Source: Coriobacteriia bacterium
Lineage (GTDB): Bacteria; Actinomycetota; Coriobacteriia; Coriobacteriales; Atopobiaceae
Reading direction: 5' to 3'
Assembly (NCBI GenBank): GCA_030530145.1
Contig: JAUMVN010000023.1
Span: forward strand, 1-36,817
DNA length: 36,817 bases
Shown: positions 1 to 36,817 of the stretch, in pieces
How the letters are laid out: every line of letters starts with the position of its first letter
Numbering within the stretch: position 1 is the first letter of the stretch
The notes under the pieces: model-generated
What the model saw: only the letters and a program-made list of their open reading frames with translations
Database searches by the model: none
Told to the model about the DNA's origin: nothing
Translations under genes and position numbers: made by a program

Positions 1-160
1 TATGGAGGACTAAGTCCCGGGAACCGCCCTGTTTTCCTCCCAGAGACGCTGACCGCCTCCCTGCGATACCATTGACCGGTATTTCAGGGAGGCGGTTCTC
101 GTTTCCGCGCGGCCCTCGGCCGGCGGGGACGACGTCTCTTTAGAGAAAGGGGAGAGGGCC
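1..160 (+). other. Upstream gene end (possible) and leader of the lipoprotein gene
   Basis: No complete gene is visible here. In the second frame the window opens with codons for Met-Glu-Asp and a TAA at 11-13, which could be the end of a gene entering from the left; this is only a guess, based on the terminator-like hairpin 39 bases later. The segment ends with a purine-rich ribosome binding site (AAGGGGAG, about 148-155) serving the ATG at 161. No convincing promoter was found for the lipoprotein gene. Confidence 0.3.
52..105 (+). terminator. Rho-independent terminator-like hairpin
   Basis: Positions 52-63 and 85-96 are perfect 12-base inverted repeats (ACCGCCTCCCTG / CAGGGAGGCGGT). Inside them is a second complementary pair, ATACC 66-70 with GGTAT 78-82. 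The arm is followed by a modestly T-rich run (TTCTCGTTT). It probably ends transcription of a gene outside the window; the T-run is weak. Confidence 0.55.
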
Positions 161-739
161 ATGGGAACGGGACGGGGCCTTACGCGCTGCGCGACCAGGC
201 GGGCATTCCTCGCCTTCGGCGCCGCGTCGTTGCCGGCGCTGGCCTTGGTCGGGCTCTGCGCGTGCGAGAAGGGCGCGGGCGACGGCGAGGCCGCGCGGCA
301 AGCCGTTGCCGACGAGCTCACGGCCCTCACGGGGTCCTCCGCCCCAGATCTCCTGGGGGACGCCGCCTCGGGCATCGAGAAGCTCGGGCTCGACTGCCGG
401 GAGTTCCTCTCGGCGCTCCTCGACGGGGTGTCGTGGGAGATCGGCGAGGCGACCCTGGAGGGTTCCGCGGGGTCCGTCCGCGTCGCCGCCAGCCGCCGGG
501 CGCTCTCGGGCGTGCTCTCCTCATTCGACGACGCGTATACCGCCCAGGCGCTCGCCAACGGCGGGCACCCCGAAGAGTCGGAGCTCTACGAGATGGCGGG
601 CGAGGTGCTCCTCGAGTGCATCCGCGCGGCTCGGCTCGAGGAAGCCTCCGCGGACGTCGCGGTCGTCAAGTCCGATGGGTCTTGGACGGTCCCGCAAGAG
701 GGGCAAGCTGCCTTGACCTCGCTGCTTTTGGGATCCTGA
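161..739 (+). CDS. Small secreted lipoprotein, unknown function
   Basis: The predicted protein has 192 residues and starts at an ATG with a good AGGGGAG site upstream. The N-terminus has basic residues with an Arg-Arg pair (TRRAFLAF, about residues 12-19), a hydrophobic stretch and a lipobox-like Leu-Cys-Ala-Cys ending at about Cys35. This indicates export, possibly by the Tat route because of the RR, and lipid anchoring. The mature part is acidic, Ala/Leu/Glu-rich and mostly helical-looking, with no motif I recognise. It resembles the small DUF-type lipoproteins common in Coriobacteriia, but I cannot name a family. It stands alone between a terminator and a tRNA gene. Two adjacent cysteines around the lipobox leave the exact lipidated residue slightly uncertain. 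Confidence 0.7.
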   Translation: MGTGRGLTRCATRRAFLAFGAASLPALALVGLCACEKGAGDGEAARQAVADELTALTGSSAPDLLGDAASGIEKLGLDCREFLSALLDGVSWEIGEATLEGSAGSVRVAASRRALSGVLSSFDDAYTAQALANGGHPEESELYEMAGEVLLECIRAARLEEASADVAVVKSDGSWTVPQEGQAALTSLLLGS

Positions 740-781
740 CCTGCGACTTTCCATGTGAGCTAATTTTTTTCGATTTTAGGC

Positions 782-810
782 TTGCATTAAACGGAACAGG
801 TGCGTATAGT
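782..810 (+). promoter_or_regulatory. Promoter of tRNA-Asn
   Basis: A -35 box TTGCAT (782-787) and a -10 box TATAGT (805-810) are separated by 17 bases. This places the start point about 25 bases ahead of the tRNA. The surrounding sequence is markedly AT-rich for this genome. Confidence 0.75.
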
Positions 811-840
811 ATTTTCTCGCGCAGGCAGCGCAAAACATAT

Positions 841-915
841 TCCCCGGTGGCGCAGTGGTAGCGCAGCTGACTGTTAATCAGCGTGTCGCAGGTTCGAATC
901 CTGCCCGGGGAGCCA
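841..915 (+). tRNA. tRNA-Asn (anticodon GTT)
   Basis: A full cloverleaf can be drawn. The acceptor stem TCCCCGG (841-847) pairs with CCGGGGA (905-911). The anticodon stem GCTGA (866-870) pairs with TCAGC (878-882) around the loop CTGTTAA, giving anticodon GTT (873-875). The T arm is GCAGG-TTCGAAT-CCTGC. The discriminator base is G912, and CCA (913-915) is encoded in the DNA. The gene has its own promoter and terminator, so it is a monocistronic unit. Confidence 0.97.
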
Positions 916-923
916 GAATTTTC

Positions 924-949
924 AACCCGGCTCAGCCGGGTTTTTTCTT
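924..949 (+). terminator. Rho-independent terminator of tRNA-Asn
   Basis: AACCCGGC (924-931) and GCCGGGTT (935-942) form an 8-bp stem with loop TCA. A T-rich tract follows (TTTTTTCTTTTT from 941). It lies nine bases after the encoded CCA. Confidence 0.93.
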
Positions 950-1059
950 TTTCAAAGATAGAGGTCTTTACGGCTTTTACGTGGGGCGGTGTGCCCTGTG
1001 TTAGCATTTTTCCTCGAACGAACACCGAACTATTGTCGAGTTCCCTTTTGGGAGGAACC

Positions 1060-1893
1060 TTGGCTCAAGCATCCAGCGATTCCAAGTCCCTCGCGAAGAC
1101 CCACGTCAAGGGCCGCTTCTCGAAGGATATCTTCATTCTCCAGCAGCTCGTCACGAAGGACTTCAAGCTGCGCTACCGCCGCAGCGTCCTCGGCGTCGTC
1201 TGGAGCGTCCTGAACCCGCTGCTCATGATGATCATCATGAGCTTCGTCTTCCAGTACGTCTTCAAGAGCGGCGACGTGGTCAACTACCCGCTCTACCTTA
1301 TCGTGGGCAACATCACCTTCCAGCTCATGAGCGAGGCGACCAACGGCGGCCTCAACTCCATCATCGGGGCGGCCTCCCTGCTCAAGAAGGTGAAGATCGA
1401 CCGCTGGGTTTTCCCGGTGCAGAAGGTCTTCTCCGCCGTGGTCAACTTCCTGTTCAGCCTGATCGCCGTCGCCGTGGTCATGGCGTTCTTCCGGATCATG
1501 CCGACGTACCACATGGTGTGGATGCTCTACGCGATCGCGACCCTCATGGTCTTCTGCATCGGCATCGGCATGCTCATCGGCGCGCTCGCCGTCTTCTTCA
1601 GGGACATGCTGCACCTCTGGAGCGTGCTTCTCACCGCGTGGACCTACCTCACCCCGATCTTCTGGAGCCTGAAGCTCCTCACGGACAACCCCGAGGTACC
1701 CTCCTTCGTCCTCGCCGTCGTGAAGATCAACCCGATGTTCAACTATCTCGAGGTCATGCGCAGCGCGATCGTGTACCAGTCGACCCCTTCCCGCATGTGC
1801 CTTCTGCTCTGCGCCGTCTGGGCCGTCATCGCGCTCATCGCCGGCATCCTCGTCTTCAAGAAGACCGAGCACAAGTTCATCCTCTACATCTAG
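1060..1893 (+). CDS. ABC-2 type polysaccharide export permease (TagG/Wzm-like)
   Basis: The 277-residue integral membrane protein is the permease half of an exporter that moves a lipid-linked glycan (teichoic-acid, O-antigen or similar cell-wall polymer) across the membrane. Family marks: an N-terminal cytoplasmic segment rich in Lys/Arg, the motif DFKLRYRRSVLGVVWSVLNP near residue 40 that is typical of the TagG/RfbA permeases, and about six hydrophobic segments (the last ends in ...LIAGILVFKKTEHKF). The chosen start is TTG at 1060, preceded by GGGAGGA. The frame stays open upstream to 883, but that would run through the tRNA and its terminator. The ATPase gene follows after 15 bases, so the two form an operon. 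No glycosyltransferases are adjacent, so the exported polymer is unknown. Confidence 0.88.
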   Translation: MAQASSDSKSLAKTHVKGRFSKDIFILQQLVTKDFKLRYRRSVLGVVWSVLNPLLMMIIMSFVFQYVFKSGDVVNYPLYLIVGNITFQLMSEATNGGLNSIIGAASLLKKVKIDRWVFPVQKVFSAVVNFLFSLIAVAVVMAFFRIMPTYHMVWMLYAIATLMVFCIGIGMLIGALAVFFRDMLHLWSVLLTAWTYLTPIFWSLKLLTDNPEVPSFVLAVVKINPMFNYLEVMRSAIVYQSTPSRMCLLLCAVWAVIALIAGILVFKKTEHKFILYI

Positions 1894-1908
1894 GGAAGGC
1901 GTACCACC

Positions 1909-2679
1909 GTGGCCTACTACTCTTTGCCCGCGACTCCCGACGAGGAGTACTCGATCGAGGTCGAGGACGTCTCGATGATCTTCAACATGGCCTCCGAGGT
2001 GCTCACCAACCTCAAGGAGTACTTCATCAAGGCCATGAAGCACGAGCTCTTCTTCAAGGAGTTCCGTGCCCTCAACCACATCTCGTTCAAGGTCAAGCGC
2101 GGCGAGATCGTCGGCCTCGTGGGCACGAACGGCTCCGGCAAGTCCACGATGCTCAAGTGCATCGCCGGCGTCCTCGACCCTTCCGAGGGCACGATCAAGG
2201 TCCGCGGCAACATCGCCCCCTTGATCGAGCTCGGCGCGGGCTTCGACCCCGAGCTCACGGCCCTCGAGAACATCTACCTCAACGGCGCGCTTCTCGGCTA
2301 CTCCCACGACTTCATCGACGAGCACCTGCAGGACATCGTCGATTTCGCCGAGCTCCACGACTTCCTCGAGATGCCCCTCAAAAACTACTCGAGCGGCATG
2401 GTGGCCCGCATCGCCTTCGCCATCGCCACGGTCACGGAGCCCGACCTTCTCATCGTCGACGAGACGCTCTCGGTCGGCGACGTCTTCTTCCAGGAGAAGT
2501 GCCTGAGGCGCATCCGCTCCTTCATCGACTCGGGCAAGGTCACGGTCCTCTTCGTGAGCCACTCGATGGAGCAGGTGGCCGAGATCTGCGACCGCTGCGT
2601 CTGGATCGAGAAGGGCCAGCAGCGCATGGACGGCCCCTCGGCCGAGGTCCTCGAGGCGTACGAGAACCAGTTCAAGTAG
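1909..2679 (+). CDS. ABC exporter ATPase for polysaccharide (TagH/Wzt-like)
   Basis: This 256-residue nucleotide-binding protein energises the permease encoded just before it. Visible motifs are Walker A GTNGSGKST (residues 72-80), the signature YSSGM (160-164), Walker B LLIVDE (180-185) and the switch His in FVSHSM. Residues about 27-50 form the amphipathic lead-in (LKEYFIKAMKHELFFKEF) seen in the TagH/RfbB subfamily and not in importers. It lacks the C-terminal carbohydrate-binding domain that some Wzt proteins carry, so substrate selection probably lies elsewhere. The start is GTG at 1909 with a GGGAAGG site. A small GC hairpin and the pyr promoter follow. Confidence 0.9.
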   Translation: MAYYSLPATPDEEYSIEVEDVSMIFNMASEVLTNLKEYFIKAMKHELFFKEFRALNHISFKVKRGEIVGLVGTNGSGKSTMLKCIAGVLDPSEGTIKVRGNIAPLIELGAGFDPELTALENIYLNGALLGYSHDFIDEHLQDIVDFAELHDFLEMPLKNYSSGMVARIAFAIATVTEPDLLIVDETLSVGDVFFQEKCLRRIRSFIDSGKVTVLFVSHSMEQVAEICDRCVWIEKGQQRMDGPSAEVLEAYENQFK

Positions 2680-2705
2680 GGAAGAAGCCCGCTTGCCCCT
2701 CTTGC

Positions 2706-2723
2706 CCGCCGCCCCGGCGGTTT
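2706..2723 (+). terminator. Weak terminator after the exporter genes
   Basis: CCGCC (2706-2710) and GGCGG (2716-2720) form a 5-bp GC stem around GCCCC, followed by TTT and a pyrimidine run. It sits between the exporter ATPase and the pyr promoter. The stem is short, so termination may be partial. Confidence 0.35.
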
Positions 2724-2727
2724 CCCC

Positions 2728-2756
2728 TTGCCACTTCGCCCGCCCAGGCGTATCGT
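2728..2756 (+). promoter_or_regulatory. Promoter of the pyr operon
   Basis: A -35 box TTGCCA (2728-2733) and a -10 box TATCGT (2751-2756) are 17 bases apart. Transcription would start near 2763 and give a leader of about 130 bases that contains the PyrR site and attenuator. Confidence 0.6.
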
Positions 2757-2785
2757 AGCCTGCGAACCTTTAAAGCGCGGTACGA

Positions 2786-2878
2786 GAGACCAGCAAGGTG
2801 AGACACGCCCGGGACCCGGGCATTCCCATAGACTCAGCTGATGTCCTGGCCCGCGCTCACGGTCAGGGCATCTTTTTT
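2786..2878 (+). promoter_or_regulatory. PyrR-dependent transcription attenuator (pyr leader)
   Basis: The leader holds a PyrR-binding-loop-like sequence, GAGACCAGCAAGGTGAGAC (2786-2804), similar to the conserved anti-antiterminator loop of pyr mRNAs. It is followed by an intrinsic terminator: GATGTCCTGGCC (2840-2851) pairs with GGTCAGGGCATC (2861-2872), 12 pairs including two G-U, then six T (2873-2878). CCGGGAC (2809-2815) could instead pair with GTCCTGG (2843-2849), which would open the terminator; this is my candidate antiterminator. Known family logic: UMP- or UTP-bound PyrR stabilises the upstream loop and favours termination. The terminator ends only a few bases before the pyrR ribosome binding site. 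The motif match and alternative pairing are seen by eye and were not folded. Confidence 0.78.
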
Positions 2879-2893
2879 GTCGAAGGGAGTCCC

Positions 2894-3463
2894 ATGGAGG
2901 AAGCCAAGCTCAAAGCCCAGATCATGGACGAGCAGGCTATGGGCCGCGCGCTCACGCGCATCGCCCACGAGGTCATCGAGCGCAACGAGGGCGCCGAGGG
3001 CATCGGCATCGTCGGCATCGTGAGCAGGGGAGCCGTGATCGCCCCGCTGCTGGCCGACGAGATCGAGAAGATCGAGGGCGTGCGCCCGCCGGTCGGAACG
3101 CTCGACATCAGCTTCTACCGCGACGACGTCAGCCGCATGATCGCGCCGGTGCTCCACAGCACGAACATCCCGTTCAACGTCGACGACCACGACATCATCC
3201 TCGTGGACGACGTGCTCTACACGGGCCGCACGATCCGCTCCGCGCTCGACGCGCTCATCGATTACGGCCGCCCGAAGACCGTGCAGCTCGCCGTCATGGT
3301 CGACCGCGGCCACCGCGAGCTGCCCATCCGCGCCGACTACGTGGGCAAGAACGTCCCCTCCAGCCGCGACGAGGACGTGCGCGTGAACATCAAGCCCAGC
3401 GACGACACGACGTCCGTCGAGATCTGGACCAAGCCGAGCAAGCACAACGGAGGTGCGAACTAA
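2894..3463 (+). CDS. pyrR: PyrR, pyr operon RNA-binding attenuation protein / uracil phosphoribosyltransferase
   Basis: The protein has 189 residues, close to the usual 180 of the family. It senses UMP/UTP and binds the pyr mRNA leader; many members also convert uracil and PRPP to UMP. The PRPP-binding motif IILVDDVLYTGRTIRSAL is complete, and the other PRTase-fold segments (SRGAVIAPLLADEIE, PVGTLDISFYRDD) are present. The frame is open upstream to 2798, but that would translate the attenuator. The ATG at 2894 has GAAGGGAG just ahead and gives the expected N-terminus. It is the first gene of the operon and so is likely autoregulated by the leader in front of it. Confidence 0.95.
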   Translation: MEEAKLKAQIMDEQAMGRALTRIAHEVIERNEGAEGIGIVGIVSRGAVIAPLLADEIEKIEGVRPPVGTLDISFYRDDVSRMIAPVLHSTNIPFNVDDHDIILVDDVLYTGRTIRSALDALIDYGRPKTVQLAVMVDRGHRELPIRADYVGKNVPSSRDEDVRVNIKPSDDTTSVEIWTKPSKHNGGAN

Positions 3464-4399
3464 ATGCTCTCAGTCAAGCACCTGATCGACACCACGAGCC
3501 TCACCGAGGACGACATCTACCAGATCCTGGATACCGCCCGCGCGTTCGAGGACGTGAACAACCGCGCCATCAAGAAGGTCCCCGCCCTTCGCGGCCGCAC
3601 GATCGTGAACCTCTTCCTCGAGCCCTCTACCCGCACGAAGTCTTCTTTCGAGCTCGCCGAGAAGCGCCTCTCCGCTGACTCGCTCTCCATGGGCGGCGCC
3701 ACCTCCTCGGTCGTCAAGGGCGAGTCGCTCGCCGACACCATCCAGACGATCGACGCCATGAACGTCGACATGTTCGTCTGCCGCGCCAAGCTCGCCGGCA
3801 CCCCGCAGAAGATCACCGAGCACACCGACGCCATCGTCATCAACGCCGGCGACGGCAAGCATCAGCACCCGACGCAGGCCATGCTCGACCTCTACACCAT
3901 CCGCAAGCATTTCGGCCACCTCGACGGCCTCAAGGTCGCCATCGTCGGCGACCTCTCGCACAGCCGCGTGTGCGGCTCGCTCGTGCCGGCCCTCAAGACA
4001 GTCGGCGCCGAGGTCACGCTCGTGGGCCCGCCCACGTTCCAGGTCGACGACCCCGACTACTACGGCGTCCCGCAGACCGCCGACTTCGACTCCGTGATTC
4101 CCGAGATGGACGTCGTCTACATGCTGCGCGTCCAGCTCGAGCGCATGGAGGGCGCCTCGATCCCGTCTCGCCGCGAGTACAACCGCCTCTGGGGCCTCGA
4201 CATGAGCCGCGTGGACCGCATGAAGCCGAACGCGATCATCTGCCACCCGGGCCCGATGAACCGCGGCATGGAGATCAACGCCGACGTCGCCGACTGCGCG
4301 CGCTCGAGGATTCTGACCCAGGTCAACGCCGGCGTGCTTACCCGCATGGCCGAGATGTACCTGCTGCTGGGAGGAGAGAACAATGGCATTTCTGCTTAA
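3464..4399 (+). CDS. pyrB: Aspartate carbamoyltransferase catalytic subunit
   Basis: It condenses carbamoyl phosphate and L-aspartate to N-carbamoyl-aspartate, the first committed step of pyrimidine synthesis. The 311-residue length is typical. The carbamoyl-phosphate loop STRTKSSFE lies at residues 55-63. The HPTQ motif (in GDGKHQHPTQAMLD) and the C-terminal HPGPMNRG are also present. The ATG directly follows the pyrR stop codon, with GGAGGTG upstream. No pyrI regulatory subunit is encoded here, so the enzyme is probably the unregulated trimeric form found in PyrR-controlled operons. Confidence 0.97.
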   Translation: MLSVKHLIDTTSLTEDDIYQILDTARAFEDVNNRAIKKVPALRGRTIVNLFLEPSTRTKSSFELAEKRLSADSLSMGGATSSVVKGESLADTIQTIDAMNVDMFVCRAKLAGTPQKITEHTDAIVINAGDGKHQHPTQAMLDLYTIRKHFGHLDGLKVAIVGDLSHSRVCGSLVPALKTVGAEVTLVGPPTFQVDDPDYYGVPQTADFDSVIPEMDVVYMLRVQLERMEGASIPSRREYNRLWGLDMSRVDRMKPNAIICHPGPMNRGMEINADVADCARSRILTQVNAGVLTRMAEMYLLLGGENNGISA

Positions 4400-5684
4400 G
4401 GGCGCCCACGTCGTCGACCCGCAGGTGGGCCTCGACGGCTTCCGCGACGTCTTGATCGAGGGCGACAGGATCGCCGCCGTCTCCGAGGCCCTCGAGGCCC
4501 CCGAGGGCGCGACCGTCGTCGACGCGCACGACAAGTACCTCGTCCCGGGCCTCGTGGACATGCACGTCCACTTCCGCGACCCCGGCTTCGAGTACAAGGA
4601 GACCATCGAGACCGGCTCCGCCGCTGCCGTCCACGGCGGCTTCACCGACGTGGCCACCATGCCCAACACCGACCCCGTGACCGACACGGGCGCCGAGATC
4701 CGCTACCAGATCGAGCGCGGCAACGCCTGCGGCCTCTGCCACGTGCGCCCCATCGGCGCCATGACCCGCGGTGAGAAGGGCGAGTCCCTCGCCGAGATCG
4801 GCGACATGGCCTACGCCGGCGCCGCCGCCTTCTCCGACGACGGCCACGGCGTCCAGTCCGCCGGCATGATGCGCACCTGCATGGAGTACATCGCCCAGTT
4901 CGACCGCGTCGCGCTCGCGCACTGCGAGATCGAGTCGCTCTCCGGCCACGGCGTCATCAACGAGGGCCGCGCCTCCACGCGCCTCGGTATGTTCGGCTGG
5001 CCGGCGCTCGCCGAGGAGCTCGAGATCTACCGCGACATCGAGCTCGTACGCCTCACCAAGTGCCCGCTGCACATCTGCCACATCTCGACCCGCAAGGGCC
5101 TCGACCTCGTGCGCGCCGCCAAGGCCGACGGCCTGCCCGTCACCTGCGAGGTCACCCCGCACCACCTGTTCCTGTGCGAGGACGACATCACCGACACCTA
5201 CGACACGAACCTCAAGATGAACCCGCCGCTGCGCACGGCCGACGACGCCGCCGCCCTTCGCGAGGGCGTGCTCGACGGCTCGGTCGACTGCATCGTCACC
5301 GACCACGCCCCGCACGCGCCGCACGAGAAGGACTGCGAGTGGGAGATCTCCTTCTTCGGCATCGTGGGCCTCGAGACCTCGCTGCCGCTCATGGTCCAGA
5401 ACCTCGTGGCCACCGGCAAGATGAGCTGGGCGCGCCTCGTCGAGGTCATGGCCGTGAACCCGCGCCGCCTGCTTCGCCTCGAGCCCGTCACCGTGGCCGA
5501 GGGCTCCGTGGCCGACCTCACGCTCATCGACCCCGCGAAGTCCGTCGAGATCACGCCCGACTACCTGCAGAGCCGCTCGAAGAACTCCGCCTGGCTCGGC
5601 AAGACCCTCACCGGCGTGGCGACCGACGTCTTCGTGGGCGGCAAGCGCACCCTCGCCGACGGCGTCGTGTGCCCGCAGAGCTAG
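4383..5684 (+). CDS. pyrC: Dihydroorotase (class I, PyrC/AllB amidohydrolase type)
   Basis: It catalyses reversible cyclisation of carbamoyl-aspartate to dihydroorotate. The metal-binding HVHFRDPG is at residues 61-68. Further ligands appear in LHICHIST and in TDHAPHAPHEK. The 433 residues fit the long class I enzymes. The ATG at 4383 lies inside the end of pyrB (17-base overlap) with GGGAGGAG in front, which implies translational coupling. All catalytic segments are present, so I read it as active and not as a pseudo-dihydroorotase partner of PyrB. Confidence 0.96.
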   Translation: MAFLLKGAHVVDPQVGLDGFRDVLIEGDRIAAVSEALEAPEGATVVDAHDKYLVPGLVDMHVHFRDPGFEYKETIETGSAAAVHGGFTDVATMPNTDPVTDTGAEIRYQIERGNACGLCHVRPIGAMTRGEKGESLAEIGDMAYAGAAAFSDDGHGVQSAGMMRTCMEYIAQFDRVALAHCEIESLSGHGVINEGRASTRLGMFGWPALAEELEIYRDIELVRLTKCPLHICHISTRKGLDLVRAAKADGLPVTCEVTPHHLFLCEDDITDTYDTNLKMNPPLRTADDAAALREGVLDGSVDCIVTDHAPHAPHEKDCEWEISFFGIVGLETSLPLMVQNLVATGKMSWARLVEVMAVNPRRLLRLEPVTVAEGSVADLTLIDPAKSVEITPDYLQSRSKNSAWLGKTLTGVATDVFVGGKRTLADGVVCPQS

Positions 5685-5693
5685 GGGCCGGCG

Positions 5694-6485
5694 ATGATCC
5701 TCAAGTCCAACGTGCGCGAGCACGCGTTCACGGTCGTCGAGAACGACGCCGTGGGCGACGGCATCTGGCGCATGGTCTTCTCGGCGCCTGAGCTCGCCGC
5801 CTCTCTCGCCCCGGGCCAGTTCATGAACTTCCTCGTGCCGGGGGCCAAGCAGATCCTGCGCGTTCCTCTCTCGTTCGCCTCGGCGGACGCCGCGGCCGGC
5901 ACGGTCGAGATCGTCTACGCCGTGGTGGGCGACGCCACGCGCGCCTTGACCCGCATGGCTGCGGGCGAGAAGTCCTCGGTCCTGGGTCCCTCCGGCAACG
6001 GCTGGACGGTCCGCGAGGGCCAGGGCCGTTCCATCGTCGTCGGCGGCGGCGTGGGCGCGCCTCCCGCCGTGGCGGCGGCCGGGCTTCTCGCCAAGAAGGG
6101 CGTCGCCTTCGACGGCGTCCTCGGCGCGCAGACCGCGAGCCGCCTCTGGGGCGTCGAGCGCCTGCGCGAGCTCGGGGCCGGCCAGGCCGTCTATATGACC
6201 GACGACGGGTCCGCGGGCGGCCAGGGCTTCACGACCGACGCGCTGCGCGTCCTTCTCTCCGAGCGCGCCTACGACACCGTCTACACCTGCGGCCCGCAGG
6301 TCATGATGCGCGGCGTGGCCGCCATCTGCCGCGAGGCCGGCGTCTCTTGCCAGGTCTCGATGGAGCGCATGATGTCGTGCGCGTTCGGCGCCTGCAACAC
6401 CTGCAACGTCTCGATGGCCGACGGCACCTACAAGTCGTGCTGCATGTACGGCCCCGTCTTCGACGCCGAGGAGGTGGCGTGGTAA
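5694..6485 (+). CDS. pyrK: Dihydroorotate dehydrogenase B, electron-transfer subunit PyrK
   Basis: This 263-residue FAD/[2Fe-2S] protein passes electrons from dihydroorotate, via the PyrD subunit, to NAD+. The N-terminal ferredoxin-reductase-like part carries the flavin region (LRVPLSFASAD). The NAD-binding half holds VVGGGVGAPP and YTCGPQVMM. The C-terminal iron-sulfur cluster cysteines are in CAFGACNTC and the later SCCMYGPVF. It starts ten bases after pyrC with only a weak site (GGGGCCGG) and overlaps pyrD by one base (TAATG). The pairing with a class 1B PyrD is diagnostic. Confidence 0.96.
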   Translation: MILKSNVREHAFTVVENDAVGDGIWRMVFSAPELAASLAPGQFMNFLVPGAKQILRVPLSFASADAAAGTVEIVYAVVGDATRALTRMAAGEKSSVLGPSGNGWTVREGQGRSIVVGGGVGAPPAVAAAGLLAKKGVAFDGVLGAQTASRLWGVERLRELGAGQAVYMTDDGSAGGQGFTTDALRVLLSERAYDTVYTCGPQVMMRGVAAICREAGVSCQVSMERMMSCAFGACNTCNVSMADGTYKSCCMYGPVFDAEEVAW

Positions 6486-7414
6486 TGGCCGAGAAGAACG
6501 TCTCGATGGCCGTCGACCTCGGCGGCGTGAAGATGCAGAACCCCGTGAACACCGCCTCGGGCACCTTCGGCTTCGGGTGGCAGTTCGAGGGCTTCTTCGA
6601 CGTGTCGCGCCTGGGCGCCGTCACGACGAAGGGCTGCTCCGCCGAGCCGTGGCTCGGCAACCCCGAGCCGCGCATGTGCGAGGTCCCCTCGGGCATGATG
6701 AACACCGTCGGCCTCGCGAACCCGGGCGTCGCGGGCATGCTCGCCTCCTACGGCGAATACCTGCAGGGCCTCGAGGGACGCGGGTGCCGCGTGATCCTGC
6801 AGGCCGCCGGCCACTCGCACGAGGAGTACATCGCCGCCGTCGAGAAGATCGAGGAGCTCGCGCCCTGGTGCTCGGGCGTGGAGCTCAACATCTCGTGTCC
6901 GAACATCGCCCGGGGCGGCGCCCTCGTCGGCGGCACGCCGGAGTCGGCCTCCGAGGTCGTGCGCGCCGTGCGCGACCGCGTCAAGCGCCCGCTGCTGGTC
7001 AAGATGGCCCCGGTGCGCGTGCCCGAGATCGCGCGCGCCGTCGAGGAGGCGGGGGCCGACGCCCTGTGCCTCATCAACACCATCAACGGCATGCGCCTGA
7101 ACGTGCGCACGCGCAGGAGCATGCTCTCCAAGCCCACCGGCGGCGTCTCCGGCCCCGCAATCCACGCCATCGCCGTGCGCATGGTCTGGGAGGCGGCGAA
7201 CGCCGTGAAGATTCCCGTCAACGGGATGGGCGGCGTCGCCACCTGGGAGGACGCGGCCGAGATGATCCTGGCCGGCGCCACCTCCGTCACGGTGGGCACC
7301 GCCAACTTCTACGACCCCTGCGCCGCCGAGAAGATCGTCGACGGGCTGGCCGCCTGGGCGGCCGAGCAGGGCGTCTCCGACATCAACGAGCTGATTGGAG
7401 CCGTGGAATGCTGA
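6485..7414 (+). CDS. pyrD: Dihydroorotate dehydrogenase B, catalytic subunit PyrD
   Basis: The 309-residue FMN enzyme oxidises dihydroorotate to orotate and works as a PyrD2-PyrK2 complex. Seen in the sequence: the N-terminal NPVNTASGTFGFG, the substrate-loop motif ELNISCPN whose Cys matches the class 1 catalytic base, the Lys in LLVKMAPV, and the FMN phosphate-binding end (GMGGVATWEDAAEM...GATSVTVGT). The frame continues upstream into pyrK, but the ATG overlapping the pyrK stop (TAATG) gives the standard N-terminus. The absence of an N-terminal membrane helix excludes the quinone-linked class 2 form. Confidence 0.96.
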   Translation: MAEKNVSMAVDLGGVKMQNPVNTASGTFGFGWQFEGFFDVSRLGAVTTKGCSAEPWLGNPEPRMCEVPSGMMNTVGLANPGVAGMLASYGEYLQGLEGRGCRVILQAAGHSHEEYIAAVEKIEELAPWCSGVELNISCPNIARGGALVGGTPESASEVVRAVRDRVKRPLLVKMAPVRVPEIARAVEEAGADALCLINTINGMRLNVRTRRSMLSKPTGGVSGPAIHAIAVRMVWEAANAVKIPVNGMGGVATWEDAAEMILAGATSVTVGTANFYDPCAAEKIVDGLAAWAAEQGVSDINELIGAVEC

Positions 7415-8130
7415 GCTACGAAGAAGCCTCCGATAAGGTCATCATCGCCCTCGACTGCAGCCGCGAGCGCGCGTTCGAGCTCGCCGACCTTCTTGCCGGC
7501 AAGGCCACCTGGGTCAAGGTCGGCATGACGCTGTTCTACGCCGAGGGCCCGAGCATCGTGGCGGCCATGCGCGAGCGCGGCCTCAAGGTGTTCTTGGACC
7601 TCAAGGTCCACGACATCCCGTTCCAGGTCCAGGGCGCCGTGCGCTCCGCCTCGCTCACCGGCGCGGACATCCTCTCCATCCACGGCCTCGGCAGCTCCGC
7701 GATGGTCGCGGCGGCGCGCAAGGGAGCCGAGGAGGCGGCCGAGCTGCGCGGCGGCGACCGCACGCGCCTCGTGGCCATCTCGGTCCTCACGAGCATGGAC
7801 CAGGCCGCGCTCGAGGAGATCGGCGTCGAGCGCCAGATTGCCGACGAGGTCGCGCGCCTCGCGGGCAACTCCGTGAAGGCGGGCGCCGACGGCATCGTCT
7901 GCTCCCCGCAGGAGGCCTCGGCCATGCGCGAGCTCCTCGGGCCGGACGCCTGGATCGTCACCCCCGGTGTGCGCCCCGCGGGCGCCGAGATCGGCGACCA
8001 GAAGCGCATCGCCACCCCGGCGGCCGCCATCGCCGCCGGCGCGTCCAAGCTCGTGATCGGCCGCCCGATCACCGGCGCCGACGACCCCGTGGCCGCCTTC
8101 GACGCCATCTGCGCCGAGCTCATGGCATAA
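7408..8130 (+). CDS. pyrF: Orotidine-5'-phosphate decarboxylase
   Basis: It decarboxylates OMP to UMP, the last step of the pathway. At 240 residues it is the short form. The catalytic Lys-Asp charge network is visible in FLDLKVHDIPFQV, and the phosphate-binding end in VTPGVRP and LVIGRPITGA. The ATG at 7408 overlaps the pyrD stop by seven bases. It is the last gene of the operon: a perfect 12-bp terminator follows. pyrE, which supplies its substrate, is not in this window. The order pyrF - mIHF - gmk - rpoZ is a known actinobacterial arrangement, although here the terminator splits it into two transcripts. Confidence 0.96.
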   Translation: MLSYEEASDKVIIALDCSRERAFELADLLAGKATWVKVGMTLFYAEGPSIVAAMRERGLKVFLDLKVHDIPFQVQGAVRSASLTGADILSIHGLGSSAMVAAARKGAEEAAELRGGDRTRLVAISVLTSMDQAALEEIGVERQIADEVARLAGNSVKAGADGIVCSPQEASAMRELLGPDAWIVTPGVRPAGAEIGDQKRIATPAAAIAAGASKLVIGRPITGADDPVAAFDAICAELMA

Positions 8131-8159
8131 GCGCGCGGAGCCCCCGTCCCTGCGGATTC

Positions 8160-8205
8160 GCGCCGCTCAGCAGCCCTGTTCTGGGCCGCTGAGCGGCGCT
8201 TTTTC
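8160..8205 (+). terminator. Rho-independent terminator of the pyr operon
   Basis: GCGCCGCTCAGC (8160-8171) and GCTGAGCGGCGC (8188-8199) are a perfect 12-bp stem, followed by a T-run from 8200. It lies 30 bases after the pyrF stop. Confidence 0.95.
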
Positions 8206-8278
8206 TTATCTTTTGGTTGAGTTTTCGCCCACTTGTGAAAAAGATATAGCCGTTTAACTGCGGATTCTTTATTTCTTA

Positions 8279-8307
8279 TTGCAATTGGGCAGGTAAATGG
8301 GCATAGT
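8279..8307 (+). promoter_or_regulatory. Putative promoter of mIHF-gmk-rpoZ
   Basis: A -35 box TTGCAA (8279-8284) and a -10-like CATAGT (8302-8307) are 17 bases apart in an AT-rich stretch (8206-8310) that stands out in this genome. The leader then contains a small hairpin, AGCCG 8342-8346 with CGGCT 8352-8356, before the GGAGG site at 8378. Confidence 0.55.
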
Positions 8308-8387
8308 AATGCACGGCAAGTCCAGCCGGCACCACCTCTTTAGCCGGAAGACGGCTGTTTGTTATACGCACATGTTTGGAGGACACA

Positions 8388-8696
8388 ATGGCTCTACCCC
8401 AGCTTTCGCCCGAGCAGCGCAAGGCCGCCCTCGAGAAGGCCGCCCAGGCTCGCCACGAGCGCGCTGAGCTCCGTGAGAAGATCAAGTCCGGCAAGGTCAC
8501 CCTCGCCGAGGTCCTGGATTCCGACGACCCCATCGCCAACCGCATGAAGGTCTCCGCCCTCATCGAGTCTCTCCCGGGCTACGGCAAGGCCAAGGCCGCC
8601 AAGATCATGGACGAGCTGGGCATCTCCGCCACCCGTCGCGTCAAGGGCCTGGGCGCTCGTCAGCGCGAGCAGCTCATCGAGGCGCTCTCCAAGTAA
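8388..8696 (+). CDS. mihF: Integration host factor, actinobacterial type (mIHF)
   Basis: This 102-residue nucleoid-associated DNA-binding protein is unrelated in fold to the HU/IHF of proteobacteria. It has an N-terminal helix (ALPQLSPEQRKAALEKA), a basic middle and the helix-two-turn-helix-like DNA-binding end with SLPGYGKAKAAKIMDELGI and RRVKGLGARQREQLI, which matches mycobacterial mIHF. The ATG at 8388 follows GGAGG by five bases; an in-frame TTG at 8376 precedes that site and is rejected. Its place before gmk and rpoZ is a conserved actinobacterial neighbourhood. The relatively AT-rich upstream region fits a strongly expressed nucleoid protein gene. Confidence 0.95.
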   Translation: MALPQLSPEQRKAALEKAAQARHERAELREKIKSGKVTLAEVLDSDDPIANRMKVSALIESLPGYGKAKAAKIMDELGISATRRVKGLGARQREQLIEALSK

Positions 8697-8697
8697 A

Positions 8698-9276
8698 TTG
8701 ACGAGGACACCGCATCTTTTCGTCGTGTCCGGACCGTCAGGCGTAGGCAAGGGCACGCTGGTCGCAGAGTTGCGCCGGCGTGTCCCTTCCCTAGGCCTGA
8801 CGGTTTCTGCGACGACGAGAAGCCCCCGAGAAGGGGAGAAGGACGGCGTCTCTTACTACTTCCTCAGCGAGGAGGAGTTCGGGCGCCGTGTGGAGGCCGG
8901 CGAGTTCCTTGAGTGGGCGAACGTCCACGGGCACCGCTACGGCACGCTCCACAGCGAGGTCGACCGCCTGTTCGCCGAGGGCCGCTCCGTCGTGCTCGAG
9001 ATCGACGTGCAGGGCGGGCTCAACGTCCGCCGTGTCCGGCCGGACACCGTGCTCGTCTTCATCGAGCCGCCCTCTGCCGAGGAGCTCGAGCGCAGGCTCC
9101 GCGGCCGCGGGACCGAGGACGAGCAGACCATCCGCCTGAGGCTCTCCAACGCCGCCTCGGAGCTCGAGGCGGCCGCCTCCTACGACGTGAGGGTCGTCAA
9201 CGACGACCTCGACCGCGCGGTCGGCGAGCTCGCCGACCTGATCGATTCATACGAGACGAAGGAAAGGTCTCTTTAG
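8698..9276 (+). CDS. gmk: Guanylate kinase
   Basis: It phosphorylates GMP to GDP with ATP in purine nucleotide supply. The 192 residues contain the P-loop GPSGVGKGT (from residue 12), the GMP-binding SATTRSPREGEKDGVSYYF, and LEIDVQGG. The only start that leaves the P-loop strand intact is TTG at 8698, two bases after the mIHF stop; a clear Shine-Dalgarno sequence is lacking, so translation is probably coupled to mIHF. rpoZ starts immediately after its stop codon. Confidence 0.95.
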   Translation: MTRTPHLFVVSGPSGVGKGTLVAELRRRVPSLGLTVSATTRSPREGEKDGVSYYFLSEEEFGRRVEAGEFLEWANVHGHRYGTLHSEVDRLFAEGRSVVLEIDVQGGLNVRRVRPDTVLVFIEPPSAEELERRLRGRGTEDEQTIRLRLSNAASELEAAASYDVRVVNDDLDRAVGELADLIDSYETKERSL

Positions 9277-9561
9277 ATGTCCGTTACCAAGCCCAGCATC
9301 GACACCCTCCTCGAGAAGACCGAGCACAACCCGTTTCTTCTCTGCTCCATCGCGTCCAAGCGCGCCTGCGACATCAACAACATGATCCGCGGCCAGCACC
9401 TGCGCGTCGCCGCTATCCAGGACTTCGACGACATCACCACCGTCGTCTCCGGCAAGGACACCGTGTCCATCGCCATGGAGGAGATCGAGTCCGGTACCCT
9501 GGGCTTCGTCAAGGAGGAGTTTGACGAGGACATCAAGGGCGCCAACACCATCGCCCTCTAA
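9277..9561 (+). CDS. rpoZ: RNA polymerase omega subunit
   Basis: The 94-residue protein assists folding and assembly of the beta' subunit of RNA polymerase. The conserved core reads LLCSIASKRACDINNMIRG, the usual omega signature of a helix around an Ala/Arg-Ala motif followed by I-N. It also has the C-terminal EEIESGTLGF segment. The ATG immediately follows the gmk stop, with GGAAAGG upstream. gmk-rpoZ adjacency is conserved across many bacterial phyla. In most actinobacteria coaBC comes next, but here thiI follows after three bases. Confidence 0.93.
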   Translation: MSVTKPSIDTLLEKTEHNPFLLCSIASKRACDINNMIRGQHLRVAAIQDFDDITTVVSGKDTVSIAMEEIESGTLGFVKEEFDEDIKGANTIAL

Positions 9562-9564
9562 GCC

Positions 9565-10812
9565 ATGACCGAGAGACTCTGCCTCGTCCACTACCACGAG
9601 ATCGGCCTCAAGGGCAAGAACCGCTCGACCTTCGAGAACCAGCTCGTCACGAACCTCCACCGCGCGCTCAAGGGCTTCGAGGTGCGCGATATCCAGCGCA
9701 TCTCGGGCTACGTGGTCGTCGAGTCAGCCGACCGCGAGGCCTCCGAGGAGATGGCCGGCGCCATCAGGCGCGTGCCCGGCGTGGCGCGCGTCTCGCTCGC
9801 GTACAAGTGCGGCCTCGACGAGTCCGAGTTCACCGCTGCCGCGGTGCGCGCCCTCGGGGAGGCCGGCGAGTTCCACAGCTTCAAGGTCCATGCCCGCCGC
9901 AGCTCGACCACCTATGAGCGCCATACCCTCGAGATGAACCAGCTCGTGGGCTCCGTTCTCTGCGAGGCGTTCCCCGACAAGAAGGTCGACGTCCACAACC
10001 CCGACGTGACCGTCGTCGTGCATGTGGTCCAAGGCTCCACCTACGTGTACGCCGCGAGCGCCCCGGGCGTGGGCGGCCTTCCCGTCGGGACCGCCGGCAA
10101 GGTCATGACGCTGCTCTCGAGCGGCTTCGACTCGCCGGTCGCCACGTGGATGGTGGGCCGCCGCGGCGCCATCTGCGTGCCGATCCACTTCTCAGGCCGG
10201 CCCCAGACCTCGGATACGAGCGAATGGCTGTGCCAGGACATCGTCGAGGCCCTTGCCCCCTCGGGCGTCGTCGGGCGTCTTTATGTCTGCCCCATCGGAG
10301 ACAAGCAGCGCGAGATCTCTCTCGCCGTGCCCCAGAGCCTTCGCATCATCATGTACCGGCGGCTCATGTTCCAGGTCGCGGAGCGCGTCGCGGCGCTCGA
10401 GGGCGCCAAGGCGCTCGTGACCGGCGAGTCGCTCGGGCAGGTGGCGTCGCAGACGCTCGAGAACATCTGGGCCGTCGACGAGGCGGTGGGCATCCCGGTG
10501 CTCCGCCCCCTCATCGGCTCCGACAAGCAGGAGATCATCAAGCGCGCGCAGGAGATAGGCACCTACGACATCTCCTGCCAGACGGCTCCCGACTGCTGCA
10601 CGCTCTTCATGCCGCGCCGTCCGGAGACACATGCCCGCATCGAGCAGGTGCACGAGGCGTGGGACAGCTTCGACCACGAGGCGATGCTCGAGGAGCTCGT
10701 CGACCAGATCGAGTACCGCGACTTCTCGCAGTGCCCGAGCTATCACGCCCCCAAGGGCAGGCTGCGCGCCCACCATGCGGAGCTCGGCCCGGCGCCCGAG
10801 AAGGCCCAGTAG
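9565..10812 (+). CDS. thiI: tRNA 4-thiouridine synthetase ThiI
   Basis: It adenylates and sulfurates U8 of tRNA and may also feed sulfur to thiamine synthesis. The 415 residues contain an N-terminal ferredoxin-like and THUMP region (HYHEIGLKGKNRSTFE near the start). The PP-loop ATP-pyrophosphatase domain carries a variant signature SSGFDSP in place of the usual SGGIDSP. There is a Cys-rich DCCTLFMPRRPETH near residue 345. There is no C-terminal rhodanese domain, as in most Gram-positive ThiI, so sulfur must come from a separate donor. It starts three bases after rpoZ and probably shares its transcript. A hairpin terminator follows. Confidence 0.94.
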   Translation: MTERLCLVHYHEIGLKGKNRSTFENQLVTNLHRALKGFEVRDIQRISGYVVVESADREASEEMAGAIRRVPGVARVSLAYKCGLDESEFTAAAVRALGEAGEFHSFKVHARRSSTTYERHTLEMNQLVGSVLCEAFPDKKVDVHNPDVTVVVHVVQGSTYVYAASAPGVGGLPVGTAGKVMTLLSSGFDSPVATWMVGRRGAICVPIHFSGRPQTSDTSEWLCQDIVEALAPSGVVGRLYVCPIGDKQREISLAVPQSLRIIMYRRLMFQVAERVAALEGAKALVTGESLGQVASQTLENIWAVDEAVGIPVLRPLIGSDKQEIIKRAQEIGTYDISCQTAPDCCTLFMPRRPETHARIEQVHEAWDSFDHEAMLEELVDQIEYRDFSQCPSYHAPKGRLRAHHAELGPAPEKAQ

Positions 10813-10847
10813 GCGTCGGTCTCGCGGCATCCGATCGTCGGCGTCCG

Positions 10848-10888
10848 AGGCGCCCGTCCCCATTATGGAGACGGGCGCCTCTTGTGTT
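10848..10888 (+). terminator. Terminator after thiI
   Basis: AGGCGCCCGTC (10848-10858) and GACGGGCGCCT (10870-10880) form a perfect 11-bp stem followed by CTTGTGTT. The T-tail is weak, which is common in this high-GC DNA. Confidence 0.8.
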
Positions 10889-11137
10889 CCGCGAGCGGGC
10901 GGGCAGGGGCGCCGAACGGCTTAAGTGCGTCCTTCTCCATCCCGCTCGTTGTTCTTTGCGTCGCGTCGCCGGCGCCCGTTCTCCGGCGTTGCGCCCCGCC
11001 CTGCCTGGGGTTTATTCGGGCAGCGTCTCCTTCGCGTCGGCAAAGCGTCGGCATTCCGTCGGCTTAGGATTGTGATCTGCGCCCGGAGGCGCCTCTCGGG
11101 GCTCAGATGCCCGATGATGTGCCGGGGGTGGTTGCTC
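10889..11137 (+). other. Gene-free stretch between thiI and comEA
   Basis: Together with the thiI terminator this leaves 325 bases without a gene I can support. Open frames continue upstream of comEA to 10925, but their translation is Arg-rich with no likeness to a protein. A possible -10 box, TAGGAT (11065-11070), has no matching -35 box. The stretch probably holds the comEA promoter and leader. Confidence 0.4.
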
Positions 11138-11818
11138 ATGGCTCAGGTCGCGAAGAAGGGGGCCCTCGTGCGGGCCCGGAGGCTGGCCCGGCGCTACGGG
11201 GTCACGGGGAGGGCCGTCGGCGCGGGCGTGCTCTGCGTCGCCGCGGTCGCGCTGGCCGTCCTCGGGATCGTCCTGGGCGGCTCTGCGTCGGGCGTTGAGC
11301 TCGAGCGCGGGGGCGAGGCCGTCGAGGCGTCGGTCGGGACGGAGTCCGGGTCGGGCCCTGCCGCGCCCGAGGAGAAGACGATCTGGGTGCATGTCGACGG
11401 GGCGGTCGCGGTGCCAGGGGTGTATCGCATCCCCGAGGGCGCGCGCGTGAACGACGCCGTGACGGCGGCGGGAGGTCTTTCCGAAGGGGCTGACACCTCT
11501 ACCGTCAACCTGGCGTCGGTGGTCGCGGACGGCTCGAAAGTGCATATCCCCACAGGCGAGGAGCTCCAGGCGAGCGCCGCGGGCGACTCCGGGAACGGCT
11601 CGCAGAAGGTCTCTACGACGGGCGGCGGCCTCGTGAACATCAACCCGGCGACGAGCGAGGAGCTCCAGACGCTCTCGGGCGTGGGGGAGGCGACGGCCGC
11701 GGCCATCATCGAGGACCGCGAGAGCAACGGGCTCTTCTCGTCGCCCGAGGACCTGATGCGCGTCTCCGGCATCGGCGAGAAGAAATTCGCGAAGATCCGC
11801 GAGCATATCTGTGTCTAG
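11138..11818 (+). CDS. comEA: ComEA, membrane-anchored DNA receptor for uptake
   Basis: It is a DNA-binding protein on the outer face of the membrane that captures double-stranded DNA for natural transformation. The 226 residues begin with a basic cytoplasmic start and one membrane helix (about residues 28-47, VGAGVLCVAAVALAVLGIVL). A SLBB-like domain follows (IWVHVDGAVAVPGVYRIPEGA). The C-terminus has paired helix-hairpin-helix motifs (VNINPATSEELQTLSGVGEA and LMRVSGIGEKKFAKI). The start is ATG 11138 with GGGGGTG upstream; longer in-frame starts add only a low-complexity extension. comEC overlaps its last eight bases. Confidence 0.93.
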   Translation: MAQVAKKGALVRARRLARRYGVTGRAVGAGVLCVAAVALAVLGIVLGGSASGVELERGGEAVEASVGTESGSGPAAPEEKTIWVHVDGAVAVPGVYRIPEGARVNDAVTAAGGLSEGADTSTVNLASVVADGSKVHIPTGEELQASAAGDSGNGSQKVSTTGGGLVNINPATSEELQTLSGVGEATAAAIIEDRESNGLFSSPEDLMRVSGIGEKKFAKIREHICV

Positions 11819-14186
11819 GCAGGTCCCGCTGCCGTCGCGCCCGGCCATCCCGGTCGCTTTCTTCGCCATGGTCGCCGCGGTCGCGTCCATCAGGGCCTGC
11901 CTCTGGTGGCGGTGGCGTATAACGGACGCCTGGCCCGCGGCGGTCTTGACGCTCATGGGCGCATGCGCACTCGCGGCGCCGCGCCTCTGGGGGAGGGCTG
12001 CCCGTACCGGCCCGGCGGCCGTGCTTCTTGTCCTGTCGCTCGGCTTTGCCAGCGGCTCGCTCTGCTCTGGACGCGTGGGCGCCTGCGCCGACGACCTCGC
12101 GTCGAGCGCGGTCTCGGGATGGGAGTTCGAGATCGAGAACGACATGACCCTGAGCGGCGGGTCCTGGCGCGGGCGCGCGATCGCGGCGCGCGAAGGGTCG
12201 GTCGGCGGTTCGGTCTGGCTCGTCGCGCCCGAGGAGCTTTGCCGGGGGTCGGTCATAGCGGGCGTGGGCCGCTTCAAGCCCGACGGGGACGACCGCTGGG
12301 GCCGGGCTTCGTACTCCCAAGGGGTCTGCGGGACGGTCACCCTGGCGCGGGTCGCCTCCGCGCATGAGGCCTCGGGCGTCGCCGGGGCCGTTCTCGCCTT
12401 CCGCCGCTCCCTGGTGGAATCGCTTTGCCCGAGCGGGGCCGAGACGCCCGCCGGCGCGGTGCTGGCGGGGCTTGTGTGCGGGTCGACGGTCGGGATTAAA
12501 GCGCTCGGGCTCGACGACGCCTTCGCGGCTTGCGGCGCTTCTCACCTGATCGCGGTCTCGGGCAGCCACCTGAGCGTCGTGTCGGCGCTGCTCGCGGGGC
12601 TCCTCGGCCGCGTCAGGGGCCGCCGGGGCGGTAAGCTGGCGCTCCATGTGCTGGCCACCGGCTTGTTCGTCGTCCTGTGCGGAGGCTCGCCCTCCGCCGT
12701 GAGGAGTTGGGTCATGGCCGTCGCCGCGGCGGGCGCCGGGCTGGCGGGGCGCAGGGGGCACGCCCTCTCGAGCGTCTCGGTGACGGCCCTCTCTATGGCG
12801 CTCGCCCAGCCGGAGATCTGCGGGCAGCTCGGGTATCTCCTCTCGGTCTCGTGCGTGTGCGGCATCGGCCTCTTCGGCGGCTATGCCAAGCACGTCGCGA
12901 CCGTTGTGCTCGGGGCTCCCGTCACCCCACGCTGGGCTCCTGGGCGCCTGGGGAGGGCCATCGCCTTTTGCCGTCGGTATGTGGTCGAGAGCGTGGCCCT
13001 GGGGGCCGTGTGCCAGCTCGTCTCGCTTCCCGTCGCCGTGCCGGCCTTCGGGAAGCTGTCCGTGATCGGTCTTGCGGCGCAGGTGCCGCTCTCCGCGCTG
13101 TTCGCGCCCGCGCTCGCCTCGGGCCTCGTGTTCATCGCGCTGCGGGGGGTCCCTCTTCTGGGCGACGCCGCCCGGTCGTGCGCTTTCCTAGCGGCAAGCT
13201 CCCTCGCGCGGCTCGTGGGCTTCTTCTCTTCGGCGCCTATCTGCAGCGTGGCCGTCGAGGCGGGCGAGGGCGAGCTCTGGGCGGCGCTCGTCGCACTCGC
13301 AGCCCTGCTCCTCCTCGCCTGGCCGCGCGTGACCAGGGCAGGCTGCGCGGCCGCGGCCGCGTGCGCCGCCGCCGTCTGCGCCGCCTACCTCGCGCGTTGG
13401 CGCTGGTTCTCGCCGCCGCGCATCTGCGTCATGGACGTCGGGCAGGCCGACGCGGTCCTTCTCGCCGACGGGGGCTCGACGCTCCTGGTGGATGCCGGGG
13501 TCGACGGGGGGGTCGCGTCCGCGCTCGCCCGCAACCATGTGTATCATCTGGACGCTATCCTGCTCACGCATCTGGACGAGGACCATGTGGGCGGCCTCGA
13601 CGACCTCGTGGGCGTGGCGGACGTCGGCGCCGTCTATGTTGCGCAGGGGGTCGCCGAGGCGATGGACGATCGCCTCCGCGCCTGCGTCGAGCGGCTGAGC
13701 GGGGGCGCGCCGAGGGAGGTCTCCTACGGCGACGTGCTGCGCGTCGGGGGATACGACGCCCGGGTCGTGTGGCCGAGGGAAGCGGTGGACGGCGACGGGA
13801 ACGAGGACTCGGTCATGCTGAGCGTCACCTACGGGCGCGACGGGCGAAGCTTGTCGGCCCTTCTCACCGGGGACGCCGAGAAGGACGAGCTCGCCCGCGT
13901 CATCGAGGCGGGCGACGTCGGGGACGTCGACTTCCTCAAGGTCGGCCACCACGGCTCTGCGGCCTCCATCGAGCCCGGTGAGGCCGCCTTGCTCTCGGCC
14001 GAGGTCGCGGCCGCGAGCGCGGGCGAGGGCAACCGCTACGGCCACCCGAGGCAAGAGTGCGTCGACGCCCTGGAATCGAGCGGCTCGCTCTTTCTGTGCA
14101 CCAAGGACGTCGGCGACGTCACCGTGAGCCCGGGGAAGGCGGGACCGAGCGTCTCCTGCTCGAAGGGCACGGTCTCGATCGAGTAG
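11811..14186 (+). CDS. comEC: ComEC/Rec2 DNA uptake channel
   Basis: The 791-residue polytopic membrane protein carries single-stranded DNA into the cytoplasm. It has an N-terminal DUF4131-like region with hydrophobic helices. The Competence domain contains SHLIAVSGSHLSVVSALLAG and a run of membrane segments. The C-terminal metallo-beta-lactamase domain (about residues 540-790) includes CVMDVGQADAVLLADGG, THLDEDHVGG near residue 585 and FLKVGHHGS, all needed for a nuclease-like site. The start is GTG 11811 within comEA, so translation is coupled. With comEA it gives the core of an uptake machine; pilus genes (comG) are not in the window. Confidence 0.94.
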   Translation: MSRQVPLPSRPAIPVAFFAMVAAVASIRACLWWRWRITDAWPAAVLTLMGACALAAPRLWGRAARTGPAAVLLVLSLGFASGSLCSGRVGACADDLASSAVSGWEFEIENDMTLSGGSWRGRAIAAREGSVGGSVWLVAPEELCRGSVIAGVGRFKPDGDDRWGRASYSQGVCGTVTLARVASAHEASGVAGAVLAFRRSLVESLCPSGAETPAGAVLAGLVCGSTVGIKALGLDDAFAACGASHLIAVSGSHLSVVSALLAGLLGRVRGRRGGKLALHVLATGLFVVLCGGSPSAVRSWVMAVAAAGAGLAGRRGHALSSVSVTALSMALAQPEICGQLGYLLSVSCVCGIGLFGGYAKHVATVVLGAPVTPRWAPGRLGRAIAFCRRYVVESVALGAVCQLVSLPVAVPAFGKLSVIGLAAQVPLSALFAPALASGLVFIALRGVPLLGDAARSCAFLAASSLARLVGFFSSAPICSVAVEAGEGELWAALVALAALLLLAWPRVTRAGCAAAAACAAAVCAAYLARWRWFSPPRICVMDVGQADAVLLADGGSTLLVDAGVDGGVASALARNHVYHLDAILLTHLDEDHVGGLDDLVGVADVGAVYVAQGVAEAMDDRLRACVERLSGGAPREVSYGDVLRVGGYDARVVWPREAVDGDGNEDSVMLSVTYGRDGRSLSALLTGDAEKDELARVIEAGDVGDVDFLKVGHHGSAASIEPGEAALLSAEVAAASAGEGNRYGHPRQECVDALESSGSLFLCTKDVGDVTVSPGKAGPSVSCSKGTVSIE

Positions 14187-14253
14187 CCGTCTCGGCAAGG
14201 ACCGCGCAAGACGCCCTCTGCCGGGGCGGCGCCTCCCGCGCGGGGACTAGCGC

Positions 14254-14259
14254 TATGAT
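14254..14259 (+). promoter_or_regulatory. Possible -10 box for holA
   Basis: TATGAT (14254-14259) lies 26 bases ahead of the holA start between comEC and holA. No good -35 box is visible at 17 bases, so this is tentative. Confidence 0.35.
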
Positions 14260-14284
14260 GTGTCGACGAAGAAAGGAACGACAC

Positions 14285-15250
14285 ATGGCAGCGACTCCCC
14301 AACTCCTCTGCGCATATCTCGCCGTCGGCCCCGACGAGCTCAAGAGAAAAGAGACCGTGGCGCGTCTCAAGGCCCGCGCGGCGGGGCCGTTCGAGGCATT
14401 CAACCTCGAGGAGATCGAGGCGGGCCCCGACCTCGAGCCGCTGCAGCTCACGACATCGCTGAACACCCTTCCCATGGGCGCGGACTGCAGGATCGTCGTC
14501 GTCCACGACGCGGACAAGCTCCCCAAGCCGGTGTCCGAGGCCATCGTCTCGTACCTGGCGAACCCCAACCCCGCCTGCACGCTCTGCCTCACGGCGACGA
14601 CCCTCGCCAAGTCGACGCGCCTGTACAAGGCGGTCGCGAAGGTCGGTCCCAAGGCGATCATCGACTGCTCCGCGAAGAAGGGCCGCGACCTCGTCCCCTA
14701 TATCCAGAAGCTCGCGCGCGCGCATAACCTCGCGATCTCGAGCGACGCCGCGAGCGAGCTGGCGGCCCGCGTGGGGGAGTCGTCGACGATGCTCGATACC
14801 CAGCTGGCGAGCCTCTCGGCCCTCCTGGGGGGCGGCGGCAACGTCGACCGCGGCTTCGTCGAGAAGAACGTCGCGCGCATCGCCGAGGTCAAGCCCTGGG
14901 AGTTCCTCGACCGCCTCTGCCAGCGCGACCTCGTCCGCAGCCTTCAGCTCCTGCGCCTCCTTGAGGGCAACTCCGCCATCGGGCTCGTCTCGCTCGTGAC
15001 CGGTCGCGTCCGCGAGCTCATCTGCGCGCAGAGCCTGTGCGCCCGCGGGGAGTCCGGGCGCATCTCCGCGGAGCTCAAGAAGCAGGATTGGCAGACACGC
15101 AACTACGCTCGATGGGCCGGCAATTTCCGCGCAGGCGAGCTCGAGCATCTGCTCGCCGCCTGCGCCGAGGCCGACTCCGCCCTCAAGTCCGGCGCCGACG
15201 AGTCCGCGACCCTCACGGGACTCGTGACACGTATGTGCGGCGCTGCTTAG
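14285..15250 (+). CDS. holA: DNA polymerase III delta subunit (clamp loader)
   Basis: The delta subunit opens the beta clamp within the clamp loader. The 321 residues show the N-terminal fold (LLCAYLAVGPDELKRKETVARL), the helical clamp-contacting region after SLNTLPMG, VVVHDADKLPK, and the C-terminal collar helices (EVKPWEFLDRLCQRD). It has no Walker A, as expected for delta. The ATG at 14285 is preceded by GAAAGGA; the frame is open upstream but only into the end of comEC. The comEC-holA order is widespread, and holA followed by rpsT on the opposite strand is also common. Confidence 0.92.
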   Translation: MAATPQLLCAYLAVGPDELKRKETVARLKARAAGPFEAFNLEEIEAGPDLEPLQLTTSLNTLPMGADCRIVVVHDADKLPKPVSEAIVSYLANPNPACTLCLTATTLAKSTRLYKAVAKVGPKAIIDCSAKKGRDLVPYIQKLARAHNLAISSDAASELAARVGESSTMLDTQLASLSALLGGGGNVDRGFVEKNVARIAEVKPWEFLDRLCQRDLVRSLQLLRLLEGNSAIGLVSLVTGRVRELICAQSLCARGESGRISAELKKQDWQTRNYARWAGNFRAGELEHLLAACAEADSALKSGADESATLTGLVTRMCGAA

Positions 15251-15251
15251 G

Positions 15252-15397
15252 CTTCTTTTTCTCCCCGGGCCGCCGCCGCGCCCTGTTTTGGGAATAGTTC
15301 CGCATGAGCCGAAGGCGACTTAATGTCGCCTTCGTGCGAAGAGGACTGTCCGTATTCCCAAAACAGGGCGCGGCGGCGGCCCGGGGAGAAAAAGAAG
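15252..15397. repeat. 45-bp perfect inverted repeat with an inner hairpin
   Basis: Positions 15252-15296 and 15353-15397 are exact reverse complements over 45 bases. Both arms run from CTTCTTTTTCTCCCC to CTGTTTTGGGAATA. The 56-base centre holds its own perfect 10-bp hairpin (CGAAGGCGAC 15310-15319 with GTCGCCTTCG 15325-15334, loop TTAAT). The element begins two bases after the holA stop, and its right end forms the U-tail of the rpsT terminator. It may be a bidirectional terminator or a MITE-like palindromic element. I see no coding capacity and no target-site duplication. Confidence 0.9.
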
Positions 15398-15428
15398 TCC
15401 CCCTCGGACAGCACTCCGAGGGGGACTT
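15389..15428 (-). terminator. Rho-independent terminator of rpsT
   Basis: AAGTCCCCCTCGGA (15395-15408) and TCCGAGGGGGACTT (15415-15428) form a perfect 14-bp stem with a six-base loop. On the minus strand it is followed by CTTTTTCT. It lies 23 bases beyond the rpsT stop. Confidence 0.95.
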
Positions 15429-15451
15429 AAGCATGCGATATGTCGCGGAAG

Positions 15452-15715
15452 CTACTTGATGGTGTTGACGAGCTTCTGGACGCCGGACTTGCGCTGGGCG
15501 GCCTGGTTCTTGTGGATGATGCCCTTGGAAGCGGCCTTGTCCAGGAGACGGCCGGCCTTGTTGGCGGCGACCTGAGCGGTCTCGACGTCATTGGCCTCGA
15601 CGGCGGTGCGGACGGCCTTGACGGCGGTCTTCAGCTCAGAGCGGACTGCGCGGTTGCGGACGCGAGCCTTCTCGGCGGTGATGATGCGCTTCTTCTGCGA
15701 CTTGATGTTAGCCAC
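15452..15715 (-). CDS. rpsT: 30S ribosomal protein S20
   Basis: This is the 87-residue, Lys/Arg/Ala-rich helical protein that binds the 5' domain of 16S rRNA. The N-terminus [20 protein letters not shown] and the C-terminal [14 protein letters not shown] are family hallmarks, and the length is standard. The start on the minus strand is GTG (15713-15715) with GAAAGGAA in front. It is monocistronic: its own terminator follows and lepA diverges from it upstream. Confidence 0.97.
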
Positions 15716-15807
15716 GTGCGGTTCCTTTCGATTACAAATACATGAGCCCTCTTTTGGAACCGATTGTGGGGTTTGTCGGCTCCTGACACGGCGAGGTCAA
15801 CTTCGCG

Positions 15808-15847
15808 AGTATAGCATGACGCCGCCGACTTCGCTATTATTCATCTC
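15808..15847 (+). promoter_or_regulatory. Divergent promoter region of lepA and rpsT; leaderless lepA start
   Basis: TATTAT (15835-15840) is seven bases before the lepA ATG. No purine-rich ribosome binding site is present. This is the spacing of leaderless actinobacterial transcripts that start at the ATG itself. Further back, AGTATA (15808-15813) reads as TATACT, a good -10 box, on the minus strand towards rpsT. Neither has a convincing -35 box. Confidence 0.5.
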
Positions 15848-17659
15848 ATGACTACTTTCGATACCTCACATATCCGCAACTTCTCTATCGTTGCGCACAT
15901 CGACCACGGCAAGTCGACGATCTCGGACCGCATCCTCGAGCTCACCCACACGGTGGAGGAGCGCGACATGGAGGCCCAGCTGCTCGACACGATGGACATC
16001 GAGCGCGAGCGCGGCATCACGATCAAGTCTAACGCGGTCCGCGTCGCCTACGATGCCGACGACGGCCAGACCTACCAGTTCAACCTGATCGACACGCCGG
16101 GCCACGTCGACTTCACCTACGAGGTCTCCCGCTCGCTCGCGGCGTGCGAGGGCGCGGTGCTCGTCGTCGACGCGACGCAGGGCGTGGAGGCCCAGACCGT
16201 CTCCAACGCGACGCTCGCCATGAACGCGAACCTGGACATCGTCCCCGCGATCAACAAGATCGACCTCCCCTCGGCGCACCCCGACGAGGTCAAGGAGGAG
16301 ATCGAGGAGGACCTGGCCATCCCCGCCGACGACGCCGTCTGCGTCTCGGGAAAGACGGGCGAGGGCATCCACGACCTGCTCGAGGCCATCGTATTCCTGG
16401 TCTCGCCGCCCGAGGGCGAAGCAGATGCGCCGCTCAAGGCCCTTATCCTCGACTCGTACTTCGACGAGTACCGCGGCGTCGTCGCCACGGTGCGCGTCTT
16501 CGACGGCTCCATCAAGAAGGGCCGCAGCCTGCGCATGATGCAGGCGGGCACGGAGTTCCTCGTCGACGGCGTCGGCGTCAAGCGCCCGGCCGAGCAGCTC
16601 CTGCCCGAGCTCGGCGTGGGCGAGGTCGGCTTCGTCGTCACGGGCCTCAAGGACCCGGACGCCGTGCGCGTGGGCGACACGCTCACCTACGCCGACGACC
16701 CGACCGCCGAGCCGCTGCCGGGCTACCGCGAGGCCAAGCCCATGGTCTTCACGGGGCTGTTCCCCATCGACAACAAGGACTACGAGAACCTTCGCGACGC
16801 CCTCGACAAGCTGCACGTCAACGACCCGTCGCTCACCTGGGAGCCTGAGACCTCCATCGCCCTCGGCTTCGGGTTCCGCGTCGGTTTCCTCGGGCTTCTC
16901 CACATGGAGGTCGTCAAGGAGCGCCTGGAGCGCGAGTTCAACCTCTCGCTCATCGCCACGAGCCCCTCGGTCGATTACCACGTCTACAAGACCGACGGCA
17001 CGATGGCCGAGGTGCGCAGCCCCCAGGACCTGCCCGACGTCACGCGCATCGAGCACATCGAGGAGCCCTACCTCAACGCGAAGGTCATCGTGCCGCCCGA
17101 GTACACCGGCGCCGTGATGCAGCTCGGCATCGAGCACCGCGGCGAGATGCGCGACATGGTCTACCTGACCGAGAAGTCCGTCGAGATGCACTTCGACATC
17201 CCCCTGGCCGAGCTCATCCTCGACTTCTTCGACCAGCTCAAGAGCCGCACGAAGGGCTACGCGTCCCTCGACTACGAGTTCTCGGAGTACCGGACGAGCG
17301 ACCTCGTCAAGCTGGACATCCTTCTTTCCGGCGACGAGGTGGACGCGCTGTCGTTCATCGTCCACAAGGACAAGGCCTACAGCCTCGCGCGCGGCCTGTG
17401 CGACAAGCTCAAGGAGATCATCCCGCGCCAGCAGTTCGAGGTGCCCATCCAGGGCGCCATCGGCAACAAGATCATCAGCCGCTCGACGGTCAAGGCCGTG
17501 CGCAAGGACGTCCTCGCCAAGTGCTACGGCGGCGACGTCAGCCGCAAGCGCAAGCTCCTCGAGAAACAGAAGGAGGGCAAGAAGCGCATGAAGGCCATCG
17601 GCAGCGTCGAGGTCCCTCAGGAGGCGTTCCTCGCCGTCCTCAAGGTGGACGAGGAGTAG
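15848..17659 (+). CDS. lepA: Elongation factor 4 (LepA), ribosome back-translocase GTPase
   Basis: This 603-residue translational GTPase has a proposed role in remobilising stalled ribosomes or in 30S assembly. The G motifs are AHIDHGKST (from about residue 16), DTPGHVDF and NKIDLP, with the effector region RERGITIKS. The LepA-specific C-terminal domain is complete (SYASLDY-like [13 protein letters not shown], and [22 protein letters not shown]). The length is standard and the N-terminus is canonical, so the ATG is secure although no Shine-Dalgarno sequence is seen. dusB begins on the last base of its stop codon. Confidence 0.97.
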
Positions 17660-18765
17660 TGGGGGAGACTTTGCACAACACTTGCACCAACCCTGCCGAC
17701 GTCCTGGCCGAGTTCGGCCCGGGCGTCGGCCTGTGCGGGTCCCTTGCGCCCTTCGCCGGCGGCGAGAAGGGCCTTCCGCTCGCCGAGCGCCTTGCCGCCT
17801 ACCCCTTCCTCATGGCGCCCATGGCCGGCGTGACCGACTCCGCGTACCGCATGATGGCGCGCGCCGGCGGGGCGGACCTCGCCTATTCCGAGATGGTCTC
17901 CTGCGCGGGGCTCCACTACGGCGGCAACGGCAGCTGGGAGCTCACCGACACGGCGCCGGGGGAGCCCGACCTCGCGGTCCAGCTCTTCGGCTCGAGGCCG
18001 GAGCTCTTCGCGGAGGCCGCGGCCGGGGTCGCCGAGCGGCTCGGCGAGCGGCTCGCCCTCATCGACGTGAACATGGCCTGCCCCGTGCCCAAGGTCACGA
18101 AGAAAGGCGAGGGCGCGGCGCTGATGGAGACGCCCGAGGTCGCCGAGTCCATCGTCCGCGCCTGCGTCGGGGCGCTCGAGCCTTACGGCGTGCCGACCAC
18201 CGTGAAGATCCGCCGCGGGCGCCGGGACGGCGCCGAGGTCGCTCCCGAGTTCGCGCGGCGCATGGCGGCCGCCGGCGCCGAGGCCGTCGCGGTCCATGGG
18301 CGCTTCGCGACGCAGATGTACCACGGCGAGTCCGACCGCTCGGTCATCGATCGCGTCGCCGAGGCGGTCGACGTGCCCGTCATCGGTTCCGGCGACGTCC
18401 GCGACGCGCGCGAGGCGGCCTCTATGCTCGCCGATACCGGCGCCACGGCCGTCATGGTCGCTCGCGGCACCTACGGGAACCCCTGGGTCTTCTCGCAGGC
18501 ACGAGAGGTGCTCGCCGGCCGTGAGCCTCGGGTGCCCGGCTACGTGGAGCGCGTCGAGGCCTTCGAATGCCATATGCGCCTGCTCGACGCCTGCGAGGCC
18601 CACCTCAAGCGTGGCCGGAGCCTCGCGAACTGGTATCTCAGGGGAATGCCCGACGCCGCGTTTTGGCGCGGCGAGGCGAATAGATGCACCACGCTCGAGG
18701 AGTTCCTTGCCGTGAGCGCGCGGATAAAGGAAGCGGTTGCCGATGCCGACGTTGCTGCCGAATAA
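17659..18765 (+). CDS. dusB: tRNA-dihydrouridine synthase (DusB type)
   Basis: It reduces uridines in tRNA D-loops with FMN and NADPH. The core is plain: FLMAPMAGVTDSAYRMMARAG (FMN-binding N-terminus), the catalytic Cys in VNMACPVPKVTKKGEGAAL, AVHGRFATQMYHG, and the FMN phosphate site VIGSGDVRDAREA...VMVARGTYGNPW. With GTG 17659 the protein has 368 residues, with about 50 residues before the core where most family members have 10-20. A later start is therefore possible; TTG 17671 is another candidate. The first codons overlap the repeated motif TTGCACAA...TTGCACCAACC (17671-17692), which raises the chance that this part is regulatory and not coding. It is coupled to lepA and overlaps hemW. 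Confidence 0.9.
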   Translation: MGETLHNTCTNPADVLAEFGPGVGLCGSLAPFAGGEKGLPLAERLAAYPFLMAPMAGVTDSAYRMMARAGGADLAYSEMVSCAGLHYGGNGSWELTDTAPGEPDLAVQLFGSRPELFAEAAAGVAERLGERLALIDVNMACPVPKVTKKGEGAALMETPEVAESIVRACVGALEPYGVPTTVKIRRGRRDGAEVAPEFARRMAAAGAEAVAVHGRFATQMYHGESDRSVIDRVAEAVDVPVIGSGDVRDAREAASMLADTGATAVMVARGTYGNPWVFSQAREVLAGREPRVPGYVERVEAFECHMRLLDACEAHLKRGRSLANWYLRGMPDAAFWRGEANRCTTLEEFLAVSARIKEAVADADVAAE

Positions 18766-20023
18766 CGGATCCGTGTGGGAGGCCCGCCTTGAGCGGGCCT
18801 CCGCATATGCGCTCTACCTGCACGTTCCTTTCTGCGCCCAGAAGTGCGCCTACTGTGACTTCTCGTCGTGGCCAACGCTGCGCGACGACCCGCTCATGGC
18901 GGCCTATGCCGAGGCTTTGGCACAACAGGTGGACGAGGCTGAGTCGCTAGGGCTGCTTGAAGGTGCCGAGACGGGCTATATCGGCGGCGGCACGCCGACG
19001 CTTCTCGGCGCCGAGTCGTTGGGCCTGCTCACGAGAAGGGCCTCGGCGCTCGGGCTTTCGGAGCTGAGCTGCGAGGCAAATCCCGATTCTCTCTCCGACC
19101 CCGTCCTGGCTTCGCTTGTGGACGGAGGGGCAACGAGGGTTTCGATCGGCGTCCAGAGCCTGGATGACGCGGAGCTCCGCGAGCTGGGCCGTCTGCATGA
19201 TTCCGAGACGGCTATCGACCGTGTCGGCGCAGCGGTTTCCTCCGGGTTGGACGTCTCGTGTGACCTGATGTGCGCCACGCCGCGGCAGACTGACGAGTCA
19301 TGGACCTCGACATTGGATAAGATCCTTATGCCTGGCATAGGCCATGTGAGCGTGTATCCCCTCATGATCGAGGAGGGGACGGCGTTCGAGCGGCGCTACG
19401 GTGACGATGACTGCGAGTGGAACTCCGACGAGGTTCAAGCACTTCGGATGGAAATGTCTCAGGCTAAGCTTGAGGGTCATGGGTTTAATCGTTATGAGGT
19501 AGCTAGCTCTGCTCTTGCTGAAAAAGAGTGCAAGCACAACATCGCGTATTGGACCGGTCAACCCTACCTCGGCCTGGGAACAAAAGCCTCGAGCATGCTT
19601 ACCCTCAAGGGGTACTTAAGACTTTGTGGAACTTGCGGGTCCTTGCCCGACCCGCCTGAAGGTGCGTCGCGTGCCCGGCTCACGGTTTTGAACGCCTCGC
19701 AAGAAATCGCCGCCGACGCGAGCCTTTCCGCTCTGCGCTTCGCGGCCGAATTCCTGGACCCCGCGCAGGCGGCGGCGGAGGACCTTATGCTCGGTGCTCG
19801 TCTGTCCGCGGGCCTCGACCCCGGTCTCGTATCGCATGCCCGGGGGCTTCTTCCCGGCCTCGACGCTTGTCTGGAGTCGCTTGTGTCCGAGGGGTTCCTC
19901 TCGGTCTCGAGCGGAGCCCGTGACTCTTTCCGACCGACGGAGAAAGGCTGGCTTCTGGGCAACGAGCTCTATGGGCGTCTTTGGGAGCTGGCGCCCGGCG
20001 AGGTCGTCTCACCGGGGGAGTAA
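18743..20023 (+). CDS. hemW: Radical-SAM heme chaperone HemW (coproporphyrinogen dehydrogenase-like)
   Basis: The protein has 426 residues. The cluster motif is C-x3-C-x2-C (CAQKCAYC, Cys31, 35, 38) followed by DF. The lack of a fourth Cys right after it points to HemW, not HemN. Other marks are GGGTPTLL, SCEANPDSL, TRVSIGVQS and HNIAYWTGQPYLGLG. Known family role: heme binding and delivery to respiratory enzymes, not coproporphyrinogen oxidation. The ATG at 18743 has AAGGAAG nine bases ahead; TTG 18737 is too close to that site. The gene overlaps dusB by 23 bases. Its middle (19441-19560) is strikingly AT-rich: by hand count 57 of 120 bases are G or C. Confidence 0.9.
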   Translation: MPTLLPNNGSVWEARLERASAYALYLHVPFCAQKCAYCDFSSWPTLRDDPLMAAYAEALAQQVDEAESLGLLEGAETGYIGGGTPTLLGAESLGLLTRRASALGLSELSCEANPDSLSDPVLASLVDGGATRVSIGVQSLDDAELRELGRLHDSETAIDRVGAAVSSGLDVSCDLMCATPRQTDESWTSTLDKILMPGIGHVSVYPLMIEEGTAFERRYGDDDCEWNSDEVQALRMEMSQAKLEGHGFNRYEVASSALAEKECKHNIAYWTGQPYLGLGTKASSMLTLKGYLRLCGTCGSLPDPPEGASRARLTVLNASQEIAADASLSALRFAAEFLDPAQAAAEDLMLGARLSAGLDPGLVSHARGLLPGLDACLESLVSEGFLSVSSGARDSFRPTEKGWLLGNELYGRLWELAPGEVVSPGE

Positions 20024-20164
20024 GGGCCTCGCTCCTGCGCTCAGGCCCCTTGCGCCTCCCTTTGCCGACTGGTCGAATCTGATATTTCAGTTTGGTCGTA
20101 TGCTCTGCCGCGGGGGATACATATCGGCGCGCCGCCAGGCGCACAAAGGAGAGGACCTCTTGCC

Positions 20165-22195
20165 ATGACCGAACCCGCGAAGAAGCTTTTGGAGCCCATC
20201 AAAGTCGGCCCCATCGAGCTCAAGAACCGCGTCATGTTCCCGCCGCTCACGACCGGCTACGAGGAGCGCGACGGCTCCATCGGGGCGCGGAGCCTCGCGT
20301 TCTACGAGCGCCTGGCCAAGGGCGGCGTCGCCTACATCGTCATCGGCGACGTCGCGCCCGTGATGACGGCGAGCCCCACGCCCAAGCTCGCCAACGACGC
20401 GCAGATCGCGTCCTTCGAGGCCCTCGCGGCTGCCGTCCACAGGCACGGCGCCAAGCTCGCCCTACAGCTCTTCCACCCGGAGTACGACGTCCCGGGCGTG
20501 GGCCGCATGATCATGGGCGCCCGCATGGCCGCGAAGGCCGCGCAGGAGGCCAAGGCCGCCGGCGACGATGAGGCCTTCGCCGCGAAGACCGCCGAGTCCG
20601 AGAAGATCACCCGCGACGCCTACGCCAAGCTCCACCACGACATGCAGCACTTCGTCTCCGAGGCGAGCGTCGAGCAGCTGGACGACATCAAGGCCTCCAT
20701 CGCGGCGGCCGCGGCGCGCGCCGAGAAGGCCGGCATCGACGCCATCGAGATCCACGGCGACCGCCTCGTCGGCTCTCTCTGCTCCGTCGCGCTCAACCAC
20801 CGCGCGGACGAGTACGGCGGCAGCTTCGAGAATCGCGTGCGCTTCGCGCTCGAGGTCGTCGCGGCCATCAAGGAGGCGGCGCCCGGCCTCATGCTCGAGT
20901 ACAAGCTGCCGGTCATCATGCAGAACCCGGACGGCTCGCAGCGCGGCAAGGGCGGGCTTCTTCCCGACGAGGCGTGCGATCTCGCCGTCCTGCTTGAGCG
21001 CGCAGGCGTCGACATGATCCAGGTCGCGCAGGCCAACCACACCGGCAACATGGGCGACACCATCCCGCCGATGGGGACCATGCCCTACAACTGGACGCTT
21101 CCGGTGGCTGAGCGCGTGAAGGCCCTCGTCTCCATACCCGTGGCCACGGTCGGCCGCGTCGTCACGGTCGAGGCCGGCGAGAAGATCATCGCCGACGGCT
21201 CGGCCGACGTCGTAGGCTACGGCCGCTCGCTCCTCTGCGACCCGGACATCGCGCTCAAGGCCGCCGCGGGCGAGCCGATCCGCGAGTGCCTGAACTGCAA
21301 CAAGGGGTGCGTCGACGCCATCCAGGGACGCCGCTACATCTCCTGCGTGCTCAACGCCGAGAACGGCGATGAGGCCACGGTCTCCATCGAGCCGGGCGAC
21401 GGCGCGAAGAAGGTCGCCGTCGTGGGCGGCGGCGTCGCCGGCCTCGAGGCCGCGCGCGTCTGCGCCAAGCGCGGCTACGAGGTCACGCTCTATGAGGCCG
21501 CGGACCGCCTCGGCGGCCAGATCCACCTCGCCGCGGCGCCGCCGCGCAAGGACGAGATCATGCGCGCGGTCGAGTACTACGAGAAGGTCCTGCCCGGTCT
21601 CGGCGTGAAGGTCGAGCTCGGCCACGCTGCCACGGCCGACGACCTGAACGCCGCCGACGCGGCCATCGTCGCCGTGGGCGCCCACGACGTCGCGGTCCCC
21701 GTGCCCGGCGCCGACTCCGCCAAGGTCGTCTCTTCCTGGGACGTGCTCGCCGGCTCCGCCGAGGTCTCCGGCAAGGTCGCCGTCATCGGCGGCGGCCTCG
21801 TGGGCACCGAGTGCGCCGAGTACCTGCTCGCGCGCGGCTGCGAGGTCGCGATCGTCGAGATGCTCGACAAAATCGCGGCGGGGGAGTCGGCCACCATCCT
21901 GCCGACCATCATGGCCGAGTTCGCCGAGAACGGCGTCGAGCAGCACGTGAACACCCGCGTCACGGCCGTGACCGACGCCGGCGTCGAGGCGCTCCGCACG
22001 GCCGAGGACGGTTCCGAGGAGCCCGTGAGCATCCCCTGCGACTACGTGGTCATGGCCGTCGGCTCCAAGGCCAACGCCTTCGACTCCGCTGGCGTCACCG
22101 TTCCCGTGACCCTCGTCGGCGACTGCTCCGGCGAGCGCACGGCCGACATCGCGAGCGCGATCCGCACCGCCTACGCCGCCGCCAACGCGATCTAG
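20165..22195 (+). CDS. Old-yellow-enzyme-type FMN/Fe-S/FAD oxidoreductase (FadH/BaiCD-like)
   Basis: This 676-residue three-part enzyme combines an N-terminal FMN TIM barrel (residues 1-370), a [4Fe-4S] cluster from Cys375, 378, 382 and 394, and FAD- and NAD(P)-binding Rossmann folds (VVGGGVAGLEAA about 419-430; VIGGGLVGTECAEYL later). This is the architecture of 2,4-dienoyl-CoA reductase, 2-enoate reductase and bile-acid BaiCD/BaiH, which reduce activated C=C bonds. It is odd in two ways. Residues about 114-168 are an extra Ala/Lys/Glu-rich helical insertion. The usual HGAHGYL active-site motif reads HGDRLVGSL (197-205). The substrate is unknown. The gene stands alone, with AAAGGAGAGG upstream and a hairpin behind. 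Confidence 0.85.
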   Translation: MTEPAKKLLEPIKVGPIELKNRVMFPPLTTGYEERDGSIGARSLAFYERLAKGGVAYIVIGDVAPVMTASPTPKLANDAQIASFEALAAAVHRHGAKLALQLFHPEYDVPGVGRMIMGARMAAKAAQEAKAAGDDEAFAAKTAESEKITRDAYAKLHHDMQHFVSEASVEQLDDIKASIAAAAARAEKAGIDAIEIHGDRLVGSLCSVALNHRADEYGGSFENRVRFALEVVAAIKEAAPGLMLEYKLPVIMQNPDGSQRGKGGLLPDEACDLAVLLERAGVDMIQVAQANHTGNMGDTIPPMGTMPYNWTLPVAERVKALVSIPVATVGRVVTVEAGEKIIADGSADVVGYGRSLLCDPDIALKAAAGEPIRECLNCNKGCVDAIQGRRYISCVLNAENGDEATVSIEPGDGAKKVAVVGGGVAGLEAARVCAKRGYEVTLYEAADRLGGQIHLAAAPPRKDEIMRAVEYYEKVLPGLGVKVELGHAATADDLNAADAAIVAVGAHDVAVPVPGADSAKVVSSWDVLAGSAEVSGKVAVIGGGLVGTECAEYLLARGCEVAIVEMLDKIAAGESATILPTIMAEFAENGVEQHVNTRVTAVTDAGVEALRTAEDGSEEPVSIPCDYVVMAVGSKANAFDSAGVTVPVTLVGDCSGERTADIASAIRTAYAAANAI

Positions 22196-22241
22196 GGATT
22201 CAGCCGTGCCGGCGCGCCCCGGCCCGTGGCGCCCTGACTTC

Positions 22242-22273
22242 GCGGCCCCTCTCGCCCCGGCGAGAGGGGCCGC
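22242..22273. terminator. Strong hairpin after the flavoprotein gene
   Basis: Positions 22242-22256 and 22259-22273 are perfect 15-base inverted repeats (GCGGCCCCTCTCGCC and complement). The strict gap of two bases means the top pairs must open to form the loop. No T-run follows. It is probably a terminator without a U-tail, as is common in high-GC actinobacteria. Confidence 0.7.
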
Positions 22274-22285
22274 TCCCCGTCATCC

Positions 22286-22314
22286 TTGCAATACATCGCA
22301 GCTTGGGGCATCAT
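22286..22314 (+). promoter_or_regulatory. Possible promoter of the dCMP deaminase gene
   Basis: TTGCAA (22286-22291) and CATCAT (22309-22314) are 17 bases apart, each matching consensus at four of six positions. A second AT-rich patch, CATATTGAACG, lies just downstream. Tentative. Confidence 0.35.
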
Positions 22315-22350
22315 CGGGCCATATTGAACGATCGACGACGGGGGAGTGCC

Positions 22351-22827
22351 ATGCCGGGCAAGCGCGAGGGCGTCATCAGCTGGGACGAGTTCTTCATGAA
22401 GGTGGCCGTGGCCGCCAAGCTCCGCAGCAAGGACCCGAAGACCCAGGTGGGTGCCTGCATCGCGGGCCCCGACCACCGCATCCTCTCGGTCGGCTACAAC
22501 GGCACCCCCGCCGGCATCGACGACGACCAGTTCCCCTGGGAGTCCACGGGCGACGCCCTGACCGACAAGCACAATTACGTGATCCACGCCGAGGCCAACG
22601 CCATCCTCAACTACCGCGGGTCGAACAAAGACCTGGCCGGGGCCACCATCTACGTGACCCTCTTCCCGTGCCACGAGTGCGCCAAGACCCTCGTGCAGGC
22701 GGGCATCGGCGAGGTCGTCTACCTCGACGACAAGTACCACGACACCGAGGACGGCCTCATCTCGCGCAACATCCTCGACCGCTGCGGCGTGTCGTACCGG
22801 CAGGTCGGGGTCGACGTCGAGGGCTAG
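22351..22827 (+). CDS. dCMP deaminase (ComEB-like cytidine/deoxycytidylate deaminase family)
   Basis: The 158-residue zinc enzyme converts dCMP to dUMP, the substrate for thymidylate synthase. The zinc ligands are in HAEANAIL and PCHECAKTLVQAGI, with the general base Glu next to the His. GYNGTPAG and DDKYHDTEDG are typical of the dCMP-deaminase branch. The start is ATG 22351 with GGGGGAG in front; the frame is open upstream into the previous gene but only as an antisense-like shadow. In Firmicutes this gene (comEB) lies between comEA and comEC; here it is about 8 kb away and stands alone. Confidence 0.92.
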   Translation: MPGKREGVISWDEFFMKVAVAAKLRSKDPKTQVGACIAGPDHRILSVGYNGTPAGIDDDQFPWESTGDALTDKHNYVIHAEANAILNYRGSNKDLAGATIYVTLFPCHECAKTLVQAGIGEVVYLDDKYHDTEDGLISRNILDRCGVSYRQVGVDVEG

Positions 22828-22878
22828 GCGCGCGGCCGGCCGGGTAGTGGCCCGGCGCGGAGCTCGTGCCCGTGCCCG

Positions 22879-22928
22879 GAAGGGAGGGGCCGCCCTTGAG
22901 GCCGCCGCCTCCCTTCTGGGCTTTTGTA
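22879..22928 (+). terminator. Terminator after the dCMP deaminase gene
   Basis: GAAGGGAGG (22879-22887) pairs with CCTCCCTTC (22908-22916), with a small inner GGC/GCC stem between. It is followed by TGGGCTTTTGT. Confidence 0.6.
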
Positions 22929-22948
22929 TGGTGGCCGCCGGGGCTGGA

Positions 22949-22954
22949 TATACT
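22949..22954 (+). promoter_or_regulatory. -10 box of the membrane-DnaJ gene
   Basis: TATACT (22949-22954) is a near-consensus -10 box. TTGTAT (22924-22929) could be the -35 box but the spacer of 19 is long. No CIRCE (HrcA) or HAIR (HspR) operator is visible nearby. Confidence 0.5.
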
Positions 22955-22997
22955 AAAACCTGTTGACTATTTGCCCCGGCCTAAGGAGCCCGGCCAC

Positions 22998-24122
22998 ATG
23001 GCCTCGATGAACGACAAGGACTATTACGCGATTCTCGGCGTGTCCGAGGGCGCGAGCACCGAAGAGATCCGCAAGGCTTTCCAGCAGAAGGCCCGCAAGC
23101 TCCACCCGGACGTGAACAAGGAACCCGACGCAGAAGAGCGCTTCAAGGAGGTGTCTGAGGCCTACGCGGTCCTCTCGGATGCCGATAAGCGCAAGCGCTA
23201 CGACGCCATGCGCTCCGGCAACCCCTTCGCCGGCGCCTCGTCGAGCCCCTCGGCCGGCTACGGCTACGGCTACGGCGACCCCTTCGCGGGCGGCCCCTTC
23301 GCCTGGGGCCCCTTCGGCACCGGCTACAACACGGGCGCCTCCCGCAAGAAGTCCCGCTCCTACAACCCCCGCGCCGGCAAGGACGTCGTCTTCGAGGTCA
23401 ACCTCGACGCCGAGAAGGCCAAGGCGGGCTGCCGCCGCGGCGTGACCTACCAGCGCTACGCCGCCTGCGACGTCTGCCACGGAGCCGGCTCCGTCCACTC
23501 CGAGCACGCCGAGACGTGCCCGACCTGCCAGGGGCGCGGCCGCATCTCGGTCGACCTCGGCAGCATCTTCGGCATCGGCGTCATGGAGATGGAGTGCCCG
23601 GAGTGCGAGGGCACGGGCAAGGTCGTGGCCGACCCCTGCCAGGCCTGCGGCGGCTCCGGCCGCACGCTCACGGCCAGCGAGGTCGTCGTCGACATCCCCG
23701 CGGACTCCCACGACGGCGACGAGGTCCGCGTCAAGGGCATGGGCAACGCCGGCACGAACGGCGAGGCGGCCGGCGACTTCGTGGCGCGCGTGGTCGTGCC
23801 CGAGGAGCGCCTGAACCCGCGCGCGGCCAACGGCTTCTACTTGGTGGGCTTCGCGCTGCCGTTCCTGGTCTTCGGGCTTCTCGCCAGGACCTTCGGCACG
23901 GTCTCGGTCTTCGTCGTCGTCCTCATGGCGCTCGGGCTCTTCATGGGCTTCCGCGACGGCATCGGCCGCGGCGCGCGCTGGTGGAGGCACGTGGGCGCCG
24001 CCATCGGCAACGGCGTGAGCTCGGGGCTGGTCCTCGCGCTCTTCTTCACCGCCATGATGTCGTGCTCCGTCGGCGCCGGTCGCGCCGGTTACGTGGGCGG
24101 GTACGGCGGCGTGAGGGGCTGA
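22998..24122 (+). CDS. DnaJ-like co-chaperone with C-terminal membrane segments
   Basis: The 374-residue protein has an N-terminal J domain (HPD at 36-38), a Gly/Phe/Tyr-rich linker (about 73-118) and the start of the substrate-binding domain. A complete zinc-finger region follows, with four C-x2-C pairs at 157/160, 174/177, 200/203 and 214/217, then the rest of C-terminal domain I (to about 268). Where DnaJ has its second C-terminal domain, this protein has hydrophobic segments at about 280-296, 301-317 and 341-357. It should therefore stimulate DnaK at the membrane. The start is ATG 22998 after AAGGAG. The canonical dnaJ follows 91 bases downstream. The membrane end is complete and in frame, so it is not a broken dnaJ. 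Confidence 0.85.
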   Translation: MASMNDKDYYAILGVSEGASTEEIRKAFQQKARKLHPDVNKEPDAEERFKEVSEAYAVLSDADKRKRYDAMRSGNPFAGASSSPSAGYGYGYGDPFAGGPFAWGPFGTGYNTGASRKKSRSYNPRAGKDVVFEVNLDAEKAKAGCRRGVTYQRYAACDVCHGAGSVHSEHAETCPTCQGRGRISVDLGSIFGIGVMEMECPECEGTGKVVADPCQACGGSGRTLTASEVVVDIPADSHDGDEVRVKGMGNAGTNGEAAGDFVARVVVPEERLNPRAANGFYLVGFALPFLVFGLLARTFGTVSVFVVVLMALGLFMGFRDGIGRGARWWRHVGAAIGNGVSSGLVLALFFTAMMSCSVGAGRAGYVGGYGGVRG

Positions 24123-24213
24123 GCCCTCGCCCGGGCTCTGTAGGCGGGGAGCGGCCCACGCGCGGCCGGCCCCGAGGCGTGTTCGTTCGTAGTTTCGCAG
24201 GAGATAGATCAGC

Positions 24214-25452
24214 TTGGAACCGAAGAAGAACTATTACGAGGTGCTCGGCGTGGATAAGGACGCCGACGCGAGGACCATCAAGCGGGCCTTCCTCAAGCTC
24301 GCCCGCAAGCTCCACCCCGACGTCAACAAAGAGGCCGACGCGGAGGAGAAGTTCAAGGAGGTCAACGAGGCCTACTCGGTTCTCTCCGACGACGAGAAGC
24401 GCGCGAACTACGACCGCTACGGCGACCCGAACGGGCCCGCCGGCTTCGGTTCCGACTACGTCGACGTCTCGGACATCTTCGGCGGCTCGGGCTTCGGCTT
24501 CGGTGACATCTTCGACTCCTTCTTCGGCGGCTCCGGGCGCTCCGGCGCCGGAGCACAGGCGCGCACCCGCGGCCGCGACATGGGCATCCACCTGCAGGTC
24601 ACGCTCGAGGAGGCGGCCTCCGGCTGCACTAAGACCCTCTCGTACGAGCGCCTGGCCCCCTGCGACGACTGCAACGGCACCGGCGCGGCCGACGGCGGCC
24701 GGATGCAGACCTGTCCGCGTTGCCACGGCGCCGGTCGGGTGGTCGAGGTCCAGCGGACCATCTTCGGCCAGATGCAGACCCAGTCCGCCTGCCCCGACTG
24801 CGGCGGCACCGGCCACGTGATCGACCACCCGTGCGAGACCTGCGGGGGCCAGGGCCGCACCCCCTCCCGCGAGAAGGTCGAGGTAAAGATACCCGCCGGC
24901 ATCCATTCGGGGCAGAGCGTCACGGTGGCCGGCAAGGGCGAGGCGGGTCTTCGCGGGGACACCTGCGGCGACCTTGTGGTCAGCGTCGAGATCAAGGCGT
25001 CGGAGCGCTTCGAGCGCCAGGGCGACGACCTCTACTGCACCGTCAAGGTCGACTCTCTGCAGGCCATCCTCGGGACCAGGGTCGTCATCGACGGCATCAT
25101 GGAGGGCGAGAAGGTCGAGGTCGAGGTGCCCGCCGGCTGCCAGTTCGGCCAGCAGGTGGTCGTCGAGCGCCGCGGCATGCCCCGCATGGGCATGATCGCG
25201 CGCGGCAACCTCGTCGCCGTCGTCCAGGTCGAGACCCCGACCGACCTCACGAAGAAGCAGCTGCTCTCCATCAGCGCCATCGAGGCCGAGCGGACCCTCA
25301 GCGACGGCGCGCAGGAGGTCGAGGGCGCGGCCGAGGAGGTCCGCGAGCACGTCGAGAAGCTCAAGGACGAGATCGAGGACGAGGTCGCCGAGCACTTCTC
25401 GGGCGAGAAGTGGCGCGCCCCGAAGAACCCGTTCAAGGGCAAGAAGAAGTGA
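24214..25452 (+). CDS. dnaJ: Chaperone protein DnaJ
   Basis: This is the canonical Hsp40 that delivers substrates to DnaK and stimulates its ATPase. The 412 residues hold a J domain with HPD at 34-36 and a Gly/Phe-rich region (GGSGFGFGDIFDSFFGG). The zinc region has C-x2-C pairs at 150/153, 167/170, 193/196 and 207/210. Both C-terminal domains are present, followed by an extra charged helical tail (about 345-412, ending in Lys). The start is TTG 24214 with AGGAGA nine bases before; no ATG would give the J-domain start. grpE and dnaK are not adjacent. mtaB overlaps the stop codon by four bases. Confidence 0.95.
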   Translation: MEPKKNYYEVLGVDKDADARTIKRAFLKLARKLHPDVNKEADAEEKFKEVNEAYSVLSDDEKRANYDRYGDPNGPAGFGSDYVDVSDIFGGSGFGFGDIFDSFFGGSGRSGAGAQARTRGRDMGIHLQVTLEEAASGCTKTLSYERLAPCDDCNGTGAADGGRMQTCPRCHGAGRVVEVQRTIFGQMQTQSACPDCGGTGHVIDHPCETCGGQGRTPSREKVEVKIPAGIHSGQSVTVAGKGEAGLRGDTCGDLVVSVEIKASERFERQGDDLYCTVKVDSLQAILGTRVVIDGIMEGEKVEVEVPAGCQFGQQVVVERRGMPRMGMIARGNLVAVVQVETPTDLTKKQLLSISAIEAERTLSDGAQEVEGAAEEVREHVEKLKDEIEDEVAEHFSGEKWRAPKNPFKGKKK

Positions 25453-26771
25453 GCTGCCGCGCAACCGCCGCCCGCGTCTCGCTCGTAAACCTGGGATGCC
25501 GCGTGAACCGCGTGGAGCTTGACGCCATCGCGACGAGGCTCGAGTCCGCGGGGCACGTGCTCTGCGGCGAGGCCGATGCCGACGTGGTGGTCATCAACAC
25601 CTGCGCCGTCACGGGCGAGGCCGAGGCGAAGACGCGCAAGGCCATACGCCACGCCGCCGGGCGGCCGCAGGGGCCGCTCGTCGTGGCGACGGGATGCGTC
25701 GCCTCGCTCTTCGCAGACGAGCTCGCGGCGCTTTCCCCCAACGTGCGCGTGGTCGCCGATAAGCGGCAGGTCGCCCAGTTCGTCATCGACGAGCTGGCGG
25801 CTCGCGCGGGCGACGTCGGGGAGAGCCCTTCTTGCCAGGATGCTTCCTTCGGCACCGAGGAGAGCCGCGGCCCCGCGTCCGGGCGCGCCGTGACGCCGAC
25901 CGGCCGCACGCGGCCCGGCGTCCAGGTGCAGGACGGCTGCGACAACCGCTGCACCTACTGCATCATCTGGAAGGCGCGCGGCAAGGCCCGTTCCTTCGAT
26001 CCCGGAGAGATTGGGCGCGAGGTTGTCGACGCGATGGGTCGCGGCGCGCACGAGGTTGTGCTCACGGGCATCAACCTCGGTGATTATCGCTGGGAGGGGC
26101 CGGGGGAGACCCTGCGCCTCCCGGGGCTGATCGACAAGCTGCTGAGCGAGACGGGCGTCGAGCGCCTCAGGCTCTCGTCCATCGAGCCCCCCGACGTCAC
26201 GCCCGAGCTGCTGCGCGTCATGGCCGAGTCGGGCGGGCGGGTCGCGCCGTTCCTCCACATCTGCCTGCAGTCCGGTTCCGACGAGACGCTGCGCCGGATG
26301 GCCCGCGTCTACCGCACGGGGCCGTTCCGCGAGCGCTGCGAGCTCGCCCGCGAGCTTGTGCCCGACGTGGCGCTCGGGACCGACCTCATCGTGGGCTTTC
26401 CCGGCGAGACTGAGGAGCAGTTCGAGGAGTCCCTCGCCTTCTGCGAGGAGATGCGCTTCGCGAAGATGCATATCTTCCGCTATTCGCGCAGGCCGGGGAC
26501 GCCGGCGGCGGATTTTCCCGATCAGGTAGAGCCGCAGGTCATGGCGGAGCGCTCGCGCCGCGCCCATGAGCTGGCGTCGCGCATGCGCGCACAGGAGGCG
26601 GCGCGCCTGGTGGGGCACGAGGACCTCGTCGTGGTCCAGTACCCGGGCCGGGCCGTCTCGGGCGGGCTCTTCGACGTGAAGGTCGACCCGTCCGTCCCCT
26701 TGGATACCCTGCTGCCGGTGCGCTTCTCCGGCGTCGAGCCGGACGGAACCTTGCTCGGCGAGTCCTTGTAG
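25449..26771 (+). CDS. mtaB: tRNA t6A37 methylthiotransferase MtaB
   Basis: This radical-SAM enzyme converts t6A to ms2t6A at position 37 of tRNAs reading ANN codons. The 440 residues carry the N-terminal UPF0004 cluster domain (Cys17, Cys52, Cys83) and the radical-SAM motif C-x3-C-x2-C (Cys164, 168, 171 in DGCDNRCTYC). SSIEPPDVTPELL, HICLQSGSDETLRRM and a C-terminal TRAM-like domain are also present. LNLGCRVN-type LVNLGCRVN at the start separates MtaB from MiaB and RimO. GTG 25449 overlaps the dnaJ stop (GTGA), so the two are coupled; dnaJ-(prmA)-mtaB-type linkages are common. Confidence 0.93.
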   Translation: MSCRATAARVSLVNLGCRVNRVELDAIATRLESAGHVLCGEADADVVVINTCAVTGEAEAKTRKAIRHAAGRPQGPLVVATGCVASLFADELAALSPNVRVVADKRQVAQFVIDELAARAGDVGESPSCQDASFGTEESRGPASGRAVTPTGRTRPGVQVQDGCDNRCTYCIIWKARGKARSFDPGEIGREVVDAMGRGAHEVVLTGINLGDYRWEGPGETLRLPGLIDKLLSETGVERLRLSSIEPPDVTPELLRVMAESGGRVAPFLHICLQSGSDETLRRMARVYRTGPFRERCELARELVPDVALGTDLIVGFPGETEEQFEESLAFCEEMRFAKMHIFRYSRRPGTPAADFPDQVEPQVMAERSRRAHELASRMRAQEAARLVGHEDLVVVQYPGRAVSGGLFDVKVDPSVPLDTLLPVRFSGVEPDGTLLGESL

Positions 26772-26779
26772 AGAATAGA

Positions 26780-26814
26780 GAAGCCCCGGCCATGGTCGGC
26801 CGGGGCTTCTTGCT
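26780..26814. terminator. Bidirectional terminator between mtaB and the RHH gene
   Basis: GAAGCCCCGGCC (26780-26791) and GGCCGGGGCTTC (26798-26809) form a perfect 12-bp stem with loop ATGGTC, followed by TTGCTC. It serves convergent genes, mtaB (plus) and the 132-residue gene (minus). Confidence 0.88.
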
Positions 26815-26839
26815 CGGTGCTGGGTGACTGCGGCGCTGG

Positions 26840-27238
26840 TCAGAACTGGAGCGCCATCTGGAGATCGCTCACGGCCTCGGCCGCGGTTTTCTTCTTCTTG
26901 CGCGCGGGCTTTGGCTTGGGGGCGGGCTGGGCAGGTGCCGAGAAGGCCTTGCCGTCGGCGAAGTACTTGTTGTAGACGCCGTCGATGACGGCCGACACCA
27001 GGTCGAGGGACTCCGCAGCCGATATGGCCTCGGCGAGTTTCGGCTCGCAACAGGCCCCTGTGCCCTCTTCGGTGAGCTTGCCCGTCTCCGCAGAGAACGA
27101 TGCGATCCAGGTGGCGATCTGCGACGACATGGTCAAGCCGTTGGCCTCCGCGATGCGGCGGAGCTTCTCGTGCTCCTCGTCCGAGAGCCAGAAGGCCATC
27201 CGGTGGCGCCCCTCGGGGTTGTACTGCTTGCTCGACAT
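26840..27238 (-). CDS. Ribbon-helix-helix DNA-binding protein, function unknown
   Basis: The protein has 132 residues. Residues about 13-47 (RMAFWLSDEEHEKLRRIAEA, then NGLTMSSQIATWIASF) have the strand-helix-helix pattern of the CopG/Arc/MetJ-type fold, with the turn at GLTMSSQI. The middle is acidic and helical. The C-terminal part is Pro/Lys-rich (PAPKPKPARKKKK) and then ends in a short hydrophobic helix. The ATG has GGTGAG close upstream. It could be a transcription regulator, a plasmid-type partition or antitoxin-like protein, or a nucleoid protein; no toxin partner is adjacent. The upstream DNA carries repeated TTGCACAA-type elements next to its -10 box, which makes autoregulation likely. 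Confidence 0.7.
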   Translation of the reverse strand: MSSKQYNPEGRHRMAFWLSDEEHEKLRRIAEANGLTMSSQIATWIASFSAETGKLTEEGTGACCEPKLAEAISAAESLDLVSAVIDGVYNKYFADGKAFSAPAQPAPKPKPARKKKKTAAEAVSDLQMALQF

Positions 27239-27550
27239 GTCTCACCGTTCCGATCACGTGTTTTAGCTGCGGTTTCATCGTGCTTGCACAAAGGCATGTT
27301 GTAAGTATAGCGTATTAGATCACGACGATGATGTTGCAGTAAGAGTTGGCACAACCTAGGTGTTTTGTAAGCTTGCACAAAGGCTTGCACCAACCGCAGA
27401 TGCTCGCTGGTTTGGCACGAGGGGGGCGGCATTCCGCCGCGTCGCGACCGCTCGCCACCCGCGAGCTCGGCAACCGGACCGAACAGGTAGAATAAGCCAT
27501 GTAAATGGCGGGCTAGGCCCCGCGGGAACAAACACCTACCTTGGAGGAGC
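27239..27550. promoter_or_regulatory. Intergenic control region with TTGCACAA repeats
   Basis: This 312-base gene-free region lies between the divergent RHH and phoH genes and is AT-richer than its surroundings. GCTTGCACAAAGGC occurs exactly twice (27282-27295 and 27371-27384). The second copy is followed by TTGCACCAACC (27385-27395), and a variant TTGGCACAACC is at 27346-27356. On the plus strand TTGCAC (27284-27289) and TATAGC (27306-27311), 16 apart, look like a promoter. On the minus strand TATACT (27304-27309) is a -10 box towards the RHH gene. TAGAAT (27488-27493) is a second -10 candidate nearer to phoH. Confidence 0.6.
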
Positions 27551-28523
<973 letters not shown>

Positions 28524-28534
<11 letters not shown>

Positions 28535-29033
28535 CTGCGATTTCTCCAACGAAGAAGGGCTCTTGTTCCCCCTGTCCGACACCCAGGTGGCCGAGCTCGC
28601 CGACGCGGTCCTCGCGCACGAGGGCGTCGATCGCGAGTGCTACGTCTCGGTCTCGGTCGTGAGCGACGCGGAAATCGCCGAGACGAACCTCGAGTGGCGG
28701 GGGGTGGACGCCCCGACCGACGTCGTGAGCCTCGAGTGCGAGCGCCCGAACGACCCCGATTTGGCGCCCGGCGAGCCCTGTGAGCTGGGCGACATCGTGC
28801 TCGCGCCCGCCTACATCGAGGCCCAGGCGCGCCGCTTCGGCACGACCTTCGCCGACGAGTGCCGCCTGCTCATCGTCCACGGCGTCCTGCACCTGCTGGG
28901 CCACGACCACCTGGACGACGCGTCCGCCGAGGCGATGGAGGACCTCGAGGACCTGATCCTCTCGGCCGTCCCCAACGACGGGACGCTCGGCCACGTGGTC
29001 ATCACGCGCCACCGCACGGAGGACGAGGCATGA
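28524..29033 (+). CDS. ybeY: Endoribonuclease YbeY (16S rRNA maturation)
   Basis: This metal-dependent endoribonuclease acts in 16S rRNA 3'-end processing and ribosome quality control. The 169 residues include the zinc triad HGVLHLLGHDH (His119, His123, His129) and the upstream NLEWRGVDAPTDVVSL, which matches the family's N..(Y/W)R..D.PTDVLSF motif. Its ATG lies within the end of phoH. The C-terminus runs about 25 residues beyond the zinc motif region in a variable tail. dgkA overlaps its stop codon (ATGA). Confidence 0.95.
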
Positions 29034-29410
29034 TCCCGGGCTCCAACAGCAGCCACCCGAGCTTCAAGAAGAGCTTCCTTTTCGCCCTGCAGGGGTTTCG
29101 CTTCGCCGTCCGGACGGAGCGCAACATCAAGGTCATGCTCGGCGGGGCCGCCTTCGCCGTCGCGATGGGGCTCGTGCTCCAGATCGACCTTGTGAGCTGG
29201 GCCATCGTGTTCCTCTGCATCGGCTGCGTCCTCGCGGCCGAGCTTCTCAACACGGCCATCGAGACCGTGGTCGACCTCGTGAGCCCCGAGTACCACCCGC
29301 TCGCGGGGCACGCCAAGGACGTTGCCGCCGCGGCCGTCTACGTCCTGTGCATCCTCGTCGCGCTCGTGGGCATCGCGGTCTTCGCGCACGCCCTTCTTTC
29401 CAGGCTCTGA
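29030..29410 (+). CDS. dgkA: Diacylglycerol/undecaprenol kinase (DgkA family)
   Basis: The 126-residue integral membrane kinase, in Gram-positives normally an undecaprenol kinase that recycles the cell-wall lipid carrier. Three hydrophobic helices are visible. The family motif with catalytic residues is AAELLNTAIETVVDLVSP followed by HPLAGHAKDVAAAAV. An N-terminal amphipathic helix precedes (FKKSFLFALQGFRFAVRTE). The ATG overlaps the ybeY stop, with GGAGGA in the ybeY tail as its ribosome binding site. A cdd gene, often next in Firmicutes, is missing. Confidence 0.93.
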   Translation: MIPGSNSSHPSFKKSFLFALQGFRFAVRTERNIKVMLGGAAFAVAMGLVLQIDLVSWAIVFLCIGCVLAAELLNTAIETVVDLVSPEYHPLAGHAKDVAAAAVYVLCILVALVGIAVFAHALLSRL

Positions 29411-29475
29411 GCCGGCGCGCTGCGCGCCCCCCGCTTTCACGTTGAACCACCGACCTTCCAAGGAGACATGATCTT

Positions 29476-30408
29476 ATGACCACCGAAACCACCGACGCCG
29501 CCCAGGCCCCGTTCCGAAGCGGCTTCGTCGCACTCGTCGGCCGCCCGAACGCCGGCAAGTCGACCCTGCTCAACGCCTGCATGGGCGAGAAGATCGCCAT
29601 CACGAGCCCGGTCGCGCAGACCACGCGCAAGCGCATGCGCGCCGTCATCAACACGCCCTCCTCGCAGCTCGTGATCATCGACACCCCGGGCCTCCACAAG
29701 CCTAAGGACGCCCTGGGCAGCGAGCTCAACAAGTCCGCGCTGGGCGAGCTCGCCGACGCCGACGTGGTCGCCTTCCTCATCGACGCGACCAAGCCCGTGG
29801 GCACGGGCGACGAGTGGGTCGCCAAGCACGTGGCCGCGGCCGATGCCGATTACAAGCTCCTCGTCCTCACCAAGGCGGACATCTCCAAGCCCGAGCAGAT
29901 GCAGGCGCAGCTCGAGGCCGCGCAGAAGCTCTGCGACTTCGACGACGTCATCGTCACGTCCGCGACCGAGAACTTCAACGTCGACGGCTTCGTGAGCCTC
30001 GTCTCCGAGCACCTGCCCGAGGGCCCGCGGTGGTTCCCCGAGGGCATGGACACCGACACCACCGACGAGGAGCTCGTCGCCGAGTTCGTGCGCGAGAAGC
30101 TCTTCCTCAACCTGCGCCAGGAGCTCCCGCACTCCGTCGGCGTCATGTGCGAGGACGAGATCGAGATCGCCGACGACGGCCACGCGAGCATCTCCTGCAC
30201 CATCCTCGTCGAGCGCGAGGGCCAGAAGGGCATCGTCGTCGGGAAGGGCGGCTCGATGATCAAGAAGGTCGGCATCGAGGCCCGCCGCGACATCGAGAAG
30301 CTCCTGGGCCGCAAGGTCTACCTGGACCTGAAGGTTCGCGTCGAGCCGCAGTGGCGCCGCAACGCGAACATCATCCAGCGCCTGGGCTACTCGGTCGAGG
30401 ACGAGTAG
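29476..30408 (+). CDS. era: GTPase Era
   Basis: This GTPase binds 16S rRNA near its 3' end during 30S assembly. Over 310 residues the G1 motif is GRPNAGKST (22-30), G3 DTPG (in IIDTPGLHKP), G4 TKAD, and the C-terminal KH domain carries GQKGIVVGKGGSMIKKVG. The ATG at 29476 is ten bases after AAGGAG. A second ATG at 29468 opens a three-codon frame (ATG ATC TTA TGA) whose stop overlaps the era start; it is probably incidental. recO follows after eleven bases. Confidence 0.96.
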   Translation: MTTETTDAAQAPFRSGFVALVGRPNAGKSTLLNACMGEKIAITSPVAQTTRKRMRAVINTPSSQLVIIDTPGLHKPKDALGSELNKSALGELADADVVAFLIDATKPVGTGDEWVAKHVAAADADYKLLVLTKADISKPEQMQAQLEAAQKLCDFDDVIVTSATENFNVDGFVSLVSEHLPEGPRWFPEGMDTDTTDEELVAEFVREKLFLNLRQELPHSVGVMCEDEIEIADDGHASISCTILVEREGQKGIVVGKGGSMIKKVGIEARRDIEKLLGRKVYLDLKVRVEPQWRRNANIIQRLGYSVEDE

Positions 30409-30419
30409 GGGAGAGGCCC

Positions 30420-31169
30420 TTGGCCGGTCGGCGCACATACCGCTCCCGGGCCATCGTGCTCGACCGGACCAAGCTCGGCGAGACGGACCTGATCTTGACG
30501 CTGCTCGCCGCCGATGGGCGTCAGCTGCGCTGTGTCGCCAAGGGCGCGCGGAAGCCGGGAGGGAAGCTCGCGGGCAAGGTCCAGCTCTTCTGCGAGGTCG
30601 ATTTCCTTCTCGCCAAGGGAAGGAGCCTCGACGTCGTCGCCGAGGCGTCCTTGGTCGACGCGCACCGGGCGCTCCGAGGCGAGCTCGAGCGCGTGAGCGC
30701 GGCCTCGGCGGTCTGCGAGGTCGCGCGCCTCTGCTGTTTCGAGGACGCCGAGGACCCTTTCCTGCCGGCCATTACCTCGCGCGCCCTCGCGGCCTGCGAG
30801 GAGGCGCCCGACCGGTGCCATCTGGACCTCGTCGACGCCGCCTACTGCTTCAAGGTGCTCGCGCACGGAGGTTGGCGCCCCGAGCTCGATGGGTGCTGCG
30901 CCTGCGGGGACCCGGCCGCCGTGCGCTTCTCGCCGCTCGCTGGAGGGGTGCTCTGCGAGAGCTGCTCGCGCGACGTCGCCGGAGCGGAGCCCGTCTCGCC
31001 GAGCCAGGTCGCGTGGCTCCGGGCGTTGCTCGTCTCCACTTTCGACACGCTGCTGGCCGCCGAGCTGGACGAGCAGACGTCCGTGTGGCTGCTCTCGTGC
31101 GCGCACCGATGGGCGGCGACCCATCTCGACGCGCGACTGCGCGCCATGGAGTTCGCGCTCAGCTGCTAG
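30420..31169 (+). CDS. recO: DNA repair protein RecO
   Basis: RecO loads RecA with RecR and anneals strands in RecF-pathway recombination. The 249 residues begin with the OB fold (YRSRAIVLDRTKLGETDLIL and VAKGARKPGGKLAG). The zinc-binding cysteines are around 160 (CCACG) and 179-182 (CESC), followed by the helical C-terminus. The start is TTG 30420 with GGGGAGAGG upstream. The frame is open further 5' but only inside era. The last four bases (CTAG) are shared with the maf stop on the other strand. Confidence 0.93.
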   Translation: MAGRRTYRSRAIVLDRTKLGETDLILTLLAADGRQLRCVAKGARKPGGKLAGKVQLFCEVDFLLAKGRSLDVVAEASLVDAHRALRGELERVSAASAVCEVARLCCFEDAEDPFLPAITSRALAACEEAPDRCHLDLVDAAYCFKVLAHGGWRPELDGCCACGDPAAVRFSPLAGGVLCESCSRDVAGAEPVSPSQVAWLRALLVSTFDTLLAAELDEQTSVWLLSCAHRWAATHLDARLRAMEFALSC

Positions 31170-31807
31170 GCGCGCAGGCTCTCGATAAGACGGGCGAGGC
31201 GACTCACGGGAAGGCCCACCACGCTGAAGTAGTCGCCGCGGATGCCGCGCACGAGCACGCGGCCCCGGCCCTGTATGCCGTAGGCCCCGGCCTTGTCCAT
31301 GGGCTCGCCGCAGGCCACATAGGCGTCTATCTGCGCCTCGTCGAGCGGCCAGAACTCCACGTCGGTCGTCTCGACGAAGGACTCGGCCCGTGCGGCCGTG
31401 CCGCCGGCGCCGATCGCGATGAGGCAACACCCGCTCGAGACGTGGTGCACGCGCCCCGATAGCTCGCCGAGCATGCGCTTGGCGTCCTCGGCGTCCGCGG
31501 GCTTCCCGAGCACATGCCCCGCGTCGTCCCAGACGATTGTGTCCGCCGCGACGAGAAGCCTGTCAGGGTCGTTCAGACCGTCCCCAGCCGCGACGGCGAG
31601 GCTCGCCTCAGCCTTCTGGCGCGCCAGGCGCTCCACGAGCTTCACGGGCGTCTCGCCCTTGAGCGGCGACTCGTCGATGTCCGCCGGCAGTACCGTGAGC
31701 TCATAGCCGAGCTCCTCGAGCAGCTGACGTCTGCGAGGGGACTGGGAGGCTAGGATCATTCGGTGATCGACCTTCCTCTTGGGGGGTTCGTCTCTATTCC
31801 CGACCAT
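31166..31807 (-). CDS. maf: Maf/YceF/YhdE family nucleotide pyrophosphatase
   Basis: This house-cleaning enzyme hydrolyses dTTP, UTP and modified nucleotides. The motifs are LASQSPRRRQLLEELG, the acidic LLVAADTIVWDD, LGKPADAEDAKRML, SGRVHHVSSG, and the C-terminal YVACGEPMDKAGAYGIQGRG. ATG 31807 has a strong GGAGGG eight bases upstream and gives 213 residues. The more usual N-terminus would be ATG 31759 (MILASQSP), preceded by GAGGAAGG eleven bases away. I take the longer form with reservation. It is tail-to-tail with recO, the two stops overlapping in one CTAG. Confidence 0.92.
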   Translation of the reverse strand: MVGNRDEPPKRKVDHRMILASQSPRRRQLLEELGYELTVLPADIDESPLKGETPVKLVERLARQKAEASLAVAAGDGLNDPDRLLVAADTIVWDDAGHVLGKPADAEDAKRMLGELSGRVHHVSSGCCLIAIGAGGTAARAESFVETTDVEFWPLDEAQIDAYVACGEPMDKAGAYGIQGRGRVLVRGIRGDYFSVVGLPVSRLARLIESLRA

Positions 31808-32090
31808 TGTAGGCGCCCTCCGTGCGGCTCGCCTTCGGTGTCGCCGTCAGCATGGTTTTTCGTTGCGCGCCACAAAACCTCGCCGACCGCGACGCAGCGG
31901 GGGCGAGTCGCCACAAATCTTGCCCTCGGCGACTCCAAACCGGCGCGGAGGGTGCTCTTCTGTGGCGAGAAGGGCTATTACGGTCGCCGGGGGCGCGCTT
32001 CTGTGGCGAGAAGGACCGTTACGGCCGCGGGGAACGTACTTTTGTGGCGAGAAGGGCCGGGTTCCCTGCGGATCAATCCGCTGCCCACAC
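31808..32090. other. Gene-free stretch upstream of maf
   Basis: No gene can be supported between maf and the ferredoxin terminator. The frames that are open here give Arg/Gly-rich translations and shift with the 41-base repeats, so they are not coding. The stretch holds the maf ribosome binding site, the repeat array described separately and an 8-bp hairpin (GAGTCGCC 31905-31912 with GGCGACTC 31928-31935). Confidence 0.5.
31868..32079. repeat. 41-bp-period repeat array in two orientations
   Basis: CTTCTGTGGCGAGAAGG starts at 31957 and 31998, and CTTTTGTGGCGAGAAGG at 32039: exact 41-base spacing. The same core inverted (CGCCACAAA) lies at 31868 and 31909, again 41 apart. The first two direct units also share the stretch after the core (TTACGG, then a GC-rich tail), while the third diverges after about 20 bases. 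The period is not a multiple of three, so it is not a protein repeat. Function unknown. Confidence 0.88.
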
Positions 32091-32118
32091 AAAAAAGCCC
32101 CGCTCGCAGGAGCGGGGC
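32091..32118 (-). terminator. Rho-independent terminator of the ferredoxin gene
   Basis: GCCCCGCTC (32097-32105) and GAGCGGGGC (32110-32118) form a perfect 9-bp stem with a four-base loop. On the minus strand it is followed by six T (32091-32096). Confidence 0.95.
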
Positions 32119-32149
32119 CTTGCAGACCTGCTTGAGGTTGGGACTGCTG

Positions 32150-32335
32150 CTACTCGACCTCGATGGCGGAGACGGGGCAGTTGTCGGCGGCCTCCTGAGC
32201 GGCGTCCTCGGCGTCCTCGGGAACCTCCTCGACGGTGGCCTCGGCGACGCCGTCGTCGTTGATGGCGAAGACGTCCGGGCAGGTGCCCTCGCACATACCG
32301 CAGCCGATGCAATCCTCGTTGACCGTAGCCTTCAT
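32150..32335 (-). CDS. Small [4Fe-4S] ferredoxin
   Basis: The 61-residue acidic electron carrier has CIGCGMCEGTCPDVF near the N-terminus (Cys at 9, 12, 15, 19) and a fifth Cys in DNCPVSAIEV near the end. This spacing with one C-terminal CP fits the single-cluster ferredoxins of anaerobes. The start is ATG 32333-32335 with GAGAGAGGA upstream; the frame stays open further 5' without family resemblance. It has its own promoter and terminator, so it is monocistronic. It could serve any of the low-potential enzymes of an anaerobe; nothing nearby identifies a partner. Confidence 0.93.
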   Translation of the reverse strand: MKATVNEDCIGCGMCEGTCPDVFAINDDGVAEATVEEVPEDAEDAAQEAADNCPVSAIEVE

Positions 32336-32353
32336 GGTGAATCCTCTCTCTTG

Positions 32354-32411
32354 TTCGGGCCCCTTACCCGAATTTCCTTCTCTTTGTACCCTGTTTCGCC
32401 AACGCGCGCAA
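32354..32411 (-). promoter_or_regulatory. Promoter and leader hairpin of the ferredoxin gene
   Basis: On the minus strand TTGCGC (32406-32411) and TACAAA (32383-32388) are 17 bases apart. The transcript would start near 32376 and contains a 6-bp hairpin, TTCGGG/CCCGAA (32354-32359 and 32367-32372 region), before the ribosome binding site. Confidence 0.5.
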
Positions 32412-32472
32412 CAAGTTTTAGGCATAAGCCCAAAAAGCTGCGCGTGCCCTGAGCTGCATGTTATTCCTACCA

Positions 32473-32488
32473 GTTAACCGATATTAAC
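32473..32488. promoter_or_regulatory. Operator-like palindrome GTTAA-N6-TTAAC
   Basis: GTTAA (32473-32477) and TTAAC (32484-32488) flank six bases in an AT-rich island between the ferredoxin promoter and the end of the ABC ATPase gene. It may bind a regulator or form part of a terminator; I cannot assign it. Confidence 0.3.
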
Positions 32489-32528
32489 TTCATGCCTTTA
32501 TATGGCGACGCTGCAACGCGGACAAACC

Positions 32529-33620
32529 CTATTCCCGGACACGGGCCTTGACGGTCGTCACGCCTTCCTCGCAGGCGAGCTCGATGTCCTCGGCGGCGTG
32601 CTCGGCGAGCTTCCTCGAGAGCCCGTCCATGTCCGCCAGGGGGTCCTCGGGCTCGCCGACCCAGGAGAAAGTGACCTCGCAGGACCCCAGCTTATCGGAG
32701 TGCTCGAGCGAGAACTCCAGCGTCGTCTCCTGGGGGAGCCTGGGCAGGATCGTCTGGAGATACAGCTCCTCGATGACCATCTCGATGCGGTTGACGTAGG
32801 CCGGCGCGAACATCTTCCTCTGAGCGAACTCGCGCACCTGCGTGATGAAGCCGAGGTAGTCGAACGTTGCCGGCGAGAAGGACCTCTTGATGCCGTCGAG
32901 CTGGTTGATGAAGCGGCGCGTGAGCTCGCCCTTGGGGCGATCGAAGATCTCCTCCGGCGTGCCCTCCTCGTAAATGACGCCCTGGTCAAGATAGAAGACG
33001 CGGTTGGAGACGCTGCGCGCGAAGCGCATCTCGTGGGTGACGATGAGCATGGTCATGCCGTCTTGGGCGAGCCGCTTGATGACGGCGAGGACCTCGCCGA
33101 CCATGGTGGGGTCGAGCGCGCTCGTGGGCTCGTCGAAGAGGATGACCTCCGGCTCCATGGCGAGGGTGCGCGCGATGGCCACGCGCTGTTTCTGGCCGCC
33201 GGAGAGCTCGTCGGGCATGGAGTTCTCCTTCTCGGCAAGGCCGACGGCCCGCAGGAGGCGCATGCCGCGCGCGTACGCCTCCTCGCGCGAGAGCCCCAGG
33301 GCCTTCACGGGCGCGTACATGATGTTCTCTATGACGCTCATATGGCGGTAGAGATTGAAGGACTGGAACACCATGCCCATCTTGCGGCGGACGCGCGTGA
33401 GGTCGCGCCCGGCCGCGCCGAGGTCCTCGCCGTCGAAGACGACGGTCCCCGACGTGGGCTCCTCGAGGCGGTTGAGGCACCGCAGCAGGGTCGACTTGCC
33501 GGTGCCGGAGGGGCCGATGATGGAGATGACGTCGCCCTTCTCGACGACGGCGTTGACGTTCCTGAGCGGCGTCGCGTTCTCATAGGCCTTCGAGAGGTGC
33601 CTGATCTCGATCAAGCTCAT
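32529..33620 (-). CDS. Amino-acid ABC transporter ATPase with C-terminal HATPase-like domain
   Basis: The protein has 363 residues. Residues 1-240 are a GlnQ-type importer ATPase: Walker [10 protein letters not shown] (36-44), Q-loop in [12 protein letters not shown], signature LSGGQ (139-143), Walker B VILFDE (159-164) and the switch His in IVTHEM. Residues about 252-362 are extra. They look like a degenerate histidine-kinase/anti-sigma (RsbW/SpoIIAB) ATPase fold: a long helix with [14 protein letters not shown] where such domains have EE...N, then a strand pair, and [20 protein letters not shown] matching the DP..(E)..GL.LI...AD part. The canonical Asn of the N-box is missing. The start ATG overlaps the permease stop (ATGA). 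The family is known; the regulatory reading of the tail is my inference. Confidence 0.85.
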
Positions 33621-35203
33621 GCGGCGACACCCGCCTTTCCGCGCCGGGGCCTCGCGACGGCGCGCTTGACGAGCTCCATGCACGCGATGGCGAGGCCCGT
33701 CATGATCAGGTAGACGGCCGTCACGGTGAGGAGCGGGACATAGGCCTCGTAGGTCGTGCTGCGGATGACGTCGCCCGCCTTGGTGAGGTCGGCGACGGCG
33801 ATGTAGCCGACCACGGCCGTGCCCTTCATGAGGCTGATGAGGTCGGCGAAGTAGCCCGTGACCGATGCGCGCGCGGCCTGCGGCAGGACGATGCCCAGGA
33901 AGGTCTGCCGCCTCGTGAGGCCGGACGCCAGGCCCGCCTCCCATTGGCCCTCGTCGACCCCGCGTATGCCTCCCTCGAAGAGCTGCTCGAGGTAAGCGGC
34001 GTAGACCAGCCCGAAGGCGATCGAGGCCACGAGCACATTGTTGAGCTTGGCCGCGGCGAACACGATGTAGTAGAGGACCATCAGGACCACGACGATGGGG
34101 AGCCCCTGCGCGAGGCCCGAGTAGACGCGGGCGGCTGCCCGCGCCGCGCGGCTCCTGCAGAGCGACATGGCGCAGAGCGCGGCGCCAAGGACGTTGGCCA
34201 GCGCGAAGCCTGCGAACGTGATGGCGAGCGTGGTCCCCAGCCCCGAGACGATGCTCTTCCAGCGGTCCTGGTCGAGAAGGGAGCGCCGGATGCTCGCCCA
34301 CAGGGAGCCGTCCTGCCCCTCGGCCTTCTCGCCGCCTTGCTGGCCGCTCGCGGACGCGGCACCCTGGGAGCCGCTGCCCGACGCGCGGACGACCTCGCCG
34401 TCCGCGAAGTCGGATCCGCGCACCAGGGGCACCATCTTCTGGGTGTAGTAGGCGTCCGAGAAGAGCACGCTCTCCGCGCGCTCCGCGGTATAGGAGATCT
34501 GGCCGGCGGCGAAGTCGTAGAACCCCGAGGCGATGCCGCTGAGCATGCCCGAGAAGTCGACGTTGTCGATCTGCAGGCCGTAGCCGTAGGCCTCGCAGAA
34601 GCCCGCCGCGATGGCGATGTCATAGCCCGCGTTCCGCCCGTTGAGGTCCATCGAGAAGGGCTTCATGGTGTTGGTCGTGGCCATGTGCAGGACGCCGTTC
34701 TCGCCGGTCTCGGGGATGTCGACGCTCTCCCAGTCGCGGGGCTGGAGCCAGTACTCCTGGAGCCGCCCGAGCTCCCCGGAGTCGGAGAGGCCCTTGAGGT
34801 ACTCGTTGTACTGCTCGCGCAGGGACTCTCCCTCCCGCGACTTCGGGAAGACGGCGCCGACGTCGTAGTTCGTGAGGGCGACGTCGATGTAGGCCAGGTC
34901 GGGGTACTGCTCCGCCAGGAAGTTGAAGTTGACGGTCGAGAGGGTGAAGAAGTCGATCTTGTCCGCCTGCAGGGCCATCGCGAGGTCGGTCAGGGAGTTG
35001 AAGTAGAGGACCTCGACGTCGCCGACGCGGTTGCGGATGATCTCCTCCTGCGGGGTGCCCGTCATGACGCCCGCGGTCTTGCCGGAGAGCCGCGCCAGCG
35101 CCTCGTCGTCGGAGCCGGCAGCGAGGGCGGGGGCCGCCTGCGCGCAGACGACGAGCGCCGCGGCGAGAAGCGCGCAGAGGGCGCGGAGAATCGCTTTTCT
35201 CAT
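33617..35203 (-). CDS. Fused substrate-binding / permease protein of an amino-acid ABC importer
   Basis: The 528-residue protein has a signal peptide (about 1-30, ending ALAA). Two binding-protein segments follow. The first (about 36-165) looks like lobe 2 and the closing part of a SBP_bac_3 protein ([19 protein letters not shown] to [20 protein letters not shown]). The second (about 175-270) looks like lobe 1 ([38 protein letters not shown]). The lobe order is thus swapped relative to ordinary binding proteins. After a Ser/Gly linker comes a permease domain (about 310-520) with the EAA-loop motif [21 protein letters not shown] prefer ATG 35203, with AGGTGGG before it; GTG 35212 is possible. 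The ATPase gene overlaps its stop. Arg in TAERAES suits an amino-acid ligand. Confidence 0.85.
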
Positions 35204-35212
35204 GGCGCCCAC

Positions 35213-36544
35213 CTAGCGGCGCTTGAGGATGGCCACGTTCTCGACGTGGAACGTCTGCGGGAAGAGGTCGACCGGCGTCACCGAGGCGACCTCGAAGGTG
35301 CCCGCCTCCTCGAAGCGCGCGAGGTCGCGGGCGAGGGTGGCGGGGTCGCAGCTCACGTAGGCGACGGCGCGCGCCGGCTGCTCGGAGAGCTGGGCCACGA
35401 CGTCCTCGGCGAGGCCCGCGCGCGGCGGGTCGACGACGATCACGTCCGCGTCGGTGTCGGGGAACTCACGGCCCGCGTCGCCGCCGATGGCGTCGACGTT
35501 GTCGAGGCGCGCCTGCTCGATGTTGCGGCGCAGGTCGCGCACGGCGGGGCCGTAGGACTCGACGGCGGAGACATAGCCCGCGCGCCTCGCGAGCGGCAGC
35601 GTGAAGGTGCCGGCGCCGCAGTAGAGGTCCATGGCCTCCTCGTCCTCGGCGGGGTCGAGCCCCTCCATGACGAGCTCGACGAGGCGCTCGGCGCCCTTGG
35701 TGTTCACCTGGAAGAAGGAGGGGGCGGAGACGCGCATGTGCTGGCCGCCGACGACCTCGCCCCAGGAGCCCTTGCCCGAGAGGACCTCGACGCCGGCGAT
35801 CTTGCGCGCCTTCGCGGGGCCCTTCTGCATCACGCGGACGACCGACGTCGCCTTGACGGCGTCGCCCAGGATCTTCGCGGCCTGGGCGCGCGGGAAGGGG
35901 CCGGGGCGGTCCCAGAGCGCGACCTCGAGCTCCGCTGTGTTCAGGGCCGCGCGGATGCCGACGCGCTCGAGCTCGATCCCGCGCGAGTTCGAGAAGTAGT
36001 TGAGGGCCCCGGAGACGGCCTTGACGTCCTTGGCGTGCTTCTTGGCGAGAAGGGCGCAGCGGTCGACCTTGACGACGCCGTCGCCGGAGGCCGCGTGCAT
36101 GCCGAGCGTGACCTTGCCGTTGACGGTCGTGACCGCGAGCTCGACCTTGTTGCGGTAGCCCCAGGGCTTGCTCGGGGTCTGGATGGGGGAGACGAGCGAC
36201 TCGGCGCGGCCGCGCTCGAGGTGCCCGATCCGCGCGAGCGCGTCGACGACTCCGTCGCGCTTTGCGCGCGCCTGCGCGGGGTAGGCCATCGCGGCCCAGG
36301 GGCAGCCGCCGCAGACGGAGGCGTAGGGGCACTCGGGCGCCACTCGGTCCGGCGACGCCTCGAGCACGGCCGTCGCCCGAGCCTTGAGATAGGTCTTCGC
36401 GGTGGCGGTGACCTCCGCCTCGACGGTGTCCCCGGGGACGGCGCCCGACACGAAGACGGCGCGGCCCTCCTCGTCGTGCGCCACCCCCTCGGGGCTGTAC
36501 CCCATGCGCTCGATCTTCAGCTGAAGCTTGTCTCCTACGGCCAC
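35213..36544 (-). CDS. 23S rRNA/tRNA (uracil-5-)-methyltransferase, TrmA/RlmD family
   Basis: The enzyme transfers a methyl group from SAM to C5 of a uridine in RNA. The 443 residues have an N-terminal TRAM domain (AVGDKLQLKIERMGYSPEGVA) and [4Fe-4S] cysteines in CPYASVCGGCPW (about 72, 78, 81). The fold continues with PSFFQVNTKGAERLVELV, the SAM motif DLYCGAGTFTLPLA, VVDPPRAGL, and the catalytic Cys in YVSCDPATLARDL. Which uridine is modified (U1939- or U747-type) cannot be told. The start is GTG 36542-36544 with GAGGGGG before it. The stop codon TAG directly abuts the next gene's upstream start candidate. Confidence 0.93.
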   Translation of the reverse strand: MAVGDKLQLKIERMGYSPEGVAHDEEGRAVFVSGAVPGDTVEAEVTATAKTYLKARATAVLEASPDRVAPECPYASVCGGCPWAAMAYPAQARAKRDGVVDALARIGHLERGRAESLVSPIQTPSKPWGYRNKVELAVTTVNGKVTLGMHAASGDGVVKVDRCALLAKKHAKDVKAVSGALNYFSNSRGIELERVGIRAALNTAELEVALWDRPGPFPRAQAAKILGDAVKATSVVRVMQKGPAKARKIAGVEVLSGKGSWGEVVGGQHMRVSAPSFFQVNTKGAERLVELVMEGLDPAEDEEAMDLYCGAGTFTLPLARRAGYVSAVESYGPAVRDLRRNIEQARLDNVDAIGGDAGREFPDTDADVIVVDPPRAGLAEDVVAQLSEQPARAVAYVSCDPATLARDLARFEEAGTFEVASVTPVDLFPQTFHVENVAILKRR

Positions 36545-36581
36545 GTTTCCCCCTCGCAGGTGTCGGTTCCCAAACTTTTTT

Positions 36582-36587
36582 ATATTA
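36582..36587 (-). promoter_or_regulatory. -10-like box of the methyltransferase gene
   Basis: On the minus strand TAATAT (36582-36587) lies in a short AT-rich island, 38 bases before the GTG. No -35 box is visible; the position where it should be is occupied by the neighbouring terminator stem. Confidence 0.4.
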
Positions 36588-36595
36588 CGACACGA

Positions 36596-36627
36596 AGGCG
36601 CCCGCGGCGGTCGGGCCGCGGGCGCCT
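36596..36627 (-). terminator. Terminator of the gene entering from the right
   Basis: Positions 36596-36608 and 36615-36627 are perfect 13-base inverted repeats (AGGCGCCCGCGGC and complement) with loop GGTCGG. On the minus strand TTCGTGT follows. It lies 37 bases after the stop codon of the partial gene at the window edge. Confidence 0.8.
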
Positions 36628-36663
36628 CCATGGATTGAGCTTGGGTTCTTGCCGTGCGGGGCG

Positions 36664-36817
36664 CTACCGCTTGCCGAAGAGGGTCTGGATGCCCTCGCCG
36701 ATGAGCGAGAACGCGCGCGAGACGCGGGACCCCTCGCTCTTCGCGCCCGCCGCGGCGTGCGCGGGGCGGCTCGCGGGCGAGGCCGGGGCCGCGGTCGGGG
36801 CGGCGTGGGCCGGGGCC
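36664..36817 (-). CDS. C-terminal end of an unrecognised protein (cut by window edge)
   Basis: On the minus strand the frame is open from the window edge to TAG (36664-36666), giving 50 residues. It starts with an Ala/Pro/His-rich linker and ends in an amphipathic segment SRVSRAFSLIGEGIQTLFGK followed by Arg. Codon use is like its neighbours and a strong terminator follows, so it is probably a real gene end. The visible part is too short and low in complexity to name the family. Confidence 0.55.
   Translation of the reverse strand, partial: APAHAAPTAAPASPASRPAHAAAGAKSEGSRVSRAFSLIGEGIQTLFGKR

Follow-up and report, generated by a model that had tools for sequence, protein, structure and literature searches.

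A long palindrome between holA and rpsT is one copy of a dispersed family of structured hairpins with locus-specific stems in Coriobacteriales

Background

The convergent genes holA and rpsT of a Coriobacteriia bacterium are separated by a palindrome of unusual length, and this raises the question whether the palindrome is a transcription terminator, a piece of mobile DNA or a structure of some other kind. We analysed the window, that is, the whole 36,817-nt stretch of contig JAUMVN010000023.1 in which the locus lies, together with the rest of the genome and its relatives. A preliminary description of the window had reported a perfect 45-bp inverted repeat with a nested hairpin, had set it apart from ordinary terminators and had offered duplication by inversion, recent insertion and a MITE-like mobile palindrome as possible origins.

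Anatomy of the palindrome

In a repeat search of the window the two arms were complementary at 45/45 positions (100%) with 56 nt between them, which bears out the repeat as it had been described and makes it the longest close inverted repeat of the window (Table 1). The nested 10-bp hairpin is also present, as CGAAGGCGAC-TTAAT-GTCGCCTTCG at 15310-15319 / 15325-15334, and the first A of the head (15296) doubles as the final base of the left arm. When folded as RNA the palindrome reaches -123 kcal/mol (z = -16.5), compared with -53 for shuffles, of which 0/200 match it. Chance is excluded by the length of the arms alone.

Table 1. Coordinates of the palindrome, its parts and the adjoining genes in the window
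Feature	Position	Strand	Remarks
holA (DNA polymerase III delta), left gene	14237..15250	+	PF06144/PF21694; stop at 15250; start uncertain
Left arm, locus-specific stem	15252..15296	+	Begins 2 nt past the holA stop codon; outer CTTCTTTTT mirrors the rpsT terminator tail
Constant head F1	15296..15352	+	AGTTCCGCATGAGCC-hairpin-GTGCGAAGAGGACTGT-CCG; dispersed copies and covariation
Apical 10-bp hairpin of the head	15310..15334	+	Differs between copies by compensatory change
Right arm, locus-specific stem	15353..15397	+	T-tail region of the rpsT terminator forms its outer end
rpsT intrinsic terminator stem-loop, separate	15395..15428	-	Tail CTTTTTCTCC extends into the right arm
rpsT (ribosomal protein S20), convergent right gene	15452..15715	-	PF01649; stop at 15452

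The stem is followed by TCCCCC on the plus strand and by CCTAAGC on the minus strand, so that there is no U-tract directly after either arm, and a terminator scan at the locus found the separate rpsT terminator only and none formed by the palindrome stem. With its far longer stem and its structured, conserved head, the palindrome is indeed not an ordinary terminator, and the right arm does supply the tail of the rpsT terminator, as had been proposed. The position of the left arm directly after holA and its likeness to this tail suggest that the left arm is a copy of the right side, and the mirroring makes an inverted copying of the flanks plausible. The tags GTAG and CGTC and their complements are absent from 15252-15397, and an Rfam scan of the window at the gathering threshold returned a tRNA elsewhere as its sole hit. 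The element was absent from 29/29 of the relatives' holA-rpsT junctions examined, including that of a same-genus relative, and these junctions are too diverged to polarise the arms. Elsewhere in the window, positions 31939-32061 hold three tandem 41-bp units with CTTYTGTGGCGAGAAG, and a similar short GGCGAGAAG motif recurs intergenically in relatives.

A dispersed head on private stems

A search of the same genome with the element found 13-14 further copies, in which the match covers essentially the centre only (query 52-105, window 15296-15349), and every one of these centres sits in a different near-perfect inverted repeat. In relatives, too, the centre is dispersed and each copy has arms of its own. 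When GTDB genomes were scanned with a pattern, more than 100 stretches came up, almost all of them in Coriobacteriia (Collinsella, Slackia, Adlercreutzia, Gordonibacter, Ellagibacter, Enorma and others), and the head, searched for as a covariance model (R1), has matches in 138/296 genomes and 49/125 genera of the class, those outside the three main families (f1, to which the present genome belongs, f2 and f10) being weak and possibly due to chance. Two Collinsella genomes carry 32 and 27 copies of the head, the 32 being found in G105, a genome in one contig of 2.3 Mb, and two copies often face outward within one intergenic region. Viral contigs, phages and Rfam yielded no match to the head, and searches of phage, plasmid and viral sequences gave only one Collinsella record, with 9 copies. 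This record (NZ_OY725717.1, 900 kb, Collinsella aerofaciens) is labelled 'plasmid 6', carries groES-groEL as well as the nine heads and looks like part of a chromosome. Related loci had only sub-threshold microRNA-hairpin matches in Rfam, and a literature search, with subscription papers outside its reach, found no published description of such palindromes in Coriobacteriia. The palindrome belongs to a dispersed family of structured hairpins found throughout the Coriobacteriales, and this family is apparently undescribed so far.

A locus-specific stem of at least 15 bp is present in 145/162 distinct copies (median 23, 90th percentile 36, maximum 44), and the maximum, under the scoring used, is the holA-rpsT copy, which thus has one of the longest stems. 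The head, of ~54-60 nt, combines a conserved internal loop, AGTTCCGCA..GAGC / AGGACTGT..YGAGC, with a variable apical hairpin, and it is carried on a private stem of 15-45 bp. The blocks AGTTC, GACTG and GAGC are invariant in a copy set that was partly selected by a pattern containing them. In the core 99.1% of cells are paired and 162 cells have changed on both sides, a level that 0/500 shuffles reached and that lies far above that of slid versions of the alignment. The arms are private to each locus and have no common terminal repeats; the composition of the left arm is non-random, its outer positions being G/C-rich with G about twice as frequent as C. Groups of related genomes show recurrent subtypes of the internal loop beside the stem. 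In three genomes the def locus has a shortened head, cgcgcAGTTTCGCAGCGCAGCGAGAATGTTTGAGCA, in a stem of its own, and the apical hairpin is therefore optional.

Evolution of the arms

At orthologous loci of Collinsella group G1 the head has stayed the same, and the arms differ by numerous paired substitutions and by a paired 4-nt insertion. At pcrA, in a comparison of 16 genomes, four positions of the stem show changes on both sides, and at a fifth the changes are one-sided only; the element is present there in 21/21 genomes of the close group, one with a broken left arm (L214), and absent from nine more distant genomes. At valS one genome (L320) has the same head and flanks with outer arms that are wholly different on both sides, and in another (L314) the head is gone and an 18-bp hairpin with two mismatches remains. 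The head has also been lost through a spacer inversion with mirrored arm sequence (L118), it is inverted at one orthologous site (L260/L294), and it has the opposite orientation at other orthologous loci too. Arm homogenisation and spacer inversion are established products of template switching (PMC8604942, PMC8794818), and the paired or replaced arms and the inverted heads seen here are footprints of that process. Such footprints at orthologous loci support the copying of arms through hairpin formation, and the stem is probably kept perfect by hairpin-templated DNA copying. The preliminary description had also reasoned that compensatory changes in a palindrome conserved only at this locus would speak for a terminator or RNA element. 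The changes that we find do favour an RNA element, but they are spread over many loci and not confined to one.

Between species, most copies occupy the same loci as fixed elements. A comparison of the Collinsella genomes G105 and G126 revealed no recent gain, the G105-only copies that were followed up being losses, variants or cases of missing flanks, and in a check for target-site duplications and empty sites the head-less sites look like losses or variants. The fixed positions and the lack of a recent gain do not support the MITE-like mobile palindrome that had been proposed.

The probable RNA strand

When the mismatches in the arms are read on the head strand, G.U outnumbers A.C by 90 to 33 (two-sided binomial p = 3e-7, with related loci included in the counts and relatedness uncorrected), and one core pair alternates between G-U (43) and G-C (17). 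Both patterns are expected of a head strand that folds as RNA; on the opposite strand the same pairs would read A.C. Strand-biased mutation could partly be the source of the G.U bias. From these patterns we consider that the head strand is probably a functional RNA.

Placement relative to genes

Genes around the copies were called by a simple ORF method. The right-hand gene is on the minus strand in 95/145 copies, and in most cases 0-35 nt (median 17) separate its stop from the right arm; the stop of the left plus-strand gene lies at a median of 172 nt. In about a third of the copies the right gene is on the plus strand, and copies are also found shortly before genes, such as ~20 nt ahead of valS or upstream of groES. 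The right genes, to judge from their sequences, are diverse housekeeping genes. Since right-hand stops lie near the arm and other copies lie before genes, a gene boundary usually lies close by in the direction in which the head strand runs. There is no plus-strand gene to the left in 52/145 copies, and transcription coming in there would therefore be antisense noise; sigma-70-like promoters showed no enrichment to the left of the stem. At pcrA the element is followed by a terminator-like hairpin with a T-tail in pcrA sense. Beyond the element a canonical terminator was found for 9/71 element-bearing genes, against 68/286 other genes, a depletion too weak to establish that the element replaces the intrinsic terminator.

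Other heads in the same genomes

In an unbiased scan of sampled stretches, inverted repeats with arms of at least 20 bp occur at 6-8 per 100 kb in the present genome and in Collinsella and at 1.0-1.5 per 100 kb in two other samples; none was found in 180 kb of a class outgroup, 200 kb of a head-less family member or 50 kb of E. coli. A second head, F2 (gcgaatcgcg..AGCGAGCGAGCGMAGCGAGCGCtgagc), occurs at 12 places in the present genome (G000:C54:64405-72446 and other contigs; L419-L430). Most F2 copies sit in near-perfect, locus-specific stems of 25-43 bp, and the right side of F2 shares TGAGC[AG] with the F1 head. A third head, H2 (CTCCGCAGGACG-hairpin-CATGTCCGAGGA), is found on private stems in Collinsella (L349:8785-8903, L354:12189-12295, L357:16140-16264) and, to judge from the shared TCCGCA..TGTCCGAG, is possibly a distant relative of F1. 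As these other heads have equally private arms, the phenomenon is wider than one repeat family.

Repeats of a more familiar kind occur in the present genome as well. Dispersed palindromes with shared arms, AAGTTCGGAAGGCTTCCAAACTT, at four loci (L361, L370, L375, L377) are ordinary REP-like repeats, and a single RAYT-like Y1 transposase gene (L225, G000:C52:19877-20209), flanked by repeats GAGAGCTTTGGGGACGTTGGTT, marks a separate REP-like family. An origin of the element from a RAYT/REP system was considered and rejected, since the only Y1_Tnp of the genome has different repeats beside it.

Discussion

What has been computed, and what any explanation must accommodate, is the dispersal of the head, the locus-specific arms, their paired evolution, the bias of G.U to the head strand and the placement at gene boundaries. 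Our preferred explanation is a dispersed family of RNA hairpins in which a constant head on private, template-switched stems acts at transcription boundaries, and as a whole we regard it as evenly balanced between right and wrong. The head strand would be transcribed and act as RNA. Template switching during replication, seeded by the head hairpin, would make the arms and re-perfect them, and selection for a long GC-rich stem, or for pairing, may act on top of it. In the weakest step of this scheme the hairpin would halt or process transcription arriving from the 5' side of the head just before the next gene. The boundary would most often be the 3' end of a convergent gene, which here would mean holA read-through towards rpsT. 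A barrier or processing signal for transcription from the left seems to fit the placement best, with promoter and terminator analyses giving no confirmation, and a transcription-boundary RNA hairpin is our best guess at the role of the family.

A somewhat unlikely alternative is that the hairpin is selfish or neutral, a REP-like head spread by an unknown enzyme, with no selected function and with long arms that arise passively when template switching occurs at a strong DNA hairpin. This would account for the several head families in locus-specific arms in the same genomes, for the high frequency of inverted repeats with arms of at least 20 bp (~6-8 per 100 kb here against 0 in each of three comparison samples), for the footprints of spacer inversion and arm mirroring and for the orientation flips at some orthologous loci, but it sits poorly with the core covariation, the strand-biased G.U and the tight placement beside stop codons. 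The arms are also GC-rich and G-biased, they decay where the head is lost (valS), and orthologous loci keep the element between species, all of which argue against a merely passive structure.

The element could instead serve the right gene from the other strand, as a stem in its 3'-UTR with a role in transcription termination, in slowing ribosomes or in protecting the 3' end of the mRNA. Stems at 3' ends have had roles of this kind proposed in enterobacterial REPs. We consider this clearly unlikely: the G.U bias and the G-U/G-C core pair indicate the opposite strand, and the right gene is on the plus strand in about a third of copies, including the one shortly before valS, although the right-gene stop does fall within 0-35 nt of the arm in most minus-strand cases and the hairpin with T-tail after the pcrA element is in the pcrA sense.

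That a MITE or transposon-like palindrome moved into the holA-rpsT junction as a unit, as had been envisaged, is very unlikely and largely refuted. Dispersal of the head and its absence from this junction in a same-genus relative would agree with such a move; however, only the centre is dispersed, the arms differ at each locus without shared terminal repeats, other repeats flank the Y1 transposase of the genome, and two close Collinsella genomes show no recent gain. An assembly or sequencing artefact, for which the draft state of the assembly (57 contigs) might speak, has practically no probability left and is refuted for the family, since dozens of equivalent palindromes occur in independent genomes and 32 of them in a single contig.

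The RNA-hairpin explanation might be extended to a genome-wide Coriobacteriales system in which F1, short F1, H2 and F2 heads, all on private, re-perfected stems, would form a new class of RNA boundary or processing signals, although we think this wider proposal unlikely. Should the head strand prove to be a functional RNA, common gut bacteria would carry a class-wide RNA family, undescribed so far, where housekeeping genes end (valS, pcrA, def, pnp, tsaD, rpsT). Even apart from its function, the family offers dozens of natural loci per genome at which long stems can be watched as template switching creates them and keeps them perfect; the part of such switching in producing compensatory changes during RNA evolution is debated.

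Comparison with known systems

Like the REP, BIME and REPIN elements associated with TnpA-REP (RAYT), the hairpins are short dispersed intergenic palindromes, often at gene 3' ends and numerous in each genome. REP palindromes carry GTAG or CGTC tags, and their arms of 20-40 bp are conserved (PMC3733652); by comparison, the Coriobacteriales arms are locus-specific and longer, the head alone is conserved, and the RAYT-like gene is accompanied by other repeats. Intrinsic (bidirectional) terminators share the occurrence of a hairpin between convergent genes, but the palindrome differs from them in its much longer stem, its structured conserved head and what follows its arms, neither of which leads directly into a U-tract. 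Template-switch-maintained hairpins (PMC8794818, PMC8604942) show the same arm homogenisation, paired multi-base changes and spacer inversion; unlike the general mutation footprints described there, switching here appears to be repeated on one head family. The family also resembles candidate structured RNA motifs found by comparative genomics (e.g. Collinsella-1, RF01700; PMC2864571), which are likewise intergenic elements of Coriobacteria with conserved internal loops and covarying helices. The present family has no Rfam match at threshold and its basal stem is unusually long and near-perfect, and, as in structured RNAs, its helices covary beyond controls.

Follow-up and report, generated by a model that had tools for sequence, protein, structure and literature searches.

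The array of 41-bp repeats between a maf-family gene and a ferredoxin gene belongs to a dispersed, lineage-specific element that is present about twenty times in the genome of this Coriobacteriia bacterium (2.47 Mb, 57 contigs, completeness 97.5%). Its unit is a 25-bp bipartite sequence, GTCGCC-N10-TTYTGTGGC (box A, GTCGCC; box B, TTYTGTGGC), which together with about 16 variable bp gives the 41-bp period; an array consists of 1–4 reversed copies, an 8-bp centre and then 1–6 forward copies. The explanation that we prefer, and to which we give an even chance, is a dispersed array resembling a terminal-inverted-repeat (TIR) or foldback miniature element (MITE), in which inverted sets of bipartite sites at a 41-bp phase would be bound by a multi-subunit protein. 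The copy in the window (the whole 36,817-nt stretch of DNA that was analyzed) and its surroundings comprise the following features.

31869–32048, no strand: whole phased inverted array, made of two reversed units, the 8-bp centre and three forward units
31869–31893, minus strand: outer reversed unit, GTCGCGGTCGGCGAGGTTTTGTGGC (PWM score 25.2)
31910–31933, minus strand: inner reversed unit, GTCGCCGAGGGCAAGATTTGTGGC, 24 bp long and thus one base short
31934–31941, no strand: 8-bp centre separating the two innermost units
31942–31966, plus strand: first forward unit, GGCGCGGAGGGTGCTCTTCTGTGGC
31983–32007, plus strand: second forward unit, GTCGCCGGGGGCGCGCTTCTGTGGC, near the family consensus (PWM score 36.2)
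32024–32048, plus strand: third forward unit, GCCGCGGGGAACGTACTTTTGTGGC
31780–32090, no strand: approximate extent of the DNA gained in the lineage, from the maf ribosome-binding region to the ferredoxin terminator (gap comparison)
32094–32121, minus strand: intrinsic-terminator-like hairpin 3' of the ferredoxin gene (inverted repeat)
31166–31759, minus strand: neighboring maf-family gene, its start set by comparison with relatives
32150–32335, minus strand: neighboring ferredoxin gene, 96% identical in DNA to the congener over 200 bp

The initial annotation had described three forward and two reversed cores, each set spaced by 41 bp. Their number and spacing hold, with every core starting one base later than given there (31958, 31999 and 32040 for the forward set; 31869 and 31910 instead of 31868 and 31909 for the reversed one), and the core TTnTGTGGCGA is present but under-describes what is conserved, namely the 25-bp unit, with arms facing across the 8-bp centre. 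The array was rightly placed between the ferredoxin terminator and the maf start; several relatives show a comparable GC-rich hairpin at the terminator site, and the closest named relative of maf is from Olsenella profusa (67%), which would put the host in Atopobiaceae. The tandem part of the array is the strongest tandem repeat that TRF reports in the window (period 41, score 134, 31950–32058; the runner-up among 43 rows scores 60), and the sole match of Rfam models to the window is a tRNA at 841–912, the array being without match.

Dispersal, polarity and genomic placement

Allowing up to one mismatch, the 25-bp unit has 52+53 = 105 matches on the two strands of the genome, against 1+1 = 2 for the reversed pattern used as control; with two mismatches the counts are 63+67 against 9+14. 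The shorter sequence TTNTGTGGCGA, at up to one mismatch, gives 74+71 matches against 25+35 with its reversed pattern, and TTNTGTGGCGAGAAGG occurs five times at three places. A PWM census of 26 stretches around matches (305,483 bp) yielded 121 units, compared with 2 in the reversed sequences. The repeats in the window are far beyond chance. Spacing within arms is exactly 41 bp in 66 of 74 cases, the remainder being 42 (three), 40 (two) and 82, 62 and 51 (one each). The initial annotation had proposed a genome-wide copy search, reserving a chance local duplication for the case that neither further copies nor a conserved phase turned up; both are found, so that its repeat-family reading is borne out as a dispersed family with a conserved 41-bp phase, and the idea of a chance duplication confined to one place is refuted by the unit counts and the spacing, with practically nothing left of its probability.

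The units fall into 26 clusters, 21 of them two-armed and the others contig ends or single units. Polarity is reversed-then-forward in all 21 two-armed arrays, and the centre is 8 bp long in 18 of them as counted by PWM. The window array lies outside these 18 because its 24-bp inner reversed unit is overlooked by a 25-bp PWM and its centre is thereby counted as 48 bp; one 7-bp case is genuine. At the start of 66 internal units, a preceding C (64%) or T (26%) is followed by G (100%), T (91%) and C (100%). When arrays are paired by BLAST, the sequence that they have in common almost always stops about 5 bp beyond their outermost box. Unit number varies in steps of 41 bp, as exemplified by the array in L080, which has two identical adjacent units as well as two further units with an identical spacer. 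Most copies are old, as judged from spacers that are at background between arrays and from close relatives that occur as local pairs only.

Neighboring genes were called by a crude, codon-usage-based procedure, to which all of the following counts are subject. Among 19 arrays with both neighbors called, 12 lie between tandem, 5 between convergent and 2 between divergent genes, with a median distance of 63 bp to 24 neighboring 3' ends and of 177 bp to 17 neighboring 5' ends; like REP sequences, the arrays are thus extragenic, behind genes and in tandem or convergent settings. The sole overlap with a called gene, in L080, involves an extension at the N terminus of an ORF that matches uvrC only from about residue 458 onward. 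Such closeness to 3' ends would suit a platform for host functions, on which a chromosomal protein would bind the arrays to organize the nucleoid or block transcription from both sides, with copies spread by recombination and not by transposition. Conservation of boxes and phase despite the age of the copies, and a dyad layout functional in either orientation, also speak for this alternative; insertion where it is least damaging would, however, produce the same 3'-end location, and the absence of the motif from the congener and the other family genomes (see below) is unusual for a core host function. We consider it unlikely and prefer the TIR/foldback-like reading.

Other palindromic repeats, such as AGTTCGGAAGCCTTCCGAACT and CCTCGAGGTGGCGCCACCTCGAGG, adjoin arrays at L079, L084, L085 and L092. 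An exact 55-bp overlap lying inside an array is common to the end of contig C21 and the starts of C29 and C49, where two array copies are 91–96% alike. C49 (L094, 6142 bp) carries LuxR-type and ABC genes and has both its ends inside near-duplicate arrays matching the C21 and C29 ends; it may represent a segment between two near-identical arrays, in an order that is an assembly inference.

Restriction to one lineage

The 41-bp core pair occurs 37 times in the genome and, among 395 others from the class sample, once, at an unrelated-looking site in G394. With no mismatches, the 25-bp unit is found 60 times in the genome and not once in 139 other genomes of the family, the congener (G217) included. 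A strict centre pattern, which matches 13 of the genome's own arrays, has no match in GTDB r220 (84,980 species, from which the genome itself is possibly absent) or in IMG/VR, and a blastn search against plasmids returned no match.

The order of the maf and ferredoxin genes is conserved in the family. They are separated by 391 bp here and by 70–160 bp in all nine relatives, of ten checked, in which both genes were matched: 82 bp in the congener, 77 in G033, 70 in G062, 77 in G015, and 105, 108, 160, 78 and 76 bp in the others. It follows that about 310 bp were gained in the organism's own lineage; because this exceeds the 180-bp array, the event at the window was no clean insertion of the array only, and with respect to a target-site duplication the flanks of the ~310-bp gain are too diverged to define its ends. 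Elsewhere, the two genes of the XDH locus are 313 bp apart in the congener and have no array between them. The array at L079:5770-6221 lies between S10-operon genes and accDA, which are ~8–12 kb apart in the three relatives with both matched, so that it marks a rearrangement junction and not a simple empty site. Empty sites corresponding to arrays on C42 and C17 were not recovered in three relatives, the flanks not being conserved.

Constraint on boxes, spacers and folding

Eight pairs of related units, drawn from two arrays on C17 and from the C21/C29/C49 copies, differ at 7 of 104 conserved columns, 23 of 96 variable core columns and 35 of 96 spacer columns (Fisher p 2e-7, for conserved columns picked from the whole family, tested units included), with the 41-bp phase retained; an earlier version with six pairs gave 5/78, 13/72 and 35/96. 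Such a low rate of change in the boxes relative to the spacers favors protein-binding DNA over an RNA structure. The shared boxes and their spacing look to be kept by selection, and we read boxes and 41-bp phase, but not a transcript hairpin, as what is probably under constraint. A protein-binding array, as envisaged by the initial annotation, is thereby favored as a candidate reading; its corollary, that bound proteins may occupy one face of the DNA, is suggested only by the 41-bp period.

Single units fold no better than shuffled versions of them (mean z −0.45 over 118 units, of which 7% fall below −2). Whole arrays fold strongly (19 arrays, z −3.6 to −16.5), and the window copy has only weak folding on both strands (z −2.4 and −1.2). 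Across the dyad, the two innermost units agree at 8.29 of 12 variable columns, compared with 6.91 expected (p 0.0002), an excess that stems from a minority of arrays, since all 12 columns are identical in 6 of 21. No excess is seen in the second pair (m2/p2; 6.22 vs 6.25 of 12, n=18); there is one in the third (m3/p3; 7.14 vs 5.99, p 0.0024 with n=7) and a weaker one in m3/p1 (p 0.013); opposed spacers have background identity (0.33 vs 0.34). On these grounds of arm covariation and spacer identity, a whole-array RNA hairpin is not supported as the conserved feature.

The same data bear on the possibility that transcribed arrays act as RNA elements, forming long hairpins at mRNA 3' ends that would stabilize or terminate transcripts. 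The strong folding of whole arrays, their location at 3' ends and the excess identity of the inner and third pairs speak for such an element. Against it are the lack of excess complementarity in the second pair, the background level of opposed spacers and the weak folding of the window copy, and it gives the head-to-tail phase no role; we regard it as very improbable.

Transposases, related repeat systems and analogous arrays

The genome has a single RAYT-type Y1_Tnp gene, encoding 271 amino acids (L077:957-2215, contig C52). It is enclosed on both sides by phased inverted units of another kind, with a 35-bp period and GTCCCC/GGGGAC in place of the 41-bp motif; arrays of the 35-bp type also occur without a gene, at L081:2696-2777 and L088:10144-10225. 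RAYTs are present in 8 of 16 family genomes. Twelve RAYT loci were checked, consisting of 11 of 16 matches plus the genome's own and including two from the congener and one each from G033 and G062: the 41-bp motif is found in the flanks of 0/12, as are the other 40/41-bp motifs. RAYT was accordingly rejected as mobilizer of the 41-bp motif, the organism's own one being flanked by other repeats and the 11 further loci lacking the motif. We keep the 35-bp RAYT element as a precedent for the layout.

A search for array–gene–array arrangements with a 30–46 bp phase produced 24 clusters, the nulls yielding 7 and 2; those with more than two supports are the RAYT element and two places where two 41-bp arrays lie close together. 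In the stretches read, no gene is enclosed by the 41-bp motif as element ends, as an autonomous relative would have it. Between two paralogous 41-bp arrays on C17, L083:6563-7666 encodes a 367-aa protein with relatives in the congener, G033 and G062 and a second copy in the genome itself (L098). Common to them is the pattern S-P-x-E ... D ... H ... D..R, which we take to be Vsr/DUF559-like; the 367-aa protein has no family match above cut-off, and its AlphaFold model (pLDDT 71.9) has no PDB match below E 0.4. As the cognate protein of the 41-bp arrays, it is a lead.

The units start with C/T-GTC, which is reminiscent of the CGTC-tagged REPs described by Di Nocera et al. 2013 (PMC3733652); these likewise have no dedicated transposase, are extragenic and come in more than one type per genome. 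The units carry such a tag without a stem: where a REP is a 20–40 bp palindrome with its own stem-loop, the 41-bp unit has no 8–9 bp stem-loop, and head-to-tail order, the rule here, is absent, under-represented or negligible among the REP dimers covered in that source. The same paper places TIR families around some RAYTs; these TIRs and TIRtrons, too, are dispersed downstream of genes, some as dimers or clusters, and their motif GGGGWSAS is matched by GGGGACAC in the 35-bp array at the genome's own RAYT. Unlike them, the 41-bp family encloses no RAYT and has head-to-tail units of fixed phase in two opposed arms. REPINs, described by Bertels and Rainey 2011 (PMC3116915), resemble the arrays in their conserved ends, less conserved spacer, central inverted pair and within-genome family, and differ in having one REP per side as opposed to 1–6 phased units per arm; the 41-bp motif also lacks a RAYT link, and its outer arms mostly show no compensatory changes. 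Finally, the BIMEs of PMC2817692 likewise combine regular spacing with an extragenic position and occurrence in either orientation, but their orientation alternates, whereas the 41-bp arrays switch once, at the centre (21/21).

These comparisons bear on whether the arrays are themselves REPIN-type elements, that is, tandem REP doublets forming single-stranded hairpins that are processed by a RAYT since lost or lying outside the assembly, which at 97.5% completeness and in 57 contigs would leave room for one. The folding of whole arrays, the inner arms identical over all variable columns in 6/21 arrays, the YGTC unit start and the phased 35-bp array around the organism's own RAYT can be cited in its favor. 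Weighed against them are units that are non-palindromic and head-to-tail within arms, and the 0/12 RAYT loci with the motif nearby, even though the congener, G033 and G062 carry analogous arrays; we see only a small chance that this explanation is correct. The REP/BIME-like reading in the initial annotation thus captured location and dispersal and missed the structure of the unit, which is non-palindromic, head-to-tail in the arm and beside none of the RAYTs examined. We file the family as of the REP/TIR/MITE kind but as a member of neither REP nor REPIN. In the parts of the literature at hand, opposed arms built of phased units in head-to-tail order are not what is usual, and a literature search, mostly without subscription papers, returned no description of the 41-bp motif or of such repeats in Olsenella or Coriobacteria.

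The TIR/foldback-MITE-like explanation would account for the layout as follows. A bipartite DNA site, box A and box B 10 bp apart, would be repeated every 41 bp and most likely occupied at this phase by a multi-subunit DNA-binding protein; the two arms, facing each other across the 8-bp dyad, would correspond to the termini of a mobile element. Its terminal inverted repeats would be composed of tandem sub-sites and would enclose next to nothing, if anything at all. Mobility would lie in the past and depend on an enzyme acting in trans. The arrays consist of inverted arms of tandem sub-repeats, as expected of foldback or TIR-only MITEs. Foldback (FB) elements are eukaryotic and have long, internally repetitive terminal inverted repeats. 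The foldback-type transposon Galileo (PMC3573991) has such repeats with a variable number of units, and the layout seems mechanistically to resemble these ends; unlike the arrays, for which no transposase was found and whose centre is only 8 bp long, Galileo is eukaryotic and has a known transposase. Dispersal, fixed polarity and phase, the gain at the window locus, the shared ends of the arrays, the constraint on boxes but not on spacers and the lack of folding in single units are observed and speak for this explanation, whereas protein binding, past mobility and an enzyme in trans are inferred from them. Against it are the absence of an enclosed transposase gene and of the motif at the 12 RAYT loci, the want of a demonstrable target-site duplication, a gain larger than the array at the window, the age of most copies, the rearrangement junction at the S10/accDA locus and the choice of the conserved columns from the tested family itself. 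The explanation also draws on the precedent of the 35-bp phased array, which encloses a RAYT and also occurs without a gene, and on analogous arrays with other motifs in four relatives.

These analogous arrays were detected without a preset motif, by searching for phased repeats that occur in both orientations; arms that were only reversed or only complemented served as nulls. In 600 kb of the congener there are three arrays of CACACGAAG...TTCTG units, all measuring 40-115-40 bp; G062 has six in 300 kb, with 40–42 bp phases and about four motif types; G033 has a 31-bp phased inverted array of ~13 GACAAGGGCGGCRATTCCTRGA units, the longest seen (C49 of that genome, about 78,940–79,350, L315-L316); and G221 also has a 31-bp array. 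The organism's own genome contains further 41-bp phased inverted arrays at L081:7080-7220 (motif GCCATCAGGCCGAATTGCGCAA) and L084:2374-2590 (motif CGTCGCACGAGCGGC). No cluster was found in G126 and G228 (100 kb each), few and mostly single-support ones in G200, G242, G086, G130 and G192 (the strongest, in G130, with 6 supports and a period of 30/60), one with two supports in G178, and a single one-support cluster in total in 40 kb each from four genomes that belong to two further families. A few strong clusters came up in the reversed-only null as well, where the periods are short and in-frame-like (30 and 36, for example). Common ancestry of the analogous arrays with the 41-bp family is a tentative reading by eye.

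Taken further, the arrays could belong to a system of the whole Atopobiaceae in which the layout (~40-bp phase, opposed arms and dyad centre) is kept and the recognized sequence switches between and within genomes, a proposal that is tentative and that we consider somewhat doubtful; it builds on the identical 40-115-40 bp geometry of the congener's three arrays and on the 40–42 bp phases that G062 shows for about four motifs. The usual interpretation of intergenic repeats in bacteria is that of hairpins. In the 41-bp family, conservation concerns two boxes and a helical phase and leaves the spacers free, a combination suggestive of a protein lattice on double-stranded DNA. If the arrays of sister species are the same system, they would provide a natural experiment on how a binding or transposition protein changes its target while keeping its geometry, and the cognate protein would become a concrete target for pulldown. 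A family-wide system, if true, would mean that there is a class of DNA-binding or transposition proteins, as yet undescribed, that combines fast-evolving specificity with fixed oligomeric spacing.
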